Counted from the stretch's first letter, positions 1-64,000 are shown. The stretch is 64,000 bases of DNA from Chamaesiphon sp. 336R_metabinner_41 (GCA_025359915.1 JANYDE010000077.1:1-64000); one strand, 5' to 3'. Numbers and translations are program-made. Notes: generated by a model not told the origin, from the letters alone.

Positions 1-267
1 GAAGGAGTCAGCCGCAAATTAGTCGGGTTGAATATGCAAGGACGATATATCGCCCGTCACGATTATCCCGTAGTTATCGCCGATCGACCTGTCGGCATCG
101 TCACCAGCGGTACCATGTCCCCCACATTAGGACTCCCGATCGCCCTAGCTTACGTCCCGATCGAATTTGCTAAACTAGGGCAAGTTGTCGAAGTCGAAAT
201 TCGAGGCAAACTCTACTCCGCTACCGTTGTTAAAAAACCCTTCTATCGCTCTCAAAATCGCATCTGA
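1..267 (+). CDS. gcvT: aminomethyltransferase, glycine cleavage T protein (5' partial)
   Basis: Frame 1 is open from the first base and ends with TGA at 265-267, so this is the C-terminal 88 residues of a gene that starts outside the window. The text matches the C-terminal beta-barrel of GcvT: a GxVTSGTxSPTL motif followed by a VEVEIRG...VKKPFY ending. GcvT takes the aminomethyl group from the H protein and passes C1 units to tetrahydrofolate in the glycine cleavage system, which in cyanobacteria serves photorespiratory glycine breakdown. The first start-like codon (TTG at 28) is only internal. No gcvH or gcvP is visible. Confidence 0.93.
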   Translation, partial: EGVSRKLVGLNMQGRYIARHDYPVVIADRPVGIVTSGTMSPTLGLPIALAYVPIEFAKLGQVVEVEIRGKLYSATVVKKPFYRSQNRI

Positions 268-269
268 TT

Positions 270-315
270 GGGAGATGGGAGCGGGGAGCGGGGAGATGGG
301 AGTAAGAAGTAAGAA
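270..315. repeat. heptanucleotide tandem repeat (GGGAGAT / TAAGAAG type)
   Basis: Just after the gcvT stop there are degenerate copies of a 7-bp unit (gggagat, gggagcg), followed by two copies of agtaaga. This is the short tandemly repeated repetitive (STRR) type known from cyanobacteria. It leads into a longer dispersed repeat (about 309-378) with the words gcgaaaagtgcgg and gtcttgtcgtttt, which recur at other spacers in the window. The stretch 268-457 holds no gene. Confidence 0.75.
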
Positions 316-457
316 GCGAAAAGTGCGGGAACAGGGGTTTCCCCCGTCTTGTCGTTTTCTGATTCGGGGGGAACCCTAGACATAAAAACGCCGCAAGTAG
401 AGCACCTTTTCAAGACAGATGGGAGATGGGAAACAAGTAATATACTTACTACTGGAA

Positions 458-826
458 TTAATCCTGGATTACTTCAACTGCGATAACATCGATCGTGTCC
501 GGTGGAGTATCGCGGACAAATTGACCTCGATCGACTTTCAGTATCTCACCGCAGTTGCTACATTGAACCTCACTACCATTGACACCTTGGAGGGGATTGC
601 TGCAAACTGGGCATTCCGCTTCGACCATACTGCGGCGCAGCCACCAGAAGAAGCCCAAAAATCCGACAATGGGAGTAATAATCGCCAACCCAATAATGAC
701 TAGGGCCGATTTCACCAACCATCCTAATCCAAGACTACCCAGCAACAGACAAACTGCCACAATAGTTAACCAGGATTGGACGCGAGGTAAATTAACTTGA
801 AATAGATTAGGGCTGTTATTGTTCAC
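458..826 (-). CDS. small membrane protein with C-terminal zinc ribbon
   Basis: This 122-residue protein has two hydrophobic segments (about residues 18-38 and 40-62) followed by a CPVC...CSNC pair (about residues 73-92), which is a classic zinc-ribbon knuckle arrangement. The order suggests a membrane-anchored protein with a cytoplasmic zinc ribbon. The tail is acidic. I recognise it only as a cyanobacterial hypothetical; no enzymatic motif is visible. It is divergent from the ffs gene to its right. Start ATG at 826. Function unknown. Confidence 0.7.
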   Translation of the reverse strand: MNNNSPNLFQVNLPRVQSWLTIVAVCLLLGSLGLGWLVKSALVIIGLAIITPIVGFLGFFWWLRRSMVEAECPVCSNPLQGVNGSEVQCSNCGEILKVDRGQFVRDTPPDTIDVIAVEVIQD

Positions 827-918
827 TCAAGGTAGCTCCATACAACTGGAAACCTCGTCTTTTTGGATTGAGGATGGTTCCATTTCTTATTTTATCAGGA
901 ATATCTATCTGTTACCAT

Positions 919-948
919 TTGAGATTTTGCAAAAATCTGTGCTATGAT
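919..948 (+). promoter_or_regulatory. sigma70-type promoter of the SRP RNA gene
   Basis: TTGAGA (919-924) and TATGAT (943-948) are separated by 18 bp. A start about 7-8 bases downstream falls exactly on the first base of the folded SRP RNA (956), which supports the assignment. Confidence 0.7.
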
Positions 949-955
949 AGAAATC

Positions 956-1048
956 GATCTGGCCCCACGCGGTCGTAACGCCCAAACCTTGTCAGGACCG
1001 GAAGGTAGCAGCAACAGGGATGCTTATAACAGGCGTGGAATCCGGGTC
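956..1048 (+). ncRNA. ffs: signal recognition particle RNA, small bacterial type (4.5S)
   Basis: The conserved helix 8 tip is present: GTCAGGACCGGAAGGTAGCAG at about 990-1010, with the GGAA tetraloop and the asymmetric loop that binds Ffh. The outer arms pair: ccacgc with gcgtgg and gatctgg with ccgggtc, which fixes the ends at about 956 and 1048. The RNA joins Ffh to form the SRP that targets membrane and secreted proteins. A good promoter lies directly upstream. Confidence 0.93.
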
Positions 1049-1198
1049 ATAAAATTATTAGTCAAATGCATCTGTTGCCGTATTGCGCTACATATCGGCA
1101 AACCGTACCAATTCCCCCCTGCGACTCGATCTATTTGAGCGGTTATCTTAGAAAGTAGATAGCTCAAAAAATCCTCATTATTATCTCAGAAGTTAATT

Positions 1199-1588
1199 AT
1201 GGCTGGTCTAGGCGATATTGTTCAAAAAGCATTTTATCTCGGTGTTGGATTAGCTGCTGCGGCTGGAGAGCAAGCTGGTGAAAAGTTTTCGTCGATCGGC
1301 GTTCAAGCTCAAAAGTTAGCCGATGAGATGGTTGCCAAAGGTGAAATCACCACCGAAGAAGCCCGCAAGTTGGTAGACGACATGGTTAAATCTGCCCAGC
1401 AACAGAACTTAAACCAGTCTCAACCAAAAAATACCGAGCGCGCTCAGAAAACCAATGAGCCACGGCGGATCGAAATCGTCTCTGATGGTGATACTTCGCC
1501 ATCCTCTCAATCGCCTGAGCATATCAGCGACATGCGGAAGCAGGTAGAAGCATTGCAAGAAGAATTGAAGCGGATGAAAAACTCTTAG
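1199..1588 (+). CDS. phasin-like / polyhydroxyalkanoate granule-type helical protein
   Basis: This is a 129-residue protein with an N-terminal amphipathic helical region rich in Ala, Gly and Lys. A motif of the type KGEITTEEARKLVDDM (about residues 47-62) is typical of the phasin-like or DUF1640-like small proteins in cyanobacteria. The middle (70-110) is polar and probably disordered, and the last 25 residues form a predicted coiled coil (MRKQVEALQEELKRM). Start ATG at 1199. It may act as a scaffold or granule-associated protein; function is not established. It stands alone between ffs and a tRNA gene. Confidence 0.65.
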   Translation: MAGLGDIVQKAFYLGVGLAAAAGEQAGEKFSSIGVQAQKLADEMVAKGEITTEEARKLVDDMVKSAQQQNLNQSQPKNTERAQKTNEPRRIEIVSDGDTSPSSQSPEHISDMRKQVEALQEELKRMKNS

Positions 1589-1631
1589 CCAACCTGCATC
1601 GTAATGGTGTATGATGTATGGTGGATCGCCT

Positions 1632-1718
1632 GGAGAGGTGTCCGAGTGGTTGATGGTGGCTGACTCGAAATCAGTTTTAGGGTTACACCTAACGGAGGTT
1701 CGAATCCTCTCCTCTCCG
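1632..1718 (+). tRNA. tRNA-Ser(CGA)
   Basis: The 87-nt cloverleaf has acceptor strands GGAGAGG (1632-1638) and CCTCTCC (1711-1717), discriminator G and an encoded T-loop GGTTCGAATCC. A long variable arm (GTTTTAGGGTTACACCTAAC) marks a class II tRNA. The anticodon stem CTGA/TCAG encloses the loop CTCGAAA, so the anticodon is CGA, reading UCG serine codons. The 3' CCA is not encoded. Confidence 0.95.
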
Positions 1719-1894
1719 TATTTTATTTTCTGTCGCTGCGTAAATCTACCCACCCCCGTCATTGAGGTGGCAAGATTAACGATGAATGATTGATAGGAAG
1801 CTCAAAAGCCCTAATTTATATTACGGGTTTGATTAAACGTGCGATCGATCTTTTAAAGTGGTGCTAGAAATTAGGAATATCTACCAGCTAGCAG

Positions 1895-2482
1895 ATGATC
1901 ATTACCATTACTGCGCTCAAGGGTGGTGTCGGCAAAACAACCACATCAATCCACCTTGCGGCTTACCTTCAGGAAAACGCGCCCACATTGCTAATTGATG
2001 CCGATCGAAATCGTTCAGCATTAGTATGGTCGCGAGAAGACAAATTACCATTTACAGTTGCTTCTCAAGCTGGTGCCACCGCGATTATTAGTAAGTATAC
2101 ACACATTATCACCGACACCCAAGCTCGTCCCGAACAAGACGAGCTTCAGGATTTGGTTGCTAGTAGCGATCTGCTGATTATTCCCACAACGCCCAATCAT
2201 CTCGATCTTGACACCACCATTAAGTCCACCGAGCTGCTGGAAAAATGGGGTGCGAAATACAAAGTATTGCTAACACAAGTAGACTCCCGCACTAAAACGG
2301 GACGTGCCGCGAGAAGCATTCTAGAAGAGGCTAAATTGCCACTATTCAAGACAGATATTCCGCTCTTAGTCGCCTTTGAACGATCTTCTAGTCGTGGGGT
2401 CATTATCAGAGATTGTAGCGACCCTCGCGCTCAATTTGGTTGGTCTAAATATCAAGCCGTGGGGAAAGAAGTATTGCAATAA
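1895..2482 (+). CDS. ParA-family ATPase (orphan)
   Basis: This 195-residue protein starts with the deviant Walker A motif KGGVGKTT (residues 9-16), followed by LLIDAD (Walker A', about residues 34-39) and a PTTPNHLDLDT segment of the ParA/MinD fold. ParA ATPases dimerise on DNA and position plasmids, chromosomes or large complexes. No parB-like gene is adjacent, and the protein is shorter than chromosomal ParA (about 250 aa). It could be a McdA-like positioning ATPase, a plasmid-derived relic, or a solitary ParA of unknown cargo. Confidence 0.85.
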   Translation: MIITITALKGGVGKTTTSIHLAAYLQENAPTLLIDADRNRSALVWSREDKLPFTVASQAGATAIISKYTHIITDTQARPEQDELQDLVASSDLLIIPTTPNHLDLDTTIKSTELLEKWGAKYKVLLTQVDSRTKTGRAARSILEEAKLPLFKTDIPLLVAFERSSSRGVIIRDCSDPRAQFGWSKYQAVGKEVLQ

Positions 2483-2541
2483 GGTTCGGTTAAGGTCTAG
2501 ACAGTATTGTTTGCTCAAGCATTCATCAAATTTTAGTTACT

Positions 2542-3021
2542 TTAAGATTTAGCCGCAATCTCTGCTAGGGTGTCAGCACTCATGCGGCAAATTTTCCAGT
2601 CCGGTAAAATCGTCGCACCGAGATGCTGATAGAACTCGATCGCAGGTTGATTCCAGTCCAGTACAGACCATTCTAACCGCCCACAACCGCGTTGATTTGC
2701 AATTTTGATGACTGATGTCATTAAAGCTTTTCCAATCCCTTGGCGACGATATTCGGGTAAAACGAAGACATCTTCAAGGTAAAGTCCGGGTTGGGTCAGA
2801 AAGGTAGAGTAGCTATGGAAAAATAGTCCGAACCCGACTACTCGATCATCTAATTCAGCGACGATCGATTCAGCATATGGTCTAACTCCAAATAGATGAG
2901 ATCGCAGTAGCTCGCTATCTCCAGTTACTTTGTCAGTAAGCTTCTCATAAGCAGCTAGACCCATAATTAATTCAAAAATAGCATCAACATCGTTTTCTTG
3001 AGCGGGGCGAATATTTAACAT
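2542..3021 (-). CDS. GNAT-family N-acetyltransferase
   Basis: This is a 159-residue single GNAT domain. The acetyl-CoA binding signature RRQGIGKAL lies at about residue 92-100, preceded by the YLEDVFVLPEYR strand that is typical of the family. The C-terminal half has the WNQPAIEFYQHLGA motif seen in diamine/thialysine-type acetyltransferases (SSAT/PaiA-like). Substrate cannot be told from sequence. It is divergent from ogt, with about 40 bp between the starts. Confidence 0.88.
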   Translation of the reverse strand: MLNIRPAQENDVDAIFELIMGLAAYEKLTDKVTGDSELLRSHLFGVRPYAESIVAELDDRVVGFGLFFHSYSTFLTQPGLYLEDVFVLPEYRRQGIGKALMTSVIKIANQRGCGRLEWSVLDWNQPAIEFYQHLGATILPDWKICRMSADTLAEIAAKS

Positions 3022-3064
3022 GAGGTATTGTAAGCTTTAGATCTGAGTTTAATATTTATTCACT

Positions 3065-3565
3065 ATGAAACTTCAGATCGATCGAATTGAATCGCCACTA
3101 GGCAGCATTCTCTTAGTCACTGATGGTGTGAGCTTATGCGCCCTAGATTTTGCTGGCTATGAAACGCGGATGATCTGCTTATTACAGAAACGATATTCGT
3201 CAGTAGAGTTGATGGATGCGATCGATCCTCAAGGATTTAGCAGTAAAATACGCACTTATTTAGCTGGAGATTACAGCAGTTTAGATAATATTCCGGTAAA
3301 TGCTAGTGGTACTGATTTTCAGCAATTGGTTTGGCAGGGATTGCAGACAATTCCAGTTGGTACGACGCTTTCCTATGGAGAGTTAGCGACAAAGCTCGGT
3401 AAACCAACGGCAGCTAGAGCGGTAGGTATGGCAAATTCCCTCAATCCGATCGCAATTGTGGTGCCTTGTCATCGAGTAATTGGCGCGAAGGCTAAACTTA
3501 CGGGATATGCTGGTGGGCTTGATCGTAAACAATGGTTGCTAAAACATGAAGGTGTTCGGATTTGA
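3065..3565 (+). CDS. ogt: methylated-DNA-[protein]-cysteine S-methyltransferase
   Basis: This 166-residue protein carries the acceptor-cysteine signature IVVPCHRVIG at about residues 136-145, plus the helix-turn-helix segment with YGELATKLGKPTAARAVGMAN that precedes it in the family. The protein removes O6-alkylguanine lesions in a single suicidal transfer to Cys. Length and domain order fit Ogt rather than the longer Ada fusion. The ATG start at 3065 gives the family N-terminus (ESPLGSILL). Confidence 0.95.
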   Translation: MKLQIDRIESPLGSILLVTDGVSLCALDFAGYETRMICLLQKRYSSVELMDAIDPQGFSSKIRTYLAGDYSSLDNIPVNASGTDFQQLVWQGLQTIPVGTTLSYGELATKLGKPTAARAVGMANSLNPIAIVVPCHRVIGAKAKLTGYAGGLDRKQWLLKHEGVRI

Positions 3566-3574
3566 TGTTTCTAT

Positions 3575-3685
3575 TAGACCTCCTGCGAAAGTAAAAATAG
3601 AATCTTTTTCAGTACCGTTTTCATCTATAGTTCCCCCTATTCCCTATTCCCTATCCCCTATCCCCTGACTTTCGCAGGAAGTCTA
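3575..3685. mobile_element. MITE-like element with 18-bp inverted ends
   Basis: The ends are tagacctcctgcgaaagt (3575-3592) and its reverse complement with one mismatch (3668-3685). The 111-bp body has no ORF and holds an A/T-rich stretch plus heptamer copies of the ttcccta type (3630-3667). Short length, terminal inverted repeats and no coding capacity fit a miniature element mobilised in trans. No matching transposase is in the window, and the target duplication is unclear. Confidence 0.65.
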
Positions 3686-3799
3686 TTCTCTACAGGAGAT
3701 GCTCTCGGGAACGGATTTAGCCAACTTCTCACAACTGAGTAATTCAGATAGCATTGAGAAGGAGAGGCTACCACCAATAATTTATCGACTCACTTCATA

Positions 3800-4468
3800 A
3801 TGCGAACCGAACACTCAGATAATCTTGACATCGCTCCATTTATAGATCGATCTTTGCTCGGTATTGCTACTCCTGAAATGGTGGAACAATCCTGTGAAGA
3901 AGCTGACAGACATGGATTTGCGGCTGTCTGTATCAATCCCTGTTACGTGCGCCAAGCTACCGCTCTGTTGCACCAAAAACGTCCCCAGATTTGTACCATT
4001 ATCGGGTTCCCTACAGGTGCGATCACGACGGCTAGCAAACTATTTGAAGCTCAGGAAGCAATGGAAAATGGTGCTCAGGAGTTGGATGTGGTGATTAATA
4101 TTGGGTGGTTGAAGGCGGGGAAAATTGATGATGTCCATCGAGAAATCGCCGAAATCTGCGAATCGACTGGTTTGATGGTGAAAGCAATCATCGAAATGTC
4201 ACTGCTGACACAGCCAGAGCAGATAATGGCAGCTCAGATTTGTATGGATGCAGGTGCGAGAATGTTGGCAACTGGTACTGGTTGGAGTGGTGCTGCGACT
4301 GTAGCCGATGTGCGGATGCTCAAGGAGCTAACGAAGGAGCAAGTCGGCATTAAAGCTTCTGGGGGGATTCAGACACACGATCGAGCGGTGGAATTAATTC
4401 TCGCTGGTGCTACAAGGTTGGGCACTTCTTGGGGTGCGGATTTACTCAAGCAACGCGAGCAAGATTAA
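3800..4468 (+). CDS. deoC: deoxyribose-phosphate aldolase
   Basis: This 222-residue TIM-barrel aldolase is of normal length. The substrate-binding motif FAAVCINP lies at about 41-48 and the catalytic region [11 protein letters not shown] at about 130-140. The Schiff-base lysine is in GIKASGGI at about 186-193. DeoC splits 2-deoxyribose-5-phosphate into glyceraldehyde-3-phosphate and acetaldehyde, so deoxynucleoside carbon can enter central metabolism. No other deo genes are adjacent; the gene looks monocistronic, followed by a MITE-like element. Confidence 0.95.
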
Positions 4469-4504
4469 CTTCAATTCTAGCTAGAAATTTTCGATAACAT
4501 ATAG

Positions 4505-4679
4505 CTCTTCATCCAGAGTAGGGGCAATGTCTTGTCTCGCTGTCTTGTCGTTTTTTTATATCTCCCTTCGGAGATATAAAAACGCCGCTAAACCGTCGGG
4601 AAATAAAGGCGTGCGCGTTGGCAGAGCCTCTCCGACAGGAGAAGCCGATTCATGAATTGCCCCTACTCTGGGTGAAGAG
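4505..4679. mobile_element. MITE-like element with 24-bp terminal inverted repeats
   Basis: The left end ctcttcatccagagtagggg... (4505-4528) matches the reverse complement of the right end (4656-4679) in 23 of 24 positions. The 175-bp body contains two inner palindromes: tatctcc-cttc-ggagata at about 4557-4576, and the repeat gcctctccgacaggagaagcc at about 4626-4646, which recurs near 57,600. There is no coding capacity. It lies between convergent deoC and the CPP1-like gene. Confidence 0.75.
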
Positions 4680-4749
4680 GATCTCCCTGGATTCCCGTAG
4701 GACAGCACATTTATTTTGCGGGTGGGTAGATCTCCACCACGCTTATTGA

Positions 4750-5373
4750 CTACTTAGTGAAACTGCTGGTAATCCACAACATTAAGAAAATCGTTAGACC
4801 AGCAAAAACTTCCCCAGGGATTCCGATTGTACTTACTGGTAGATGTAAAGTATTGACCAGTAATCCAGCAACAACAGTACCGAGGATTAACGCAAGAAAG
4901 GTACCCAAGAAAGCACGTTTAAATCGGCGTTGTTTTTGATTGATAAAATACAGACTAAAACCAGTACCAAAGGCAATTAGTGTTGGTAATCCGGCATCGG
5001 CGATAGGTGCAATGAGTGCCGCACCACCGAGTACTGTATAAACACCAGATGTTGTTAGAATTTCTGATTGACTGGGACGCTCAAAAGTGTCGCCAATCCA
5101 ACTGGATGAATTATTAACAGATAGAGATGGGAATTTGGGGATGATAACGGGTGGCTTTTCGGGAAACCTAATTCCGTCAGGTACTTTAATTTTCCCTTGT
5201 TGACGGAGTTTGAGCCGTTCCATTATGATCGCATCATAAGCTGCTTCGACATTATCTTGCAACTGTCGATCGTTACCCGATCGAGCAAGTACACGCTGTT
5301 TAGCAACTTGAATTTCTTCAAAGGTGGCATCTTCTGCTACACCTAGCTGCTCATAAGGACTCTGCTGACTCAT
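4750..5373 (-). CDS. CPP1-like (DUF3353) J-domain-related membrane protein
   Basis: The 207-residue protein begins with a degenerate J-like helical domain (SPYEQLGVAEDATFEEI, residues 5-21; no HPD tripeptide). A linker follows, then three or four transmembrane helices from about residue 105 to the end. This layout is that of the cyanobacterial homologues of plant CPP1, a chaperone-like protein that stabilises protochlorophyllide oxidoreductase. Absence of HPD means it probably does not stimulate Hsp70. Start ATG at 5373. Confidence 0.85.
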   Translation of the reverse strand: MSQQSPYEQLGVAEDATFEEIQVAKQRVLARSGNDRQLQDNVEAAYDAIIMERLKLRQQGKIKVPDGIRFPEKPPVIIPKFPSLSVNNSSSWIGDTFERPSQSEILTTSGVYTVLGGAALIAPIADAGLPTLIAFGTGFSLYFINQKQRRFKRAFLGTFLALILGTVVAGLLVNTLHLPVSTIGIPGEVFAGLTIFLMLWITSSFTK

Positions 5374-5471
5374 TCACAACCTCCGATCGACGGTCTCCAC
5401 CTACTACTTATTACTCTAGACTGGTTTGGAAGTATCTGCCACTTTTGCAAGCAAATATTAAGAATTAGATA

Positions 5472-6053
5472 TCAAAACTCACCTTTGACTTGCAACCCGA
5501 CGACGGTATTTCCTTGCGCATCTTGGCGAATCAGTGGAAACAGCAGCAATCCATGTTTTTGTCCCAGCTCGACTTCTCCCACCAAATATCCTAAACCAGC
5601 ACCGACTAATACATCGGTGAAACGATGACGATTGAGATCTATCCGCGAATAACCAATCAAGGCTGCGCCACCATACCAGAGAGCCGCATAGTCAGGATGG
5701 TAGTGACTTTGAATCCGAGCGACTGCAAATGCTGTCGTCGCATGACAACTGGGAAAACTATCGAGTTCTTTGTCATTATCAGGGCGGGGCGATTTGATAA
5801 CGGATTTGAGTCCAGTACATAATGCCGCACTAGTCGCCAAGGCATCAACTACCCGTAAAGAATGTTGTCCGCCATCAGCTCCATCGGTGAGTAATGGTAG
5901 TAAAGAAGCTCCACCAAGATACAGAGTGGTACCAGCTCCAGAGACAAAATCAGAGAACCCTTTATTTGTCGCTGTTTGTGCTTGAACTTTGGGTGTAAAA
6001 GTCAATCCACACATGGCAACAATAACAGCAATCGATCCGTTTTTCCAAAACAT
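5472..6053 (-). CDS. PAP2-superfamily phosphatase, exported
   Basis: The 193-residue protein has a signal peptide (residues 1-25, ending VQAQT). The three PAP2 phosphatase signature parts appear in order: KSPRPDN (about 87-93), PSCHATTAF (about 101-109) and SRIDLNRHRFTDVLVG (about 135-150). The catalytic histidines in motifs 2 and 3 are kept. Motif 2 reads PSCH where the family usually has PSGH. Likely substrates are lipid phosphates or undecaprenyl pyrophosphate, but a vanadium-haloperoxidase-type fold of unknown substrate is equally possible. Confidence 0.82.
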   Translation of the reverse strand: MFWKNGSIAVIVAMCGLTFTPKVQAQTATNKGFSDFVSGAGTTLYLGGASLLPLLTDGADGGQHSLRVVDALATSAALCTGLKSVIKSPRPDNDKELDSFPSCHATTAFAVARIQSHYHPDYAALWYGGAALIGYSRIDLNRHRFTDVLVGAGLGYLVGEVELGQKHGLLLFPLIRQDAQGNTVVGLQVKGEF

Positions 6054-6352
6054 AAGTACCTTTGTGAGTTGATGTTTCTTAGGGGTGGTTACACAATTAT
6101 CGGAGAGTCAATTGTCCCAACGATGGTTGCTGGAGTAACTATATCATGCTGTTCGATCGCGATAAAATCTGAGTTTATACAAATTTTTATTACATTTTGG
6201 GTATTCTTCTGAGTATTTGTACAGATTAATCTTTAGTCTTGAACGAGAATAGCTATTTTATTAACTTTTTTTAGATACTGAGGTTGAGATCGATGCCATA
6301 TATCAATAATGACGGCGATAATAGGTTAAATAATTTTCCTACGGAGCCAAAA

Positions 6353-6466
6353 ATGTACGTTGCGGAATCAGCTAGTACAGATGGGGGGGAAAATTATCTA
6401 GTTATTGGGATTGTTGGGGTTGTTTTAGTCGCTGGATTAATCTTTGTAGCAAAGGCAGTTTCGTAA
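6353..6466 (+). CDS. small single-span membrane protein (37 aa)
   Basis: The ATG at 6353 follows GGAG by six bases and encodes a short polar head (MYVAESASTDGGENY) and one strong transmembrane helix (VIGIVGVVLVAGLIFVA) ending KAVS. The frame is open further upstream to TTG at 6284, but the ribosome-binding site favours the short form. It resembles the single-helix subunits of photosynthetic complexes in size only; I do not recognise the sequence as any Psa, Psb or Pet subunit. Confidence 0.45.
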   Translation: MYVAESASTDGGENYLVIGIVGVVLVAGLIFVAKAVS

Positions 6467-6522
6467 ATTGGTGGTTTAGTGGTTTAGTTACTAGTTTGGT
6501 GCGATCAAATTATCGCAAATAG

Positions 6523-6785
6523 CAGAAAACATTGAGCACTAGAACCCATAAATGCCCTCATTGTGGATATACAGCCGATCGTGACGAGAATGCAGCTATC
6601 AACATTCTCAAGAAAGGAATAGCTACCGCAGGGCATGTGGGAAGCTCAGTACTAGCGGAGTTCAGTCGGACGGGTTCCCCGTCCATGACTGATACCCAAG
6701 CAGATGCTGAAAACGTTTGGGGAGACTTGTCCTCTACTGGCAATGATGTGAATCAAAACCAGCAAGATAGGTCATTGAACCAAGA
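6523..6785 (+). pseudogene. tnpB: tnpB 3' remnant (IS200/IS605-type), interrupted by a group II intron
   Basis: After an in-frame TAG (6520-6522) the frame reads QKTLSTRTHKCPHCGYTADRDENAAINILKKG, the C-terminal zinc-ribbon and DRDxNAAxNIL motif of TnpB. The other roughly 300 residues, including most RuvC residues, are absent. At 6785 the frame meets the intron's GTGCG end. Joining base 6785 to base 9496 gives ...NQDIPRL and a TGA stop, so the intron sits five codons before the original stop. The fragment cannot be an active nuclease. Confidence 0.8.
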
Positions 6786-7524
6786 GTGCGATTCGTTCGC
6801 TCGAAACCGAGATATCGGGGGATGAGCGGAATCAAGAGGGTAACTCGTAAGAGTAGGGTTCGCACTTTAATCCCCTATTGATTACAACTTACCATTCATG
6901 AAGGTATAGAAAGTTAGTCGAGCGAAAGCTAAGAAAACTAACGAGGACTCAGAAAAGAGACAACTCATAACTGACCTCATAATAAACTAAAGTCCTTCCG
7001 CCCTGTGCGGGGTTGAAAGCACATAAACTACCAGCAATGGTAGCCCCTACAGAAAAGACTGATTATCAACTCTGTAAAGCGGGGATGTAAGCGGTCACTG
7101 TGGTAATTGCTAAAAGCACATACCGCAAGCAATAGTTCTATGGGTAGAACAAACAAAATGCCGTCGAACCATCGAAATCAATGTGCAAGGTATAAGCTAA
7201 GTGAAGCAATTCACAACCTTGCGTTGGAAATATCCGACAAGAGTATGGACTATCAGGTTTTCTTGACCGAGATAGCGCACCTCCAGAACCTCCGGTGGAT
7301 AGGCATACCCTAACGAACTAAATATGAATGGTAGGAACGAAATAACCTCCCTGTTAGCTCCTTGTTCTCAAGGTGGGCAATCAAGCTATAAGCAATGGGG
7401 AGACAGGATGGTTCAAAAAGCCAATGCTTAACTCGAACTGACGAGTATCGCCGGAAAAGGGAAGGGGTAACGCCCAAGATATGCAGACTTGAATCGCAAT
7501 GTGTAAGAGCTAGAGGTGTAATTA

Positions 7525-9399
7525 GTGGAATATATGCCTAAGTCAGATTCACAACAGAATACTGAGGGATGGGGCGATATCGATTGGCGTAAAGTTGAGA
7601 GATACGTCTTTAAGCTACAAACGCGCATCTATGCCGCTTCACGTCATGGTGATGTAAAGAAAGTTCGCAAGCTCCAAAGAACATTGATGAGGTCTTGGTC
7701 TAACAGGGTCTTAGCGGCACGACGGGTCACTCAAGATAACACAGGTAAAAATACCGCAGGAGTGGATGGAGTCAAATCTTTGTCCCCAGTAGCGAGAATC
7801 AAACTTGTAGGTCAACTCAAATTAACTGGACTATCGAAACCAACTCGAAGAGTATGGATACCTAAACCAGGGAAATCGGAGAAAAGACCACTAGGAATAC
7901 CCACAATGTACGACCGCGCCTTGCAAGGGGTAGTTAAATCTGCACTTGAACCAGAATGGGAAGCTCAATTTGAGCCTAACAGCTATGGTTTCAGACCAGG
8001 ACGTTCATGTCATGATGCAATCAGACAGATTAAATACTGTATTGGAAGCAAAGCTAAATATGTACTAGATGCAGATATAGCTCAATGTTTCGACCGCATC
8101 AACCATGAGGAATTACTTAAACGGTTAGGGCTGCAAGGAATAGTCAGAAGGCAAATTGCCGCATGGTTAAAATCTGGAGTCATCGACCAAGGAGTATTTA
8201 CTGCTATATCTGAGGGTACGCCACAGGGTGGTGTAATCTCACCGCTTTTAGCGAATATTGCCCTCCACGGCTTGGAACACCAAATATTAAAAGAGTTCCC
8301 CCGAATGTCTCATACAGGCAGGGAAACTTGGTTTCATAAACGAGGGGCTGAATTTAAACCCCCCAATATTATCCGATATGCAGACGATTTTGTCGTTCTA
8401 CATGAAGATAAAGCTGTTGTCCAAAGATGCCGAGAAATCATCTCGATTTGGTTACATGACATTGGATTGAAATTAAAACCTGAAAAGACACGGCTAACTC
8501 ACACGTTCGATGCCGAACTTAGTGAAGATGGTGAAGCTGGGTTTGATTTCTTAGGACATCACATCCAACAATTCCGTGCCGGAAAATATCACTGCACAAG
8601 AGACGCACATGGTAGACCTTTAGGTTTTATAACACTTATCACCCCAACGAAGAAGGCGAGTAAGGCTCATCAAGAAAAGATTAAGAGTATTATCCTAAAA
8701 TACAGGTCTGCGCCCCAAGCGGCGTTAATACAAGTCCTTAACCCTATCATTAAGGGATGGGCGAACTACTACTCCAACTCAGACATCAAAACTGTGAGAG
8801 AGAGTAGCAGACAAGATAATCTTACATACCTGAAACTTCGACGCTGGGCAAAACGCCGCTGTAAGAATAAAATTAGTACTGGACATCAAAAGTATTGGCA
8901 TTCCTATGGTGGCTCAAACTGGGTATTCTCTACCAGGGAGGGAACGAACCCCCTCCGGTTACAATTACATCGGGATGTTGCTTGCAGTAGCACAGACTAT
9001 GTGAAAGTTAAAGGAGATAAAAGTCCATACGATGGCGACCTGGTTTATTGGAGTTCAAGAATGGGTAGACACCCCGAATTGCCTAATCGTGAGGCACTGT
9101 TGCTTAAACAACAGAAGGGTAAATGTACTCATTGCGAATTAACTTTCCGTAATGGCGACCTAATGGAAGTAGACCATATCAACCCCATAGCACTAGGGGG
9201 CAAAGATGTATGGAAGAATCTACAACTATTACACCGACATTGCCATGACCAGAAAACGGCTGTTGACCTAATAGAGATTCGGAAGAAGCAACACTCTGAT
9301 AATCTCAAGAAACTATCCCAACTATGGGATAAAGTAAATTGGGAATGGAGAGAAGATATCCCGTTTATCCGTAGTCAAACAGCCAGAAGCCCAATGTGA
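7525..9399 (+). CDS. ltrA: group II intron reverse transcriptase/maturase with HNH endonuclease
   Basis: This 624-residue intron-encoded protein has RT blocks 0-7: KPGKSEKRPLGIPT, YGFRPGRSCHDA, EGTPQGGVISPLLANI and catalytic YADD at 285-288. The maturase (X) domain follows with the GWANYYS motif. A C-terminal HNH module has CTHC (about 534-537), DHI, and a closing HRHCHDQK. It aids splicing and drives target-primed insertion into DNA. The start is GTG at 7525 or ATG at 7534. No frameshift is seen, so the protein is probably functional. Confidence 0.95.
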   Translation: MEYMPKSDSQQNTEGWGDIDWRKVERYVFKLQTRIYAASRHGDVKKVRKLQRTLMRSWSNRVLAARRVTQDNTGKNTAGVDGVKSLSPVARIKLVGQLKLTGLSKPTRRVWIPKPGKSEKRPLGIPTMYDRALQGVVKSALEPEWEAQFEPNSYGFRPGRSCHDAIRQIKYCIGSKAKYVLDADIAQCFDRINHEELLKRLGLQGIVRRQIAAWLKSGVIDQGVFTAISEGTPQGGVISPLLANIALHGLEHQILKEFPRMSHTGRETWFHKRGAEFKPPNIIRYADDFVVLHEDKAVVQRCREIISIWLHDIGLKLKPEKTRLTHTFDAELSEDGEAGFDFLGHHIQQFRAGKYHCTRDAHGRPLGFITLITPTKKASKAHQEKIKSIILKYRSAPQAALIQVLNPIIKGWANYYSNSDIKTVRESSRQDNLTYLKLRRWAKRRCKNKISTGHQKYWHSYGGSNWVFSTREGTNPLRLQLHRDVACSSTDYVKVKGDKSPYDGDLVYWSSRMGRHPELPNREALLLKQQKGKCTHCELTFRNGDLMEVDHINPIALGGKDVWKNLQLLHRHCHDQKTAVDLIEIRKKQHSDNLKKLSQLWDKVNWEWREDIPFIRSQTARSPM

Positions 9400-9420
9400 C
9401 AAATGGTAAACACATTGAGT

Positions 9421-9490
9421 AGCCGGATGAAGTGAAAGTTTCATGTCCGGTTTCGGATAGGAGGGGTGCAGCAGTAATGCTCACCTCGAC
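9421..9490 (+). ncRNA. group II intron domains V and VI
   Basis: Domain V (9421-9453) keeps the AGC catalytic triad, a GTGAAAG-type terminal loop and paired arms CCGGA/TCCGG and ATGAA/TTTCAT. Domain VI (about 9459-9490) is a GAGG...CCTC hairpin that should carry the branch-point adenosine near its 3' arm. Confidence 0.8.
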
Positions 9491-9498
9491 CTTACCAT

Positions 9499-9546
9499 CC
9501 CCCGACTATGAAAAACAAGCGACAGCGAGTTTTTCATAGTCGGGGG
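9499..9546 (+). terminator. 18-bp perfect hairpin downstream of tnpB / intron
   Basis: The arms cccccgactatgaaaaac (9499-9516) and its exact complement (9529-9546) enclose a 12-nt loop. The tnpB stop codon, once the intron is spliced out, falls inside the left arm. It could be a transcription terminator (T-run inside the stem) or the structured right end of the IS200/IS605 element. Confidence 0.65.
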
Positions 9547-9581
9547 AGTGTCAAATCTAACTGACTTGTCGGGCTAAACCA

Positions 9582-9630
9582 CTGTCTTGAAAAGGGTTTC
9601 CCCAAGACCGCACTTTTCGCTAAACCACCA
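9582..9630. repeat. dispersed repeat (gtcttgaaaag ... gaccgcacttttcgct) plus TAAACCAC copies
   Basis: The words gtcttgaaaag, ccccaagaccgcacttttcgct and the 9-mer ctaaaccac recur in spacers of this window near 309-410, 21,788, 31,565, 51,030, 61,090 and inside the alpha-mannosidase at 61,480-61,527. This is a family of dispersed non-coding repeats of unknown origin. Confidence 0.6.
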
Positions 9631-9635
9631 AACCA

Positions 9636-10190
9636 CTAGTTCCGAACTTTCCCCACATAACAATCATTTAGCCAAATTCCAATCGCCTCTCCCACGACAG
9701 TTTGGCTACTTTCGATCGGCGGTGTAATTGCGTTATTGTGATGGGGAAAGCTACTAATCCGCGAGTAAATGGTTGCCAATCGCCAACCCATGCGTGTCTG
9801 AGCGAGAAATAGCCAATGAAACTGTTGCAATTGGGCTGACTGAATCCCTGTATACTGACGTTCTAGAGTGCTGATAAATACTTGCGTTGGTGCAGTCTGC
9901 GGAAAGCGAGGGGGATATTCTCGGCTGGTGATTTCGATCGACTTTAATTCCGGCAGACTAGCTGTAACAATCGAGCTATACAATTTATCATTACGGCTGC
10001 GACGTTGTTGAATCAACCGATTGGTGTAGCTAGGTAAGTCTCTGACTAGGGCATTTGTCAAATCGGCTAATTTTACCGGACAAGTACTCGATGCTGATGC
10101 GACAATTGGCATGACGACTGGATGTATTAGCTCAATCGCAGGATGGCATCGATTGCTGATATTTAGAATACATGCGGGAAGATAATTCAC
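9636..10190 (-). CDS. conserved hypothetical protein
   Basis: This 184-residue protein has no motif that I recognise. The start is uncertain: GTG at 10190 gives a hydrophobic, Cys-containing N-terminus, and ATG at 10112 (MPIVASASS) is an alternative. The middle is basic (NRLIQQRRSRNDKLYSSIV), and the C-terminal third contains aromatic and amphipathic stretches with a conserved-looking GEAIGIWLNDCYVGKVR end. It may be exported or periplasmic. It is divergent from ald, 47 bp between starts. Confidence 0.6.
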   Translation of the reverse strand: MNYLPACILNISNRCHPAIELIHPVVMPIVASASSTCPVKLADLTNALVRDLPSYTNRLIQQRRSRNDKLYSSIVTASLPELKSIEITSREYPPRFPQTAPTQVFISTLERQYTGIQSAQLQQFHWLFLAQTRMGWRLATIYSRISSFPHHNNAITPPIESSQTVVGEAIGIWLNDCYVGKVRN

Positions 10191-10237
10191 ATTTAGAATT
10201 AGGAAATATTAACTTTAATCCAGCATAAGTACAAAAC

Positions 10238-11329
10238 ATGGAAATTGGCATCCCCAAAGAAACCAAAGACCAAGAATTTCGAGTCGGATTAACGCCCAGT
10301 ATCGTGCGGACATTAGTCGATCGCGGACACCAAGTATACATCGAAACTGGGGCTGGTTTGGGATCTAGTTTTCCCGATCCGCAGTATATTCAAGCTGGTG
10401 CGACGATTGTCCCGACAGCCGCAGCCGCTTGGGATCGGGAAATGGTTGTCAAAGTCAAAGAACCGTTGGCGACTGAATATTCCTACCTCCAAAAAGATCT
10501 AATTCTGTTTACCTATCTCCACCTGGCGGCTAATCGCAATCTTACCGAGCAACTAATCGATACGAGAGTTAATGCGATCGCTTATGAGACAGTAGAATTA
10601 CCAGATGGGAAACTACCTCTGCTCTCGCCGATGAGTATTATTGCGGGACGATTATCTGTCCAATTTGGGGCGAGATTCCTGGAGAAACAACAGGGGGGTA
10701 GTGGTGTGCTCCTCGGTGGTGTCCCTGGCGTACAACCTGGGCAAGTAACTATTCTCGGTGGGGGGATTGTCGGCACAGAAGCCGCACGGATGGCGGTGGG
10801 GATGGGCGCACAGGTGACAATTCTAGATGTTAATATCGATCGATTGAGCTATCTGGAAACTATTTTTGGTTCTCGCGTTACTTATCTCTACAGCAATGCG
10901 TCGAATATCGAAACTGCTGTGCGTAGTGCAGACTTAGTAATTGGCGCGGTATTAATCCTGGGCAAACGTGCGCCGATTCTCGTCTCTAGCACACTTGTGG
11001 GGCAGATGAATCCAGGTTCCGTGATCATCGATGTCGCGGTGGATCAAGGGGGCTGTATTGAGACGTTACGCCCGACTTCTCACACCAATCCTGTCTATAC
11101 AGAATCAGGAGTCGTTCATTACGGCGTGCCGAATATGCCTGGAGCTGTTCCTTGGACAGCAACTCAAGCATTAAATAATAGTACCGCGCCCTATGTAATT
11201 AAATTAGCCGATCGAGGCTTGGAAGCTTTGAATCTAGATCTAAATCTGGCGAAAGGTGTAAATGTTCGAGCAGGTAAAATCATTCATCCAGCAGTGCGAG
11301 AGGTTTTTCCTGATTTACATAGTACCTAA
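10238..11329 (+). CDS. ald: alanine dehydrogenase
   Basis: The 363-residue protein has full family length. The N-terminal pyruvate site is present, with KVKEP (Lys about 72-74) and the catalytic LHLA histidine (about residue 94). The NAD-binding Rossmann motif GGGIVGTEAARMA lies at about 174-186, followed by DVN at the end of beta-2. Ald converts alanine and NAD+ to pyruvate, ammonia and NADH reversibly; in cyanobacteria it is linked to nitrogen recycling. No operon partner is seen. A heptamer array lies downstream. Confidence 0.96.
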   Translation: MEIGIPKETKDQEFRVGLTPSIVRTLVDRGHQVYIETGAGLGSSFPDPQYIQAGATIVPTAAAAWDREMVVKVKEPLATEYSYLQKDLILFTYLHLAANRNLTEQLIDTRVNAIAYETVELPDGKLPLLSPMSIIAGRLSVQFGARFLEKQQGGSGVLLGGVPGVQPGQVTILGGGIVGTEAARMAVGMGAQVTILDVNIDRLSYLETIFGSRVTYLYSNASNIETAVRSADLVIGAVLILGKRAPILVSSTLVGQMNPGSVIIDVAVDQGGCIETLRPTSHTNPVYTESGVVHYGVPNMPGAVPWTATQALNNSTAPYVIKLADRGLEALNLDLNLAKGVNVRAGKIIHPAVREVFPDLHST

Positions 11330-11361
11330 GCGGCATAAATCATAGAAATATTCGGGAAAAG

Positions 11362-11536
11362 ATGGGAGATGGGAGATGGGAGCGAAGAGATAGAACATCG
11401 GCAATGGTTGCTTTACTTACGCCGCTCAGTGCTAGTGAATAACCACTAGAATTAAACACAGCAGACTGTTGGCGTAGCCTCCTGTCTCCCGTCTCCCATC
11501 TCCCGTCTCCCGTCTCCCATCTCCCATCTCCCATAT
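11362..11536. repeat. spacer bounded by inverted heptamer arrays (GGGAGAT ... ATCTCCC)
   Basis: Three copies of gatggga (about 11,361-11,381) face an array of ctcccat/ctcccgt copies (about 11,484-11,534) across about 100 bp. The arrays are reverse complements, so the whole spacer between ald and dndD can fold into a large hairpin. A ttggcgtagcctcc word (11,469-11,482), found elsewhere in the window, adjoins the right array. Confidence 0.65.
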
Positions 11537-11543
11537 CCAAAAT

Positions 11544-13583
11544 ATGCTTTTTCGCGAACTGGTATTAGAAAACTTTGGTTCTTACTTGGGTAAGAATACT
11601 ATCAATTTATTACCAGATACATCTGAAGATAGTCGCCCGATTATCCTCATCGGTGGAATGAATGGTGGGGGGAAGACGACGATTATGGATGCGATGAGAT
11701 TGGCGTTGTATGGTAGCCGCGCTCAATGTTCGACGCGGGGAAATTTAAGCTATGGGGATTTCCTCGATCAATGTGTGAGTCGTCATACACCATTGGCGGG
11801 AAAGGCGCGGATTGAATTAGCATTTCAGGTGGCTGAAGATGGCGATCTTCGAGATATTCGGATCGTCAGATATTGGGAACGAAATCCAAAAGATGGTAAG
11901 GATACCTTAGGGATTTTGGTGAATGATTGGGCTGATAAAACGCTATTAAATACTTGGGATGAATACATCGAAAATTTGTTGCCGTTAGGGATTTCTAATC
12001 TATTTTTGTTTGATGGCGAACAGGTCAAGGAATTGGCAGAGCAAGAAACTCCTCCTGCTGGTGTATTTGATGCAATTCAATCGTTATTAGGTTTGGAATT
12101 AGCGGAGCGATTGGCGGCAGACTTAGATGTCTTAGTTAGCAGAAAAAGAAAGAATCTGGCGAGTGATAAACAATTAGTGGCGATCGATAAAATCGAGTCT
12201 AAGCTAGAACAAAAACAGTTAGAATTAGTTGCTATCGGGGAGGAGTTGGTAGGAATTGAATCGAAGTTAAAAATCGCGATCGAGCAAGAAGCACAAGCTT
12301 TTGATAAATTCGTGCTGGAAGGGGGCAAAATTGCCGCTCAGGGCAAGGAGCTGGAAGTATCATCGAAAGCGATCGAGCTGCAAATCTCCCAACAACGGCA
12401 GGAATTAACCAGTCTAGCGAGTGGTAGTTTGCCGTTAGTACTGATTGCGCCATTGTTGGCTCAAATTCAGGCACAGGGAATCATTGAGTTACGCCATCAA
12501 CAAGGTAAATCTGCTCTGGAATTATTCGTCGATCGAGATCGCCGGTTACTCGACTATCTCCAAGCTCAAATAGTGTTTAATAAACAAATTGCCGATATTC
12601 AATCTTTTTTAGAACGGGAAAATCAAAACTTGATTAGTGAGATTGAATCTGAAAATTCGACATATTTAGGGGTAGATGCAGAGGTGATGAGCCAGTTAGC
12701 TAATATCCTCAAATACGATCTCGATCGAGATGCTCAAATAGCCAGCAAACTACACACACAAATAACTAAACTAGAAGCTGATTTAGATTTCCTCGATCGC
12801 CAAATTGCCGCAGCCGCATCACCAGAAGAATATACCCGACTCAAAACCCAAGAAGCCACAGCTCGCGAACTCGTTTCTCAACTCAAAGCCGATAAAATCA
12901 CCACGACTCGCCACCAAGAAGAACTCGATCGGATCGTCACTAAAACCAGACAAGAATTAGCAACCTATACCGAGACGAATATCAGTCTCAAAAATGACCA
13001 GCACATCGTCGATTCTGTCGCCAAAGTCAAAGCAACATTAGAAATATTCAAAGAGAAACTAACACTTAAAAAAATTAATAAACTAGAGAACGAAGTCACC
13101 GAATGTTTTCGATACCTATTGCACAAATCCGAACTGATCCAGCGTGTGACAATCGATAGTAGCACTTTTACCCTTTCCCTCCACGATCGCGAGGGCAAAT
13201 TATTGCCCAAACATCGACTGTCCGCAGGCGAAAAACAATTACTCGCAATTGCCCTATTATGGGGATTAGCACGAGTATCAGGACGACAATTACCAATTGC
13301 GATCGATACGCCATTAGGTCGATTAGATTCATCCCATCGAACTAATTTACTCGAACGTTATTTTCCCGCCGCCAGCGAACAAGTCATCCTATTATCTACA
13401 GATACCGAAGTCGGCGAAAGTGAAGTCGCTAATTTGCGCGCTCAAGGAGCAATTACTCGCGAGTATATCCTAGAACACGATCCCAGCGAACAACGCACCC
13501 AGGTTCGATCAGGATATTTTTGGGAAACAGCGGCAGAATCGAACTTTCAATCCAACAATTCTCATCTCGAAGAACTGAAATAG
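11544..13583 (+). CDS. dndD: DndD-like SMC/Rad50-type ATPase (DNA phosphorothioation family), orphan
   Basis: The 679-residue protein has a Rad50-like layout. Walker A GGMNGGGKT is at 37-45, followed by the LYGSRA and LFDGEQVKELAEQ segments typical of DndD. A long coiled-coil arm lies at about 210-510, then the signature LSAGEKQ at about 559-565 and Walker B IAIDTPLGRLD at about 585-595. DndD is the ATPase of the DndA-E DNA sulfur-modification system, but no dndB, C or E is in this window. It could serve a distant dnd locus or have another DNA-repair or defence role. Confidence 0.88.
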   Translation: MLFRELVLENFGSYLGKNTINLLPDTSEDSRPIILIGGMNGGGKTTIMDAMRLALYGSRAQCSTRGNLSYGDFLDQCVSRHTPLAGKARIELAFQVAEDGDLRDIRIVRYWERNPKDGKDTLGILVNDWADKTLLNTWDEYIENLLPLGISNLFLFDGEQVKELAEQETPPAGVFDAIQSLLGLELAERLAADLDVLVSRKRKNLASDKQLVAIDKIESKLEQKQLELVAIGEELVGIESKLKIAIEQEAQAFDKFVLEGGKIAAQGKELEVSSKAIELQISQQRQELTSLASGSLPLVLIAPLLAQIQAQGIIELRHQQGKSALELFVDRDRRLLDYLQAQIVFNKQIADIQSFLERENQNLISEIESENSTYLGVDAEVMSQLANILKYDLDRDAQIASKLHTQITKLEADLDFLDRQIAAAASPEEYTRLKTQEATARELVSQLKADKITTTRHQEELDRIVTKTRQELATYTETNISLKNDQHIVDSVAKVKATLEIFKEKLTLKKINKLENEVTECFRYLLHKSELIQRVTIDSSTFTLSLHDREGKLLPKHRLSAGEKQLLAIALLWGLARVSGRQLPIAIDTPLGRLDSSHRTNLLERYFPAASEQVILLSTDTEVGESEVANLRAQGAITREYILEHDPSEQRTQVRSGYFWETAAESNFQSNNSHLEELK

Positions 13584-13697
13584 TCCAAGAGTTCCGAAAA
13601 TTGCTGGGAAAACATCCTCGATCGACATGGACACAAATTAAACTGGTAGAATATTGGCGATCGTTAATGTCCATCGCCAGATACCTAAACCTATTAC

Positions 13698-14576
13698 ATG
13701 ACTCATTCCAACGAAGATGCCACCCGCGTGCGGGTTCTCAGTGAAGCCTTGCCCTACATCCAAAAATTTGCTGGACGTACCGTAGTCGTCAAATATGGCG
13801 GTGCAGCGATGAAAGATGGCAGCCTCAAGGAAGGTGTAATTCGAGATCTGATTTTTATGTCCTGTGTGGGTATCCGTCCGGTATTAATACATGGTGGTGG
13901 ACCAGAAATTAATAGTTGGTTGGGAAAAATTGGCATCGAGCCTCAATTTAAAGATGGTTTGCGCGTGACTGACGCAGCGACGATGGATGTCGTCGAAATG
14001 GTACTAGTCGGACGGGTGAACAAGGAAATTGTCTCGCTCATTAATCAATCCGGCGGTAGTGCAGTGGGATTGTGCGGCAAAGATGGTAATTTAATCGTCG
14101 CACGTCCCGATGGACGGGAAGGAATCGGATTTGTAGGTGAAGTTAGTGGTGTGAATGTGGATATTCTCAATACGCTTGTCAAAAGTGGTTATATTCCAGT
14201 TGTATCCAGTGTTGCCGCAGATGAGAATGGACAGGCTTACAATATTAATGCTGATACAGTCGCTGGTGAAATTGCTGCCGCATTGGGGGCTGAAAAATTG
14301 ATTTTAATGACTGATACTCCAGGCTTGATGCGCGATTTCAAAGATCCAACTACTCTAATTCGCCAATTGGATATCCCCGGCGCACGCGCTCTAATTGAAG
14401 ATGGTACTGTCAGTGGTGGGATGATTCCCAAGCTCTCCTGTTGTGTTCGCAGCTTGGCGCAAGGTGTTCGCGCCGCACATATTATCGATGGACGCTTGCC
14501 CCACTCGCTGTTATTGGAAATTTTCACTGATAATGGTACTGGGTCGATGATTGTTTCTTCAGGGGTGAGAGTTTAG
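13698..14576 (+). CDS. argB: acetylglutamate kinase
   Basis: This 292-residue amino-acid kinase has VKYGGAAM (residues 25-32), the [13 protein letters not shown] loop (about 62-75) that binds N-acetylglutamate, and [19 protein letters not shown] (about 189-207). ArgB phosphorylates N-acetyl-L-glutamate, the controlled step of arginine synthesis. In cyanobacteria it is relieved from arginine inhibition by the PII protein. The N-terminal region is compatible with an arginine-sensitive hexameric ArgB. The next gene starts on the base after its stop. Confidence 0.97.
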
Positions 14577-15092
14577 GTGACTTTTGAGACTGACTTTCAA
14601 TCTGGACAACTTGCTTTCGAGCGGGGAGAATACCGCCAAGCCGTGAGCTACTTTTTAGCGGCTATCGCACAAGTGCAGCCAAATACGCGGACTGGTGGAG
14701 AAATACAAATCTGGCTAGCGACAGCATTTGAAGCGACAGGGCAAATCGCCGAAGCCAAGGCTCTGTGTCAACAGCTCTCCAACCATCCCAGTCTCGATAC
14801 TCGTCAAGCTAGCAAACGGATGCTGTATATTATGCAGGCTCCAGAATTGACGCGGCGGGATGAGTGGTTGATCAAAATCCCCGATTTGACTCATATCGAA
14901 GATGCCGAGGGCAATTTTGCGGTGAATAATACGCCGATTTTACCGTCGAAAGCGAAGGAAAGATCGATAGACGAAATCTACGCACCTGTAAATTTCAGTC
15001 AGGTTAATACCAAAGATAATGGCTTTATTTACGTCGCCCTAATATTTACAATCCTTACTCTAGCTGGATTGTGGTTTGCATCGAAAGGATAA
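14577..15092 (+). CDS. TPR-like protein with C-terminal membrane anchor
   Basis: The GTG start directly follows the argB stop, so the pair is translationally coupled. The 171-residue protein has about two tetratricopeptide-like helical pairs (FQSGQLAFERGEYRQAVSY; IWLATAFEATGQIAEAKAL) in residues 1-85. A polar linker follows, with one transmembrane helix at the very end (about 150-167, VALIFTILTLAGLWFA). A tail-anchored scaffold is likely. The tight coupling with argB is suggestive but gives no function by itself. Confidence 0.78.
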   Translation: MTFETDFQSGQLAFERGEYRQAVSYFLAAIAQVQPNTRTGGEIQIWLATAFEATGQIAEAKALCQQLSNHPSLDTRQASKRMLYIMQAPELTRRDEWLIKIPDLTHIEDAEGNFAVNNTPILPSKAKERSIDEIYAPVNFSQVNTKDNGFIYVALIFTILTLAGLWFASKG

Positions 15093-15096
15093 TAAA

Positions 15097-15120
15097 ATAC
15101 CACCGATTGATCGGTGGTAT
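15097..15120. terminator. bidirectional terminator hairpin
   Basis: ataccaccga - ttga - tcggtggtat forms a 10-bp perfect stem between the convergent argB-TPR operon and the CAAD gene. A-rich and T-rich flanks fit termination in both directions. Confidence 0.75.
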
Positions 15121-15151
15121 CTAGATCGGCTAAAATTTATTAACTTAAAAT

Positions 15152-15601
15152 CTAAGCTTTTTTGTTTTTGCCTAGAACTTCTGATTTGAAACTATCAATT
15201 TCATCAGTTAATTCCTTGCGAGTGGAAGCTTGGAGCAGATAACGATACACAAACCAACTAGTGTATCCAATCCCTACCAATTCAAAAGTAGGTGCGAGGA
15301 GCGGAATTTCATTGATAGCTGATAGGATTGCTAAAGTTAGCTTAACTCCCACAATTAAACCGATAAGTAAGCCGATACTAGTAACAAGGCTCTTGTTATT
15401 AGTGTAAATCTGAGTTGCATATGTTGGTAGTTCGGCAACAACATCTAAAACTTGCTTTACCCCATCAGGCAAACTAGCTGTAGACAAGTCGGGTGACACT
15501 TTGGAGATAGAACCAGTTCCAGTATTTAGTCCTAAGGGATTTGCTGGAATATCAATCGTAATAGTTTCTGGGGATTGAGTAGATTCTGGTGTATCGCTCA
15601 T
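15152..15601 (-). CDS. CAAD-domain thylakoid membrane protein
   Basis: The 149-residue protein has a disordered, acidic N-terminus and two transmembrane helices (about residues 70-92 and 100-120). Its soluble C-terminus reads LLQASTRKELTDEIDSFKSEVLG. This is the cyanobacterial aminoacyl-tRNA synthetase appended domain (CAAD) as a stand-alone protein, the CURT1-like family that shapes thylakoid membranes. It is therefore more likely a membrane-curvature protein than tRNA-related. Confidence 0.88.
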   Translation of the reverse strand: MSDTPESTQSPETITIDIPANPLGLNTGTGSISKVSPDLSTASLPDGVKQVLDVVAELPTYATQIYTNNKSLVTSIGLLIGLIVGVKLTLAILSAINEIPLLAPTFELVGIGYTSWFVYRYLLQASTRKELTDEIDSFKSEVLGKNKKA

Positions 15602-15964
15602 GGTTTATTAATCCTTATTTCAAAATTGACAGGGCTAGCAGATAAAAATCGATTTGGGCTGAAAAAAATTATTCAACACAAACACTCTTGCAGATTTTAT
15701 CAGTTACGGTTAGAGGATCATAGGGTGAAACCAACCCGAACGTAAAATAATTACGTCAAAATCTACCTGCTAGCTATGTTACCTATAATGTTTTGGTTCG
15801 CAGCAAAAGGCGATTCGCCAATGGCTCTGCGACTTAACTGAGTGTATATGATACCCAATTATAAACGAGCATTGGTCGATCGAGGATCGAGCACATCTAT
15901 CCTAAAAATTGTTACGTATCGCAATAGTTGGAACTTAATTGCGACGTTACATCCCAGTTAATGC
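15602..15964. other. intergenic spacer, no gene
   Basis: This 363-bp spacer lies upstream of the CAAD gene and downstream of queD, both on the minus strand. It should contain the CAAD promoter. I see no repeat array, convincing ORF or folded RNA; the middle is an A/T-rich leader-like sequence. Confidence 0.5.
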
Positions 15965-16825
15965 TTAAGCCACAGTTGCTAATTGACGAACTGCCAGATT
16001 GCTAAAATCTTTACTCCAGAGTAGCTCACAGGAGTTATTGGGACTCTCGACTAGTTTCAATTTGTGCAACTGCGCGCCAAGTTCGCGAATGGGTTGTTCG
16101 ATGAGATGTCCGATATAAACAGCGATATTTTCAGCCGTAGGGACAACTTTGGCGAAGTGGGCAATATCTTTATTCAAGAAGGTATGATCTAACGGTTCGA
16201 CAGCATATTTATCAACTAATTCGTGCAGTTTCACCAAATCGACAATCATCCCTGTGCGTTCGTCGATTTCGCCTGTCACAGTGACTTCGAGATGGTAATT
16301 ATGTCCGTGTCCATTTACCCGCGCACATTTGCCATAAATCTCACTATTTTGTTCGAGAGTGAGACTATCTAAAGCTAGACGGTGAGCCGCGCTAAAATGA
16401 GTACCGATAGTAAGTGCTGCTTCCATGTCTTTACCTGTATATTCTGCGAAAAGTTCGGGATGTTCAAATAACTGAATGCGGACGAGCGGAAAATGGGGAG
16501 CTAGTTTCTGCCAAATTATCCTAGCGATATTTTCAGTGGTGGGGAGCGTTTGCTGAAATTCTGCCCACACATCATTGAGAAAACTATAGTCTAGTTGTCC
16601 GGTAACTTCTTTTTTGATTACATGTTTCACATCAGAAAGATTTAGCACCATCCCATATTCGTCGATATCGCCATAGAGAGATATATACAGGACATAGTTG
16701 TGTCCATGTCCGTTGGGTTGAGCACACAAGCCAAATGCCGCTTGATTCTCCGCTTCGCTCAGTTCTGGCAGCCAGTATCGATGGCTAGCCGAAAACTGTG
16801 CGCGACGGTTGATAATACATTTCAT
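15965..16825 (-). CDS. tandem 6-pyruvoyltetrahydropterin synthase / QueD-like protein
   Basis: The 286-residue protein consists of two complete 6-PTPS domains. Domain 1 (about 1-135) has ASHR and GLCAQPNGHGHNY; domain 2 (about 136-280) has FSAAHRL and GKCARVNGHGHNY. Each has the zinc-binding histidines and the catalytic cysteine. The family makes 6-carboxytetrahydropterin for queuosine or pyruvoyl-pterin for pterin cofactors. A single chain with two sites is about twice the usual length and is known in cyanobacteria. Which activity applies is not decidable here. Confidence 0.9.
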   Translation of the reverse strand: MKCIINRRAQFSASHRYWLPELSEAENQAAFGLCAQPNGHGHNYVLYISLYGDIDEYGMVLNLSDVKHVIKKEVTGQLDYSFLNDVWAEFQQTLPTTENIARIIWQKLAPHFPLVRIQLFEHPELFAEYTGKDMEAALTIGTHFSAAHRLALDSLTLEQNSEIYGKCARVNGHGHNYHLEVTVTGEIDERTGMIVDLVKLHELVDKYAVEPLDHTFLNKDIAHFAKVVPTAENIAVYIGHLIEQPIRELGAQLHKLKLVESPNNSCELLWSKDFSNLAVRQLATVA

Positions 16826-16968
16826 GAAAATTTACAGAAGGTGATATCTACTAGGATACTGCAAACCTCATAATCCTCGCAGAACAGCGAATTTCGACAG
16901 AACTATAGCAGCCTTACTCCCTTCCCATTGGGTTGAATAGTGGTTTAGTTCACTAAATCTCCCATCTC

Positions 16969-18855
16969 CTAAGAAATAACACTGATTACTGGAGTAACGA
17001 TCGATACTGGAATATCGTATTTACTCAAAGCTTGGCGAGTAGCTGCAACACTACAGGCAAGGGCGATGCGCTCTTGTTGAAGAATGCCGACAACTCGATC
17101 TGGATGTGTACTATCGATCACGGGTAATTGATGCAATCCTCTGGCATTCATGCGATCGATTGCGTCCGTAATTGGTTCATCGATATCAGCATAGAACAGA
17201 TGCTTTGTGCAAATACTGCCAACACTATTACTTAATAATCGACTGGTTTGTAAAGATGCTTCCGCTTGCGAAATTGCCCGACTCAAATCGTGAAGAGTGA
17301 TAATACCTAATAACTCCTGTCGATCGTCAACTACCAACGCACTATGACAATTGTTCTGAGTCAATTTTAGCCCAGCCGCGAGAATATCCAACCTGTCTGA
17401 TAATCGTAAATAATTGGTATCCATTGCATCGCGGACATGCAAATTTCGGAGGATAGCTAAGTTGTCATCAGGTTGAACACTCAAAGCTAATTTATCCAAC
17501 TTATCTGGCGATTTTGATTTGGGGTTCATCCGTTCGATCGCCCAAATACTCAAACCGACACATGCCATCACTGGTAAGACGATCCGATAGTCGCGAGTCA
17601 GCTCAAACATGAGTAGAATCGCCGTCAGGGGTGCTCTAGCACTACTCGCTAGTACCGCAGCCATTCCAACCATTGCATAGGCTGGAGGGGCTGCGATCTG
17701 GCTGCTGAGAGCGGGGAATAATAGCACTAACGATTTCCCATAAATTGCCCCTGTTGTGGCACCGAGAAACATCGAAGGCGCGAACAAACCACCAACTAAA
17801 CCGCTCCCCAGACTGACTGCCGTCATGAGCATTTTTACTATCAAAATCGACACCAGCAGGAACACCGAAAACTGGACATCCTGCAACATTGCTTCGATCG
17901 TTTCATAGCCAATTCCCGTCACCTGCGGAAATTTCAAAGCCACAATTCCCACCACTGCGCCGCCAATTACGGGAGTTAAATAACCAGGGATTTTACTCAA
18001 CCACGACAAGTAACTTACTTTTCCCTGGAACGCTTCTCGTGCAAAATCTACCGTCTGAGTATAGGTAAAAGAAACAAGACTCGCCAACCCACCCAATACC
18101 AGATAGAGCGGTAATTCTAATAAACTTTTGACCTCATACACAGGTAACGCAAATGCAGGTTTAGCACCCAAACCAATTTGAGCGACTAACGATGCTACCA
18201 CCGCAGCCAACACCACCACACTCACCGCTGAAGTCGCAAATGTTGTACCCAATACCAACTCTAAGGCAAAAAACACCCCAGCGATCGGGGCATTAAATCC
18301 CGCCGCAATCCCCGCCGCCGCACCAGCTCCCAACAATAACCGTTGACGCTCCTGAGACGCATGTAAAGCCTGACCCAAAAACATCCCTAAATTTGCCCCA
18401 ATTTCCACGCTCGGTCCCTCAGGACCTAATGATGCCCCAGTTCCCAGCGATACCGCCGCCGCCACCATCTTGACGATTCCCTGCCACGGTGTAATCTTTT
18501 TACCCGATTGGGTAGCCGCAATCATCGAATTCATATTCGGCCCAAAATCTCGCCAATACCAGCGCATCATGCCCACAATGGCACCACCAAACATTGGGAT
18601 CAAGGCAAATAGCCATTTCCCCTGAATATGCAGCAACCCCTTGATGTCATCGACAATCAAATTATGAGAGGAGCTATTGAAAAAGTCGATGAGGTAATGA
18701 AATAATACTACGCCCAATCCTGCGGCACCGCCAATTAGGACGGATAACAGCATCACTACTAGCCCAGGAGAGGGATCGATGCGATTGAGTTTACTAGTCA
18801 GGCGTTGGAGCAACGGTGCCATCGGAGACACTGACAGTGGCGGAATTACGGTCAT
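16969..18855 (-). CDS. clcA: ClC-type chloride channel/antiporter with C-terminal CBS pair
   Basis: This 628-residue protein has an N-terminal ClC domain of about 10 membrane helices (residues 30-445). The selectivity motifs are GTGASLGPEGPSVEIG (about 141-156), GFNAPIAGVFFALE and GSGLVGGLFAPS (about 350-361). The gating glutamate in GPEGP is present. Two CBS domains follow (about 470-615) and probably sense nucleotides. It moves chloride, perhaps in exchange for protons. The C-terminus is close to a heptamer-containing spacer. Confidence 0.93.
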   Translation of the reverse strand: MTVIPPLSVSPMAPLLQRLTSKLNRIDPSPGLVVMLLSVLIGGAAGLGVVLFHYLIDFFNSSSHNLIVDDIKGLLHIQGKWLFALIPMFGGAIVGMMRWYWRDFGPNMNSMIAATQSGKKITPWQGIVKMVAAAVSLGTGASLGPEGPSVEIGANLGMFLGQALHASQERQRLLLGAGAAAGIAAGFNAPIAGVFFALELVLGTTFATSAVSVVVLAAVVASLVAQIGLGAKPAFALPVYEVKSLLELPLYLVLGGLASLVSFTYTQTVDFAREAFQGKVSYLSWLSKIPGYLTPVIGGAVVGIVALKFPQVTGIGYETIEAMLQDVQFSVFLLVSILIVKMLMTAVSLGSGLVGGLFAPSMFLGATTGAIYGKSLVLLFPALSSQIAAPPAYAMVGMAAVLASSARAPLTAILLMFELTRDYRIVLPVMACVGLSIWAIERMNPKSKSPDKLDKLALSVQPDDNLAILRNLHVRDAMDTNYLRLSDRLDILAAGLKLTQNNCHSALVVDDRQELLGIITLHDLSRAISQAEASLQTSRLLSNSVGSICTKHLFYADIDEPITDAIDRMNARGLHQLPVIDSTHPDRVVGILQQERIALACSVAATRQALSKYDIPVSIVTPVISVIS

Positions 18856-18940
18856 GGATAACGCCAGAACTATGAGAAGGTGATTAAATTTTGTTAATTT
18901 AATTGTAATATTTTTTTGGAGCGTTTGGTTGCTAATTTTT

Positions 18941-18965
18941 AGATGGGAGATGGGAGATGGGAGAT
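18941..18965. repeat. heptanucleotide tandem repeat (AGATGGG x3.5)
   Basis: Three and a half perfect copies of agatggg lie between the clcA start and the stop of the acyltransferase gene. Same unit as at 270 and 11,362. Confidence 0.8.
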
Positions 18966-18972
18966 AAATTCA

Positions 18973-20409
18973 CTATCCCCTATCGATCGTACCTTCCATC
19001 GCTGTTTGTAATTCCTGGGTGAGATCGATGGTTGCTTGTTGTGCTTCTTGACGATCGATCTTGTAGCGATCCCAATAATCAGAAAGGGGAATGGGATTGC
19101 AAATAGTCATTTGGACGCGGCGTTTGCCGAGAATTGGACGTTTGCGTGTTTTTTCAGCTTTAATGTGCGCGACTAAATCCCACAGTAGCAACGTCAACTC
19201 CGCAAATCGATCGATTGTTGGTCGATCTTTGACATACGAATCAGTGATCCCCATAAAGTTTTGTAACAGGCGCATATGCCACATCTGTAAGTCCGCGCCC
19301 GTGGCAATTCGATCTGCTAACTTCCGACTGACAGGATCCAATCTCGCTGGTGGAGTCACTTCTGTCCGATAGATCCAATCCCAACCAGCTTGTTCGATTT
19401 GCCGACACCGATCGATATTGGTGCCGATTGGTTTGAGACTGAAATAGTTTTCGGATACTTTTAGGGCAAAATCCATTATTTGCTGGAGTCGCTGCGCTAT
19501 TTCCGTGCGGGAGATCGATCGACCCAATGGCGGCCGTTCGGGAATTTCGTAATGATAGAATTGAGCGTGAAAATTTTCAATCTGGTACAGCAAATGCTGA
19601 ACTAGATTATAAAATCTATCGTACAGCAACTTGCGCATCGGTCTTCCATCACCTTGCTCGATCGCTACAATCGTAACCTGACGATCGATGACTAAACCAC
19701 AATCCTGTTCTAATTCATGAATCAGGTTTTCCAGTGCCAGCCACGGTTCATCTAGATAATAATATTGAATCCCGATCGGTACAATCAAAACATCGTCGGA
19801 TCTCCCCGCCGCAACTAAATCCTCCATTGCCGAAAATCCGATTTGAGCAGCTCTAGTGTCCAACGTGCTTACAAACTCACCATGTCCATTCATGGTGCCC
19901 TCTGGAGCCATTGCGAGGGGAATGAGACCATTTACGAGCAAATCCTTGGCTGTGCCTAATCCGACTCGACTAGTTGGCATAGTCTTTTCGGTGGAGAATC
20001 GACCTCGATGGATCGGAACACCGCCTAATTTAGGATACAACCAACTAGCATACTTACCTGCCCATAACGAAGTCCCTCGATCGTAGAGAAAATGAGCGAA
20101 TATCGGCGATTTGAGCGAAATTCGGTGTTTTCTAGCCGCCCTTGGTAAAATTTTTGTCAGCAAATATCCCAAGCAAAAAGAATCGTCCCCACTCGGATGA
20201 CGAAAAGCCAAAATTAATCGCAATCTTCCCATCTGTGATTGCTTATAAACCTCCACTAATCGATCGATATCCACAGTATCGATTTGAGTAATATACAGTT
20301 TGTGCTTCAACCAGTAAGGTAGCACCGCCGCGACTAGCCGCAACACCCAGATATTAAATTTAGGTGGTAAGAATGCTCGTCGTGGTTGAGCTTTGGTAAT
20401 TTGGGGCAT
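18973..20409 (-). CDS. PlsC-type glycerolipid acyltransferase-like protein
   Basis: From ATG at 20409 (MPQITKAQ) the protein has 478 residues; the TTG at 20439 is an alternative. A PlsC-like acyltransferase core is visible: FRHPSGDDSF in place of the usual HxxxxD motif (about 70-80), GGVPIHRGR (about 134-142) and MAPEGTMNGHGE (about 175-186). The C-terminal 200 residues are a helical extension seen in cyanobacterial homologues. It probably transfers acyl chains in membrane lipid synthesis. The modified first motif (HP.GDD) leaves some doubt about the exact reaction. Confidence 0.75.
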   Translation of the reverse strand: MPQITKAQPRRAFLPPKFNIWVLRLVAAVLPYWLKHKLYITQIDTVDIDRLVEVYKQSQMGRLRLILAFRHPSGDDSFCLGYLLTKILPRAARKHRISLKSPIFAHFLYDRGTSLWAGKYASWLYPKLGGVPIHRGRFSTEKTMPTSRVGLGTAKDLLVNGLIPLAMAPEGTMNGHGEFVSTLDTRAAQIGFSAMEDLVAAGRSDDVLIVPIGIQYYYLDEPWLALENLIHELEQDCGLVIDRQVTIVAIEQGDGRPMRKLLYDRFYNLVQHLLYQIENFHAQFYHYEIPERPPLGRSISRTEIAQRLQQIMDFALKVSENYFSLKPIGTNIDRCRQIEQAGWDWIYRTEVTPPARLDPVSRKLADRIATGADLQMWHMRLLQNFMGITDSYVKDRPTIDRFAELTLLLWDLVAHIKAEKTRKRPILGKRRVQMTICNPIPLSDYWDRYKIDRQEAQQATIDLTQELQTAMEGTIDRG

Positions 20410-20540
20410 GGTAAAAATACTCGCTGACCCAGTAGACAATACCGCTAATCGTCAAATTAATCACCGTAGAAATGACTGATTTTAGGGAGGAGGGGGGGAA
20501 GGGAGGGTGGAGGAGTGGGAGATACATTGAATCTTTACCT

Positions 20541-20583
20541 ATTCCCTATTCCCTATTCCCTATTCCCTATCCCCTATTCCCTA
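20541..20583. repeat. heptanucleotide tandem repeat (TTCCCTA x6)
   Basis: About six copies of attccct run into the stop codon of the FtsW-like gene, so the last residues and stop of that gene (20,574-20,583) lie at the end of the array. Confidence 0.85.
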
Positions 20584-21725
20584 ATTTGAATTACTTCCGC
20601 TGTCGCTGATTCTCGTGCGACACGAATCAGTAGTGCTGACTGAATTAGGGATGCAACCATCGAACTTCCCCCATAGCTAAACATCGGCAGCGGTAGACCT
20701 GTCGTCGGAAGAGTACCAGCCGCGACACCAATATTAAATAGTGCTTGGATTACAATAAAAGTCGTAGATCCGACTGCAATTAGGCGATGGACAGGGTGAT
20801 GGCTGCGACTAGCGATATATAGTCCCAGCGTGGCATAACTCATCACTAAAATCAATAGCAATACGCTACCGATCAAGCCAAATTCCTCTGCAAATACCGA
20901 GAAAATAAAATCTGTATCCTGAATTGGTAAATAGCCTAATTTCTGCTGAGACAAACCAAATCCATGACCTAAAAAGCCGCCAGATCCGATCGCCATTAGA
21001 CTCTGTACGAGCTGAAAACCGTCGCCGCGAGCATCTCCCCAGGGATTGACAAAAGAGAGCATTCGCACTAACTGGTACGGATTTACGATCATACTCAATC
21101 CGGCTAATAATACCCCACCGATCGCCGTAAACGATAATTGTTTCATAGGTAATCCTGCGGCAAAAGCGATCGACCATAAACCCATTGCACACAAGGAAGT
21201 GGTACTGAGATTTGGTTGCTTCAAAATTGCCAATAACACGATCGCAAAGATAGTTAGCCATGTTATCTTAACCTTACGGGAATATCGATCCCACTGACCG
21301 AATAGTTTTGCGCCTTGCAAGACTAAGAATGGTTTAATTAATTCTGATGGTTGCAGTTGAATTGGACCGATTGCAATCCACCGTGTCGCGCCCATGGTAT
21401 TTTTACCTGCACTTGTTAATACTGTTAGTAACAGCAATCCCAAAATCCCTAAGAGAATCCAGTGGGCAAATTTCAGTGGCTTGTTCAGTGGTGAATGAAC
21501 GATGGCATTAAAGATAAATAAACTAATCACGATCGCCATAAGTTGACGATTGAAATAGAAGAAGCCATCTTTCTTTTCAATCTCACCATGATAGTATGAA
21601 GCTGAAAACAGCGCAAACAGACCGATCGCCAGCCAGAGAAAAGTCAACCACCGCATTAATCGGGCAGCTAATGACCAGTCTTTCACAGTTGGATCGAAGA
21701 AGGGAATCAAAAGGCGTAAATTCAC
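20574..21725 (-). CDS. ftsW: FtsW/RodA/SpoVE-family peptidoglycan glycosyltransferase
   Basis: The protein has about 383 residues from GTG at 21725, or 394 from TTG at 21758; the GTG start gives the family-like head VNLRLLIPFFDP. There are ten hydrophobic helices. Conserved SEDS motifs are GATRWIAIGPIQLQPSEL (about 120-140), GHGFGLSQQKLGYLPIQDTDFIFSVFAEEFG and the end LPMFSYGGSS. SEDS proteins polymerise lipid II. FtsW (division) is more likely than RodA by its QPSE and YGGSS motifs, but I cannot exclude RodA. Confidence 0.85.
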   Translation of the reverse strand: MNLRLLIPFFDPTVKDWSLAARLMRWLTFLWLAIGLFALFSASYYHGEIEKKDGFFYFNRQLMAIVISLFIFNAIVHSPLNKPLKFAHWILLGILGLLLLTVLTSAGKNTMGATRWIAIGPIQLQPSELIKPFLVLQGAKLFGQWDRYSRKVKITWLTIFAIVLLAILKQPNLSTTSLCAMGLWSIAFAAGLPMKQLSFTAIGGVLLAGLSMIVNPYQLVRMLSFVNPWGDARGDGFQLVQSLMAIGSGGFLGHGFGLSQQKLGYLPIQDTDFIFSVFAEEFGLIGSVLLLILVMSYATLGLYIASRSHHPVHRLIAVGSTTFIVIQALFNIGVAAGTLPTTGLPLPMFSYGGSSMVASLIQSALLIRVARESATAEVIQIRE

Positions 21726-21844
21726 AAGCGGATAGATGCGGTAGATGTTATGACTCAATCTTACGCCCTTCCCAGTATCAAATTAGGCATCTAGAGCGAA
21801 AAGTGTGGTATTGGGGTTTCCGTTGTCTTGTCGTACCTTTGAAC

Positions 21845-21871
21845 AACACCCCACCTTTTAGGTGGGGTGTT
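21845..21871. terminator. 12-bp perfect hairpin aacaccccacct/aggtggggtgtt
   Basis: A 12-bp stem with a TTT loop lies 45 bp before the solute-binding-protein gene and 120 bp from the ftsW start. It sits next to a dispersed-repeat copy (21,788-21,837). It is a candidate terminator or attenuator for transcription entering from the left. Confidence 0.5.
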
Positions 21872-21915
21872 TAAATACCTATTCTTTGTTAGCAGATTGA
21901 ATTTAGATAATTTTA

Positions 21916-23697
21916 GTGATGTTGGAAAATATGTTATCTGTTAAATGGCAACGTTGGTCGATATTATCGATCGTCATGGCAATTGCGATCGGTATTGGTA
22001 GTTGTCAGCAAATTATTGGTTCTTCCTCAGCTCAAACTAATAACGAATTAGTCTCGGCAATTCTCAGCGATCCAAAAACTTTTAATCCGGCACTTAGTAA
22101 TGAATCACCAAATATATTTGGCTACGTGGGTGAGGGCTTAATTACTGAAAATGGTAAAGGCGAAATCCAGCCAGCATTAGCCGAATCATGGGTAATATCA
22201 CCAGACAAAAAAAGCATCGTTTTTACGATCAAACCAAATTTAAAATGGTCAGATGGTGCGCCATTGAATGTCGATGATGTGGCATTCACTTTTAATGAAG
22301 TTTACTTCAATGAGGACATACCTACCGATACACGAGACATCCTCAAAATTGGCAAAGATCGAAAATTACCCACGGTCAAACAACTAGATGCCAATCGGAT
22401 TGAGTTTACCACACCAGAACCATTTGCACCTTTTTTGCGATCGCTCGGAATTAGCATCCTCCCCGCTCACAAATTACGTCCTACCATTAAACAAAAAGAT
22501 AGTAAAGGCAAGCCCTTATTTTTGAGTACCTGGGGCATTAATACCAAACCTGCGGATTTAGTTTCTAATGGTGCATTTATGCTCGATTCCTACACGCCTG
22601 GAGAAAGATTGGTTTTTAAAAAGAATCCTTACTACTGGCGCAAAGATACCAAAGGCAAGGCACAACCATATATTGACAAAATAGTTTGGCAAATTGTCGA
22701 ATCTACCGATACATCCCTAGTCCAGTTTAGATCGGGTGGATTGGATTCATATAGTGTTTCACCGGATTTCTTTTCATTGCTCAAGAAAGAAGAACAAAAA
22801 GGTGGCTACAAAATTTACAATGGTGGTGCATCAACGGGGACTACTTTCATGTCTTTTAATCTTAATCAGGGAGAAAGAGAGGGAAAACCTTTAGTCGATC
22901 CAATTAAATCGCGATGGTTTAATAACGTTAAATTTCGTCAAGCGATCGCCTATGGTACCAATCGTCAACGGATGATTAATAATATCTATCGGGGCTTAGG
23001 TGCGGCTCAAGATTCACCAATTTCTGTGCCCAGCCCTTATTATCTATCGCGGGAAAAAGGATTACCTGGATATGACTACAATCCTCAAAAAGCAAAAGCA
23101 TTATTTACCGCAGCAGGTTTTAAATATAACGAGCAAAATAAACTAATTGACGATCGAGGTAATCTAGTTAGATTTACACTGCTCACTAATTCTGGCAATA
23201 AAATTCGCGAAGCATTAGGCACTCAAATTAAACAAGATTTAGCTCTAATTGGTATCGATGTTGATTTTACGCCGATCGCTTTCAGCTTGTTAATTGATAA
23301 GATTGATAATTCACTCCAATGGGACAGTTTATTAATTGGATTCACAGGTGGAATTGAACCCAATGATGGCGCAAACTTTTGGTCTGTTGATGGTGGTTCT
23401 CATCTATTCAACCTCAAACCTCAAGTTGGTAAGCCCCCAATTACCGATCGTAAAATTGCCGATTGGGAAAAGAAAATTGACGATCTCTATATTCAAGCTG
23501 CCCAAGAATTAAATGAAACTAAACGTCGCCAGATTTATATCGAAACTCAGAAAATTACTCAAGAGAATTTACCATGTATTTATTTAGTTAATGCTCTATC
23601 CTTCTCAGCAATCAAAAACCGAGTCAAAGGAATTGACTATTCACCAATTAACGGTCCATTTTGGAATCTACATGAATTAACAATTACGGCAGATTAA
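21916..23697 (+). CDS. family 5 extracellular solute-binding protein (oligopeptide/nickel type), lipoprotein
   Basis: The protein has 593 residues, with starts possible at GTG 21916, ATG 21919 or ATG 21931. The N-terminus has a basic head, a hydrophobic core and the lipobox-like IGSC (about residues 25-30), so it is probably a lipoprotein. The SBP_bac_5 core includes LAESWVISPDKKSIVFTIK, KWSDGAPLNVDDVAFTF (about 110-130) and KFRQAIAYGTNR. It would deliver peptides or a similar ligand to an ABC permease, but no permease or ATPase gene is adjacent. Confidence 0.9.
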   Translation: MMLENMLSVKWQRWSILSIVMAIAIGIGSCQQIIGSSSAQTNNELVSAILSDPKTFNPALSNESPNIFGYVGEGLITENGKGEIQPALAESWVISPDKKSIVFTIKPNLKWSDGAPLNVDDVAFTFNEVYFNEDIPTDTRDILKIGKDRKLPTVKQLDANRIEFTTPEPFAPFLRSLGISILPAHKLRPTIKQKDSKGKPLFLSTWGINTKPADLVSNGAFMLDSYTPGERLVFKKNPYYWRKDTKGKAQPYIDKIVWQIVESTDTSLVQFRSGGLDSYSVSPDFFSLLKKEEQKGGYKIYNGGASTGTTFMSFNLNQGEREGKPLVDPIKSRWFNNVKFRQAIAYGTNRQRMINNIYRGLGAAQDSPISVPSPYYLSREKGLPGYDYNPQKAKALFTAAGFKYNEQNKLIDDRGNLVRFTLLTNSGNKIREALGTQIKQDLALIGIDVDFTPIAFSLLIDKIDNSLQWDSLLIGFTGGIEPNDGANFWSVDGGSHLFNLKPQVGKPPITDRKIADWEKKIDDLYIQAAQELNETKRRQIYIETQKITQENLPCIYLVNALSFSAIKNRVKGIDYSPINGPFWNLHELTITAD

Positions 23698-23794
23698 TCT
23701 TGATGTAGGGTGCGTTATGCTGGTGTCGTGCTTACCCTACAATCTATCCTACATTTAATTCTAAAAAACCAATAATAACTAATATCTAATTTCA

Positions 23795-24499
23795 ATGAGT
23801 GAGATATCGAAACCCGAAAATATTTCCCGCCGTCAATTATTACAATGGGCTGGAGCAGGCTTGTTAGTAAATGTTGCGGGGACATTACTCTACGATCCAG
23901 TCGGCAGACTTTCCATGCCTGCAAATGAGTGGTTACAAGCATTACTACTATCGCCACAACCAACACCAGAATTTCCAATTTCAACGATAGAACCCGAACA
24001 ACTAATTATTAATAGTTATCGCGGTACACCCTCAATCGATCCGACTAGATTTCAACTAAAAATCTCTGGCACAGTCGCTAATCCGCTCAGTCTCAAGATG
24101 ACAGATATTCAGCAAATGCCATTGACATCGATGGTAATTCGGCAGGTATGTGTAGAAGGATGGGCAGCAATTGTGCAGTGGGGTGGTGTCAGATTGCGCG
24201 ATTTATTGACACTTGCACAACCATTACCAACGGCTAAATATGTATATTTTCAATCTGCTGATGGTTACTATGAAAGTTGGGATCTAGCATCAGTGATTCA
24301 CCCCCAAACTTTATTAGCTTACCAAATGAACGGCAAAGATTTGCCCAAAGAAAATGGCGCGCCATTACGGTTAGCTTCACCGATTAAACTTGGCTACAAA
24401 CAGAGCAAATGGGTAACAGAAGTCATCGTCACCAGTCAATTGCTCCCGAAACGCGGCTACTGGGAAGATTTGGGCTATGAATGGTTTGCGGGATTGTAA
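23795..24499 (+). CDS. sulfite-oxidase-family molybdopterin oxidoreductase
   Basis: This 234-residue protein begins with a twin-arginine-like leader (ISRRQLLQWAGAGLLV, residues about 9-24). A single sulfite-oxidase-type molybdopterin domain follows. The Mo-ligand cysteine is in QVCVEGWA (about 113-120), and VIHPQTLLAYQMNGKDLP and APLRLASPIKLGYKQ are typical of MsrP/YedY-like enzymes. It is probably periplasmic and could reduce or oxidise sulfur compounds or methionine sulfoxide; no haem partner gene (MsrQ) is adjacent. Confidence 0.88.
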   Translation: MSEISKPENISRRQLLQWAGAGLLVNVAGTLLYDPVGRLSMPANEWLQALLLSPQPTPEFPISTIEPEQLIINSYRGTPSIDPTRFQLKISGTVANPLSLKMTDIQQMPLTSMVIRQVCVEGWAAIVQWGGVRLRDLLTLAQPLPTAKYVYFQSADGYYESWDLASVIHPQTLLAYQMNGKDLPKENGAPLRLASPIKLGYKQSKWVTEVIVTSQLLPKRGYWEDLGYEWFAGL

Positions 24500-24692
24500 A
24501 ATTGCGGCGTTCTAGCAGAAATTTAGAAAAGTCGGGTTTGTAGCTAGCGTGGCGATTGCCATAAATAGTAGACAGATGAATAAGTGTCTACTTTAGTGGC
24601 GATCGAGTATTGTTTTGAAGTTAACTTAAAAGTAGCTCAGTTATTAAATTCGATCTTTATGAGCACCTAACTTATTCAGCCTCGATTCAGCC

Positions 24693-26165
24693 TTGCCAAA
24701 TTTGACACCCCAAATGAATTATACCCCTGAAAATCCGAAATTACCCCCGATCGAGAAAATGACATTTGGCACCAAACTTGCCTATGGTGCTGGTGATGTT
24801 GGGGGAGCCATCATTGGTATTTTACTGCTATCTTATCTCTCGCCATTTTTTACAGATGTCGCTCATTTAGCACCTGGATTGGCGGGAGGAACACAACTAG
24901 TAGTCAGAGTTTGGGATGCTTGTATCGATCCAGTAATTGGGATTATGAGCGATCGCGGGGACATATTTGGTGCCAAAATTAAGGCTAAATGGGGAAGACG
25001 TTATCCGTGGATGCTATTTGCAGCGATTCCATTTGGGTTGTTTTTTATCTGTCAATGGTTGATTCCTTTTCCCGAAAGCAATCAGTGGGGTTTGTTTGGC
25101 TTTTATACATTGATATCGCTGCTATTAGGGACATTTTTTACGATGTACAGTCTCCCTTATACTGCGCTGACAGCCGAGTTAACCGAAGATTATAACGAAC
25201 GCACTAGTTTGAATAGTTTTCGGTTTACATTTTCCCTCGGTGGCAGTATCCTAGCTTTATTAATTGCCAGAACTGTTTTTCAACAGGTAAAAGACCCCGC
25301 TCAACAGTATTTAACGATCGGGATTATTTGTTCGATTATTGCCGTATTGCCGATCTTCTATTGTGTCTGGGGTACCCAAGCGCGAGCGAAGTTGGTAAAT
25401 CAATATCAAGCCGAGAGAGTCGAAAATACGACATCTTTACCACTCAAAGAACAACTAAGATCGGTTTTTACAAACCGCGCCTTTATGTTCGTCGTTGGAA
25501 TTTATCTCTGCTCCTGGTTTAGCCTCCAACTTACCGCCGCAATTATTCCTTATTTCGCCGTCAGTTGGATGGGATTGCCCCAAGCAGATTCACCCCTGAT
25601 TATCCTCGCCGTGCAAGGTACCGCACTAGGGATGTTATCTATCTGGAATAAAATTAGTCAAAAAGTTGGCAAAAAAGCAGTTTACTTCATGGGAACGGGA
25701 TTCTGGATCATCTCCCAAGCGGGTCTATTCCTGCTCCAACCAGGTCAAACTGTGATGCTGTACATCCTAGCAGTGATGGCTGGATTGGGTGTCTCCACGG
25801 CTTATTTAGTCCCTTGGTCGATGTTGCCAGACGTGATCGAATTGGACGAACTCGAAACCGGACAACGCCGCGAGGGATTATTCTATAGCTTCATGGTATT
25901 CTTGCAAAAAATCTGTCTGGGTGTCGCGCTGGCAGTGATTTTACAGAGTTTAGAATGGACTGGCTATATTCATCCTACCGATGCCATTCTCGCGCCAGTT
26001 CAGCCACCCGCAGTGTTAATGGCAATCCGACTCGCGATCGGTCCAATTCCTACCATATCGCTAATTGGTGGTCTAATTCTCGCCTATTTTTACCCGATTA
26101 CTCGCGAAAAACATCAACAGATTTTGTTGCAATTAGCCGAACGCCGGAAATCGATCGATAATTAA
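24693..26165 (+). CDS. GPH-family (MelB-like) MFS transporter
   Basis: The frame opens at TTG 24693; ATG 24714 (MNYTPENPK) is the better start and leaves 483 residues. Twelve hydrophobic helices are seen. The glycoside-pentoside-hexuronide symporter signatures are KLAYGAGDVGGAI (about 28-40), RVWDACIDPVIGIMSDR (about 70-86) and the SLPYTALTAELTEDYNER loop (about 153-170). MelB-type carriers import sugars with Na+ or H+; cyanobacterial members have unknown substrates. Convergent with the TPR gene, which ends 17 bp away. Confidence 0.9.
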   Translation: MPNLTPQMNYTPENPKLPPIEKMTFGTKLAYGAGDVGGAIIGILLLSYLSPFFTDVAHLAPGLAGGTQLVVRVWDACIDPVIGIMSDRGDIFGAKIKAKWGRRYPWMLFAAIPFGLFFICQWLIPFPESNQWGLFGFYTLISLLLGTFFTMYSLPYTALTAELTEDYNERTSLNSFRFTFSLGGSILALLIARTVFQQVKDPAQQYLTIGIICSIIAVLPIFYCVWGTQARAKLVNQYQAERVENTTSLPLKEQLRSVFTNRAFMFVVGIYLCSWFSLQLTAAIIPYFAVSWMGLPQADSPLIILAVQGTALGMLSIWNKISQKVGKKAVYFMGTGFWIISQAGLFLLQPGQTVMLYILAVMAGLGVSTAYLVPWSMLPDVIELDELETGQRREGLFYSFMVFLQKICLGVALAVILQSLEWTGYIHPTDAILAPVQPPAVLMAIRLAIGPIPTISLIGGLILAYFYPITREKHQQILLQLAERRKSIDN

Positions 26166-26182
26166 TGGCGTTGCTGCTCATG

Positions 26183-28552
26183 TTAATTATTAATTAATAA
26201 TCGATCGATAGTTTGGAGAATCTGTTGATATGTTTTGCTATCACCGCGATCGAGATAGAGATTTGCAGCTTTATGATAGTCGGTAATTGCGCCAGTACGA
26301 TCGCCAAGTTGAGCATAAATTTTGCCACGTTGATAATATGCGGGGGCATAATTAATGTCAATGTTGATGCTATGACTAAAATCAGCTAATGCCGCTGCTG
26401 TATCTCCCAACTGTTGATAGCTACAACCTCGTTGATAATAAGCATCGAGATAATCTGGATTGATGTTGATCGCACGTTGGTAATTTGTGACTGCGTATCC
26501 ATGTTCGTTGTATGTAGATAGCAACCAACCTCTTTGGTAATAAGCCAAACTAAATTCTGGATATAAATGGATCGAGCGTTCGAGATCTTCTAACGCGCCG
26601 TGGATATCGCCAATTTCACTGCGGGTAACTGCTCGATTGTAGTAAGCATAAATGTGGTCGGGGTCGAAGTAGATTGTCTGAGTATAATCAGCAATTGCAC
26701 CATATTTGTCACCCAAATATTGACGGGCATTCCCGCGATGATAATAGGCGTAAAAGTATTGAGGATCGAGAGCTAAGGTTTTGGTATAATCATCGATGGC
26801 AACTTGATGATTGCCGATTTGACGATGACAAATTCCGCGATTGTAGTAAGCGATCACTAAATTTGAGTCGAGACTAATAGCTCGATCGTAATCGACTAGA
26901 GCTATTAAGAAATCGCCCTGAATTCGGTGAATATTTGCCCGATTACTATAAGCTACTGCAAATTCTGGATCCAAGATGATTGCTTGACTGTATCGATCGA
27001 TTGCCTTATCATACTCGCCCATTTGACAGTAGGCATTGCCCTGATTATTATAAACACTAACAAAATCTGGCTGCAAGTCGATCGCCCGATCATAGTCAGC
27101 AATAGCTGCGGAAAAATTACCAATTTGGGTGTAAATAATTGCTCGATTATTATAGGCAATTGGCGAGTAGGGATTAATTTTTAGAACATTAGTAAAATCC
27201 GAGATTGCACCATCGACATCGCCAAAATGTTGGCGTAAATTACCCCGATTATTGTAGGCAAGTACTAAGCGTGGATTTAATTCGATTGCCGTAGTATAAT
27301 CATCGATCGCACCTTGATTATCATACAATTGGGCTTTCGCAGTACCCCGCATCACATATTCGATCGCATTTGCCGGATGAATTAGTAAATTTTGACCGTG
27401 CTGAAAATCGATACTGGCATGAGGATCTGGCTGATGTCCAAAACACGTCGCTAGTGCTCTCCCAATATAGGCGACTCCGCAATCTGGATCGAGTTGCACT
27501 GCGGTATTAAAATCATCCCAGGAGCCTGGATAATCGCCTTGATAGCGTCGAGCATTCCCTCTACCACAATATGCCTCGATACAGCGATTATCGAGGGCTA
27601 GAGCGCGATCGTAAGTAACGATGGCTTGGGTACAATCACCAATTTCATAAAATCCCGTACCTCGATCGACTAATAATTTAACATGTCTGGCGATCTCCAT
27701 CCGATTACCAGGATGAGCATACTGTTGGATCAGCAGTTGCGACATTACTCTGATCGTAGCTTGCCAAGCTGCGGTTATTGACGGATACTGTTGTTCGGGT
27801 GCGGTAGAAATTAATCGATCGAGCACCGTCGCTAATTCAGATCGCTGCACCACTGGAGAGTCTACCCCAACGATGTGAGGTGCTAGTTGTTGCCATTGTT
27901 GACTGACGATGGATGGCAGATTTTCCCCAGATTTACCGATAGCCGCCGAGATCGCAATCTCACCTAATGTCCGTAAATTATCTTGAACTAAAAATAAATC
28001 TTCCTGTGATACTTTGTGGAGAATCGGTAAATTAATCAGGACTAATTTGCGATCGAGACTCCGGCGGACGATCTGACTCAACGATACCGGATCGGGAGTC
28101 ATCGTACATTGATCAATATCGTGCAAGATTTCCAATAAGTCTACCAGCAACATCACCACTTGTGACTGACTCCAGGGTCGATTTGCCAATAATTCTCGCG
28201 CCAAAGGAGTTCCCACCACAAACTCTCTAACAACGTAAAAAGCATCTCCTTCCGCAAAATAACTATAAACGATCGGCAGTCGATCGACATGACGAGTCAA
28301 TGCATGTAGACTCTGCGCGGAAAGCACTGCTCGGTACCAATCAGAACTATCTGGAGTTGGATCGGCTATTTCATAGCGATGAATCGCACATTTGAGTTGA
28401 ATATTACCAGGAATTTGCAGATCGATCGCCAAATACGTAGTAACGGATCCATTCTGTCCCAATTGTTCCAGAATTTGATAACGCTGTTGAAGAGTAGATC
28501 CAATTGGATTCACTATCTCTACACTCCTAGTATTCTCTTGCAAGTTATTCAA
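26183..28552 (-). CDS. pseudokinase-like domain plus about 14 TPR repeats
   Basis: The 789-residue protein starts with a kinase-like N-lobe (LQQRYQILEQLGQNGSVTTYLAID, about 19-42). The ATP lysine region reads LKCAIHRYE, and no HRD or DFG motif can be found where expected, so it is probably catalytically dead. From about residue 300 to the end there is a run of 34-residue TPRs with the DYDRAIxLxPxxxxAYYNRG pattern. A protein-binding scaffold is likely. TTG start at 28552 is weak; the true start may lie slightly downstream. Confidence 0.85.
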   Translation of the reverse strand: MNNLQENTRSVEIVNPIGSTLQQRYQILEQLGQNGSVTTYLAIDLQIPGNIQLKCAIHRYEIADPTPDSSDWYRAVLSAQSLHALTRHVDRLPIVYSYFAEGDAFYVVREFVVGTPLARELLANRPWSQSQVVMLLVDLLEILHDIDQCTMTPDPVSLSQIVRRSLDRKLVLINLPILHKVSQEDLFLVQDNLRTLGEIAISAAIGKSGENLPSIVSQQWQQLAPHIVGVDSPVVQRSELATVLDRLISTAPEQQYPSITAAWQATIRVMSQLLIQQYAHPGNRMEIARHVKLLVDRGTGFYEIGDCTQAIVTYDRALALDNRCIEAYCGRGNARRYQGDYPGSWDDFNTAVQLDPDCGVAYIGRALATCFGHQPDPHASIDFQHGQNLLIHPANAIEYVMRGTAKAQLYDNQGAIDDYTTAIELNPRLVLAYNNRGNLRQHFGDVDGAISDFTNVLKINPYSPIAYNNRAIIYTQIGNFSAAIADYDRAIDLQPDFVSVYNNQGNAYCQMGEYDKAIDRYSQAIILDPEFAVAYSNRANIHRIQGDFLIALVDYDRAISLDSNLVIAYYNRGICHRQIGNHQVAIDDYTKTLALDPQYFYAYYHRGNARQYLGDKYGAIADYTQTIYFDPDHIYAYYNRAVTRSEIGDIHGALEDLERSIHLYPEFSLAYYQRGWLLSTYNEHGYAVTNYQRAININPDYLDAYYQRGCSYQQLGDTAAALADFSHSINIDINYAPAYYQRGKIYAQLGDRTGAITDYHKAANLYLDRGDSKTYQQILQTIDRLLINN

Positions 28553-28692
28553 AGTTTACTATTCATTGACTACCACTAATGTCTATTTTTACACATCGAT
28601 TAGCAGATATGTGGCAATGAACACTTGACAAACTGCTGAAATAACTTGCGCCATTTTTTCCTTGACAATACCGGATTCAGTCTTAAGCTAGA

Positions 28693-29736
28693 TTATCGAT
28701 GCTGAAGATTGACAATCTCGGCTGGCGCGAATGCTCCAAATTCAGTGATAATTGCCTGAATTAAATGAGCTGGAGTTACATCAAAAGCTGGGTTGTAAAA
28801 TTCAACACCAGGCGGACAAACAATCGTTTCACCGATTTGATAAAGCTCCGCAGGATGCCGTTCCTCGATCGGAATCAGACTACCATCGCTGAGACTGAAA
28901 TCGATCGTCGAAAGCGGTGCCGCCACAAAGAACGGGATATTGTGAGCCTTAGCTACGATCGCTAAATTATAAGTTCCAATTTTGTTCGCAGCATCACCAT
29001 TTGCCGCAATTCGATCGGCACCAACCACCACAGCATCGATGAGTCCCTGCTTCATACAATGTGCCGCCATACTATCAGCAATTACCGTCACCGGAATCCC
29101 CTCTTGAACGCATTCCCAACTAGTCAATCTCGCACCTTGCAAGCGGGGACGAGTCTCATCCGCATACAACCGCGCCAAACGTCCCTCCGTCCATGCCGAA
29201 CGAACAACTCCAAGGGCAGTACCATAACCAGCCGTTGCCAGGGCACCTGCATTGCAGTGAGTGAGCAAACACAACTTGTCTGGACTACTAGGTAAAGCAG
29301 CTAAACCATGCGCCCCGATTGCCTGACAAGTTTCGATATCTTCTGCATTAATCTTTTGCGCCGCCACCAATAATTGCTCGGCGATTTCCGCGACACTTCC
29401 CGCACAACTAGCGGCGGTTTTCTCCATCCGATCGATCGCCCAAAACAAGTTTACCGCCGTCGGACGTGTCGCTCTGAGCATCTTGCCAGTTTCATGTAGC
29501 TGCGCCAAAAACTCAGCCCGATCTGTCGTACTAATCTCCCTCGCACCCAAATACATCCCATACGCCGCCGCCACCCCAATCGCTGGCGCGCCCCGCACAA
29601 TCATCGTCGAAATCGCTTGCGCCATATCTTCCACTCGACTGATTTCGACATGAGTATACTCATTCGGCAATCGATTTTGGTCGATTAGGAGGACACGATT
29701 GTGATGCCAGCGAACGGGATAAACAGGGGTATTCAT
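28693..29736 (-). CDS. mtnA: S-methyl-5-thioribose-1-phosphate isomerase
   Basis: From ATG at 29736 ([10 protein letters not shown]) the protein has 347 residues, the usual family length; a TTG at 29775 would add 13 residues. Catalytic parts are present: [16 protein letters not shown] (about 45-60), the cysteine in [11 protein letters not shown] (about 156-166) and the aspartate in [20 protein letters not shown] (about 233-252). MtnA isomerises methylthioribose-1-phosphate in the methionine salvage pathway. No other mtn gene is adjacent. Confidence 0.95.
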
Positions 29737-29803
29737 GGCTTGAAAAATAGGATACGATCTAGCAGTCCAGACCAAAATTTTATCATCGAAGTTGAGGATA
29801 GTT

Positions 29804-30149
29804 GTGATTAGAAAGAATCAGTTTTGGCAGTATCTAGTCGGTTCGATCGCGATTACACTCTTGATTCCTGGTATTGCTAGTGCTCATACTGGATTTAGCG
29901 ACCATAGTGGATTTTTGCATGGATTGGCACACCCGATCGGTGGTTTAGACCATATTCTGGCGATGGTAGCTGTCGGATTATGGGCAGCTCAGATCGGCGG
30001 GAAGGCTCTATGGTTAGTTCCAGGTGCTTTTGTGATTACGATGGCTGGTAGTAGCGTGCTGGGGCAGTTGGGCGCAATTTTACCAGGTGTCGAACATTGG
30101 TGGTGGTGTCGTAGTCGTTGGCGCAGTTTATATATTTGTAAATAATTAA
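29804..30149 (+). pseudogene. HupE/UreJ-family membrane protein, internally deleted and frameshifted
   Basis: The GTG at 29804 has a GAGG box seven bases upstream. The signal peptide (ending IASAHTG) and the HupE head HPIGGLDHILAMVAVGLWAAQIGGKALWLVP are intact. At PGVE (about 30,095) the frame switches to basic, aromatic text (WWWCRSRW) and stops at 30,145. The next frame reads IGGGVVVVGAVYIFVNN and a stop at 30,149, like the last helix of HupE. About 80 residues of the middle are missing. HupE proteins are thought to carry nickel or cobalt. Confidence 0.75.
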
Positions 30150-30250
30150 GTACTCGCGCAAAATTGATTACACAAAATATTGGCTAAAATCTTTGACTAG
30201 TATCGGGTACGTGTGTATTTAATTTTGAATAGTTACTTAGTAACTTATAG

Positions 30251-30269
30251 GGTGGGCAACTTGCCCACC
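30251..30269 (+). terminator. intrinsic terminator downstream of hupE
   Basis: ggtgggca-act-tgcccacc is followed by ttaaatttttt, a standard rho-independent terminator for plus-strand transcription. It lies between hupE and moxR, which is convergent. Confidence 0.75.
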
Positions 30270-30367
30270 TTAAATTTTTTAGAGTGGTAGCAATCGTCGA
30301 TGAGTAGCTTAACCTCTACAGGTTAACTTTGCTGTGAGGAAATAAAATAGGATTGAGATTGCAATGC

Positions 30368-31303
30368 TTAAATCCTCACTCGATCGATAGGTACTTCATT
30401 TAGTAACCGCGAGATCGCGTGACTCCCTTGTCGATTGCTAGTTGTGATAATTCGATGGGACAGAACATAGAGAGCCAGATCCTTGACATCATCAGGAATA
30501 GCGTAAGCACGCCCTTGCAGCCATGCCCAAGCTTGAGTTGTCCGGTAGAGAGCAACACAGCCACGGGGACTGACTCCCAGGCTAATTTCGCTGTCCTGTC
30601 GAGTGGCGCGGACGAGATCGACGATGTATTGTTGAATTGCGGGATCTACTTTGATTTGCTGACACTGTTGCTGGATGGCTTGGAGTTGCGCTAGCGAAAT
30701 ACAAGGTTCTAAATCAGAGATCGGCGTTCCAGTTGCCAATCCTTGGAGCATTTGCAGCTCCTCTGCTGCCTCTGGATATCCCAAACTCAGCGAAATCGCA
30801 AATCGATCCATCTGCGCCTCTGGCAGTGCAAAAGTCCCGTGTGATTCGATCGGATTTTGAGTCGCAATTACAAAGAAAGGTGCTGATACCGGACGCGAAA
30901 TTCCATCCAATGTGACTTGTCTTTCCTCCATTACTTCCAATAATGCCGATTGGCTGCGCGGAGTGGCGCGGTTGATCTCATCTGCAAGTAAAATATTAGT
31001 GAAAACTGGGCCAGGCATAAATTCAAACTCTCGACTACCTGGATTCCAGATATTGGTGCCAGTAATATCAGCAGGTAGTAAATCTGGCGTACACTGGATC
31101 CGTTGAAATTTACCCTCGATCGATTTAGCCAGAGATTTAGCCAATAACGTCTTCCCAACTCCAGGGACATCTTCCAATAGCACATGTCCCCCAGCCAGCA
31201 GAGCTGTCAACACAAGCTGAATTGGGCGATCTTTCCCGACAATCTGCTGGGCAATATTCGCAGTAAGTCGCTGAATCGGTGAGGAAGAGATGATCGTAGG
31301 CAT
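30368..31303 (-). CDS. MoxR-family AAA+ ATPase
   Basis: This 311-residue protein has Walker A GVGKTLLAKS (about 45-54), Walker B LLADEINRATPRSQSALLEVMEE (about 104-127), sensor I VIATQNP and the MoxR-type C-terminal helical lid. MoxR ATPases act as chaperones for VWA- and DUF58-containing partner proteins. The usual DUF58 partner is not adjacent here; a DUF58 gene lies about 20 kb away (51,084-52,286). A heptamer-like array (taggtaa) lies right upstream. Confidence 0.92.
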   Translation of the reverse strand: MPTIISSSPIQRLTANIAQQIVGKDRPIQLVLTALLAGGHVLLEDVPGVGKTLLAKSLAKSIEGKFQRIQCTPDLLPADITGTNIWNPGSREFEFMPGPVFTNILLADEINRATPRSQSALLEVMEERQVTLDGISRPVSAPFFVIATQNPIESHGTFALPEAQMDRFAISLSLGYPEAAEELQMLQGLATGTPISDLEPCISLAQLQAIQQQCQQIKVDPAIQQYIVDLVRATRQDSEISLGVSPRGCVALYRTTQAWAWLQGRAYAIPDDVKDLALYVLSHRIITTSNRQGSHAISRLLNEVPIDRVRI

Positions 31304-31649
31304 AATTTGATTAAGGGATAGGTAATAGGTAATAGGTTCGCTTGTTCTAAACCATCGCTAATCGGTAATCGAACGGATTGCCATCATGATTGGTATTACC
31401 TTATTTTTCCCAATTTTGATCGAGATTATGCTAGTTAGGGGCAGCATAAATTAAAGTGCTATTTCTGGAAAGAGATGGGAGATAGTTAATAAGTACGTGT
31501 GTGCAATTATTTATCAAATAGATTACGCCCGAACCCTAGATGGTGGGCTATTAACTATTAACTAAACCACTAAACCACTCGATCAATATAAATAAAAAAG
31601 CAGCAATTCTCGATCGAGAATTGCTGCTCTGCTAGCTAGTAATTAATTA
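31304..31649. other. spacer with heptamer repeat, TAAACCAC copies and a terminator
   Basis: This 346-bp spacer between two minus-strand genes holds three taggtaa units (31,317-31,336), right at the moxR 5' side. It also holds two ctaaaccac units (31,562-31,579) and the terminator of the large gene to the right (31,599-31,628). No ORF is convincing. Confidence 0.6.
31599..31628 (-). terminator. 30-bp palindromic intrinsic terminator
   Basis: agcagcaattctcgatcgag... is a perfect 30-bp palindrome. Read on the minus strand it follows the stop of the PstS-DUF4912 gene and is followed by a run of T, so it is a strong rho-independent terminator for that gene. Its centre is a CGATCG. Confidence 0.85.
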
Positions 31650-34553
31650 CTAATTGTTATTTGTGCGAATCCATAATGGAGCAGAACGCGCCAACATCAA
31701 CCAGCGACCATCATCAGTTACATAACCAATTTCAGTTAAATAACGATGTTCGCTTTGATTGATCGGTAGTTCCAAATCCCAATCTGAATCACTGCATTCA
31801 AACTCTTGGAAAGTAGTTGGTAATTCAGTATTATCGTCAACATTGGTGACATCATAAAGCCGAACGACCAATTTCTGACCACCTTGCTCGCGCAACTGTC
31901 GTTTCAACCGCACAGGGATTTCCCAGTGAGCGTAGGCTTGAGTCGAACTAGGCGAAACAAGAGTAATTTGACCTTCACTGTACAAAGAACCAGCAACATC
32001 ATCGCGATTGCTAGTTGGAGCATCTTTCCCCTGAAGGAAGGATTGGACGGCTTGTCCAGCTCCAACGGTAGCCGCCGCACCACCAGCCAAAGCAGCACCA
32101 CCGAAATCTTTACCATCTGCTAGTAAATCGGAGGCTTTATCTTTGAGATTGGATAGGAAGTCACTGGTTTCAGGCTTTGGGATTTCGTTGCTGATATCCC
32201 CAGTTTCTTCACCAAGTAAGTCGGATAAACCCGCAAACGGATCTTCATCAAAACCATCAAGGCTGATTTCTTCTAAATCGCGATCGAAAGTATCCATTTC
32301 TAGATTTGGTAGATCTACATTGGCAACCTCTGGCTGTTTATTGCCACCAAGTAGAGCGGCACCACCAGCGACGGCTGCGCCTCCAGCAGCTACGGCTGCG
32401 GCACCACCACCTTTGAGGAAGTCACCAGCTTTATCACCTAAGTTACTAAAATCAAATGGATCGTCATTGAGATCGGGAATTAAATCAGCAGCTTTATCTT
32501 TAAGATCGCCAGCTTTATCAGCGACAGCTCCTAAAGGATTGCCAAAATCAAACGGATCGTTGCCATCTCCAGTTTCATCTAGCCAGAGTTCTTCTGGTGC
32601 TTCCTCCTTGGATGCACCGAAGAAATCAGCCACTGATTGACCTGCGCCACCCGCTAAAGCTGCTCCGCCAGCTAATGCAGCAGCACCACCTGCGACAACA
32701 GTTCCGCCACCATCTTTGATTAAATCGCCGAACTTATCGACAATTCCGGCTTTTGGTTCGAGACTGACATCTGGGATGAGATCGGCAGCTTTGTCTTGAA
32801 TTCCTTCAAGTGGATTTTGGAGGTCAAAATTAGGTGATTCGAGACTGAGATCCGAAGATTCAGGTCGATCGAATAACTTGCCTGCGCCACCAACTAAGGC
32901 TGCACCACCAGCAAGAGTAGCACCACCCAGAGCAGCAGCGGCTGCGCCACCACCTTGAATTGTGTCGCCAACCTTGTCCTTAATGCCCTCTAAGGGGTTG
33001 TTTATCCCTAAATCGGGGATGAGGTTAGAAGACTTGTCTTTCAATCCTTCTAGGGGATTTGAGAGGTCAATCTCAGGAGCTTTAATTTCGGGCAGACGGA
33101 TTTCTTCAACCCGATCTGAAGCGGAGTCAAAGATTCCTTTGCCGAGCGCGGCTGCGGCTGCGGCACCACCAACTATCGCGGCACCACCAGCGATACCGAT
33201 GTCATCAGCTTTAGTTTTGACAGTATCGACGACACCATTAAAGTTAATATTTGGTGTTTTGTTGACAGGTGGCGATGGTAAAGTCGCGGACAGATCGCCA
33301 GATCTTAAATCGCCAGATCTTAAATCGCCAGAGGGACGATAGCCACCTGTTGCAGAGGATAAATCGCCAGACAGATCGCCAGATAAGCCATCGATCGAAG
33401 TTCTAGGCTTTGGCTGTGGTGGATAAAGTGGTTTGATTCCGGTTGTTACTTCAGGAACAGGTGCTACAGGAGGCGTTGCTGCTGGTTTTTTGCGACCAAA
33501 TAGCCATAGTAGTCCACCCGCAATCCCCACTAGCGGTAAAATCCACCAGGGAAATCCACCTTTGCCAGTAGTAGCCGCCGGAGTTACGGTGCCGGGAGTT
33601 CCTTCGCCAGTTGTACTAGGAGTTGGAGTTGGATCGGTAGTGGTGGCTGGGGTTGGAGTAGTGGTTGCGGCTGGGGTTGTCGCCACCGCAGCTACTCCAC
33701 TCGCCATTGCTGTTTGAACGGCAGGATCGCTAGCATAGCCGAGAAATGCTTTCGCACCGTCGCTGACTTTGCCGCCTTTATTTTTGTAGGCGTAAACTAA
33801 TGGCTGCGAAAATGGATATTTGGGATTATCCGGCTGCGTACTATGGAGGGTGACGGCTCTAATTCCAGGAATATTTTTGATTTGGTCTGCTGGTGCATAA
33901 CCAATGCCATCATCGCCCAGTTTATCGACAACTGATTGGGTCGAATCTTCAGTTAATTTTTCGGAGTTGCTGCCAGTTTTGAGTTTGCCATTTTGGAAAA
34001 CTGGATAGTTGGCAAATGCTCGTCGGGTATCGCTGGAATCAGGTCGATCGATGACCTTGATTTTTCCTTTGATTCCTTTGGCACTAGGCAATTGCGACCA
34101 GTCCGTGACGTCCCCACGATAGATTTTGGCAAAATCTTTGAGGGTCAGGTTGCCAGTGTATGGATTATTGCTTTTGACGATGATGGCGATTTTGGATCTA
34201 CCAATCGTCTTCGCCGCCAAACCTTGTGCTTTTTCTTCTTTTGTTAGGGCGCGACCGATACCAGCGAGATCGGCTTTGTCGTCAGCAACTGCTTTGACTC
34301 CACTATCACTACCTTGGTATTGTGTTGGTACAGCGACATCCGTACCGGGGAATTGCTTCTGAAATCGATCTTTGAGACCTTGATTGACAGCTTGCAGGCT
34401 ACTAGAACCATCAATCTGCACTTTTGTTCCTGCTGTCACGGATGTGGGCAGAGGGAAGTTATCAACAGCGGTCTGGGCACTAGCTTCAAGGGTAGTGCCA
34501 CCAGCTACTAATAGTAGTGCTAGAGTTACGATTGAACTACTTTGCTGTTTCAT
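31650..34553 (-). CDS. PstS-like phosphate-binding domain, TM segment, Gly/Ala repeats and DUF4912 domain in one chain
   Basis: The 967-residue chain has a signal peptide (1-27, ending ASAQ) and a PstS-like binding domain (about 35-290; KVQIDGSSSL, RGDVTDWSQLP, DRPDSSDTRRAF). A Pro/Thr linker and one TM helix (FPWWILPLVGIAGGLLWLFG, about 343-362) follow. Then come GDLRS repeats, five or so Gly/Ala-rich helices alternating with PLEGIKDKxxDLIPD repeats, and a C-terminal DUF4912 domain (about 855-960; AYAHWEI, WLMLARSAPLWIRT). The order suggests an outside binding domain linked through the membrane to a cytoplasmic part. Function is unknown; no pst permease genes are adjacent. Confidence 0.85.
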   Translation of the reverse strand: MKQQSSSIVTLALLLVAGGTTLEASAQTAVDNFPLPTSVTAGTKVQIDGSSSLQAVNQGLKDRFQKQFPGTDVAVPTQYQGSDSGVKAVADDKADLAGIGRALTKEEKAQGLAAKTIGRSKIAIIVKSNNPYTGNLTLKDFAKIYRGDVTDWSQLPSAKGIKGKIKVIDRPDSSDTRRAFANYPVFQNGKLKTGSNSEKLTEDSTQSVVDKLGDDGIGYAPADQIKNIPGIRAVTLHSTQPDNPKYPFSQPLVYAYKNKGGKVSDGAKAFLGYASDPAVQTAMASGVAAVATTPAATTTPTPATTTDPTPTPSTTGEGTPGTVTPAATTGKGGFPWWILPLVGIAGGLLWLFGRKKPAATPPVAPVPEVTTGIKPLYPPQPKPRTSIDGLSGDLSGDLSSATGGYRPSGDLRSGDLRSGDLSATLPSPPVNKTPNINFNGVVDTVKTKADDIGIAGGAAIVGGAAAAAALGKGIFDSASDRVEEIRLPEIKAPEIDLSNPLEGLKDKSSNLIPDLGINNPLEGIKDKVGDTIQGGGAAAAALGGATLAGGAALVGGAGKLFDRPESSDLSLESPNFDLQNPLEGIQDKAADLIPDVSLEPKAGIVDKFGDLIKDGGGTVVAGGAAALAGGAALAGGAGQSVADFFGASKEEAPEELWLDETGDGNDPFDFGNPLGAVADKAGDLKDKAADLIPDLNDDPFDFSNLGDKAGDFLKGGGAAAVAAGGAAVAGGAALLGGNKQPEVANVDLPNLEMDTFDRDLEEISLDGFDEDPFAGLSDLLGEETGDISNEIPKPETSDFLSNLKDKASDLLADGKDFGGAALAGGAAATVGAGQAVQSFLQGKDAPTSNRDDVAGSLYSEGQITLVSPSSTQAYAHWEIPVRLKRQLREQGGQKLVVRLYDVTNVDDNTELPTTFQEFECSDSDWDLELPINQSEHRYLTEIGYVTDDGRWLMLARSAPLWIRTNNN

Positions 34554-34939
34554 TGTGTAACAACTAGTTTTGTGGATATTGTAATCAACAATAGCTTAGA
34601 TGTCCATTGTCTGAATAGATGCTTAATCAAATCCGCCGTAAAGCAAATGTATAATCAGCAACTTAAAATAAGCTAGCGAAAGAATTACTTGGACAGGCTT
34701 TACGCTGACTGGCGAATCGATTTTAGTTTTAATTTTAAATCTTAAATCTTAATTTATCGAGGTTTTGAGACAGTTTTCTTAAAATCACCAGACAGTAGCG
34801 TGTTCAGATCCTAACCGATTTTGTTGAGTTCGATCGATATAAATGTTACGGTTTCATTAAGATACAGGCGAATTATTTGCCAACAGAGACGCTCTGCAAA
34901 CAAAATTTTACGTGCCATCCATAAACCCCAATCCATCAA
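34554..34939. other. divergent promoter region, no gene
   Basis: This 386-bp A/T-rich spacer lies between the divergent PstS-DUF4912 gene and the PBP gene and should hold both promoters. I see no pho box that I can defend, no tandem repeat and no convincing small ORF. Confidence 0.5.
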
Positions 34940-36877
34940 ATGAGCAATATCCGCCGGAAGAAGTCAGGGAAAGTTGGTCGAAACGATCGATTCTCATTTG
35001 GAGCAGCGGGAAATCAATCGATCGGACGCAGATCTCCAGATCGCGATCTGCTCAAACGAAGACTGACGATAATCCTGATGGCATTGGGTTTTGGTGCGTT
35101 GGGGCTAGTGGTAAGATTGGTGTGGTTGCAGGTTATTGATGCACCTAACTTGCAGCAGAAAGTACAAGATCAACAGACTGTCACTATTCGTCCTGTTGTC
35201 CCTCGACGGACGATTGTAGATCGATCTAATAATCAAATTGCGATCGACAGACCCAGCTATACTTTCTATGCACATCCATCATTATTCAGCGAAGTTATCT
35301 TTGACAAAGGGAAATCAAAAAAAGGTACTAAAGTCAAGATTTCGCCTGCAGATATGGCGCAAAGACTAGCACCAATTTTAGAACGCGACCCCCAAGAATT
35401 GCAGGTCAAATTTCAACAACGGCAGACAGGAGTGCTCCTGGGTACGGGCTTAGGTGAAGACATTAAAAATCGGATTAGAGCCTTGAAACTGGATGGTTTG
35501 GATCTCACCCAGGGAGAACTAGATTACACGCGGTTCTATCCTCAAAATGAAATGCTGGCAGAGGTTTTGGGGTATCTGGATTGGGAGCACAAACCCCAGG
35601 CAGGAATCGAACGCAGCCAGTCGGCAATCTTGGAGCGGAAAGTGAGTCAGTATCCGCTCACCAAAGAAGCTAGTGGGGACATTTTACCCGATCGAGTCAC
35701 CGCCGATTTTTTGCATACTGATGATTTGAAGTTGCGTCTGAGCGTAGATCTTCGGCTCCAACGAGCGGCGAGAACAGCCCTGCGCCAGCAGATGCAGACA
35801 TGGAGTGCTAAACGGGGTACGGTAATTGTGATGGATGCCGATACGGGAGCTTTACGCTCGATGGTTGTCGAGCCTACCTACGATCCGAATAATTATTCCA
35901 GAGATGTGGAGAATTATGGCAAAATTGTCGGCAAGGCTCGGCAAACAAGCTTGCTCCAAAACTGGGCCGTGTCTGAGCCATCGGAGACAGGATCGACTTT
36001 CAAGCCGATTAACATCGCAATCGCGTTGGAAAATGACGTAATTACACCAAAGACCATTATTAACGATCCAGGTTTGATCGTTATTTACCCTGGCACTCCA
36101 CCGATTCGCAATTCCCATCTAGAAAAAAACGGCGATATTGATATTGCCACAGTACTGCAAGTTTCCAGCAATGTAGCGATGGTCAAAATCATTCAAAAGC
36201 TGAATCCAAATGTTTACTATAATTGGCTACAACGGATTGGGCTAGGTCAAAAATATGGAATTGATTTACCTGCCGAAGGTCAAGGTAAAATTCATAGTCG
36301 GCGTGAATTTTTATCATCCAAATTTTATGCGGCAAATACTGCTTTTGGACAAGGATTTACACTGACACCGATGCAACTTGTCACCCTAACTGGAAGTATT
36401 GCCAATGGGGGTAAACTAGTTACACCGCATGTCGTTGAAGGTCTATTTGATAGCGAGGGCGTGCGCAAAGATAAACCGACGGTACCAGAACCAGTGCAGA
36501 TTTTTTCACCCAAGAATGCTCAGGCGGTATTGGAGATGATGGAAACTGTTGTCACCAATAAAAGAGGTTCGGGGAAAACTGCCCAAATTCCTGGTTATCG
36601 GATTGCCGGAAAAACTGGAACCGCCCAACAAGTTGTCAATGGTGGGTATAAAGATGACAATCAAAAAATTACCAGCTTTGTCGGTATTTTACCTGTAGAT
36701 GGTAAGCATCGTTATGTCGTTTTTGCGGCACTAGATCGACCAAAAGGAGGCAAAACTGCGCTAGGTAGTACTGTGGCCGCTCCAGTTGTCAAGACAGTGA
36801 TGGAATCATTAATCTCGATCGAAGGTATTCCACCGAGCGATCCTAGTCAAGTCGGTAAGGAAGCAAAAATTAAGTAA
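34940..36877 (+). CDS. ftsI: class B penicillin-binding protein (FtsI / PBP2-type transpeptidase)
   Basis: The 645-residue protein has a basic head and one transmembrane helix (about 49-68, ILMALGFGALGLVVRLVW). The class B dimerisation domain (RRTIVDRSNNQIAIDRPSYTFYA) follows, then a transpeptidase domain with active-site STFK (about 353-356), SSN (about 410) and KTG (about 560, IAGKTGTAQQ). It cross-links septal or lateral peptidoglycan as partner of an FtsW/RodA protein. The ATG start has no clear Shine-Dalgarno. The stop codon is the first TAA of a heptamer array. Confidence 0.92.
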   Translation: MSNIRRKKSGKVGRNDRFSFGAAGNQSIGRRSPDRDLLKRRLTIILMALGFGALGLVVRLVWLQVIDAPNLQQKVQDQQTVTIRPVVPRRTIVDRSNNQIAIDRPSYTFYAHPSLFSEVIFDKGKSKKGTKVKISPADMAQRLAPILERDPQELQVKFQQRQTGVLLGTGLGEDIKNRIRALKLDGLDLTQGELDYTRFYPQNEMLAEVLGYLDWEHKPQAGIERSQSAILERKVSQYPLTKEASGDILPDRVTADFLHTDDLKLRLSVDLRLQRAARTALRQQMQTWSAKRGTVIVMDADTGALRSMVVEPTYDPNNYSRDVENYGKIVGKARQTSLLQNWAVSEPSETGSTFKPINIAIALENDVITPKTIINDPGLIVIYPGTPPIRNSHLEKNGDIDIATVLQVSSNVAMVKIIQKLNPNVYYNWLQRIGLGQKYGIDLPAEGQGKIHSRREFLSSKFYAANTAFGQGFTLTPMQLVTLTGSIANGGKLVTPHVVEGLFDSEGVRKDKPTVPEPVQIFSPKNAQAVLEMMETVVTNKRGSGKTAQIPGYRIAGKTGTAQQVVNGGYKDDNQKITSFVGILPVDGKHRYVVFAALDRPKGGKTALGSTVAAPVVKTVMESLISIEGIPPSDPSQVGKEAKIK

Positions 36878-36933
36878 TAAGTAATAAGTAATAAGTAATA
36901 AGTAATAAGTAATAAGTAATAAGTAATAAGTAG
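36871..36933. repeat. heptanucleotide tandem repeat (AGTAATA x8)
   Basis: About eight near-perfect copies of agtaata begin in the last codons of the PBP gene and end in agtagtagagtgggc. The PBP stop codon at 36,875-36,877 lies within the first unit, so the protein end depends on the array. Confidence 0.9.
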
Positions 36934-37040
36934 TAGAGTGGGCACTGCCCACCAGCTAGGTTTTAGGCAATTTCTAATTAATAAATATTTGTACATATCT
37001 ACTTATTAAACGGTGGTTAATACAGAAAAGCGAGGTCAAA

Positions 37041-37082
37041 TCAATTCTCAATTCTCAATTCTCAATTCTCAATTCTCAATTA
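37041..37082. repeat. heptanucleotide tandem repeat (TCAATTC x5 plus one variant)
   Basis: Five perfect copies of tcaattc and a sixth ending in A lie exactly where the start of cobD should be. The cobD frame reads through the array as SILNSQF-type repeats. A change of one unit shifts the frame by one base. Confidence 0.93.
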
Positions 37083-37085
37083 TTC

Positions 37086-38033
37086 ATTGCTGCTTACATC
37101 GACTACCTAATTGGTGATCCGTGGGGATGGCTGCATCCGGTGCAGGTGATGGGATGGGGCATCGATTGGTTTACGAAGATCGCGCTCAAATATTGTCAGC
37201 AATCTTACTCGCGGCGGATGGCGGGGGTGGTGTTATTTTGGGGAACGATTTTGAGTGTGGCGGGAGTGAGTTGGTTGACAATTTATGTCTGTGAGTCGGT
37301 GCATCCTGGGTTGAGTATTGTAGTTCAATCGATCTCCTTGGCAAGTTGTTTCGCGGGGAGAAGTTTGCGCCGAGCTGCTGAGGATGTACTTGCAGCAATC
37401 GATCCTGAGGATCTGAGTTTAGCTCGATCGAAATTGAGTATGTATGTGGGGCGAGATACTGATAATCTGACTATTGCTGAGATCGATCGAGCTATTCTAG
37501 AGACGGTGACTGAAAATGCGATCGATGGGGTCATGGCTCCACTATTTTATGCGATCGTTGGTCTATTTGTGCCCACTGTGGGGGCTGTACCCCTCGCAAT
37601 GGCGTATAAGGCGGCTAGTACTCTAGATTCGATGGTCGGCTATCGACGTGAGCCATACACCGATATTGGCTGGTTTAGTGCGAAGTCTGAAGATCTCCTG
37701 ACTTGGCTACCCTGTCGGCTGACAGTTCTGACATTGAGTCTGATTTCAGGTAAACCTGTGACAGTTTGGCGGCTATGCTTACGAGATGCCAACCAAGATC
37801 CCAGTCCCAATTCTGGCTGGAGTGAATGTGCCTATGCCGCGGCATTGGGGGTACAAGTTGGCGGCATAAATTATTATCGGGGAGAAGTACAATCAAAGCC
37901 ACTATTGGGCGACAATCTCCAACCGATTACAGCGGATATTATTCAGCAAGCTCTAAAGTTGACTCGTTATAGCTTTATATTGTGGTTAGGACTACTAGCG
38001 ATCTCTGCTACACTTTGCACCGTCATAATTTGA
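37086..38033 (+). CDS. cobD: adenosylcobinamide-phosphate synthase CobD/CbiB, start codon unclear
   Basis: The family N-terminus IAAYIDYLIGDPWGWLHPVQ begins at 37,086 (ATT), and the rest (RRAAEDVLAAIDPEDLSLAR, VTENAIDGVMAPLFYA, GWFSAKSEDLLTWLP) matches this membrane enzyme of normal length (about 315 aa). CobD joins aminopropanol phosphate to cobyric acid in B12 synthesis. Within the open frame back to the stop at 36,975 there is no ATG, GTG or TTG before GTG 37,140, and that start would lose the GDP motif. Either a non-canonical start is used or the gene is disabled by the heptamer array. Confidence 0.85.
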   Translation: MAAYIDYLIGDPWGWLHPVQVMGWGIDWFTKIALKYCQQSYSRRMAGVVLFWGTILSVAGVSWLTIYVCESVHPGLSIVVQSISLASCFAGRSLRRAAEDVLAAIDPEDLSLARSKLSMYVGRDTDNLTIAEIDRAILETVTENAIDGVMAPLFYAIVGLFVPTVGAVPLAMAYKAASTLDSMVGYRREPYTDIGWFSAKSEDLLTWLPCRLTVLTLSLISGKPVTVWRLCLRDANQDPSPNSGWSECAYAAALGVQVGGINYYRGEVQSKPLLGDNLQPITADIIQQALKLTRYSFILWLGLLAISATLCTVII

Positions 38034-38067
38034 GGTCAGGGTTTAGGCTTTAAGGAAAATGCTTCCC

Positions 38068-38120
38068 ATCTCCCCGTCCCCCCGTCCCCCCATCTCCCCA
38101 TCTCCCCCACTCCCCCCTCC
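38068..38120. repeat. C-rich heptamer-like array at the start of the M16 peptidase gene
   Basis: Degenerate copies of tctcccc/gtccccc fill the 60 bp between an upstream ATG (38,059) and the family start ATG (38,122). The upstream ATG is in frame and would add MLPISPSPRPPISPSPPLPPP, a translation of the array. Confidence 0.8.
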
Positions 38121-38121
38121 C

Positions 38122-39390
38122 ATGACTAGTCAACTCAATCGCCCCACAGTTCAAACATTACCGAATGGATTGACGATTATTGCCGAACAGATGCCTGTGG
38201 AGGCTGTAAATCTGAATATCTATCTCAATGTTGGTTCCTTCCTGGAAACTGATGCAATCAATGGGATGGCGCATTTCCTCGAACATATGGTATTCAAAGG
38301 GACATCCAGATTGGCTGCGGGAGAATTTGAGCGGCGAATAGAAGAACGTGGTGCGGTGACAAATGCGGCGACGAGTCAGGATTATACTCACTATTACATC
38401 ACTACCGCACCCAAAGATTTTGCGGCTCTCGCTCCACTCCAGATTGATGTTGTCACCAATCCACGTATTCCTGATGATGACTTTGCCAGAGAGAAATTAG
38501 TAGTCCTAGAAGAAATCCGGCGATCGAATGATAACTCCTCCCGTCGGATCTATCAACAGGCGATCGAGGTCGCATTTGCCAAGCTACCATATCGGCGACC
38601 AGTTTTAGGGCCAGAAGCCGTGATTGAGGGCGTTACACCGCAACAGATGCGTTATTTTCATGCGACTCATTACCAACCGACAGCGATGACAGCGGTAGCT
38701 GTTGGGAATCTACCTGTCGAGGAATTGATTAATATCGTTGCTGATGGTTTTGCCGCTCAAAGCGGTAGCAATCCTACGCTGGAATTTGTGGGTAAAAAAT
38801 CTCATCCAGCTCCCGAAGCTGCCTTTACACAAGTAGTCCGTCAAGAACATATCGATCCGAGTCTCCAACAGGCAAGATTGATCATGGTGTGGCGGGTTCC
38901 TGGCTTGATGGATTTGTCCGAAACTTATCCGCTGGATATCCTCGCGGCAATCCTGGCATCGGGACGTACATCCCGCTTGGTCAAAGAATTGCGAGAAGCA
39001 CGCCAACTAGTAAATAATATTAGCGTCAGCAATATGAGTAATCGGGTGCAGGGATTATTTTATCTCAGTGCTCAGTTACCCACAGAACATCTTGCCGAAG
39101 TCGAAAAAATTATTACCGAGCATATTTTCCAGATCCAAAACACCTTAGCGACTGAAGCCGAAATTTCTCGAATCCGTCGTCAAGTTGCCAATCGGTATAT
39201 ATTCGGACTGGAAACACCGAGCGATCGAGCAGATCTTTACGGTTATTATCAATCTGTAGTCGGAGATCTGACTCCAGCCTTAGATTATCCCCAACAAATC
39301 CAAGCTCTGGATGCCAAAACAGTTCAACTTGCTGCTTGCAAATACCTATCACCGAATGCCTATGGAGTGGTGACAGTCAAGCCAGCTTAA
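38122..39390 (+). CDS. M16-family zinc metallopeptidase (processing-peptidase-like)
   Basis: From ATG at 38,122 the protein has 422 residues and begins with the family head LNRPTVQTLPNGLTIIAEQM. The inverted zinc motif HFLEHMVFKG (HxxEH) is followed by the distant glutamate segment (about residues 115-140, VVLEEIRRSNDN). This is the active half of a beta-MPP-like protease that degrades peptides. The in-frame ATG at 38,059 follows AAGGA very closely and would add a proline-rich repeat-derived tail; the choice is open. Confidence 0.88.
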   Translation: MTSQLNRPTVQTLPNGLTIIAEQMPVEAVNLNIYLNVGSFLETDAINGMAHFLEHMVFKGTSRLAAGEFERRIEERGAVTNAATSQDYTHYYITTAPKDFAALAPLQIDVVTNPRIPDDDFAREKLVVLEEIRRSNDNSSRRIYQQAIEVAFAKLPYRRPVLGPEAVIEGVTPQQMRYFHATHYQPTAMTAVAVGNLPVEELINIVADGFAAQSGSNPTLEFVGKKSHPAPEAAFTQVVRQEHIDPSLQQARLIMVWRVPGLMDLSETYPLDILAAILASGRTSRLVKELREARQLVNNISVSNMSNRVQGLFYLSAQLPTEHLAEVEKIITEHIFQIQNTLATEAEISRIRRQVANRYIFGLETPSDRADLYGYYQSVVGDLTPALDYPQQIQALDAKTVQLAACKYLSPNAYGVVTVKPA

Positions 39391-39461
39391 ATAGTTGATA
39401 GTTTGTAGAATCTGTAGGTTGGATTGCCAATCTGAAGGGGTGCTTGTCACCCCTAGAACGT

Positions 39462-39484
39462 TTTTCCACAGTGGATTTTCCACA
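39462..39484 (+). promoter_or_regulatory. two DnaA-box-like TTTTCCACA sites
   Basis: TTTTCCACA occurs at 39,462-39,470 and again at 39,476-39,484, in the same direction, 14 bp apart. This is the form of DnaA box reported for cyanobacteria. No dnaA or dnaN is nearby, so these may be titration or regulatory sites. Confidence 0.5.
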
Positions 39485-39564
39485 GTTGGATGAAGATTGA
39501 AAAGAAGCGAAAAGATGACATGATTAAAAACTGCCTTTCATATCATCATATCTCAGATCGAAAT

Positions 39565-39606
39565 GTAGCAGATCGTACCAAATTAAACTAAGAATTCTGG
39601 TATAAG
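39565..39606 (+). promoter_or_regulatory. NtcA-activated promoter of glsF
   Basis: GTAgcagatcgTAC (39,565-39,578) is a perfect GTA-N8-TAC NtcA box. It is followed after 22 bp by TATAAG (39,601-39,606), the spacing of class II NtcA-activated promoters in cyanobacteria. A start near 39,613 gives a leader of about 160 nt. The gene regulated, glutamate synthase, is a fitting nitrogen-control target. Confidence 0.72.
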
Positions 39607-39696
39607 CATAGATCCACATTGTTGTCAATTTCGATCGACAACAAATTTACAATATCCCTACCAAACCCTGAGGAAATAGCGATAAAATCTAACTAG

Positions 39697-39724
39697 ATTA
39701 CCTCCGGTAGGCTACGCCAACGAT
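39697..39724. repeat. 28-bp dispersed repeat in the glsF leader
   Basis: attacctccggtaggctacg... (28 nt) occurs in exact reverse complement at 48,196-48,223, where it splits an XRE regulator gene. The core ggctacgccaac recurs at 48,410 and, inverted, at 11,470. Confidence 0.85.
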
Positions 39725-39771
39725 TCCAGCTCCTCGCATCCACAATTAATCACTCACAAGATCGCTCGCAC

Positions 39772-42700
39772 ATGAACAATTCTACTCCTTCGACTATTTC
39801 TAACCAAGAACCATATTTCGGCCCGCGTTGGTTGGTGGAGGAGCGGGATGCTTGTGGTGTGGGTTTTATTGCTTGTCCAGCGGGGGATGTTAGTCATAAG
39901 TTGATCGAGCAAACGCTAACTGCGCTGACTTGCATGGAGCATCGCGGTGGTTGTAGTGCCGATCGAGATTCTGGCGATGGTGCGGGGATTCTGACGCAGA
40001 TTCCGTGGACTTTATTTGATGCTTTGACATCAGGATTAGATCGATCGAATCTAGCAGTTGGAATGTTATTATTGCCCCAAGATGCGGCTAAACGTGCGCT
40101 GGCGAAGGGAATTATCGCGGACGTTGTTAGCAAGGAGCAGTGTCAATTAATTGGTTGGCGAGAAGTACCTGTCAAGCCGGAGACTTTGGGTGTTCAGGCG
40201 CGAGAAAATCAACCTTATATCGAGCAGTTAGTAATTGCGGGAACTGAGACTGGAGATGAGTTAGAGCGTCAGTTGTATATGGTGCGCCGCAAGATTGTCA
40301 AGGCGTTGCAAGCTGAGGGTTCAGTGAAGCCTGGGGATGATTTTTATATTTGCTCCCTGTCTAGCCGGACAATCGTCTACAAGGGCATGGTAAGATCGGC
40401 TGTATTGGGTGAGTTTTATAGTGATTTAACTAATCCTGAATTTACAGCAGCATTTGCAGTTTATCACCGCCGATTTAGCACGAATACTTTACCAAAATGG
40501 CCATTGGCACAACCGATGCGGGTGCTGGGACATAATGGCGAGATTAATACGCTCTTAGGTAATATCAATGGGATGACGGCGCGGGAAAGCGATCTCAATC
40601 ATCCGCTGTGGAATGACAGGTTAAGAGAATTACAGCCGATTCTGAATCTGGATAATAGTGATTCAGGGACGTTGGATAATGTCTTAGAATTGATTGTGCG
40701 TTCGGGGCGGAGTCCGATCGAAGGCTTGATGATTATGGTACCAGAAGCGTACAAGAATCAGCCGGAATTAGAGAATTATCCTGAGATTACGGATTTTTAC
40801 GAGTATTATTCGGGCTTGCAAGAAGCTTGGGATGGGCCAGCATTACTGGCTTTCTCTGATGGTAAGGTAGTGGGAGCGTCACTCGATCGGAATGGTTTGC
40901 GGCCAGCGCGGTATTGTATTACTAAGGATGGTTATCTCTATGTCGGCTCTGAAGCTGGGGTGGTGGATTTACCTGTAGATCAGATCGTCGAAAAAGGTCG
41001 GCTCGGCCCTGGCGAAACGATCGTGGTAGATTTAGAGACTAAGGAAATTCTCCACAATTGGGAAGTTAAAGAGCGCATCGCCAAAGCGCATCCCTATGGT
41101 GCGTGGTTAAAAGAACATCGTCAAACGCTATCGGTACAAACGTTTGAAGCTAGTTGTCGGTGGGAATCACCCAGCTTGCTCAATCAGCAGACGGCGTTTG
41201 GTTATACCGAAGAAGATGTATTGATGATCGTCAATGACATGGCGGAAAATGGCAAGGAGCCAACTTTCTGCATGGGCGATGATATTCCATTGGCGGTGTT
41301 GTCGGAGAAGGCGCACCCCATCTATGACTATTTTAAACAACGCTTCGCCCAAGTAACTAATCCAGCGATCGATCCGTTGCGCGAAAAATTGGTAATGTCC
41401 CTGGATGTTAGTCTGGGACGCAAGGGGAATTTACTCGAAGTCAAACCCGAATTTGCGGGGATGTTGAAATTAAATAGTCCCGTCTTAAATGAAGCGGAAT
41501 TGGAAATAATTAAAGCTTCCTCCCTCGGAGCTGAATTTATCTCGACGCTCTATCCCGTCGATAATGGTGTCGGTGGCTTGAAATTAGCGATCGATAAATT
41601 ATGCGCCGCCGCCCTCGCCGCCGTCAATACAGGTAAACAAATTATCGTCCTCAGCGATTGGCAATCTGGCGGTTTAACTGACGAAATTACTTACGTTCCA
41701 CCCCTCGTTGCTGTTGGCGCGGTACATCATTATCTTACCGCCCAAGGCTTACGCGCGCGGGTGTCGATCGTTGTTGATACCGCTCAATGTTGGAGTACCC
41801 ACCATTTCGCCTGTCTGATTGGCTTCGGCGCATCCGCTGTCTGTCCGTATCTCGCTTGGGAATCCGTGCGGAGTTGGTGGTGTGGCTCCAAAACTCAAGC
41901 CGCAATCGGACGCGGCGAACTGGAGATTTCGATCGACAAAGCCCAGGCTAATTACCGCAAAGCGATCGAAGATGGATTACTCAAAATCCTCTCAAAAATG
42001 GGGATCTCTCTCTTAACATCCTATCAGGGAGCGCAAATCTTTGAAGCGATCGGCATCGGGCGCGAAGTCCTCGATATCGCTTTCAAAGGCACCACCTCCC
42101 GCATCGGCGGTTTGACGATGGCGGATGTGGCGCAGGAAACCATGACTTTCCACCACAAAGCCTTCCCCAAAGAATTGAAGAAACTCGAAAACCTCGGCTT
42201 CTTCAACTACCGCCCCAGTGGTGAATACCACATGAATAGCCCCCAATTGGCGAAAGCTCTGCACAAAGCGGTGGATGCCTACCCCAACCAAGCGGGTTAT
42301 GACCACTATGAAACCTACAAAAAATATCTCCAGGAACGCCCCGTCACGGCTCTGCGCGACCTGTTAGACTTCAAATCCGATCAAAACTCCATTTCCCTCG
42401 ACGAAGTAGAGTCTGTGACCGATATCGTCAAACGCTTCTGCACGGGTGGGATGTCCCTCGGCGCACTCTCCCGCGAAGCCCATGAAGTCCTCGCCATCGC
42501 GATGAACCGAATTGGCGCAAAATCCAATAGCGGCGAAGGCGGCGAAGATCCCGTCCGCTATAAAACGATCGATGATGCCGTCGAAGGTAAATCCGCGATC
42601 CTCCCCCATCTCAAAGGCTTACGCAATGGCGATACTGCTAAAAGCTCGATCGTCCAAATCGCATCGGGACGGTTTGGAGTCACCCCGCAATTCTTGATGA

Positions 42701-44367
42701 ACGGCAAACAAATCGAGATCAAACTCGCTCAGGGAGCTAAACCAGGCGAAGGCGGGCAATTGCCAGGGCCAAAAGTCAGCCAGTATATCGCCATGCTCCG
42801 CCGCTCCAAACCAGGCGTAATGCTGATTTCACCCCCACCGCACCATGATATCTACTCGATCGAAGATCTAGAGCAACTAATCCACGATCTCCACCAAATC
42901 AACCCCAAAGCCTCTGTCTCCGTCAAACTAGTCGCCGAAATCGGCATCGGTACGATCGCCGCTGGAGTCGCCAAAGCCAACGCCGACATCATCCAAATCT
43001 CTGGACACGACGGCGGTACCGGAGCATCCCCCCTCTCCAGCATCAAACACGCAGGCACCCCGTGGGAACTAGGTTTAACCGAAGTTCACCGCGTCTTGAT
43101 GGATAATAAACTCCGCGATCGAGTCCTGCTCCGCGTCGATGGTGGCTTAAAATCTGGTTGGGATATCATCATCGCCGCCCTGATGGGTGCCGAAGAATAT
43201 GGGTTCGGATCGATCGCAATGATCGCCGAAGGCTGCATCATGGCGCGAGTCTGCCACACCAATAAATGCCCCGTCGGCGTAGCCTCCCAGCGCGAAGATC
43301 TCCGCGCCCGTTTCCCAGGCATTCCCGAACAAGTCGTCAACTTCTTCCTGTTTATTGCCGAAGAAGTCCGCAGCATTTTGGCTCGTCTCGGTTACAAGTC
43401 CCTCAACGAATTAATCGGACGTGCCGACTTATTCACCCTCCGCCCCGAAGCCAAATTAACCAAGGTTGCGGGAATTAACCTCGACTGTCTGACACAATTA
43501 CCGGACACTAAACTCGATCGATCATTCTTAATTCACGGCGATATCCATGCCAACGGACACGTATTAGATAATGAGATTCTATCAGATGTAGATGTGCGAG
43601 ATGCGATCGACAATCAAGGCGTAGCGACTAAATCATATAACGTCGTAAATACCGATCGATCTGTAGGTGCCCGCATCTCCGGTGCAATTGCCCTCAAATA
43701 CGGCGACAGCGCATTTGAAGGACAACTCACCCTCAACTTCGAGGGAGCCGCAGGGCAAAGCTTCGGAGCATTCAACCACGAAGGAGTCAGCCTGATCCTC
43801 ACAGGCGAAAGCAACGACTACGTAGGCAAAGGCATCAACGGCGGCGAAATCGTGATCAAACCCTATACAGGCACGATCTTCGACACCAGCCGCAACGTAA
43901 TCATCGGCAACACCTGCCTCTACGGAGCCACAGGCGGCTACCTCTATGCCAACGGACGCGCAGGCGAACGATTTGCCGTCCGCAACTCTCGCGCCACAGC
44001 CGTAGTCGAAGGTACAGGCGACCACTGTTGCGAATACATGACAGGTGGTGTCGTAGTAGTCCTCGGACAAGTCGGGCGCAACGTCGGCGCAGGGATGACA
44101 GGTGGTTTGGGTTATTTCCTCGATGAGGACGACACCTTCATCGCTAAAATCAATCCCGAAATCGTCAAATGGCAACGGGTACAAACAGCCGCAGGTGAAC
44201 AGCAATTGAAGGAGTTAATTGCAGCGCATGGTGCGAAAACGGGCAGTCAGAAGGCGCAAGAAATCTTGAGTCGCTGGACGGAATATCTGCCTAAGTTCTG
44301 GCAGTTGGTTCCTCCTTCGGAGGCGGAAACGCCCGAAGCCAGTGCGAAACAGGCTGTGAGTGCTTAG
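39772..44367 (+). CDS. glsF: ferredoxin-dependent glutamate synthase (GOGAT)
   Basis: The 1531-residue enzyme starts with a short propeptide, with the catalytic Cys28 of the glutaminase domain in RDACGVGF. The central domain, FMN-binding domain ([28 protein letters not shown]) and [3Fe-4S] cysteines [12 protein letters not shown] (about residues 1160) follow, then the GXGXG beta-helix. It converts glutamine plus 2-oxoglutarate into two glutamates with reduced ferredoxin, the main ammonium-assimilation step with GS. The length and lack of a GltD gene favour the ferredoxin type over NADPH-GOGAT. Confidence 0.95.
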
Positions 44368-44566
44368 GAATGAGATAAGGTGGGGTCAATACAGCCAGCG
44401 GTTGAAACCGCCGCTGGTGTTGCAAAGTCCGCCTACGCGGACTAAAACTAGCACAAATCATTTAGCCGAAACGTATTGAGGGTGGAGTAATTCACCCTAC
44501 CCTTCAATGTCTTAAACTGGCTAGGCTACAATAGGGAGAGAACGATCGGCGAGTACCAAAAATTTT

Positions 44567-44836
44567 ATGGGAACTATCACTATTGAGTTAAAACTCGATG
44601 TCCAACCGCAACAACTGCTTCAACAAGCGGCAGCTAATTGGGGATTTACACTTCAAGAATATTTGCAGGAATTGGCTCTCAATTCGATCGATGAAGGAAC
44701 ACCAACACGCGAAAAGATTGAATTAGATGCCAATGATGCCCAATTGTTAAATAGTTATCTTAACAATCCTCCTGTCGCCAATCCCGCGCTGCAAAGATCG
44801 ATCGTCGAGCATCAACAAAAATATGGTCAATGGTAG
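44567..44836 (+). CDS. DUF1778/TacA-like antitoxin
   Basis: This 89-residue protein has a ribbon-helix-helix-like N-terminus (IELKLDVQPQQLLQQAAANWGFTLQEYLQ). The C-terminal toxin-binding segment resembles TacA antitoxins (LDANDAQLLNSYLNNPPVANPALQRSI, about 53-80). TacA binds and neutralises a GNAT toxin and represses its own promoter. A TACAAT -10 lies about 38 bp upstream. Its last codons overlap the start of the next gene, a standard toxin-antitoxin layout. Confidence 0.75.
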   Translation: MGTITIELKLDVQPQQLLQQAAANWGFTLQEYLQELALNSIDEGTPTREKIELDANDAQLLNSYLNNPPVANPALQRSIVEHQQKYGQW

Positions 44837-45060
44837 ATAAGTGGACATTTCGTGCTTTAGATAAATCGCTTGACCGACAGAGTTTTGATTGTGGAGTTGT
44901 CGAACTAAATGACTATCTCCATCGATATGCTAGTCAAAACCACCGTAAGGGAATTGCCACAACATTTGTCGCGTTGGCTAATGCTGACGATCGCCAGATA
45001 GCAGGCTATTATTTGGAAGTTTGCCAATATCGATATATGGTTGTGAATTTGAAGAAATAG
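44830..45060 (+). pseudogene. GNAT-type toxin (TacT-like), truncated
   Basis: The ATG overlaps the end of the antitoxin gene by seven bases. The head WTFRALDKSLDRQSFDCGVVELNDYLHRYASQNHRKG and TTFVALANADDRQIAGYYLE match TacT-like acetyltransferase toxins, which are about 160 residues. Here the frame ends after 76 residues in unrelated text, so the acetyl-CoA loop (RxGxG/A) and catalytic tyrosine are missing. From about 45,018 another frame (to a stop at 45,176) reads GCEFEEIDGKKFLAINDIFGG, apparently the tail of a different protein. Confidence 0.75.
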
Positions 45061-45283
45061 ATGGAAAGAAATTTTTAGCGATCAATGATATATTTGGAGG
45101 GCAAATTAACATTATTTATCAAGGTGAAGAAACCTTTTTAGCAATGGAGAGAGATAAGCGTATATTGTCGATTTGAGTTTGAGACTATAGTTGCGATCGA
45201 TCCTAGACAAGAATTTAGTACTTTGAGTTGTCGATCGATTAAAATAAAAATAGACCAGATTAACTATACCTAGACTGATTTGT

Positions 45284-45502
45284 ATGACTAAGTTACTGGA
45301 AGAAGCGATCGCACAACTAAAAACCCGTCCGATTAGTGAGCAAGATTCGATTGCTGCCCTGATTCTAGAAGAACTCAACGACGATAATCGATGGGATGAA
45401 TCATTTGCGCGTTCTCCCGATCTGTTGGCTAAACTTGCTGGTGAAGCAATGGCAGAACATCGCGCTGGCAAAACGCAGGAATTAGATCCAGAAACGCTGT
45501 GA
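45284..45502 (+). CDS. small antitoxin, partner of the RelE-like toxin
   Basis: This 72-residue acidic protein (TKLLEEAIAQLKTRPISEQDSIAALILEELNDDNRWDESFARS) matches the small antitoxins commonly paired with RelE/ParE-like toxins in cyanobacteria. It begins at ATG 45284 and its stop overlaps the next gene's start by four bases (ATGA-like overlap at 45,499-45,502). DNA binding by its N-terminal helix and toxin wrapping by its C-terminal tail are expected from the family. Confidence 0.75.
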   Translation: MTKLLEEAIAQLKTRPISEQDSIAALILEELNDDNRWDESFARSPDLLAKLAGEAMAEHRAGKTQELDPETL

Positions 45503-45768
45503 AATCTATTACCACCCCTCAGTTCCGTCAGATGTTTGCCGATCTCCCAAAGCAAATTCAGGATCGGACTCGCAGAGCATATCGCCAATTCCAGCAAGAT
45601 CCCAGTTATCCCAGCTTACGTTTTAAGAAAGTTCATCCCAAACTACCGATTTATTCCGTCCGCATCAATAAAGACTATCGAGCCGTCGGTCAATTAGATG
45701 AAGACTCGATCGTGTGGTTTTGGGTTGGTTCTCATGCCGAATACGATCTGTTACTCGATAACTTTTAG
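45499..45768 (+). CDS. RelE/ParE-superfamily toxin
   Basis: This 89-residue basic protein overlaps its antitoxin by four bases. It has the RelE-fold pattern: helical head (TPQFRQMFADLPKQIQDRTRRAYRQF), then SLRFKKVHPKLPIYSVRINKDYRAVG and WFWVGSHAEYDLLL. The conserved Arg residues in RINKDYRAV and the final HxxYD are kept, so it is probably a working ribosome-dependent mRNA interferase or a ParE-type inhibitor. Confidence 0.85.
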   Translation: MKSITTPQFRQMFADLPKQIQDRTRRAYRQFQQDPSYPSLRFKKVHPKLPIYSVRINKDYRAVGQLDEDSIVWFWVGSHAEYDLLLDNF

Positions 45769-45835
45769 GACTTGCGATCGATGTTCGCATTGCCCGATTT
45801 GGTAAAGCAATGCTGGCGCGATAAAGATAGAATCA

Positions 45836-45863
45836 TTGCCTAGCTTGGAACATAGCTTATAAT
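45836..45863 (+). promoter_or_regulatory. sigma70-type promoter of the 45,912 operon
   Basis: TTGCCT (45,836-45,841) and a perfect TATAAT (45,858-45,863) are 16 bp apart, 48 bp before the ATG. The ribosome site AGAGG is nine bases before the start at 45,912. Confidence 0.65.
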
Positions 45864-45911
45864 AGTAGAATCGAGACTCGATCATAGATCGAAGAACAGA
45901 GGTATTAACCT

Positions 45912-46130
45912 ATGGACACAGCCTTTCCCCCTGAACTAGAGCTTTCGCAAGAGAAAGACACCCACCAGCAAGAAATACAAGAGAAAGAGATTGATACTAT
46001 CCTTGCCCAGATTGGACTTAGCGATCTTCGTATTCAAGCAGATCAGGCAGAGACCGTTGACCTTTGGTCTGCCTTCAGCAATCGATTAAAAGTAGATACA
46101 AGAAAGATGATTTCAAGCTTGACATCGTGA
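45912..46130 (+). CDS. small hypothetical protein (72 aa)
   Basis: The acidic, glutamine-rich N-terminal half (DTHQQEIQEKEIDTILAQIGL) and a more hydrophobic C-terminal half show no motif I recognise. It is 12 bp before the DUF433 gene and probably in one transcript with the DUF433/DUF5615 pair. It may be a third component of that locus or an unrelated small protein; the good promoter and ribosome site support real expression. Confidence 0.55.
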   Translation: MDTAFPPELELSQEKDTHQQEIQEKEIDTILAQIGLSDLRIQADQAETVDLWSAFSNRLKVDTRKMISSLTS

Positions 46131-46141
46131 GGAATTAAACA

Positions 46142-46477
46142 ATGCTGTTAATCGTATCGCAAACTATCCCGATCGAACTTGATGCCGATGGTGTCGCCAG
46201 AGTAGGTAAAACACGAGTAACCCTAGATACAGTCGTTGCAGCCTTCAATCAAGGTGCAACTGCCGAAGAAATTGTCTATCGATATCCAGCACTGAAATTA
46301 TCAGACGTTTACAGCACTATCAGTTTTTATCTAAATCATCAACAAGAAGTTGGTGAATACCTACAACAACGACAACAACAAGCGCAAGAGATCAGACTTG
46401 TCAACGAGCAAAAATTTGACCCCCAAGGATTGCGAAATAGATTGTTAGCCCGTCGAGCAGAAAAATTGGTATGTTGA
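46142..46477 (+). CDS. DUF433-family antitoxin-like protein
   Basis: The 111-residue protein shows the DUF433 pattern: ADGVARVGKTRVTLDTVVAAFNQGATAEEIVYRYPALKLSDVY (about 15-60), a helix-turn-helix-like fold. DUF433 proteins are found next to DUF5615 PIN-like proteins and behave as VapB/MazE-like partners. Its stop overlaps the next gene's start by seven bases, which supports a pair. Confidence 0.85.
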   Translation: MLLIVSQTIPIELDADGVARVGKTRVTLDTVVAAFNQGATAEEIVYRYPALKLSDVYSTISFYLNHQQEVGEYLQQRQQQAQEIRLVNEQKFDPQGLRNRLLARRAEKLVC

Positions 46478-47106
46478 AACTGCTTGCGGATGAAAATTTT
46501 GACAACACAATTCTGCGAGGACTATTACGTCGCCAACCAGATATCGATATTATTCGCGTTCAGGATACCGAGTTATACGGTGCGAACTATCCAACTGTAT
46601 TGGCTTGGGCTGCCCAAGAAAATCGGATACTTTTGACTCATGATGTAGCGACAATTACTCGCTACGCTTACGAACGCATTGCCAAAGAGCAATTGATGCC
46701 TGGAGTGATTGAAGTCGTGTCAGGTTCGCAAGTTGGACGGGTAATTGAAGATATTTTAATGCTGTTGGAATGCTCCTTTGATGGAGAGTTATCAAATCAG
46801 ATTTATTATCTACCTTTCTATTTTTTTATGGGAAAATTAACTGAGATGACGCTATCTGAATTGATTCCTGGTGCGCGACGACTTTCTATTGTAGAAAAAC
46901 TCCAACTAATTCAGATTCTTGCAGCCGATTTAGATATTTCGCCACTAGAGCCATTCAAAACATATGATGTACATGGTCGATATGATGATTTTGGTGCTGC
47001 TAAAGTTTTAATGGAAATTTTGAATCGAGCGAAGTTAGATCGAGAACTTTCTGAATTGGGCATGGTTGATGATACCGAAATATCCCATCAGAAAAATGAG
47101 TTGTGA
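46471..47106 (+). CDS. DUF5615 PIN-like nuclease fused to a second small domain
   Basis: Residues 1-115 are a DUF5615 PIN-like protein: LLADENFDN (acidic residues 6-8), RVQDTELYGA and RILLTHDVATI (about 50-60). Its usual end is ECSFDGExxNQIYYLP. The frame instead continues through FYFF and a run of T into residues 120-211, a second domain (MTLSELIPGARRLSIVEKLQLIQILAADL, PLEPFKTYDV). This domain is known as a separate small protein in cyanobacteria. The fusion is in frame; toxin activity is inferred only from the family. Confidence 0.78.
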   Translation: MLKLLADENFDNTILRGLLRRQPDIDIIRVQDTELYGANYPTVLAWAAQENRILLTHDVATITRYAYERIAKEQLMPGVIEVVSGSQVGRVIEDILMLLECSFDGELSNQIYYLPFYFFMGKLTEMTLSELIPGARRLSIVEKLQLIQILAADLDISPLEPFKTYDVHGRYDDFGAAKVLMEILNRAKLDRELSELGMVDDTEISHQKNEL

Positions 47107-47165
47107 CAGCTAAATCCAAGCTTCGATCATGTCTGAAGATCGATCGTTTAGATAATAGTACTGAT

Positions 47166-47497
47166 ATGCGTGTCTCATCGTTCTTTGCTGGTATCGGCAG
47201 TTTCGATCTCGGCTTGGAAAGAGCAGGAATGAACGTTGTATTTCAATGCGAACTAGATCCTTTTTGCCAACAGATCCTCAAACGCCACTGGCCGCACGTA
47301 CCTCTACATGACGACATCACCCCCTCAACCCAGCAACTATCCCTGCTGCTGACCTATGGTGCGCCGGGTGGCCGTGCCAAGACCTCAGCACCGCCAACAC
47401 AGAACGAACGGGATTGTCTGGAAAACGAAGTGGTTTCAACCACTTTGAGTATAGGGATCAATTATCAAACATTAGAGTTGTGTTATCAGAAGATTAA
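47166..47497 (+). pseudogene. C5 cytosine DNA methyltransferase, N-terminal stub with frameshift
   Basis: From ATG 47,166 the text MRVSSFFAGIGSFDLGLERAG and CELDPFCQQILKRHWPHV is motif I-II of a Dcm-like methyltransferase. At the C5 run (47,320-47,324) the frame slips: the next frame reads DLWCAGWPCQDLSTANT, the catalytic PCQ motif IV. The combined text is thus one base short at the C run. After KRSGF the similarity stops, and the last two-thirds of the enzyme is gone. The gene is dead in at least two ways. Confidence 0.8.
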
Positions 47498-47543
47498 TAC
47501 AACTCTGATGTTGTCTAGGGCTTCGTTCCCAATTTCGATAACC

Positions 47544-47963
47544 GTGACTTTACACCCATTTGACGATCGAGGAAATTTGCCCTCTGGTGTCTACTAAGTA
47601 AGTTGGACTGATTTTCAAGTAAGGTTCGCGAACAATTCTCACCGACAACAGATTCTAGTTGGGTTAAAGCAGGCTCTTAGGGAACTGGCGATTGCAGGTT
47701 GTCACACTGTTTATATTGGTGGGAGTTTTGTTACTAGTAAAGAGCAGCCGAATGATTTTGATGGCTGTTTCGATCCGATGACAGTAGATTTGTATAGTCT
47801 AGATCCGGTTTTTGATAGTGCCGCCGCCCAACAAGATCGGTTGGGAGGAGATCTGAAACCCAATCCCAATTTTGTTGGTTTCTTTCAAACAGATAGAGAT
47901 GGTAATTCTAGAGGAGTTGCCCTTGATCGATCCTCGCGAAGTATTGCATTCACCGTAATTTAA
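47544..47963 (+). pseudogene. DUF6932-family gene with one in-frame stop
   Basis: GTG at 47,544 opens the frame MTLHPFDDRGNLPSGVY, stops at TAA (47,595-47,597), then continues in the same frame as VSWTDFQVRFANNSHRQQILVGL and GGSFVTSKEQPNDFDGCF to TAA at 47,961-47,963. The usual text at the stop is PGxYQVSW, so CAA has become TAA. The rest is intact (about 139 codons). The family is a nucleotidyltransferase-like, GSFV-type protein often paired with an XRE regulator, which is the next gene here. Confidence 0.78.
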
Positions 47964-47979
47964 ACCTGGAAAATGAGCC

Positions 47980-48463
47980 ATGATCCAAAATGAGCGTCAA
48001 TATAAAGTTACTAAAGCTAAGTTGAAAGATTTAGAGCAAGAGTTATCGAAACTCTTGGAAAATCGAGAATCAGCGACTAATAGTCATCCTCGCTTGATGA
48101 GAATGCAAAGTGCAGCTTTGGAAGATCAAATTCAGGTGATGTATGAAGAGATAACCGAGTACGAGAATTTAAGAGATAGTAAAGTAAGGATTACGATCGT
48201 TGGCGTAGCCTACCGGAGGTAATCGTCTATCAGAAATACCGATCGCATTAATTAAAGCGAGAATTTCAGCCGGAATGACTCAAGGAGAACTAGCAGATAC
48301 GATCGGGATTAAAGAACAACAGATTCAGCGATATGAAGCCAATCATTATCAGGCAGTGGGATTTGATCGATTGTTAGAGATTGCTAAAATTCTATCGATT
48401 CTCGTACCGAGAGGCTACGCCAACGAATTAGTTGATGAAGTCGTGCTGCAACCTAGTCGTTAA
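47980..48463 (+). pseudogene. coiled-coil/XRE-type HTH regulator split by a repeat insertion
   Basis: The first part (47,980 to about 48,185; MIQNERQYKVTKAKLKDLEQELSKLL) is a coiled-coil head. The second part (from about 48,230) reads LSEIPIALIKARISAGMTQGELADTIGI and EQQIQRYEANHY, an XRE helix-turn-helix. They are in different frames and separated by a 40-bp insert carrying the 28-bp dispersed repeat and a stop. A second repeat fragment (PRGYAN) lies near 48,410. The gene pairs with the DUF6932 gene upstream; both appear to be broken. Confidence 0.78.
48196..48223. repeat. 28-bp dispersed repeat inserted in the XRE gene
   Basis: Exact reverse complement of 39,697-39,724. Flanking bases gattac/gtaatc extend it as a short inverted repeat. 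Confidence 0.85.
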
Positions 48464-49025
48464 TCTGCTCACAGTCAACGAGAAGTGAGATTTAAAATCT
48501 ACTTCTGGATAATCGATCGATGAACCATTTAATAATGACGATGGCTGATTCTTTAAATACCTGTCAAAGAACGCCAGCGTATAGGTATTAACAATATGCA
48601 GAGTGCGCTTGCCCTTCAACTTGCCGCGCTCTGGCAACAGCGCACTGAGCGGCGACAAGAGCGGATAATCACCAAAGTCATTGTGGAGAACACCCGCAAG
48701 CTTGAGATGAAAAGCTGGTGCGTTGACACCTCGGTATAGCGTGTCGAGACGCGATAGATTGTTCCCTCGCCACGATTTAGTGTCACTTTGCATAAACATA
48801 AAATGATAAATCGCTCGATATAACGCGCCCATCAGGAAAAACTGTGAATGCCGCAGCATAAGGATGATCGATCGAAATCGCAATATAACCTGAACTCGCT
48901 AGTGCTTCCATCTGACTAAAACTAGCCGTTCGGTAACTCTGTCCGCCGTGGGAATAAATAACTACAGGATAAGGAGATCGATCGTCTCGAATTGGTGCAT
49001 TTCCATAAGTATGCGTGGTTGTCAA
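48428..49025 (-). pseudogene. PAF-acetylhydrolase-like alpha/beta hydrolase, middle deleted
   Basis: On the minus strand the first part (49,025 to about 48,835) reads YPVVIYSHGGQSYRTASFSQMEALASSGYIAISIDHP, the head of a dienelactone/PAF-acetylhydrolase-like enzyme. The second part, in another frame, reads GALYRAIYHFMFMQSD and GVLHNDFGDYPLLSPL, then NTYTLAFFDRYLK, its C-terminal part. The segment with the GHSxGG nucleophile (about 90 residues) is absent. A short DGR/DGA-type repeat (gatgggcg) at the junction suggests deletion by recombination. Confidence 0.75.
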
Positions 49026-49194
49026 GCGTAAATGATCCAGTATGACTATCTTTGATTGATTTTATGCTTTATGGCTCGATCCCTAATCTTGCCGCCAACT
49101 CTTCCTAGATTTTTGAATTTGGAATTGCTGAGAGATTTGCGGTCTGTAAAGCGATCGCTGTAGAATACCTGTGCCGATCGTGTACGAGTGGAAT

Positions 49195-50223
49195 ATGGAT
49201 TATCAAGAAGCAGGTGTCGATGTTGTAGCGGGGAGAGCGTTTGTCGAAAACATCAAAAACCTCGTTCAAAGTACTCATCGTCCTGGAGTTTTAGGCGGCT
49301 TAGGTGGCTTTAGCGGCTGGTTTGAGTTACCAACAGGCTATCAGCAGCCAGTGCTGGTATCGGGAACGGATGGGGTGGGTACCAAGCTCAAAATCGCTCA
49401 AGAATTGGATAATCATGCTTCCATCGGCATTGATTTGGTGGCAATGTGCGTTAATGATATTCTCACATGTGGAGCTGAACCACTATATTTCCTCGATTAT
49501 CTAGCAACTGGTAAACTCAATTCCACCCAACTTACTCAGGTAGTGGCGGGAATTGCCGATGGTTGTCGCCAAGCTGGTTGCGCACTGCTCGGTGGAGAAA
49601 CTGCGGAGATGCCAGGATTTTATCAATTAGGCGAATACGATTTGGCTGGCTTTGCGGTAGGAATTGCCGAAAAGAGTAAACTAATCGATGGTTCCCAAAT
49701 TCAAGTCGGGGATGTTGCGATCGGATTAGCTAGTAGTGGTATTCATAGTAATGGCTATAGTCTTGTCCGCAAAATTGTCCAAGATGGCGGCTATGGGTGG
49801 GAGGATACCCCCAGTCGCTTGGAAGGGCGGAATTTGGGTCAGGTATACCTAACACCGACTCAAATCTATGTGAAGCCCATTCTAGCGGCGATCGCGCAAC
49901 AATTACCTATTCACGGGATGGCACATATTACGGGTGGTGGTTTACCAGAGAATTTACCCCGCTGTCTAGGTGCTCATCATTCGATTGAGATGAATCTCCA
50001 GGGTTGGCAAGTTCCCCCTGCGTTTCAATGGTTAGCTGAGGCGGGAAATGTTGCACCTGTAGATATGTTCAATACTTTTAATATGGGAATTGGCTATGTT
50101 GTAATTGTCCCCGCAATGGCTGTCAGTGACTCAATCTCATTTTTTAAGTCACAACAAATTGACGCTTACTCAATTGGGGTTGTAGTTGCAGGGGATCGAT
50201 CTTTGATTGGAATGCCTGGGTAG
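49195..50223 (+). CDS. purM: phosphoribosylformylglycinamidine cyclo-ligase
   Basis: From ATG at 49,195 ([17 protein letters not shown]) the protein has 342 residues, the usual length; the GTG at 49,171 is less likely. Signature parts are [15 protein letters not shown] (about 55-70), [25 protein letters not shown] (about 85-109), [15 protein letters not shown] and [14 protein letters not shown]. PurM closes the imidazole ring to make AIR in purine synthesis. Upstream DNA is the decayed hydrolase; no other pur gene is adjacent. Confidence 0.96.
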
Positions 50224-50265
50224 GGAGTTGGGTGACTAGGAGACTGGGTAATAGGGGAGATTGTT

Positions 50266-50301
50266 TTACCCTTTACCCTTTACCCTCTCCCCTATTACCC
50301 T
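50266..50301. repeat. heptanucleotide tandem repeat (TACCCTT type)
   Basis: Copies of taccctt and cccctat follow gtaatagggg-type units; the left and right parts are partly inverted. It lies between convergent purM and the next gene. Confidence 0.75.
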
Positions 50302-50900
50302 TCAGCCCCAATAAGATCGACTTCCAACCAGTTACTCAATTCTCGCGCTAGCCATTTAATCTCACGCTTAGTCAGATCTTGTCCACTACTAAAAATTCTG
50401 ACAGGATCTGACTGACGCAATTCCACCATCAGAGTGACTTTGGAGACTTCAGCATCAGGATGTTGATAGGTATCGACAATGATTTGACTAATTTCTCTAG
50501 TTTTGAGATGTTTGGGACGACCTCGATCGAGACCGTATAGATGCTGCGATAATGTCAATTGTTGTCGATCGATTGTCAAAATCGTTTCTGATAAAAATTT
50601 GTCTGCCAGATCGAATGACAACCGCCAAGCACCTTTCAATAGCCATAGTGTAAATGGCAATACAAACATTAATGCCACACCCAATCCGATTTTGATGGCG
50701 ACATCTGTCTTCGGGACTGCCAATTGGATCGATAAATAGATTGTCAGGATGCTCGAAAATAGCACAACAAAATTAATGCCCCCAGCTAATCCTAGCTGAT
50801 GAACTGCTTCTCGATCCGGTCGAAATCGAGCCGGAATCGTCAATTGGAATCGATCGACTTTACTCGTAAGTTGAATTTTACTCCCTGAAGGTTGACGCAT
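50295..50900 (-). CDS. conserved membrane protein with PH-like C-terminal half
   Basis: The 201-residue protein has two transmembrane helices (about 40-60 and 70-92, VVLFSSILTIYLSIQL and IGLGVALMFVLPFTLWLL). The soluble C-terminal half has a beta-rich pattern (TILTIDRQQLTLSQHLYGL...SQIIVDTY...VTLMVELRQSDPVRIFSS) resembling bacterial PH-like domains. The end is helical and acidic (LARELSNWLEVDLIG). I know similar cyanobacterial hypotheticals but no function. Confidence 0.68.
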   Translation of the reverse strand: MRQPSGSKIQLTSKVDRFQLTIPARFRPDREAVHQLGLAGGINFVVLFSSILTIYLSIQLAVPKTDVAIKIGLGVALMFVLPFTLWLLKGAWRLSFDLADKFLSETILTIDRQQLTLSQHLYGLDRGRPKHLKTREISQIIVDTYQHPDAEVSKVTLMVELRQSDPVRIFSSGQDLTKREIKWLARELSNWLEVDLIGAEG

Positions 50901-51083
50901 GAAAATTAGTTAATAGTTGATAGTTGTTGGCGGTAGCGGAGCGTTTGCCTGTGCCTAAGAGGGTGTTTGAAAAGTCAAATTTGTTACGCCGAAACCCTAG
51001 AGAATTCCCCAACCCCCTTAAAAAGCGGCGCACTTTTGGACGGGTTCCCCCTTTCTTCGCTAAACCGCTAAACCACTAAACCG

Positions 51084-52286
51084 CTAATTAAATTCGGCAT
51101 TTTGAGCGATTGGAGATTGAATAGATTGTGGTGATTGCCGTTCGCTGGCGAAGCTAGAACCGTTGAGCTGTTGTTGTAGGGATTGGTGACGATCGATGAC
51201 AACTCCTGGCGATTTAGCGGCAGGGGTAAACTGCTCGTGAGTCCACAATATCCATCGAGCATCAGCAACAATTTCAGCCAACTGTCGTGGTTGACTGGTG
51301 AGATAAATACCCGCGACTGAGCACGTTGTTGAAGCTGGGTTTGGTTCCGCCATCTGCACTGCTGCAAGAGTTTCCAATACCTGTCGATCTCCCGCAATTA
51401 ATCCCGTGCCTGCCGTCCACAATTTGACATTGAGACTGGTAGATTTACTGGCATAGAAATAGAGCGTACAAGCGGCGATTACCGCTTGCTCGAAGTCGGC
51501 AGCATCCCAAGTCGCACCGCTGTCTAGTACAATTGTCAGATCTTGTCCGCCACGATCGATCTCTAGTTCTCTCACCTGAAATTCCCCATACCGCGCACTC
51601 GTGCGCCAATGAATTAACCGCATAGAATCGCCATAACGGTAAGGACGTAACGATCGAGTAATCCCCTCTGTTGCGGCTTCGAGACGATGATTGGCAGACC
51701 GACGATCGGTCTCTCGCGCACTAACTAGTCCATCGATTAAGGGGCAGCGATCTAATTTCAGGACTTGAGGATAAACATGGGCGATCGCTGGCACTAGACG
51801 ATCTCGCCGACACCAAAATAAGCCGATCGGTGCACCACTTCTGAGTGCGACTTTTCCCCACTGATATACACCTCTTTGCTCCGTAGGCTGACGATAGACC
51901 CATCGATGTTCGGATTGAGCTAAAATTTGCTCTACCGTCGTTTGGGGACGATTTGCGGTGGTTAAGGGGGTGAGATCTTGGACTTGGAATAAAGTTTGCA
52001 CACGGGAAGTCGGATTGTGTACGACGATCTCGACTTCCAACTCTGCTCCGGCTGTCACTGGTAAAATAGCCTTACGACTTACTGTCAAAGCTTGGATCGA
52101 TCGAGCTGGTAAAATCGCTCCGACACCCAATAATGCTACTCCCACGCCACTCAATACATACAGCCAGCCTGCCATCGTATTCGTCGCCGCACCAAAGAAG
52201 CAAATCGTCAGTACCATCAACAGCCAGCCAGCATAGGCGGGATTTACCCAGTTCGTTTCTAGCCATTTTGTCGCACGGTTGAGCAT
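51084..52286 (-). CDS. DUF58-domain protein
   Basis: The 400-residue protein has two N-terminal transmembrane helices (about 18-60). A beta-sandwich region (VTAGAELEVEIVVHNPTSRVQTLFQV) and the DUF58 core follow: RPYRYGDSMRLIHWRTSARYGEFQVRELEIDRGGQDLTIVLD (about 200-245). This is a VWA-like partner domain of MoxR ATPases, usually linked to cell envelope or protein assembly. Its likely MoxR partner is about 20 kb away at 30,368. A TAAACCGC repeat array flanks its stop codon. Confidence 0.88.
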   Translation of the reverse strand: MLNRATKWLETNWVNPAYAGWLLMVLTICFFGAATNTMAGWLYVLSGVGVALLGVGAILPARSIQALTVSRKAILPVTAGAELEVEIVVHNPTSRVQTLFQVQDLTPLTTANRPQTTVEQILAQSEHRWVYRQPTEQRGVYQWGKVALRSGAPIGLFWCRRDRLVPAIAHVYPQVLKLDRCPLIDGLVSARETDRRSANHRLEAATEGITRSLRPYRYGDSMRLIHWRTSARYGEFQVRELEIDRGGQDLTIVLDSGATWDAADFEQAVIAACTLYFYASKSTSLNVKLWTAGTGLIAGDRQVLETLAAVQMAEPNPASTTCSVAGIYLTSQPRQLAEIVADARWILWTHEQFTPAAKSPGVVIDRHQSLQQQLNGSSFASERQSPQSIQSPIAQNAEFN

Positions 52287-52765
52287 GAGAATTTAGATTC
52301 AGAGATTTCTATTCTGGAATACTACGTCAACGAGATTAACCATTGATATTATTTAGAGTACCCACTCGATCGCTATTTCTCTTCGGATCCAGATTCAATG
52401 TCTGGCGGTGATGAATTGAAGTATGAACAATTCAGAGGGGGGAGCATAAAATCCAAAAATAATACATCATAAATTCAGCAACGTTCAAAGTCTCTCAGAT
52501 CTTGAGACAGCAAAATTTTGGACGATCTCAAAAATTGGATCGATCCCAATGGGCACAAACGCGGTAAAATTTGTAACTATGCATCTTACGTATGGTGTCA
52601 ATTTGCGACGCGGCTCTGCTGCCAAGGCCATACAAACAATTTTGCCGATTATCAATTATGCTCCGACGAAGAGGCTTTTACCAACGCCAACAACTATCAA
52701 CTGGCTTAATCATAGATTCAGGGGATCGATCCAGTTTTCGAGTGACTTTCAATAGCTAATAATTC
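52287..52765. other. spacer with no supported gene
   Basis: This 479-bp spacer lies between divergent DUF58 and GT39 genes and must contain both promoters. Two overlapping small frames (52,518-52,709 and 52,549-52,755) have no ribosome site, unlike text in both frames and no motif; they may be a worn gene fragment. No tandem repeat is present. Confidence 0.5.
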
Positions 52766-54394
52766 ATGGCGATCCAAGTTTATCAAAGTTTTTCAGCTTA
52801 CTATCATCGCGCAGCATTAATCATCTTACTGGTTGGCTTTTTAGTCAGATTATTTATTGCCATCTGGCTCCATCCAGGCTTTGACGAAGCTTATTATTAT
52901 CTCTACACGCTGCATCCCGATTGGAGTTACTTCGATCATCCGCCGTTGGTTGCTTGGACGACAGGTATTGGCGTTTGGTTGACAGGACAAGTCTCTCAAT
53001 TCACGATTCGGATTGGGACATTAATTATATATACTGGTTCCTTAATTTTTCTCTATTTATCTGCACTAAGATTATATACACTTCAAATCGCGATTAATAC
53101 CCTAGCAATCGCCTCCGCAATTCCAATTTTTCAGATTGCATTTGGGGTCTTAGCGACCCCAGATACCCCACTATTATTCTTTTGGTCGATATCTTTATGG
53201 TTAGCCACTCAAGAATTTTTCGATTATCGTGATTATCGTCCTAGTTTTCGCATCACTTTAATTTTCCTCACCGTCGGTTTAGCTTGCCTGGGCAAATATC
53301 ATGGATTTATTTTAGGTTTGGGTTTAATTGGATTTTGTCTATTCGGTACCAATTATCGTCATGCTTTAACCTCTAAGTGGTTCTTAATTGGCATCCCAAT
53401 TTTTCTATTGACAATTTCGCCCCTATTGGCTTGGAATATCCAGCATAACTGGGCATCATTTCAGTTTCAATCAGGACGCGCAATTCCTAACATTAAATAT
53501 CAGATCGATCGAGTATTCGGGACACTATCGATCGAGATGCTTTATTTATTCCCCACTTTTGGGATACCTTTGCTTTGGGCAACTGTCCGCGCCACTATCC
53601 AACAATTCAGAAATATTAAGCAAGCACAATATACTAGCCTTTCCTCATCAAAAAATCAATGGGATTTTGAGAAAAGATCGTTAATTTTGTGGCTCTCACT
53701 GCCCCTAATTATCGGGTTTACATTCATCTCTGGCTACCAACAAATTTTACCTGCATGGAAAATGCCTGGATATTGGTCAGCAACAATATTATTAGCCGAA
53801 CGAGTATCGATCGTTCGTCGTAATTCTTCCGTGCGCATTCCATACCGATGGTTTTTTGGTTCACTGGGAGTGATTATTTTACTATTCTCAATCGGTCTCT
53901 CTCATGTTGCCTTAGGCACATTTCAATCTCCAGCTAAAGGATCAATATTTGGATTATTACCAATTCAAACTGATACCTCAACCCAGATTTTTGACATCCA
54001 ACAACTACGTCAAGGATTCGTCACCAACAGTAAATTAAACCTGGCTTTGAAACAAGCAGATTTCGTCTTCACAAATCGCTACTATTTAGGCGGACAAATT
54101 GGGATGGCGATCGAACCAATTTCTCATAAACCACTCACATGTCTAGATTACGATCCGCGTGGCTTTGGTTTTTGGGCACAGCCAAAACAGTGGCTTGGTA
54201 AAAATGCTATTTATGTAGGTAGTAAAACTTTCAAAGTAGATCTAGAAGCAAAAGATCTCTATGTTAATTACTTTGAAAAATTGACTAAACTAGGTGAAAT
54301 TCCGATCCTTCGGGGTGGCGAAATAGTTCAAACATTTAGCGTCTATCAAGCCAAAAATATGTTGAAACCTTTTCCCCGTCTATATGCAAATTAG
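52766..54394 (+). CDS. GT39-family membrane glycosyltransferase (PMT/ArnT-like)
   Basis: The 542-residue protein has about ten membrane helices. The family's catalytic first loop has FDEAYYYLYTLHPDWSYFDHPPLVAW (residues 37-62), with the two acidic-residue motifs (DEA, YFDHPP). Its C-terminal soluble domain (about 400-542) lies outside the membrane. Such enzymes use polyprenyl-phosphate sugars to modify lipids or proteins. Acceptor and sugar are not decidable. The gene is followed by an alpha/beta hydrolase gene 78 bp on. Confidence 0.88.
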   Translation: MAIQVYQSFSAYYHRAALIILLVGFLVRLFIAIWLHPGFDEAYYYLYTLHPDWSYFDHPPLVAWTTGIGVWLTGQVSQFTIRIGTLIIYTGSLIFLYLSALRLYTLQIAINTLAIASAIPIFQIAFGVLATPDTPLLFFWSISLWLATQEFFDYRDYRPSFRITLIFLTVGLACLGKYHGFILGLGLIGFCLFGTNYRHALTSKWFLIGIPIFLLTISPLLAWNIQHNWASFQFQSGRAIPNIKYQIDRVFGTLSIEMLYLFPTFGIPLLWATVRATIQQFRNIKQAQYTSLSSSKNQWDFEKRSLILWLSLPLIIGFTFISGYQQILPAWKMPGYWSATILLAERVSIVRRNSSVRIPYRWFFGSLGVIILLFSIGLSHVALGTFQSPAKGSIFGLLPIQTDTSTQIFDIQQLRQGFVTNSKLNLALKQADFVFTNRYYLGGQIGMAIEPISHKPLTCLDYDPRGFGFWAQPKQWLGKNAIYVGSKTFKVDLEAKDLYVNYFEKLTKLGEIPILRGGEIVQTFSVYQAKNMLKPFPRLYAN

Positions 54395-54472
54395 GCGGAC
54401 AATTCTCCAGAGAAGAGGCTCGCGGGAACGAGCTATAATTGAGGAAGCGTACCACCAGAGTATTCTCTAACT

Positions 54473-55321
54473 ATGGTTCAGCTTTTCGTGGTAGCATTAC
54501 CCCTAGACCGATATCTCCACGTCAATGGATTTAATACCCGTTATTGGCAGATGGGCGATAGTGGAAGTAAGATTATCCTGCTACATGGTGGCAATGGATC
54601 GATCGAGTTTTGGCTGTACAATATTGCCACGTTAGCCCAATACCATCAGGTTTTTGCTTTTGATATGGTAGGTTCAGGTAAGTCTGATTGTCCAGATGTC
54701 TCCTATTCTCTCGCCGATCAAGCCGAATTCCTACATGGCTTTATGTCCGCACTGGAGATCGATACCGCAACACTGGTCGGCAATTCAATGGGCGGTGGAG
54801 TAGCTTTAGAATTTACTCGATTATATCCCGATCGAGTCGATAAATTGGTCTTAGTCGATAGTATGGGACTGGGGAAAGAGATTAGTTTAGGAATTCGGTT
54901 AATTACCCTACCCGCCATCGTCAATTTGCTCCGTCCAGGACGATGGATGATACCTAGTATTTTGAGGTCTAATTTCTATTATAGCACAGACATGCTGTCT
55001 GAGTGGATCGAATTTCGCTATCCAATTTTTGCTATTCCTGGGCGCAACCACGTAATTCTCCAGCTCGGACAAAGTAACTTTAATTTAGCTGGCGTTCTCC
55101 CTCAAGTCTATCAACCGATCGTCGCTAGTTTGCCACAGATTACCCAAAAAACACTAATTATCTGGGGTGAGTTCGATCGAATTATTCCACTCAAACACGC
55201 CTACGTCGCCGCCGCAGGCTTACCAAATTGTCAATTGGAGATATTCCCTCACTGCGGACATCATCCCTATCTAGAATACCCTGCTAAATTCGATCGATTA
55301 GTCTTAGATTTTCTATTATAA
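54473..55321 (+). CDS. alpha/beta-fold hydrolase
   Basis: The 282-residue protein shows the full triad: oxyanion HGGNG (about 39-43), nucleophile elbow GNSMGG (about 102-107; serine 104), acid GEFDRIIP (about 236-243) and histidine HCGHHPYLEYP (about 261-271). It resembles the pheophytinase/haloalkane-dehalogenase-like hydrolases often present in cyanobacteria. Substrate unknown. Same strand as GT39, possibly cotranscribed. Confidence 0.88.
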   Translation: MVQLFVVALPLDRYLHVNGFNTRYWQMGDSGSKIILLHGGNGSIEFWLYNIATLAQYHQVFAFDMVGSGKSDCPDVSYSLADQAEFLHGFMSALEIDTATLVGNSMGGGVALEFTRLYPDRVDKLVLVDSMGLGKEISLGIRLITLPAIVNLLRPGRWMIPSILRSNFYYSTDMLSEWIEFRYPIFAIPGRNHVILQLGQSNFNLAGVLPQVYQPIVASLPQITQKTLIIWGEFDRIIPLKHAYVAAAGLPNCQLEIFPHCGHHPYLEYPAKFDRLVLDFLL

Positions 55322-55383
55322 TCAAGCAGTTTCTAGTAAGAGAAGATGGGAGATGAGAGATTTGAGAACTTCTAAACAAAAAA

Positions 55384-55412
55384 ATTGGGTCGATATTAGA
55401 TATCAACCCAAT
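55384..55412. terminator. bidirectional terminator between convergent genes
   Basis: attgggtcgatat-tag-atatcaacccaat forms a 13-bp stem with one C-A mismatch. The minus-strand side is followed by a T-run (the A-run at 55,377-55,384), so it terminates aqpZ. Confidence 0.72.
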
Positions 55413-55470
55413 AATTAATTATTAATTATTAATTATTAATTATTAATTAATTAATTAATTAATTAATTTA
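55405..55470. repeat. A/T-rich tandem repeat (TTAATTA heptamer, then TTAA tetramer)
   Basis: About four copies of attaatt (7 bp) pass into about six copies of aatt-type tetramers. The array reaches the aqpZ stop codon (55,468). Confidence 0.85.
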
Positions 55471-56253
55471 ATATTCAGATTCACTAACCTTTGGGGCTTC
55501 AAAAATGGCATTGTAGAAAAATCCTGCGGCAATTGCACCTAAGATCGGAGCTAACCAGAATAACCATACCTGTCCAAATAATTCAGTCTTCCCAAATAAT
55601 GCCACTACTAGCGCAGGACCAGTACTCCTAGCTGGATTTACAGAGGTATTAGTTACCGGAATACTAATCAGGTGAATCAATGTTAGCATCAATCCAATTG
55701 CAATTGGTGCAAAACCTTGGGGTGCTCTACGATCGGTTGCACCCAAAATTACCATCAAGAACATGAATGTCATCACAAGTTCAGTGATGAAACAAGATAT
55801 CATTGAAAACTTCTGTGGTGAATGAGTATCATACCCATTAGTTGCCATCGGACCAGTTCCGGTTAGTGCGTAACCGCCAAATTTGCCAGAAGCAATTAGA
55901 TAGATAACTAATGAACCTAAAATCGCACCACCAACTTGGGCGAGAATATATGGTAATAATTCTCTTGAGGGGAATCTCTTACCAGCCCATAATCCAAAAG
56001 ATACGGCTGGATTGAGATGGCAACCAGAGATATGTCCGATGGCATACGCCATCGTCAAAACTGTCAATCCAAAGGCAAGGGAGACCCCAATCGTTCCAAT
56101 CCCCAATGAAGCTGCTGCTGCTGCTTTGGTATCGGAGACACCTTGGGTATTAACCTCTGTATAAGCTGCTGCGAGTACAGCACTTCCACAGCCACCTAGC
56201 ACCAACCAGAAGGTACCAAAAAACTCGGCAATACAACGTTTCGTTAAAGGCAT
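55468..56253 (-). CDS. aqpZ: aquaporin Z-type water channel
   Basis: The 261-residue MIP-family protein has six membrane helices and both NPA boxes: HLNPAVSFG (about 80-88) and [11 protein letters not shown] (about 207-217). The arginine after NPA-2 and a narrow filter fit an AqpZ-type water channel rather than a glycerol facilitator. Homologues in cyanobacteria take part in osmotic response. The stop codon abuts a tandem repeat, and the start lies 183 bp from the HAD gene. Confidence 0.95.
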
Positions 56254-56435
56254 ACTTTGTTAGTTATCTAAAAATGTAGAATCAAAGATCATTGTCATCG
56301 GTAAATTCAATTTATACACTGCTTACGCAACATTTAGTAATGTTCACACTGAAAAATCGATTGAATTTAATTTGTCAAAGATCTCGATCTCATATTTTAG
56401 ACTAAAGTATTCAAGCAAAAGATCCTATCAAACCA

Positions 56436-57257
56436 TTAGCTCTCAACGGGAGCAGCTTCTGCTTTGCTTGCGGCGGCTTTCTTGGGTGTACCACCGAGTG
56501 TTGGTAGATCTGCGAGTGTGAGCGTTTGAATCCGCGACTGTTGGAGTGCAGCTTCTCGCTCAGGAGCTGTGTTGTAGCCCCAGTCAGCTAAATACAATTT
56601 GACCGACTCTAATTCTGGTTGAGAAGCAATTTTTGACAACGTACTCAGGCGATCTTCTACAAACCATACCGTTGGAGATTTCTTCACGCCTCGATCGAGA
56701 ATTTGCTTGAGACTATCTACTTTACTCCGTTTGAGTTCTTTGCCCCAAATAAATTCACTTGATAGCTCAACACCCTGCTCTTGCAGGAGTTGGGATACAA
56801 ATCGGCTCTCTTTGGTTGTGATAATTACGGGCTGAATCTTCCGCGCTGGTAGTGATTTTAAGGTGTCGATCGCACCTGGATAAAATTGATGCAATTTCAA
56901 CCAGCTAGCCGGATCTTGTTGAATCCAATTATCTCGGACTGTATCCAATTGCTGACTGACTTTCACGCCACTGAGCCGACTATCTGCCAAGATTCGATCG
57001 CGAATCCGCTGCCAAGAGCTGTGCATCCGCTCAGTGGAAATACCGAGTGTTAGTGCCCGAATTAATACGGGCATCTCCCAGCCGACTTCGATCAGTGGAC
57101 GCAACTCCCGAAATTTCTCCGCAACTCCAGGCGATGGCTCTAGTCTGTCTAGTTGCCACACTTGAGTGTAAGTTCTCCATGCAGTCTGCCAATACTCTGC
57201 CATCCCATCGCAGATTACCCCATCAAAGTCGAGGGCGAGAATTCGCGCAGCATTCAT
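56436..57257 (-). CDS. HAD-superfamily hydrolase
   Basis: This 273-residue protein begins with motif I ALDFDGVICDGM (residues 8-19, nucleophile D10), has a helical cap (about 25-120) and motif II VIITTK (about 147-152). Motif III/IV is VWFVEDRLSTLSKI (about 195-208). It is a HAD phosphatase of the phosphoglycolate-phosphatase-like type; the final 20 residues are Ala/Lys-rich. Substrate cannot be named. The start lies 87 bp from a divergently read tRNA region. Confidence 0.85.
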   Translation of the reverse strand: MNAARILALDFDGVICDGMAEYWQTAWRTYTQVWQLDRLEPSPGVAEKFRELRPLIEVGWEMPVLIRALTLGISTERMHSSWQRIRDRILADSRLSGVKVSQQLDTVRDNWIQQDPASWLKLHQFYPGAIDTLKSLPARKIQPVIITTKESRFVSQLLQEQGVELSSEFIWGKELKRSKVDSLKQILDRGVKKSPTVWFVEDRLSTLSKIASQPELESVKLYLADWGYNTAPEREAALQQSRIQTLTLADLPTLGGTPKKAAASKAEAAPVES

Positions 57258-57344
57258 ACCGTTGTTATTCCTTTGGTTGACATGGCGATCGGTCAGAGTA
57301 TTGGTAAAATCACTCTGACCGATTGCCCTAAAATGTAGATTTAA

Positions 57345-57416
57345 CTGGGGTGCAAGGATTCGAACCTCGGAATGTCTGGACCAAAACCAGATGCCTTACC
57401 ACTTGGCGACACCCCA
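57345..57416 (-). tRNA. tRNA-Gln(TTG)
   Basis: Read on the minus strand the 72-nt sequence begins TGGGGTG and ends CACCCCA plus G. It has a TTCGAATCC T-loop and the loop GGTTTTGGTCC, giving anticodon TTG for CAA/CAG. The 3' CCA is not encoded. It is transcribed towards the HAD gene. Confidence 0.95.
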
Positions 57417-58201
57417 TTGCAATAACTCAATTATCATAGCATAGGTATCTGGGTTGGTGTCAAGGGGGTGGGGATATTTTTTTGAGGGGCAAAGGAGAAC
57501 GGGTCGTGGTCTTGTGCCCGCTCTGGGTCTGCGCTAATTACTAATATTTTTATACTGTCTTGTCTCGCTCAATCTGGAGGGAACCTCTAGAGCGCGTTGG
57601 CGGAGCCTCTCCGACAGGAGAAACCGCTGGTGCAAGATGTGAGAAGAAACACCCGCACAGTCCCCCAGTGTCCTTCTATCCAAATTAGATTTATGCCGCC
57701 TAGTACTAGCTAATTAGGGGAGATCGATCGAGTAGATTATTTTGTGTTAATCATTATTTTTAATCAAAAATAATAAACTACTATTCAGCCCTGATGGGCT
57801 AGCTTTTGAATATCAATTTTGAAAAATATTTGCGATTCAATGTATACGCTCGAAGGAATATGTGCGAATTTCATTCTCGGCTTCAAGGGGTTTTCTTAGA
57901 CGAATGAATCATAAAGATTTCATTAAGATGCCTGGATCGATCAAAAAATAGCATCTAGAATAAGTTCATGTTTAACAAAATAAATATAAAACTAAATAAG
58001 CCAAAGTTGCGGTGAGCATAACCTTTACTAGAAGAAGCTTTTGAAGTTTGTGCTCAAGCCAAATTAAGACATTTTTGATAAGTTATTAGCGACTATTGGA
58101 TTAGTTTTGACCACTGAGATAGTGATGTTTAATCTCGATAGATTTAATCAATTTCGTAATCCCTGACTCGTTAATAGCCTCATATCTTTAGGAGGATTAT
58201 A
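57417..58201. other. 785-bp spacer with dispersed repeat, no gene
   Basis: The part 57,555-57,635 carries a dispersed repeat: gtcttgtctcgct and gcgcgttggcggagcctctccgacaggag, also present in the MITE at 4,505-4,679. The rest (57,700-58,180) is A/T-rich with no convincing ORF; it leads into the strong ribosome site (aggaggatt) of the GT4 gene and should hold its promoter. Confidence 0.6.
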
Positions 58202-59296
58202 ATGAAGATTGCCCAGATTGCACCTTTGTGGGAAAGGGTTCCACCACCAGCTTATGGAGGAATAGAATTAGTAGTCGGACTATTGACAGATGAGTTGGTT
58301 GCTAGAGGACACGAGGTCACTCTATTTGCCTCAGGTGATTCGATTACCGCTGCTAAATTGGTGTCGGTAAACCCTCAAGCAATCCGGCTGGATCCGAATA
58401 TTCAGGAGTGTGGCATCTATGAGATGCTTCAATTAGCCCAGGTGTATGAGCGGGCTGGGGAATTCGATCTGATCCACTCCCATATGGGCTGCGCGGCTTT
58501 GCCTTACGGTAAGTTGACGCAAACACCGACAGTACATACATTGCATGGAATTTTTACGCCAGACAATGAAAAAATGTTTATCCATGCCAAAGCTCAACCC
58601 TATGTGAGCATTTCTAATGCCCAGCGGGAAGACAGGTTGGGATTAAATTATGTGGCGACTGTCTACAACAGCATTGATATGAGTATGCATCACTTTTTTC
58701 CGACTGCTGATGAGCCAGCTTATCTAGCATTTCTGGGGAGAATGTCGGTAGAAAAAGGGCCGCATCACGCGATCGAAATTGCCAAAGCAACTGGGATACC
58801 ATTGAAGATGGCGGGGAAAATCGATCCGGTAGATGTGGAGTATTTCGATCGCGAAATTAAGCCACACATTGATGGTACACACATCCAATTCCTCGGAGAA
58901 GCGGATCACGTAATGAAAAACGATTTGATGGGGAGAGCGATTGCCACCCTATTTCCGATTACCTGGCGGGAACCATTTGGGCTAGTGACGATCGAATCAA
59001 TGGCAGCAGGGACACCTGTCATCGCGATCAATCTTGGCTCCATCCCAGAAATCATCGCGGATGGAGTCAGCGGCTATATCTGCAACTCCGTAGCTGAATG
59101 TATCGCTGCGGTAGCCAAAATTCCGGCGATTTCCCGCGCTGGCTGTCGTGAATATGTCGCCAATCGATTTGGAGTCGAGCAAATGGTGTCAGGTTATGAA
59201 GCCGTTTACCAACAACTGTTGGCAGAAAAATTTGTCCGCAATGGACATCTGGCAACGTTAATTCCCCTCGATCCACTGATTCAGAGAAGTGCGTGA
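58202..59296 (+). CDS. GT4-family glycosyltransferase
   Basis: The 364-residue GT-B protein starts at ATG 58,202 behind AGGAGG, a perfect Shine-Dalgarno. The N-terminal half has APLWERVPPPAYGGIELVVGLL (residues 7-28). The C-terminal half has FLGRMSVEKGPHHAIEIA (about 180-197) and the nucleotide-sugar motif EPFGLVTIESMAAGTPVIAI (E-x7-E, about 258-277). Many cyanobacteria carry this gene near a sucrose-like GT4. Donor and acceptor unknown. Confidence 0.9.
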   Translation: MKIAQIAPLWERVPPPAYGGIELVVGLLTDELVARGHEVTLFASGDSITAAKLVSVNPQAIRLDPNIQECGIYEMLQLAQVYERAGEFDLIHSHMGCAALPYGKLTQTPTVHTLHGIFTPDNEKMFIHAKAQPYVSISNAQREDRLGLNYVATVYNSIDMSMHHFFPTADEPAYLAFLGRMSVEKGPHHAIEIAKATGIPLKMAGKIDPVDVEYFDREIKPHIDGTHIQFLGEADHVMKNDLMGRAIATLFPITWREPFGLVTIESMAAGTPVIAINLGSIPEIIADGVSGYICNSVAECIAAVAKIPAISRAGCREYVANRFGVEQMVSGYEAVYQQLLAEKFVRNGHLATLIPLDPLIQRSA

Positions 59297-59571
59297 TTTT
59301 AGCGGACTTTGTATTGTTTGCTACGGCTGGTTACTACAGCTCCACGGTAGTCTAGTAATTATTTCAGCCAACCGACTGAAGTCAATCAGCCACCCCCCCA
59401 GTAACAATTAAGTTGAGATCGTTTGCAAATCTTCATCTATATGATTTGGGCGATCGATCGAGTAGTAAATAGGCTGTAGCCCTTACAGATTGGCTCGATT
59501 CACGATCACAAGTGCAATTAACTTAATTAATTATTTAAAATCGAATGTCAATTTTTTATAGAGGTGCCGAT

Positions 59572-60966
59572 ATGTCAACAGGAAAATTTCCCGCCACACA
59601 ATCCAACCAACCATTCGCCTCAGCGCGTACCAAAATTCCTACCCGCCAAGCCATCGCCTTAATCTCCGAACATGGAGATCCAGCCGCAGAAATCGGTAAA
59701 GACGCGGCTGGTGGACAAAATGTTTACGTTCGTCAAGTGGGTGAATCCTTAGCTAAACTCGGTTGGCAAGTAGATATGTTCACGCGGAAAAGTAACCCAA
59801 ATGATGCGACGATCGTTCAGCATTCCCCTTACTGTCGCACGATTCGGCTGATTGCGGGGCCAGAGACTTATATTCCCCGTGACGAACTGTTCCAATACAT
59901 GCCCGAATTCGTCACCTCATTTCAAAAATTCCAACAAAAAGAAGGGACAAATTATCCCTTAGCCCACACAAACTACTGGATGTCTGGTTGGGTAGGTTTA
60001 GAACTCCAACGTCGCCAAAATATTCAATTGATCCATACCTACCATTCGCTGGGTGCGGTTAAATATCAATCAGTTAGTGAAATCCCCACCATTGCTCAAA
60101 CTAGATTAGCGGTTGAGAAACAAATCCTCGAACAGGCGCACTCGGTAGTCGCTACCAGTCCCCAAGAATTCGACGATCTCGAAAATTTAGTTTCTCGTCT
60201 GGGTAATATTGATATAATTCCCTGCGGGACAGATGTCAGTACTTTTCGCCCGATCTCCAAAGTTGAAGCCAGAAAACAACTAGACATCAGTGGTAAAGAA
60301 AAAGTGGTCCTGTATGTCGGTCGTTTTGACAAGCGCAAAGGGATCGAAACTCTCGTCCGCGCTACCAGAGAATTGCGGGCGCAATTAGAGCAAGGGGAAG
60401 AAATCGATCCTCAAAACTTAAAACTATTAATTGTCGGTGGTAGCGATCCGCAGGAAGCTGATGGAGCAGAGCGTCGGCGGATTGAAGACTTGGTGACAGA
60501 ATTAGATTTGACGGCTAATACTGAATTCGTCGGGATGGTTGGACACGATCGATTAGCACTCTATTATACGGCTGCGGATGTCTGTGTGATTCCTAGTCAT
60601 TATGAACCATTTGGGTTAGTGGCGATCGAAGCAATGGCATGTGGAACGCCTGTAGTTGCTTCTGCTGTCGGTGGTTTGAAATTCACAGTTATTTCTGAGG
60701 AAACTGGCTTACTAGTACCACCTCATGATGTCGCTAAATTTGCTCATGCGATCGAACGCATCTTAACTGATGATATCTGGGCACGGAAAGCTCGTAAACA
60801 AGCTTCGGCACGGGTACAACAGAACTTTAGTTGGACTGGTGTGGCAATTCAATTGAGCGATCTCTATCGCCGATTGTTGGCGCAATCACTCTCCGGTTCT
60901 GGCATCGCACGCGGATCGAGTGCTACTTCGACACTTTTACCCAAACAAGTTGTCAAAGCATCTTAA
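59572..60966 (+). CDS. GT4-family glycosyltransferase, sucrose-synthase/SPS-like
   Basis: ATG at 59,572 has AGAGG seven bases upstream; ATG 59,545 is a worse choice. The 464-residue protein has the sucrose-synthase-type head ALISEHGDPAAEIGKDAAGGQNVYVRQ. Further on are THTYHSLGAVK-type and IPCGTDVSTFRP motifs, YVGRFDKRKGIETLVRA, and the donor motif EPFGLVAIEAMACGTPVVAS (about 342-361). It may make a sucrose-related or glycolipid bond, but its real substrate is unproven. It is 275 bp after the first GT4, on the same strand. Confidence 0.88.
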   Translation: MSTGKFPATQSNQPFASARTKIPTRQAIALISEHGDPAAEIGKDAAGGQNVYVRQVGESLAKLGWQVDMFTRKSNPNDATIVQHSPYCRTIRLIAGPETYIPRDELFQYMPEFVTSFQKFQQKEGTNYPLAHTNYWMSGWVGLELQRRQNIQLIHTYHSLGAVKYQSVSEIPTIAQTRLAVEKQILEQAHSVVATSPQEFDDLENLVSRLGNIDIIPCGTDVSTFRPISKVEARKQLDISGKEKVVLYVGRFDKRKGIETLVRATRELRAQLEQGEEIDPQNLKLLIVGGSDPQEADGAERRRIEDLVTELDLTANTEFVGMVGHDRLALYYTAADVCVIPSHYEPFGLVAIEAMACGTPVVASAVGGLKFTVISEETGLLVPPHDVAKFAHAIERILTDDIWARKARKQASARVQQNFSWTGVAIQLSDLYRRLLAQSLSGSGIARGSSATSTLLPKQVVKAS

Positions 60967-61021
60967 ATTAATTGATAGTTGATAATTGATAATTGGGTGT
61001 TTAGGATGGGAATTGAGCGGA

Positions 61022-61058
61022 TGCATTTATGGACGGGTGCTCCGTCCATAAAAATGCA
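61022..61058. repeat. palindromic repeat (tgcatttATGGACGG / CCGTCCATaaaaatgca)
   Basis: An almost perfect stem-loop with a 5-nt loop lies just after the GT4 stop; it may help termination. Confidence 0.55.
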
Positions 61059-61098
61059 CCAAGCAAACCCCTGCTCCGACAGCCTATTGACTGTCTTG

Positions 61099-61141
61099 AA
61101 AAAGTGATCTACTTGCGGAAACCGCAAGTAGATCACTTTTT
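61099..61141. terminator. 20-bp perfect hairpin terminator
   Basis: aaaaagtgatctacttgcgg and its exact complement flank an AAA loop, with T-runs on both strands. It lies between the convergent GT4 and alpha-mannosidase genes and shares its gtcttgaaaa flank with the dispersed repeat family. Confidence 0.8.
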
Positions 61142-61167
61142 GTTAAACCACTGTTCACTCTAGATCT

Positions 61168-64000
61168 CTAATTGGATACTAGGAAGGGAGTAATCCCGAA
61201 GCTCCGAATTTGCCAAGGTTGAAGATATTGAATATTTCGATCTACTAGCTCCGATTGGGTTTGTTCGAGTAAATTTACCACTCGATCGATCCTTAAATCC
61301 AGATCTCCGGCTAACTCAATTTGGCTCTCGATTCCATGACACTCATAACACCGCAATATCCACGATTGAGCGCGAGTCTCTGATGGTTTGAATGCCATTA
61401 AAACTAGATTTTCCGCCTGTAAATCGATAAAACTATTACTACAACGAAGTCTCCCAGTCTCCCAGTCTCCCAGTTTGTCTTGAAAAGGTGCTCTCGCATA
61501 GGAAACCCCAAGACCGCACTTTTCGCTCCCAGTCCCCCAGTCTTCAATTACTTGCAATGGTGAATTCAATTCCAATCCCCTCCGCACAGTCTGAGCGGTT
61601 TGCCAGGTGCCACTGTGAGGATAAATTGCATAGGTAAATTCATGATAACCTCTATCGGCTGTGGGATTCGGCCATTTGCTACCTCTGAGTAGGGTTAGTC
61701 TCAAATAATCGGTACCTGCGTCGAAGCCATATTTACAGTCATTTAATAAACTCACCCCATACGCGCCAAGATGATCCGTGAGATCTGTCCAGCGATGCAT
61801 GGGTAATTCCCATTTTGCTCGCTCGGCGGCGGTTTCGGGTGTGGTGGTGCGCTCTATTGCGCCGCAAGCAGTTTCGGACGTGGAGATATCCGCAGTAATA
61901 TTTAAAGGAAAGTTGACTTTAATTAGAATGTGTTCGGCTTGCCAATCGACAGCGGTTTCGATTCTAACGATCGAGCTATGAGCATCTAAGATATAATCTT
62001 GACGAAATTCTGCTCCAGCTAATTCCCGCACGACTCGCAAGCGTTGACGAATTATACCTTTTTCCATCCATTCGATCGATCTTAGCTGACTTGGTGGTAA
62101 TGGTTTTTGGGCGTATTGAGGATCGATATTCCACGCATCCCAGTATTGTCCCTCGTCTTGGAAGGCTTGGAGCTGATTGGCTCCTGTAGATATTATTTCA
62201 CGGTGGTTGAGGATGTCGTAAATGCTGTCAATGTCTCCGGTTTCGGAGTCGATTTTTACTTTGACGAATTGGTTTTTAAAAATGAAATGGCTGGAAGCTT
62301 GTGGTTTCGTTGTTGGAGTTGTGGCGGAGATCCACCCACCCCCCCCTTCGGGTACCCCTCCGAGGAGGGGACTTTCAACTCTATTCTCCGATTGGAAACC
62401 CCCGCTTTCCAAGGGATATGCTGGGGAAATCCTCTCTTGGGAGGGGTACCCGAAGGGGGGGGTGGGTAGATCTTCGCCGCCACCACTTTCAATTTGCATA
62501 TTGAACACCAACCAAAATAAGCGATAACCAACGCTCGGTAAATCTTGTGCGAAAAATAAGATATGTTCGGCGGTTGCTTGACTGGGTAATAATTTTCCAT
62601 CCGCATCAAATACACACCACGCATCCAGATTGGGATCTAGAGGATATTTAATTACCTCACTACGCTCCCAATTAAGCGCATTAAAAATCACGATCGCAAT
62701 TGCGCCCTCGATCGGTGGCGTTGGCAGTATAATTCGATCGCTAATATCACCCAACGCATCGCTAATGATCTGCGTCGTGACTCGCTCGACATTTTCCCAT
62801 CCCTGATTCGCCGTCACATATACGGGGTCGATTGCGGTGCCTGGAATGATATCGTGGAATTGATTAAATAATGTTTGCTTCCAAGCTGTCTCAATCTGCA
62901 ATCTCAGCTCGTCGGGATAATCCTGTTTTGTGACGATACAGGCGATCGATGACCACAGTTCCGCCTGATATAATAAGTCCTCACACTGCCGATTCGATCG
63001 CTTTTGATCGGCGTGGGTAGTAAAACAACCACGATGGAATTCTAGATAGAGTTCATCTTTCCAAACGGGTAACAGATGACTATCGGTTCTATTTGCCAAC
63101 TTATCTAGATATTTAACCGCCGTCGTAAATTCTAGCTTGGGGAATACGTCTGAATTTGACCATCGATCGGCAATCTCCAACATATCACGAGTCGGTCCAC
63201 CCCCATGATCGCCCACGCCGAATAAATATAACGATTCATTTATCCCCGTAGCAGTTTGCCATTTACAAGCATAATCCACCATCTTCAATGGATCAATCCC
63301 TTCCCCAATCGGCGACGACATTAGACTTAATACCCGACTTCCATCGGGAGATTCCCACCAAAATAATTGATGGGGAAATTGCGTCGTATCATTCCACAGA
63401 AACTTTTGCGTCACGAAATAATCAATCCCGCCTTGCTGTAATAACTGCGGTAATTGTTGACAAAATCCAAACGTATCCGGTAGCCATGCAACCTTAGTAA
63501 TTGCGCCAAAACGAGCAAGATTGTATGACTGTCCATACATAATTTGTCTGGCGATCGATTCCCCCGAAATCAAGTTAAGATCTGGTTCAATCCACATCCC
63601 CCCCAAAACTTCCCACTTACCCGCCTGTATTTGGGCGCAAATACCTGTAAATACCTCCGGCTGATTCAGCTCCATCCACTCATACAAAGCCGGAGTAGAA
63701 TGGCAAAAAGTCAGATCGGGAAATAACTGCTGTAGACTGAGAGTCGATCGAAACGTCCGCTCCGCCACCTCCCAAGTTTCCGCCACCTCCCACAACCATG
63801 CCATATCCAGATGCGCATGTCCCAAAAGTTGAATAGTTTTTACCCCACCCCAACCCTCCCCTTGTAAAGGAGAGGGAGTCAAAGCCCCCCTTTCTAAGGG
63901 GGGTTGGGGGGGTAACAGATCCTCGCCGTAGTCAGTTAAAGTTTTTGAATTGCTGCGGAGATCTGATACCCCACCCCAGCCCTCCCCTTGTAAAGGAGAG
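61168..64000 (-). CDS. GH38 alpha-mannosidase, 5' end beyond the window, with repeat-derived insertions
   Basis: The minus-strand frame runs from TAG at 61,168 through the right edge without a stop (over 940 codons). The GH38 catalytic HLDMAW is in LLGHAHLDMAWLWEV, and the nucleophile Asp is in WLPDTFGF; the C-terminal beta domains follow. It hydrolyses alpha-mannosides. In-frame additions: WEVAET is duplicated (18 bp); a TPPFGYPSQ...PEGGGG insertion at 62,332-62,468; a repeat at 61,450-61,542; and two SPLQGEGWGGV copies near 63,850 and 63,980. Activity is unproven. Confidence 0.88.
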   Translation of the reverse strand, partial: SPLQGEGWGGVSDLRSNSKTLTDYGEDLLPPQPPLERGALTPSPLQGEGWGGVKTIQLLGHAHLDMAWLWEVAETWEVAERTFRSTLSLQQLFPDLTFCHSTPALYEWMELNQPEVFTGICAQIQAGKWEVLGGMWIEPDLNLISGESIARQIMYGQSYNLARFGAITKVAWLPDTFGFCQQLPQLLQQGGIDYFVTQKFLWNDTTQFPHQLFWWESPDGSRVLSLMSSPIGEGIDPLKMVDYACKWQTATGINESLYLFGVGDHGGGPTRDMLEIADRWSNSDVFPKLEFTTAVKYLDKLANRTDSHLLPVWKDELYLEFHRGCFTTHADQKRSNRQCEDLLYQAELWSSIACIVTKQDYPDELRLQIETAWKQTLFNQFHDIIPGTAIDPVYVTANQGWENVERVTTQIISDALGDISDRIILPTPPIEGAIAIVIFNALNWERSEVIKYPLDPNLDAWCVFDADGKLLPSQATAEHILFFAQDLPSVGYRLFWLVFNMQIESGGGEDLPTPPFGYPSQERISPAYPLESGGFQSENRVESPLLGGVPEGGGGWISATTPTTKPQASSHFIFKNQFVKVKIDSETGDIDSIYDILNHREIISTGANQLQAFQDEGQYWDAWNIDPQYAQKPLPPSQLRSIEWMEKGIIRQRLRVVRELAGAEFRQDYILDAHSSIVRIETAVDWQAEHILIKVNFPLNITADISTSETACGAIERTTTPETAAERAKWELPMHRWTDLTDHLGAYGVSLLNDCKYGFDAGTDYLRLTLLRGSKWPNPTADRGYHEFTYAIYPHSGTWQTAQTVRRGLELNSPLQVIEDWGTGSEKCGLGVSYARAPFQDKLGDWETGRLRCSNSFIDLQAENLVLMAFKPSETRAQSWILRCYECHGIESQIELAGDLDLRIDRVVNLLEQTQSELVDRNIQYLQPWQIRSFGITPFLVSN
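61450..61542. repeat. 8-bp tandem repeat plus dispersed repeat inside the alpha-mannosidase gene
   Basis: Three copies of tctcccag are followed by gtcttgaaaaggtgctctcg and ccccaagaccgcacttttcgct, the same words as in spacers. The insert codes about 30 residues (CGLGVSYARAPFQDKLGDWE) in frame. Confidence 0.8.
62332..62468. mobile_element. 137-bp MITE-like element with 28-bp inverted ends, inside the alpha-mannosidase gene
   Basis: acccaccccccccttcgggt... (62,334-62,361) is the exact reverse complement of 62,440-62,467. The body is ORF-neutral: on the minus strand it reads DLPTPPFGYPSQERISPAYP, then ESPLLGGVPEGGGGW, in frame with the host gene. Confidence 0.82.
63841..64000. repeat. two direct copies of a PSPLQGEGWGGV-type repeat plus ccccc-rich inverted repeat
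   Basis: ccccaccccaaccctcccc... (63,843-63,877) and a second copy (63,969-64,000) are in the same direction and 126 bp apart. Between them, cccccctttctaaggggggt is a short palindrome. All of it stays open in the alpha-mannosidase frame. Confidence 0.82.

Follow-up and report, generated by a model that had tools for sequence, protein, structure and literature searches.

Rickettsia palindromic elements (RPEs; Ogata et al. 2000) are short dispersed palindromes whose length is given as 105-146 bp or about 150 bp in the accounts of PMC2229807 and PMC10969869. According to the same accounts, they lie in frame in many unrelated conserved genes and are translated together with the host protein, and a tested protein, guanylate kinase, stays functional. 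REPs, likewise dispersed palindromes, also occur inside ORFs (Di Nocera et al. 2013, PMC3733652): dimers and clusters have been found in coding regions, and two Xanthomonas species carry different REPs at about the same position in recB. In Coxiella burnetii, QMITEs add residues to proteins, and the insertions that affect functional genes lie at the 3' end (PMC5896051). Very small repeated elements have been reported in cyanobacterial genomes (Elhai et al. 2008, Genome Research 18:1484, as cited in PMC3733652). Finally, the G/C-rich class II intrastrand triplex motif of E. coli has the consensus CCCTCNCCC-N3-6-GGGNGAGGG-N3-GGGNGAGGG; class II motifs are reported to be very frequent in cyanobacteria and, in E. 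coli, always intergenic (Holder et al. 2015, PMC4666352).

Here we describe a GH38 alpha-mannosidase gene of Chamaesiphon that carries members of at least three short repeat families, which we call E1, E2 and E3. The gene lies at the end of the window, by which we mean the whole stretch of 64,000 nucleotides that was analyzed (positions 1-64000 of a 69,958-base contig). The source is a draft genome of 4.23 Mb in 169 contigs. We consider it highly probable that this is a working GH38 alpha-mannosidase and that small dispersed palindromic repeats, translated within the protein, have settled in its three flexible linkers.

Like RPEs, E1, E2 and E3 are short dispersed palindromes found in frame in unrelated conserved genes. 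They differ from RPEs in having other sequences, in another phylum, and in that most copies are intergenic; moreover, they are built of G/C-rich hairpin modules and triplex motifs, and the same linker is filled again by other families in other species. The Xanthomonas recB REPs are a direct precedent for repeats entering the same position more than once, as in the mannosidase linkers. Unlike the QMITEs, which affect 3' ends in Coxiella, the Chamaesiphon repeats are in internal linkers of conserved enzymes. With the small dispersed repeats of Elhai et al. and the Nezha MITEs they share being tiny cyanobacterial repeats, and we claim no sequence identity. By behaviour, then, the Chamaesiphon repeats resemble RPEs and ORF-borne REPs, an analogy by which we do not claim membership among the RPEs.

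The alpha-mannosidase gene is complete

A sequence-only reading of the window had described a frame open over the visible 2,833 bp. On the contig this frame extends beyond the window, from an ATG at 64743 (743 bases past the window edge) to a stop at 61168, and its translation gives 1191 residues with zero internal stops. The stretch beyond base 64,000, singled out by that reading as the place where stops might appear, contains none.

61168..64000, minus strand: in-window part of the GH38 alpha-mannosidase gene (frame open to the upstream stop; Pfam; Foldseek)
63058..63837, minus strand: GH38 N-terminal catalytic domain (Pfam Glyco_hydro_38N), with HLDMAW, LPDTFGF and GDHGGG unbroken
62746..63042, minus strand: GH38 middle domain (Pfam)
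61663..62277, minus strand: GH38 C-terminal domain (Pfam)

A Pfam profile search matched Glyco_hydro_38N at 1.8e-81 and recovered the full GH38 domain order (38N, Alpha-mann_mid, 38C, 38C2), with PF01074, PF09261, PF07748 and PF17677 every one above its cut-off. The nearest solved structures found by Foldseek are the yeast Ams1 and Bl_Man38 alpha-mannosidases. Fold and catalytic motifs are common to Ams1, Bl_Man38A/B/C and the Chamaesiphon enzyme; the repeat-derived linkers set the latter apart. The metal-binding and nucleophile motifs HxD, PD[ST]FG and GDHG are present, and columns H63, D65, D175, D264 and H265, which in GH38 enzymes serve in metal binding and as the nucleophile, are invariant among 43 aligned sequences. 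Judged by its sequence, the gene encodes an intact GH38 alpha-mannosidase with predicted catalytic activity.

Dispersed repeats occupy three sites in the gene

The proposal of at least three separate repeat insertions is borne out by sites 1, 2 and 3, each of which holds repeats dispersed genome-wide.

63838..64000, minus strand: in-window part of the site 1 insert, a gap in homologues, with pLDDT <50 at residues 1-48
62296..62505, minus strand: site 2 insert region, between the GH38 middle and C-terminal domains (window-protein residues 499-568)
62317..62487, minus strand: inverted E1 pair, 171 bp, encoding GGGEDLPTPPFGYPSQER...ESPLLGGVPEGGGGW
61438..61548, minus strand: site 3 insert region, E3 plus AGTCTCCC array, inside the C-terminal part (window-protein residues 818-854)
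61487..61519, minus strand: E3 core, encoding CGLGVSYARAP, with 6 close genome copies
61448..61474, no strand: 8-bp tandem array, AGTCTCCC x 3.4, at the E3 edge, from tandem-repeat finding

Site 1 lies just N-terminal of the catalytic domain, and its insert encodes SPLQGEGWGGV...PPQPPLERGALTPSPLQGEGWGGV. The two SPLQGEGWGGV copies noticed earlier before HLDMAW correspond to two E2 copies (63841-63874 and 63967-64000) with 97% identical DNA, and a C6/G6 hairpin module lies between them at 63885-63903. Both E2 copies belong to a longer insert, which reaches past 64,000 into an E1 copy at about 64004-64066. The E2 core, CTCCTTTACAAGGGGAGGGTTGGGG, has the layout CCCTCCCC-N7-GGGGAGGG-CTG-GGGTGGGG. 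Read antiparallel, its third block matches every G with a G and every A with a T, which would give G.GC and T.AT triads. For 36 out of 55 E2 copies the layout is perfect (8/8 hairpin positions and 8/8 triads, second loop of 3 nt), and the mannosidase's two copies score 7/8 and 8/8 on the triplex-layout test. E2 thus shares with the class II motif the order pyrimidine, loop, purine, 3 nt and third strand, with triads in register. It departs from it in a first loop of 7 nt, against the 1-6 nt allowed by the published triplex finder (PMC4666352), and in having copies translated inside conserved genes, whereas the E. coli motif is intergenic. By layout, E2 is a class II intrastrand triplex motif, the sole membership of a named family that we claim. 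Coding E2 copies are most often read as SPLQGEGWGGVK, in a set of copies too small for statistics.

At site 2, two copies of E1 (core GGGAGGGGTACCCGAAGGGGGGG) face each other. Their arms, 62318-62374 and 62427-62483, are 57 nt long, 86% complementary and 52 nt apart, and amount to MITE-like terminal inverted repeats. A 137-bp palindromic element with 28-bp inverted ends had been described here; the palindrome is real, and both the size and the ends had been put too small. The E1 pair is predicted to fold as RNA at -120 kcal/mol (z -10.9 vs shuffles). A comparable inverted E1 pair lies elsewhere in the genome (G000:C18:26193-26347).

At site 3, the expected 8-bp array and dispersed repeat were both found, at 61448-61474 and 61487-61519 (E3), respectively. 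Outside the gene, two family 4-type glycosyltransferase genes at 58202-60966 are convergent with that of the mannosidase. Between the convergent genes, at 61099-61141, is a perfect 20-nt inverted repeat with a 3-nt loop (AAAAAGTGATCTACTTGCGG/CCGCAAGTAGATCACTTTTT), probably a bidirectional terminator, and its flank, TGTCTTGAAAAAGTG, resembles an E3 end (76% over 37 nt).

A fourth repeat, an 18-bp duplication giving WEVAETWEVAE, had also been listed as an insertion.

63760..63792, minus strand: WEVAETWEVAE segment, ancestral, at a conserved helix start

The DNA repeat exists, as two 14-nt copies 18 bp apart, but we reject the insertion. The 10-residue segment is ungapped in all 28 tabulated GH38 homologues, in and out of the genus (for instance PVSETWxAAQ and EVAETWEVAD), and WEVAETWEVAE starts a well-predicted helix (residues 72-92) in the AlphaFold2 model.

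Copies are dispersed and modular

Pattern searches allowing up to 3 mismatches, whose counts are lower bounds, found 16 E1, 55 E2 and 6 E3 copies in the source genome, while reversed control patterns found 0. A wider E3 core has 24 copies. Within the window, all E1 and E2 cores detected fall in the mannosidase gene. Of the 77 close element copies, 6 sit in this 3.6-kb gene against 0.065 expected under uniform independent placement, a post hoc figure for copies that cluster within sites. Counting three sites among about 70 loci, again post hoc and under uniform placement, gives a P of about 3e-5.

Elsewhere in the genome, a GTAG-ended hairpin, ACTTGTGTATACACGGTAG, stands beside E2 copies in 19 distinct contexts. 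It lies between E2-type modules at L011, L018, L019, L152, L181, L216, L223 and other loci, so the arrays are mosaics in which hairpin, triplex-type and GTAG modules are combined. No GTAG-ended hairpin was identified within the mannosidase inserts; a GTAG/CGTC tag at the ends of the E1, E2 and E3 cores would liken them to REPs. A difference from REPs is that the Y1 neighbourhoods are without E1 or E2: none of the seven Y1 (RAYT-like) transposase loci in the genome is flanked by E1/E2, the C6/G6 module or the GTAG hairpin, on which ground we rejected the idea that a RAYT/Y1 transposase moves the elements. No clear target-site duplication emerged when empty sites were aligned with filled ones, and Rfam had zero matches in 60900-64000.

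The same linkers hold different repeats in relatives

We compared the orthologues of nine Chamaesiphon genomes (G000-G008, with G000 the source). Across these genomes the mannosidase inserts appear as gaps or as different sequence. In alignments with GH38 homologues, the inserts of sites 1, 2 and 3 come out as gaps, as the sequence-only reading had anticipated.

At site 1, E1 is present in 7 of the 9 species, with the peptide GGDLPTPPFGYPSxEG, so it is probably old there; further additions differ by species. G008 has no site 1 E1, while its sister G001 retains it, and in G001 (82% complete) this is the sole close E1 copy found in the genome. At site 2, the sister species G000 and G002 carry an E1 pair and an E2, respectively; an E2-type repeat also occupies the site in G004 and G007, and in G005 it holds an E3-type repeat that is itself dispersed within that genome. 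In G001 and G008 the site is nearly empty, a seven-residue linker. The presence of different families at the same sites indicates that the linkers were entered more than once. At site 3 of G006 (L110), a G-rich minisatellite-like insert, GEGERGRVGDEGTGRS, stands where the source genome has E3, and is another independent event.

That 7 of the 9 species have kept E1 at site 1 could hint at more than neutrality. The inserts might themselves be selected, their peptides or mRNA/DNA structures (hairpin, possible triplex, G-rich) regulating translation, co-translational folding or linker length. A peptide recognisable in most species fits this explanation, as do the very stable site 2 RNA fold and a site 1 pN/pS below 1 (0.43-0.66). 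However, that ratio comes from few codons and indicates a constraint 3-5 times weaker than in the core, content at the same site varies among species, and G008 lacks both inserts yet has an open gene under purifying selection. We therefore consider selection for the inserts unlikely.

For the wider comparison, we used sets of 28 homologues (stricter motif) and 99 homologues (looser motif). Outside the genus, the median length of site 1 is 16 residues (91 homologues), and in several long cases the sequence matches repeats that are dispersed in the same genome. At site 1, Nostoc and other genomes carry C6/G6 hairpins. In Microcoleus sp. FACHB-61, site 1 contains the repeat AACCGCAGAGGGCGCAGAG, which has 55 genome copies; the linker (L088) is 106 residues long and consists of a tandem pair of a unit with the peptide EGTAEGAE. 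At site 3 of Nostoc linckia z4, an E3 core is present, with 28 genome copies.

The relatives also bear on the quality of the assembly. Repeats could have been collapsed or chimerically joined in a metagenome-assembled genome, and a draft in 169 contigs invites the concern since assemblies break at repeats. Such an artefact is extremely improbable, given that the frame is kept through every insert, that unique coding flanks on both sides match the orthologues in order, and that homologous site 1 inserts occur in independent relatives, including the complete-genome G006 (3 contigs), which bears E1.

The gene is under purifying selection

In order to explain the open frame, the sequence-only reading had offered two options, that selection keeps it or that the gene is young in decay. 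With the inserts excluded, the core of the gene has a dN/dS of 0.13-0.15 in pairwise comparisons with other Chamaesiphon orthologues. On the terminal branches, the source has 25 nonsynonymous and 71 synonymous changes and its sister 25 and 81. With other outgroups the source branch is slightly higher (0.32-0.38 vs 0.22-0.28), far under the neutral expectation. The mannosidase gene is not decaying, and purifying selection persists.

A young pseudogene, in an organism that no longer needs the enzyme, would let inserts pile up and keep its frame open by luck. Three separate inserts in one gene are in line with this, as is the enrichment of copies described above, with its caveats of being post hoc and clustered. 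Against it, the frame is complete past 64,000, every domain and motif is intact, the source's own branch is not elevated in the closest comparison, and relatives with inserts at the same linkers also have open genes. As purifying selection persists and the branch ratio matches that of the sister, the suggestion of early decay is unsupported; we rejected it on the branch ratio and the unbroken motifs, and regard a pseudogene as very unlikely. The first option, that selection keeps the frame, agrees with these data.

It had also been argued that random repeats would often break a frame. Of the 6 frames, 4 are free of stops in the site 2 E1 pair and 5 in its 137-bp core, while ordinary window sequence of matched size has a mean of about 1 open frame; the comparison is somewhat biased because any copy that sits inside a gene must have at least one such frame. 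The elements are stop-poor, which makes the survival of the frame less surprising than claimed. Only 10 of the 55 E2 copies lie inside long frames, while about 85% of the window is coding, which is consistent with a strong filter on coding insertions. For 2 of these 10, near an N terminus, the true start may lie downstream.

The inserts had been predicted to form surface loops. In the AlphaFold2 model of the window part (pTM 0.83), the three longest stretches below pLDDT 50 (residues 1-48, 504-568 and 824-844) are the three insert sites, so that mapping places every insert in a long low-confidence stretch. This fits flexible linkers or loops in the model, and counts as support only, because low confidence is expected wherever relatives have gaps.

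The same repeats lie in frame in other conserved genes

About eight other conserved proteins of the source genome have E1, E2 or E3 in frame. The carriers are CtaA, a gamma-glutamyltranspeptidase, a CobN/Mg-chelatase-like protein (in two linkers), a hybrid histidine kinase (L180) with a second in-frame E3 copy, a radical SAM-DUF2344 protein, a CobB/CobQ-like amidotransferase and, near the N terminus, CobW and DnaN. In the last two, in-frame E2 copies lie just upstream of the DnaN (L161, G000:C67) and CobW (L154, G000:C29) domains; they may extend the N terminus, or the true start may come after them. Dispersed palindromes with many copies are thus in frame in several unrelated conserved genes, as RPEs are, and the mannosidase is a rich example of a genome-wide process.

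Two of these proteins resemble the mannosidase in how their inserts vary. When the CobN-like protein is matched to eight other Chamaesiphon genomes, the matches are interrupted at its repeat-bearing linkers, and both linkers have different repeat-derived peptides in different species. These linkers (L173/L212; G000:C82, about 8,000-11,000) are roughly 90-110 and 55-80 residues long. The gamma-glutamyltranspeptidase insert is absent from most species and different in G002. Relatives and other enzymes carry different repeats in such linkers, which argues for recurrent, tolerated insertions and against decay.

Discussion

In the explanation that we favour, at least three short, stop-poor, hairpin-forming families would keep landing across the genome. 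To survive in a conserved gene, an insertion would have to add a whole number of codons net, keep the frame open and fall in a linker that tolerates it. Under that filter, the same linkers would fill, diversify and sometimes empty between species. The inserts would be translated in the cell and close to neutral, and we infer that they were placed by insertion rather than by gene conversion or template-switch copying.

This explanation could be carried further. Certain cyanobacterial enzyme linkers might be standing landing sites, entered, replaced and left by unrelated families in the course of evolution; translated repeats would then supply new linker sequence continually and across the phylum, and older inserts such as E1 at site 1 might be kept for a function like linker length or translation pausing. 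We offer this extension tentatively and consider it unlikely.

What is new here is that the repeat family at sites 1 and 2 differs from one Chamaesiphon species to another, that unrelated dispersed repeats occupy sites 1 and 3 in other cyanobacteria, and that conserved proteins besides the mannosidase carry the same repeats in frame in the source genome. One of the translated elements is, by layout, an intrastrand triplex motif, of a class for which only intergenic copies are reported in E. coli. For annotators, SPLQGEGWGGV, DLPTPPFGYPSxEG and PPLIKGRE should be taken as translated repeats, neither domains nor sequencing errors. The nine sister genomes and a second enzyme provide a clean natural series, in which the same linker is empty, holds one family or holds another, and the share of linker evolution that comes from dispersed repeats becomes testable. 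The Rickettsia-type pattern of selfish DNA read as protein would thereby extend to free-living cyanobacteria.
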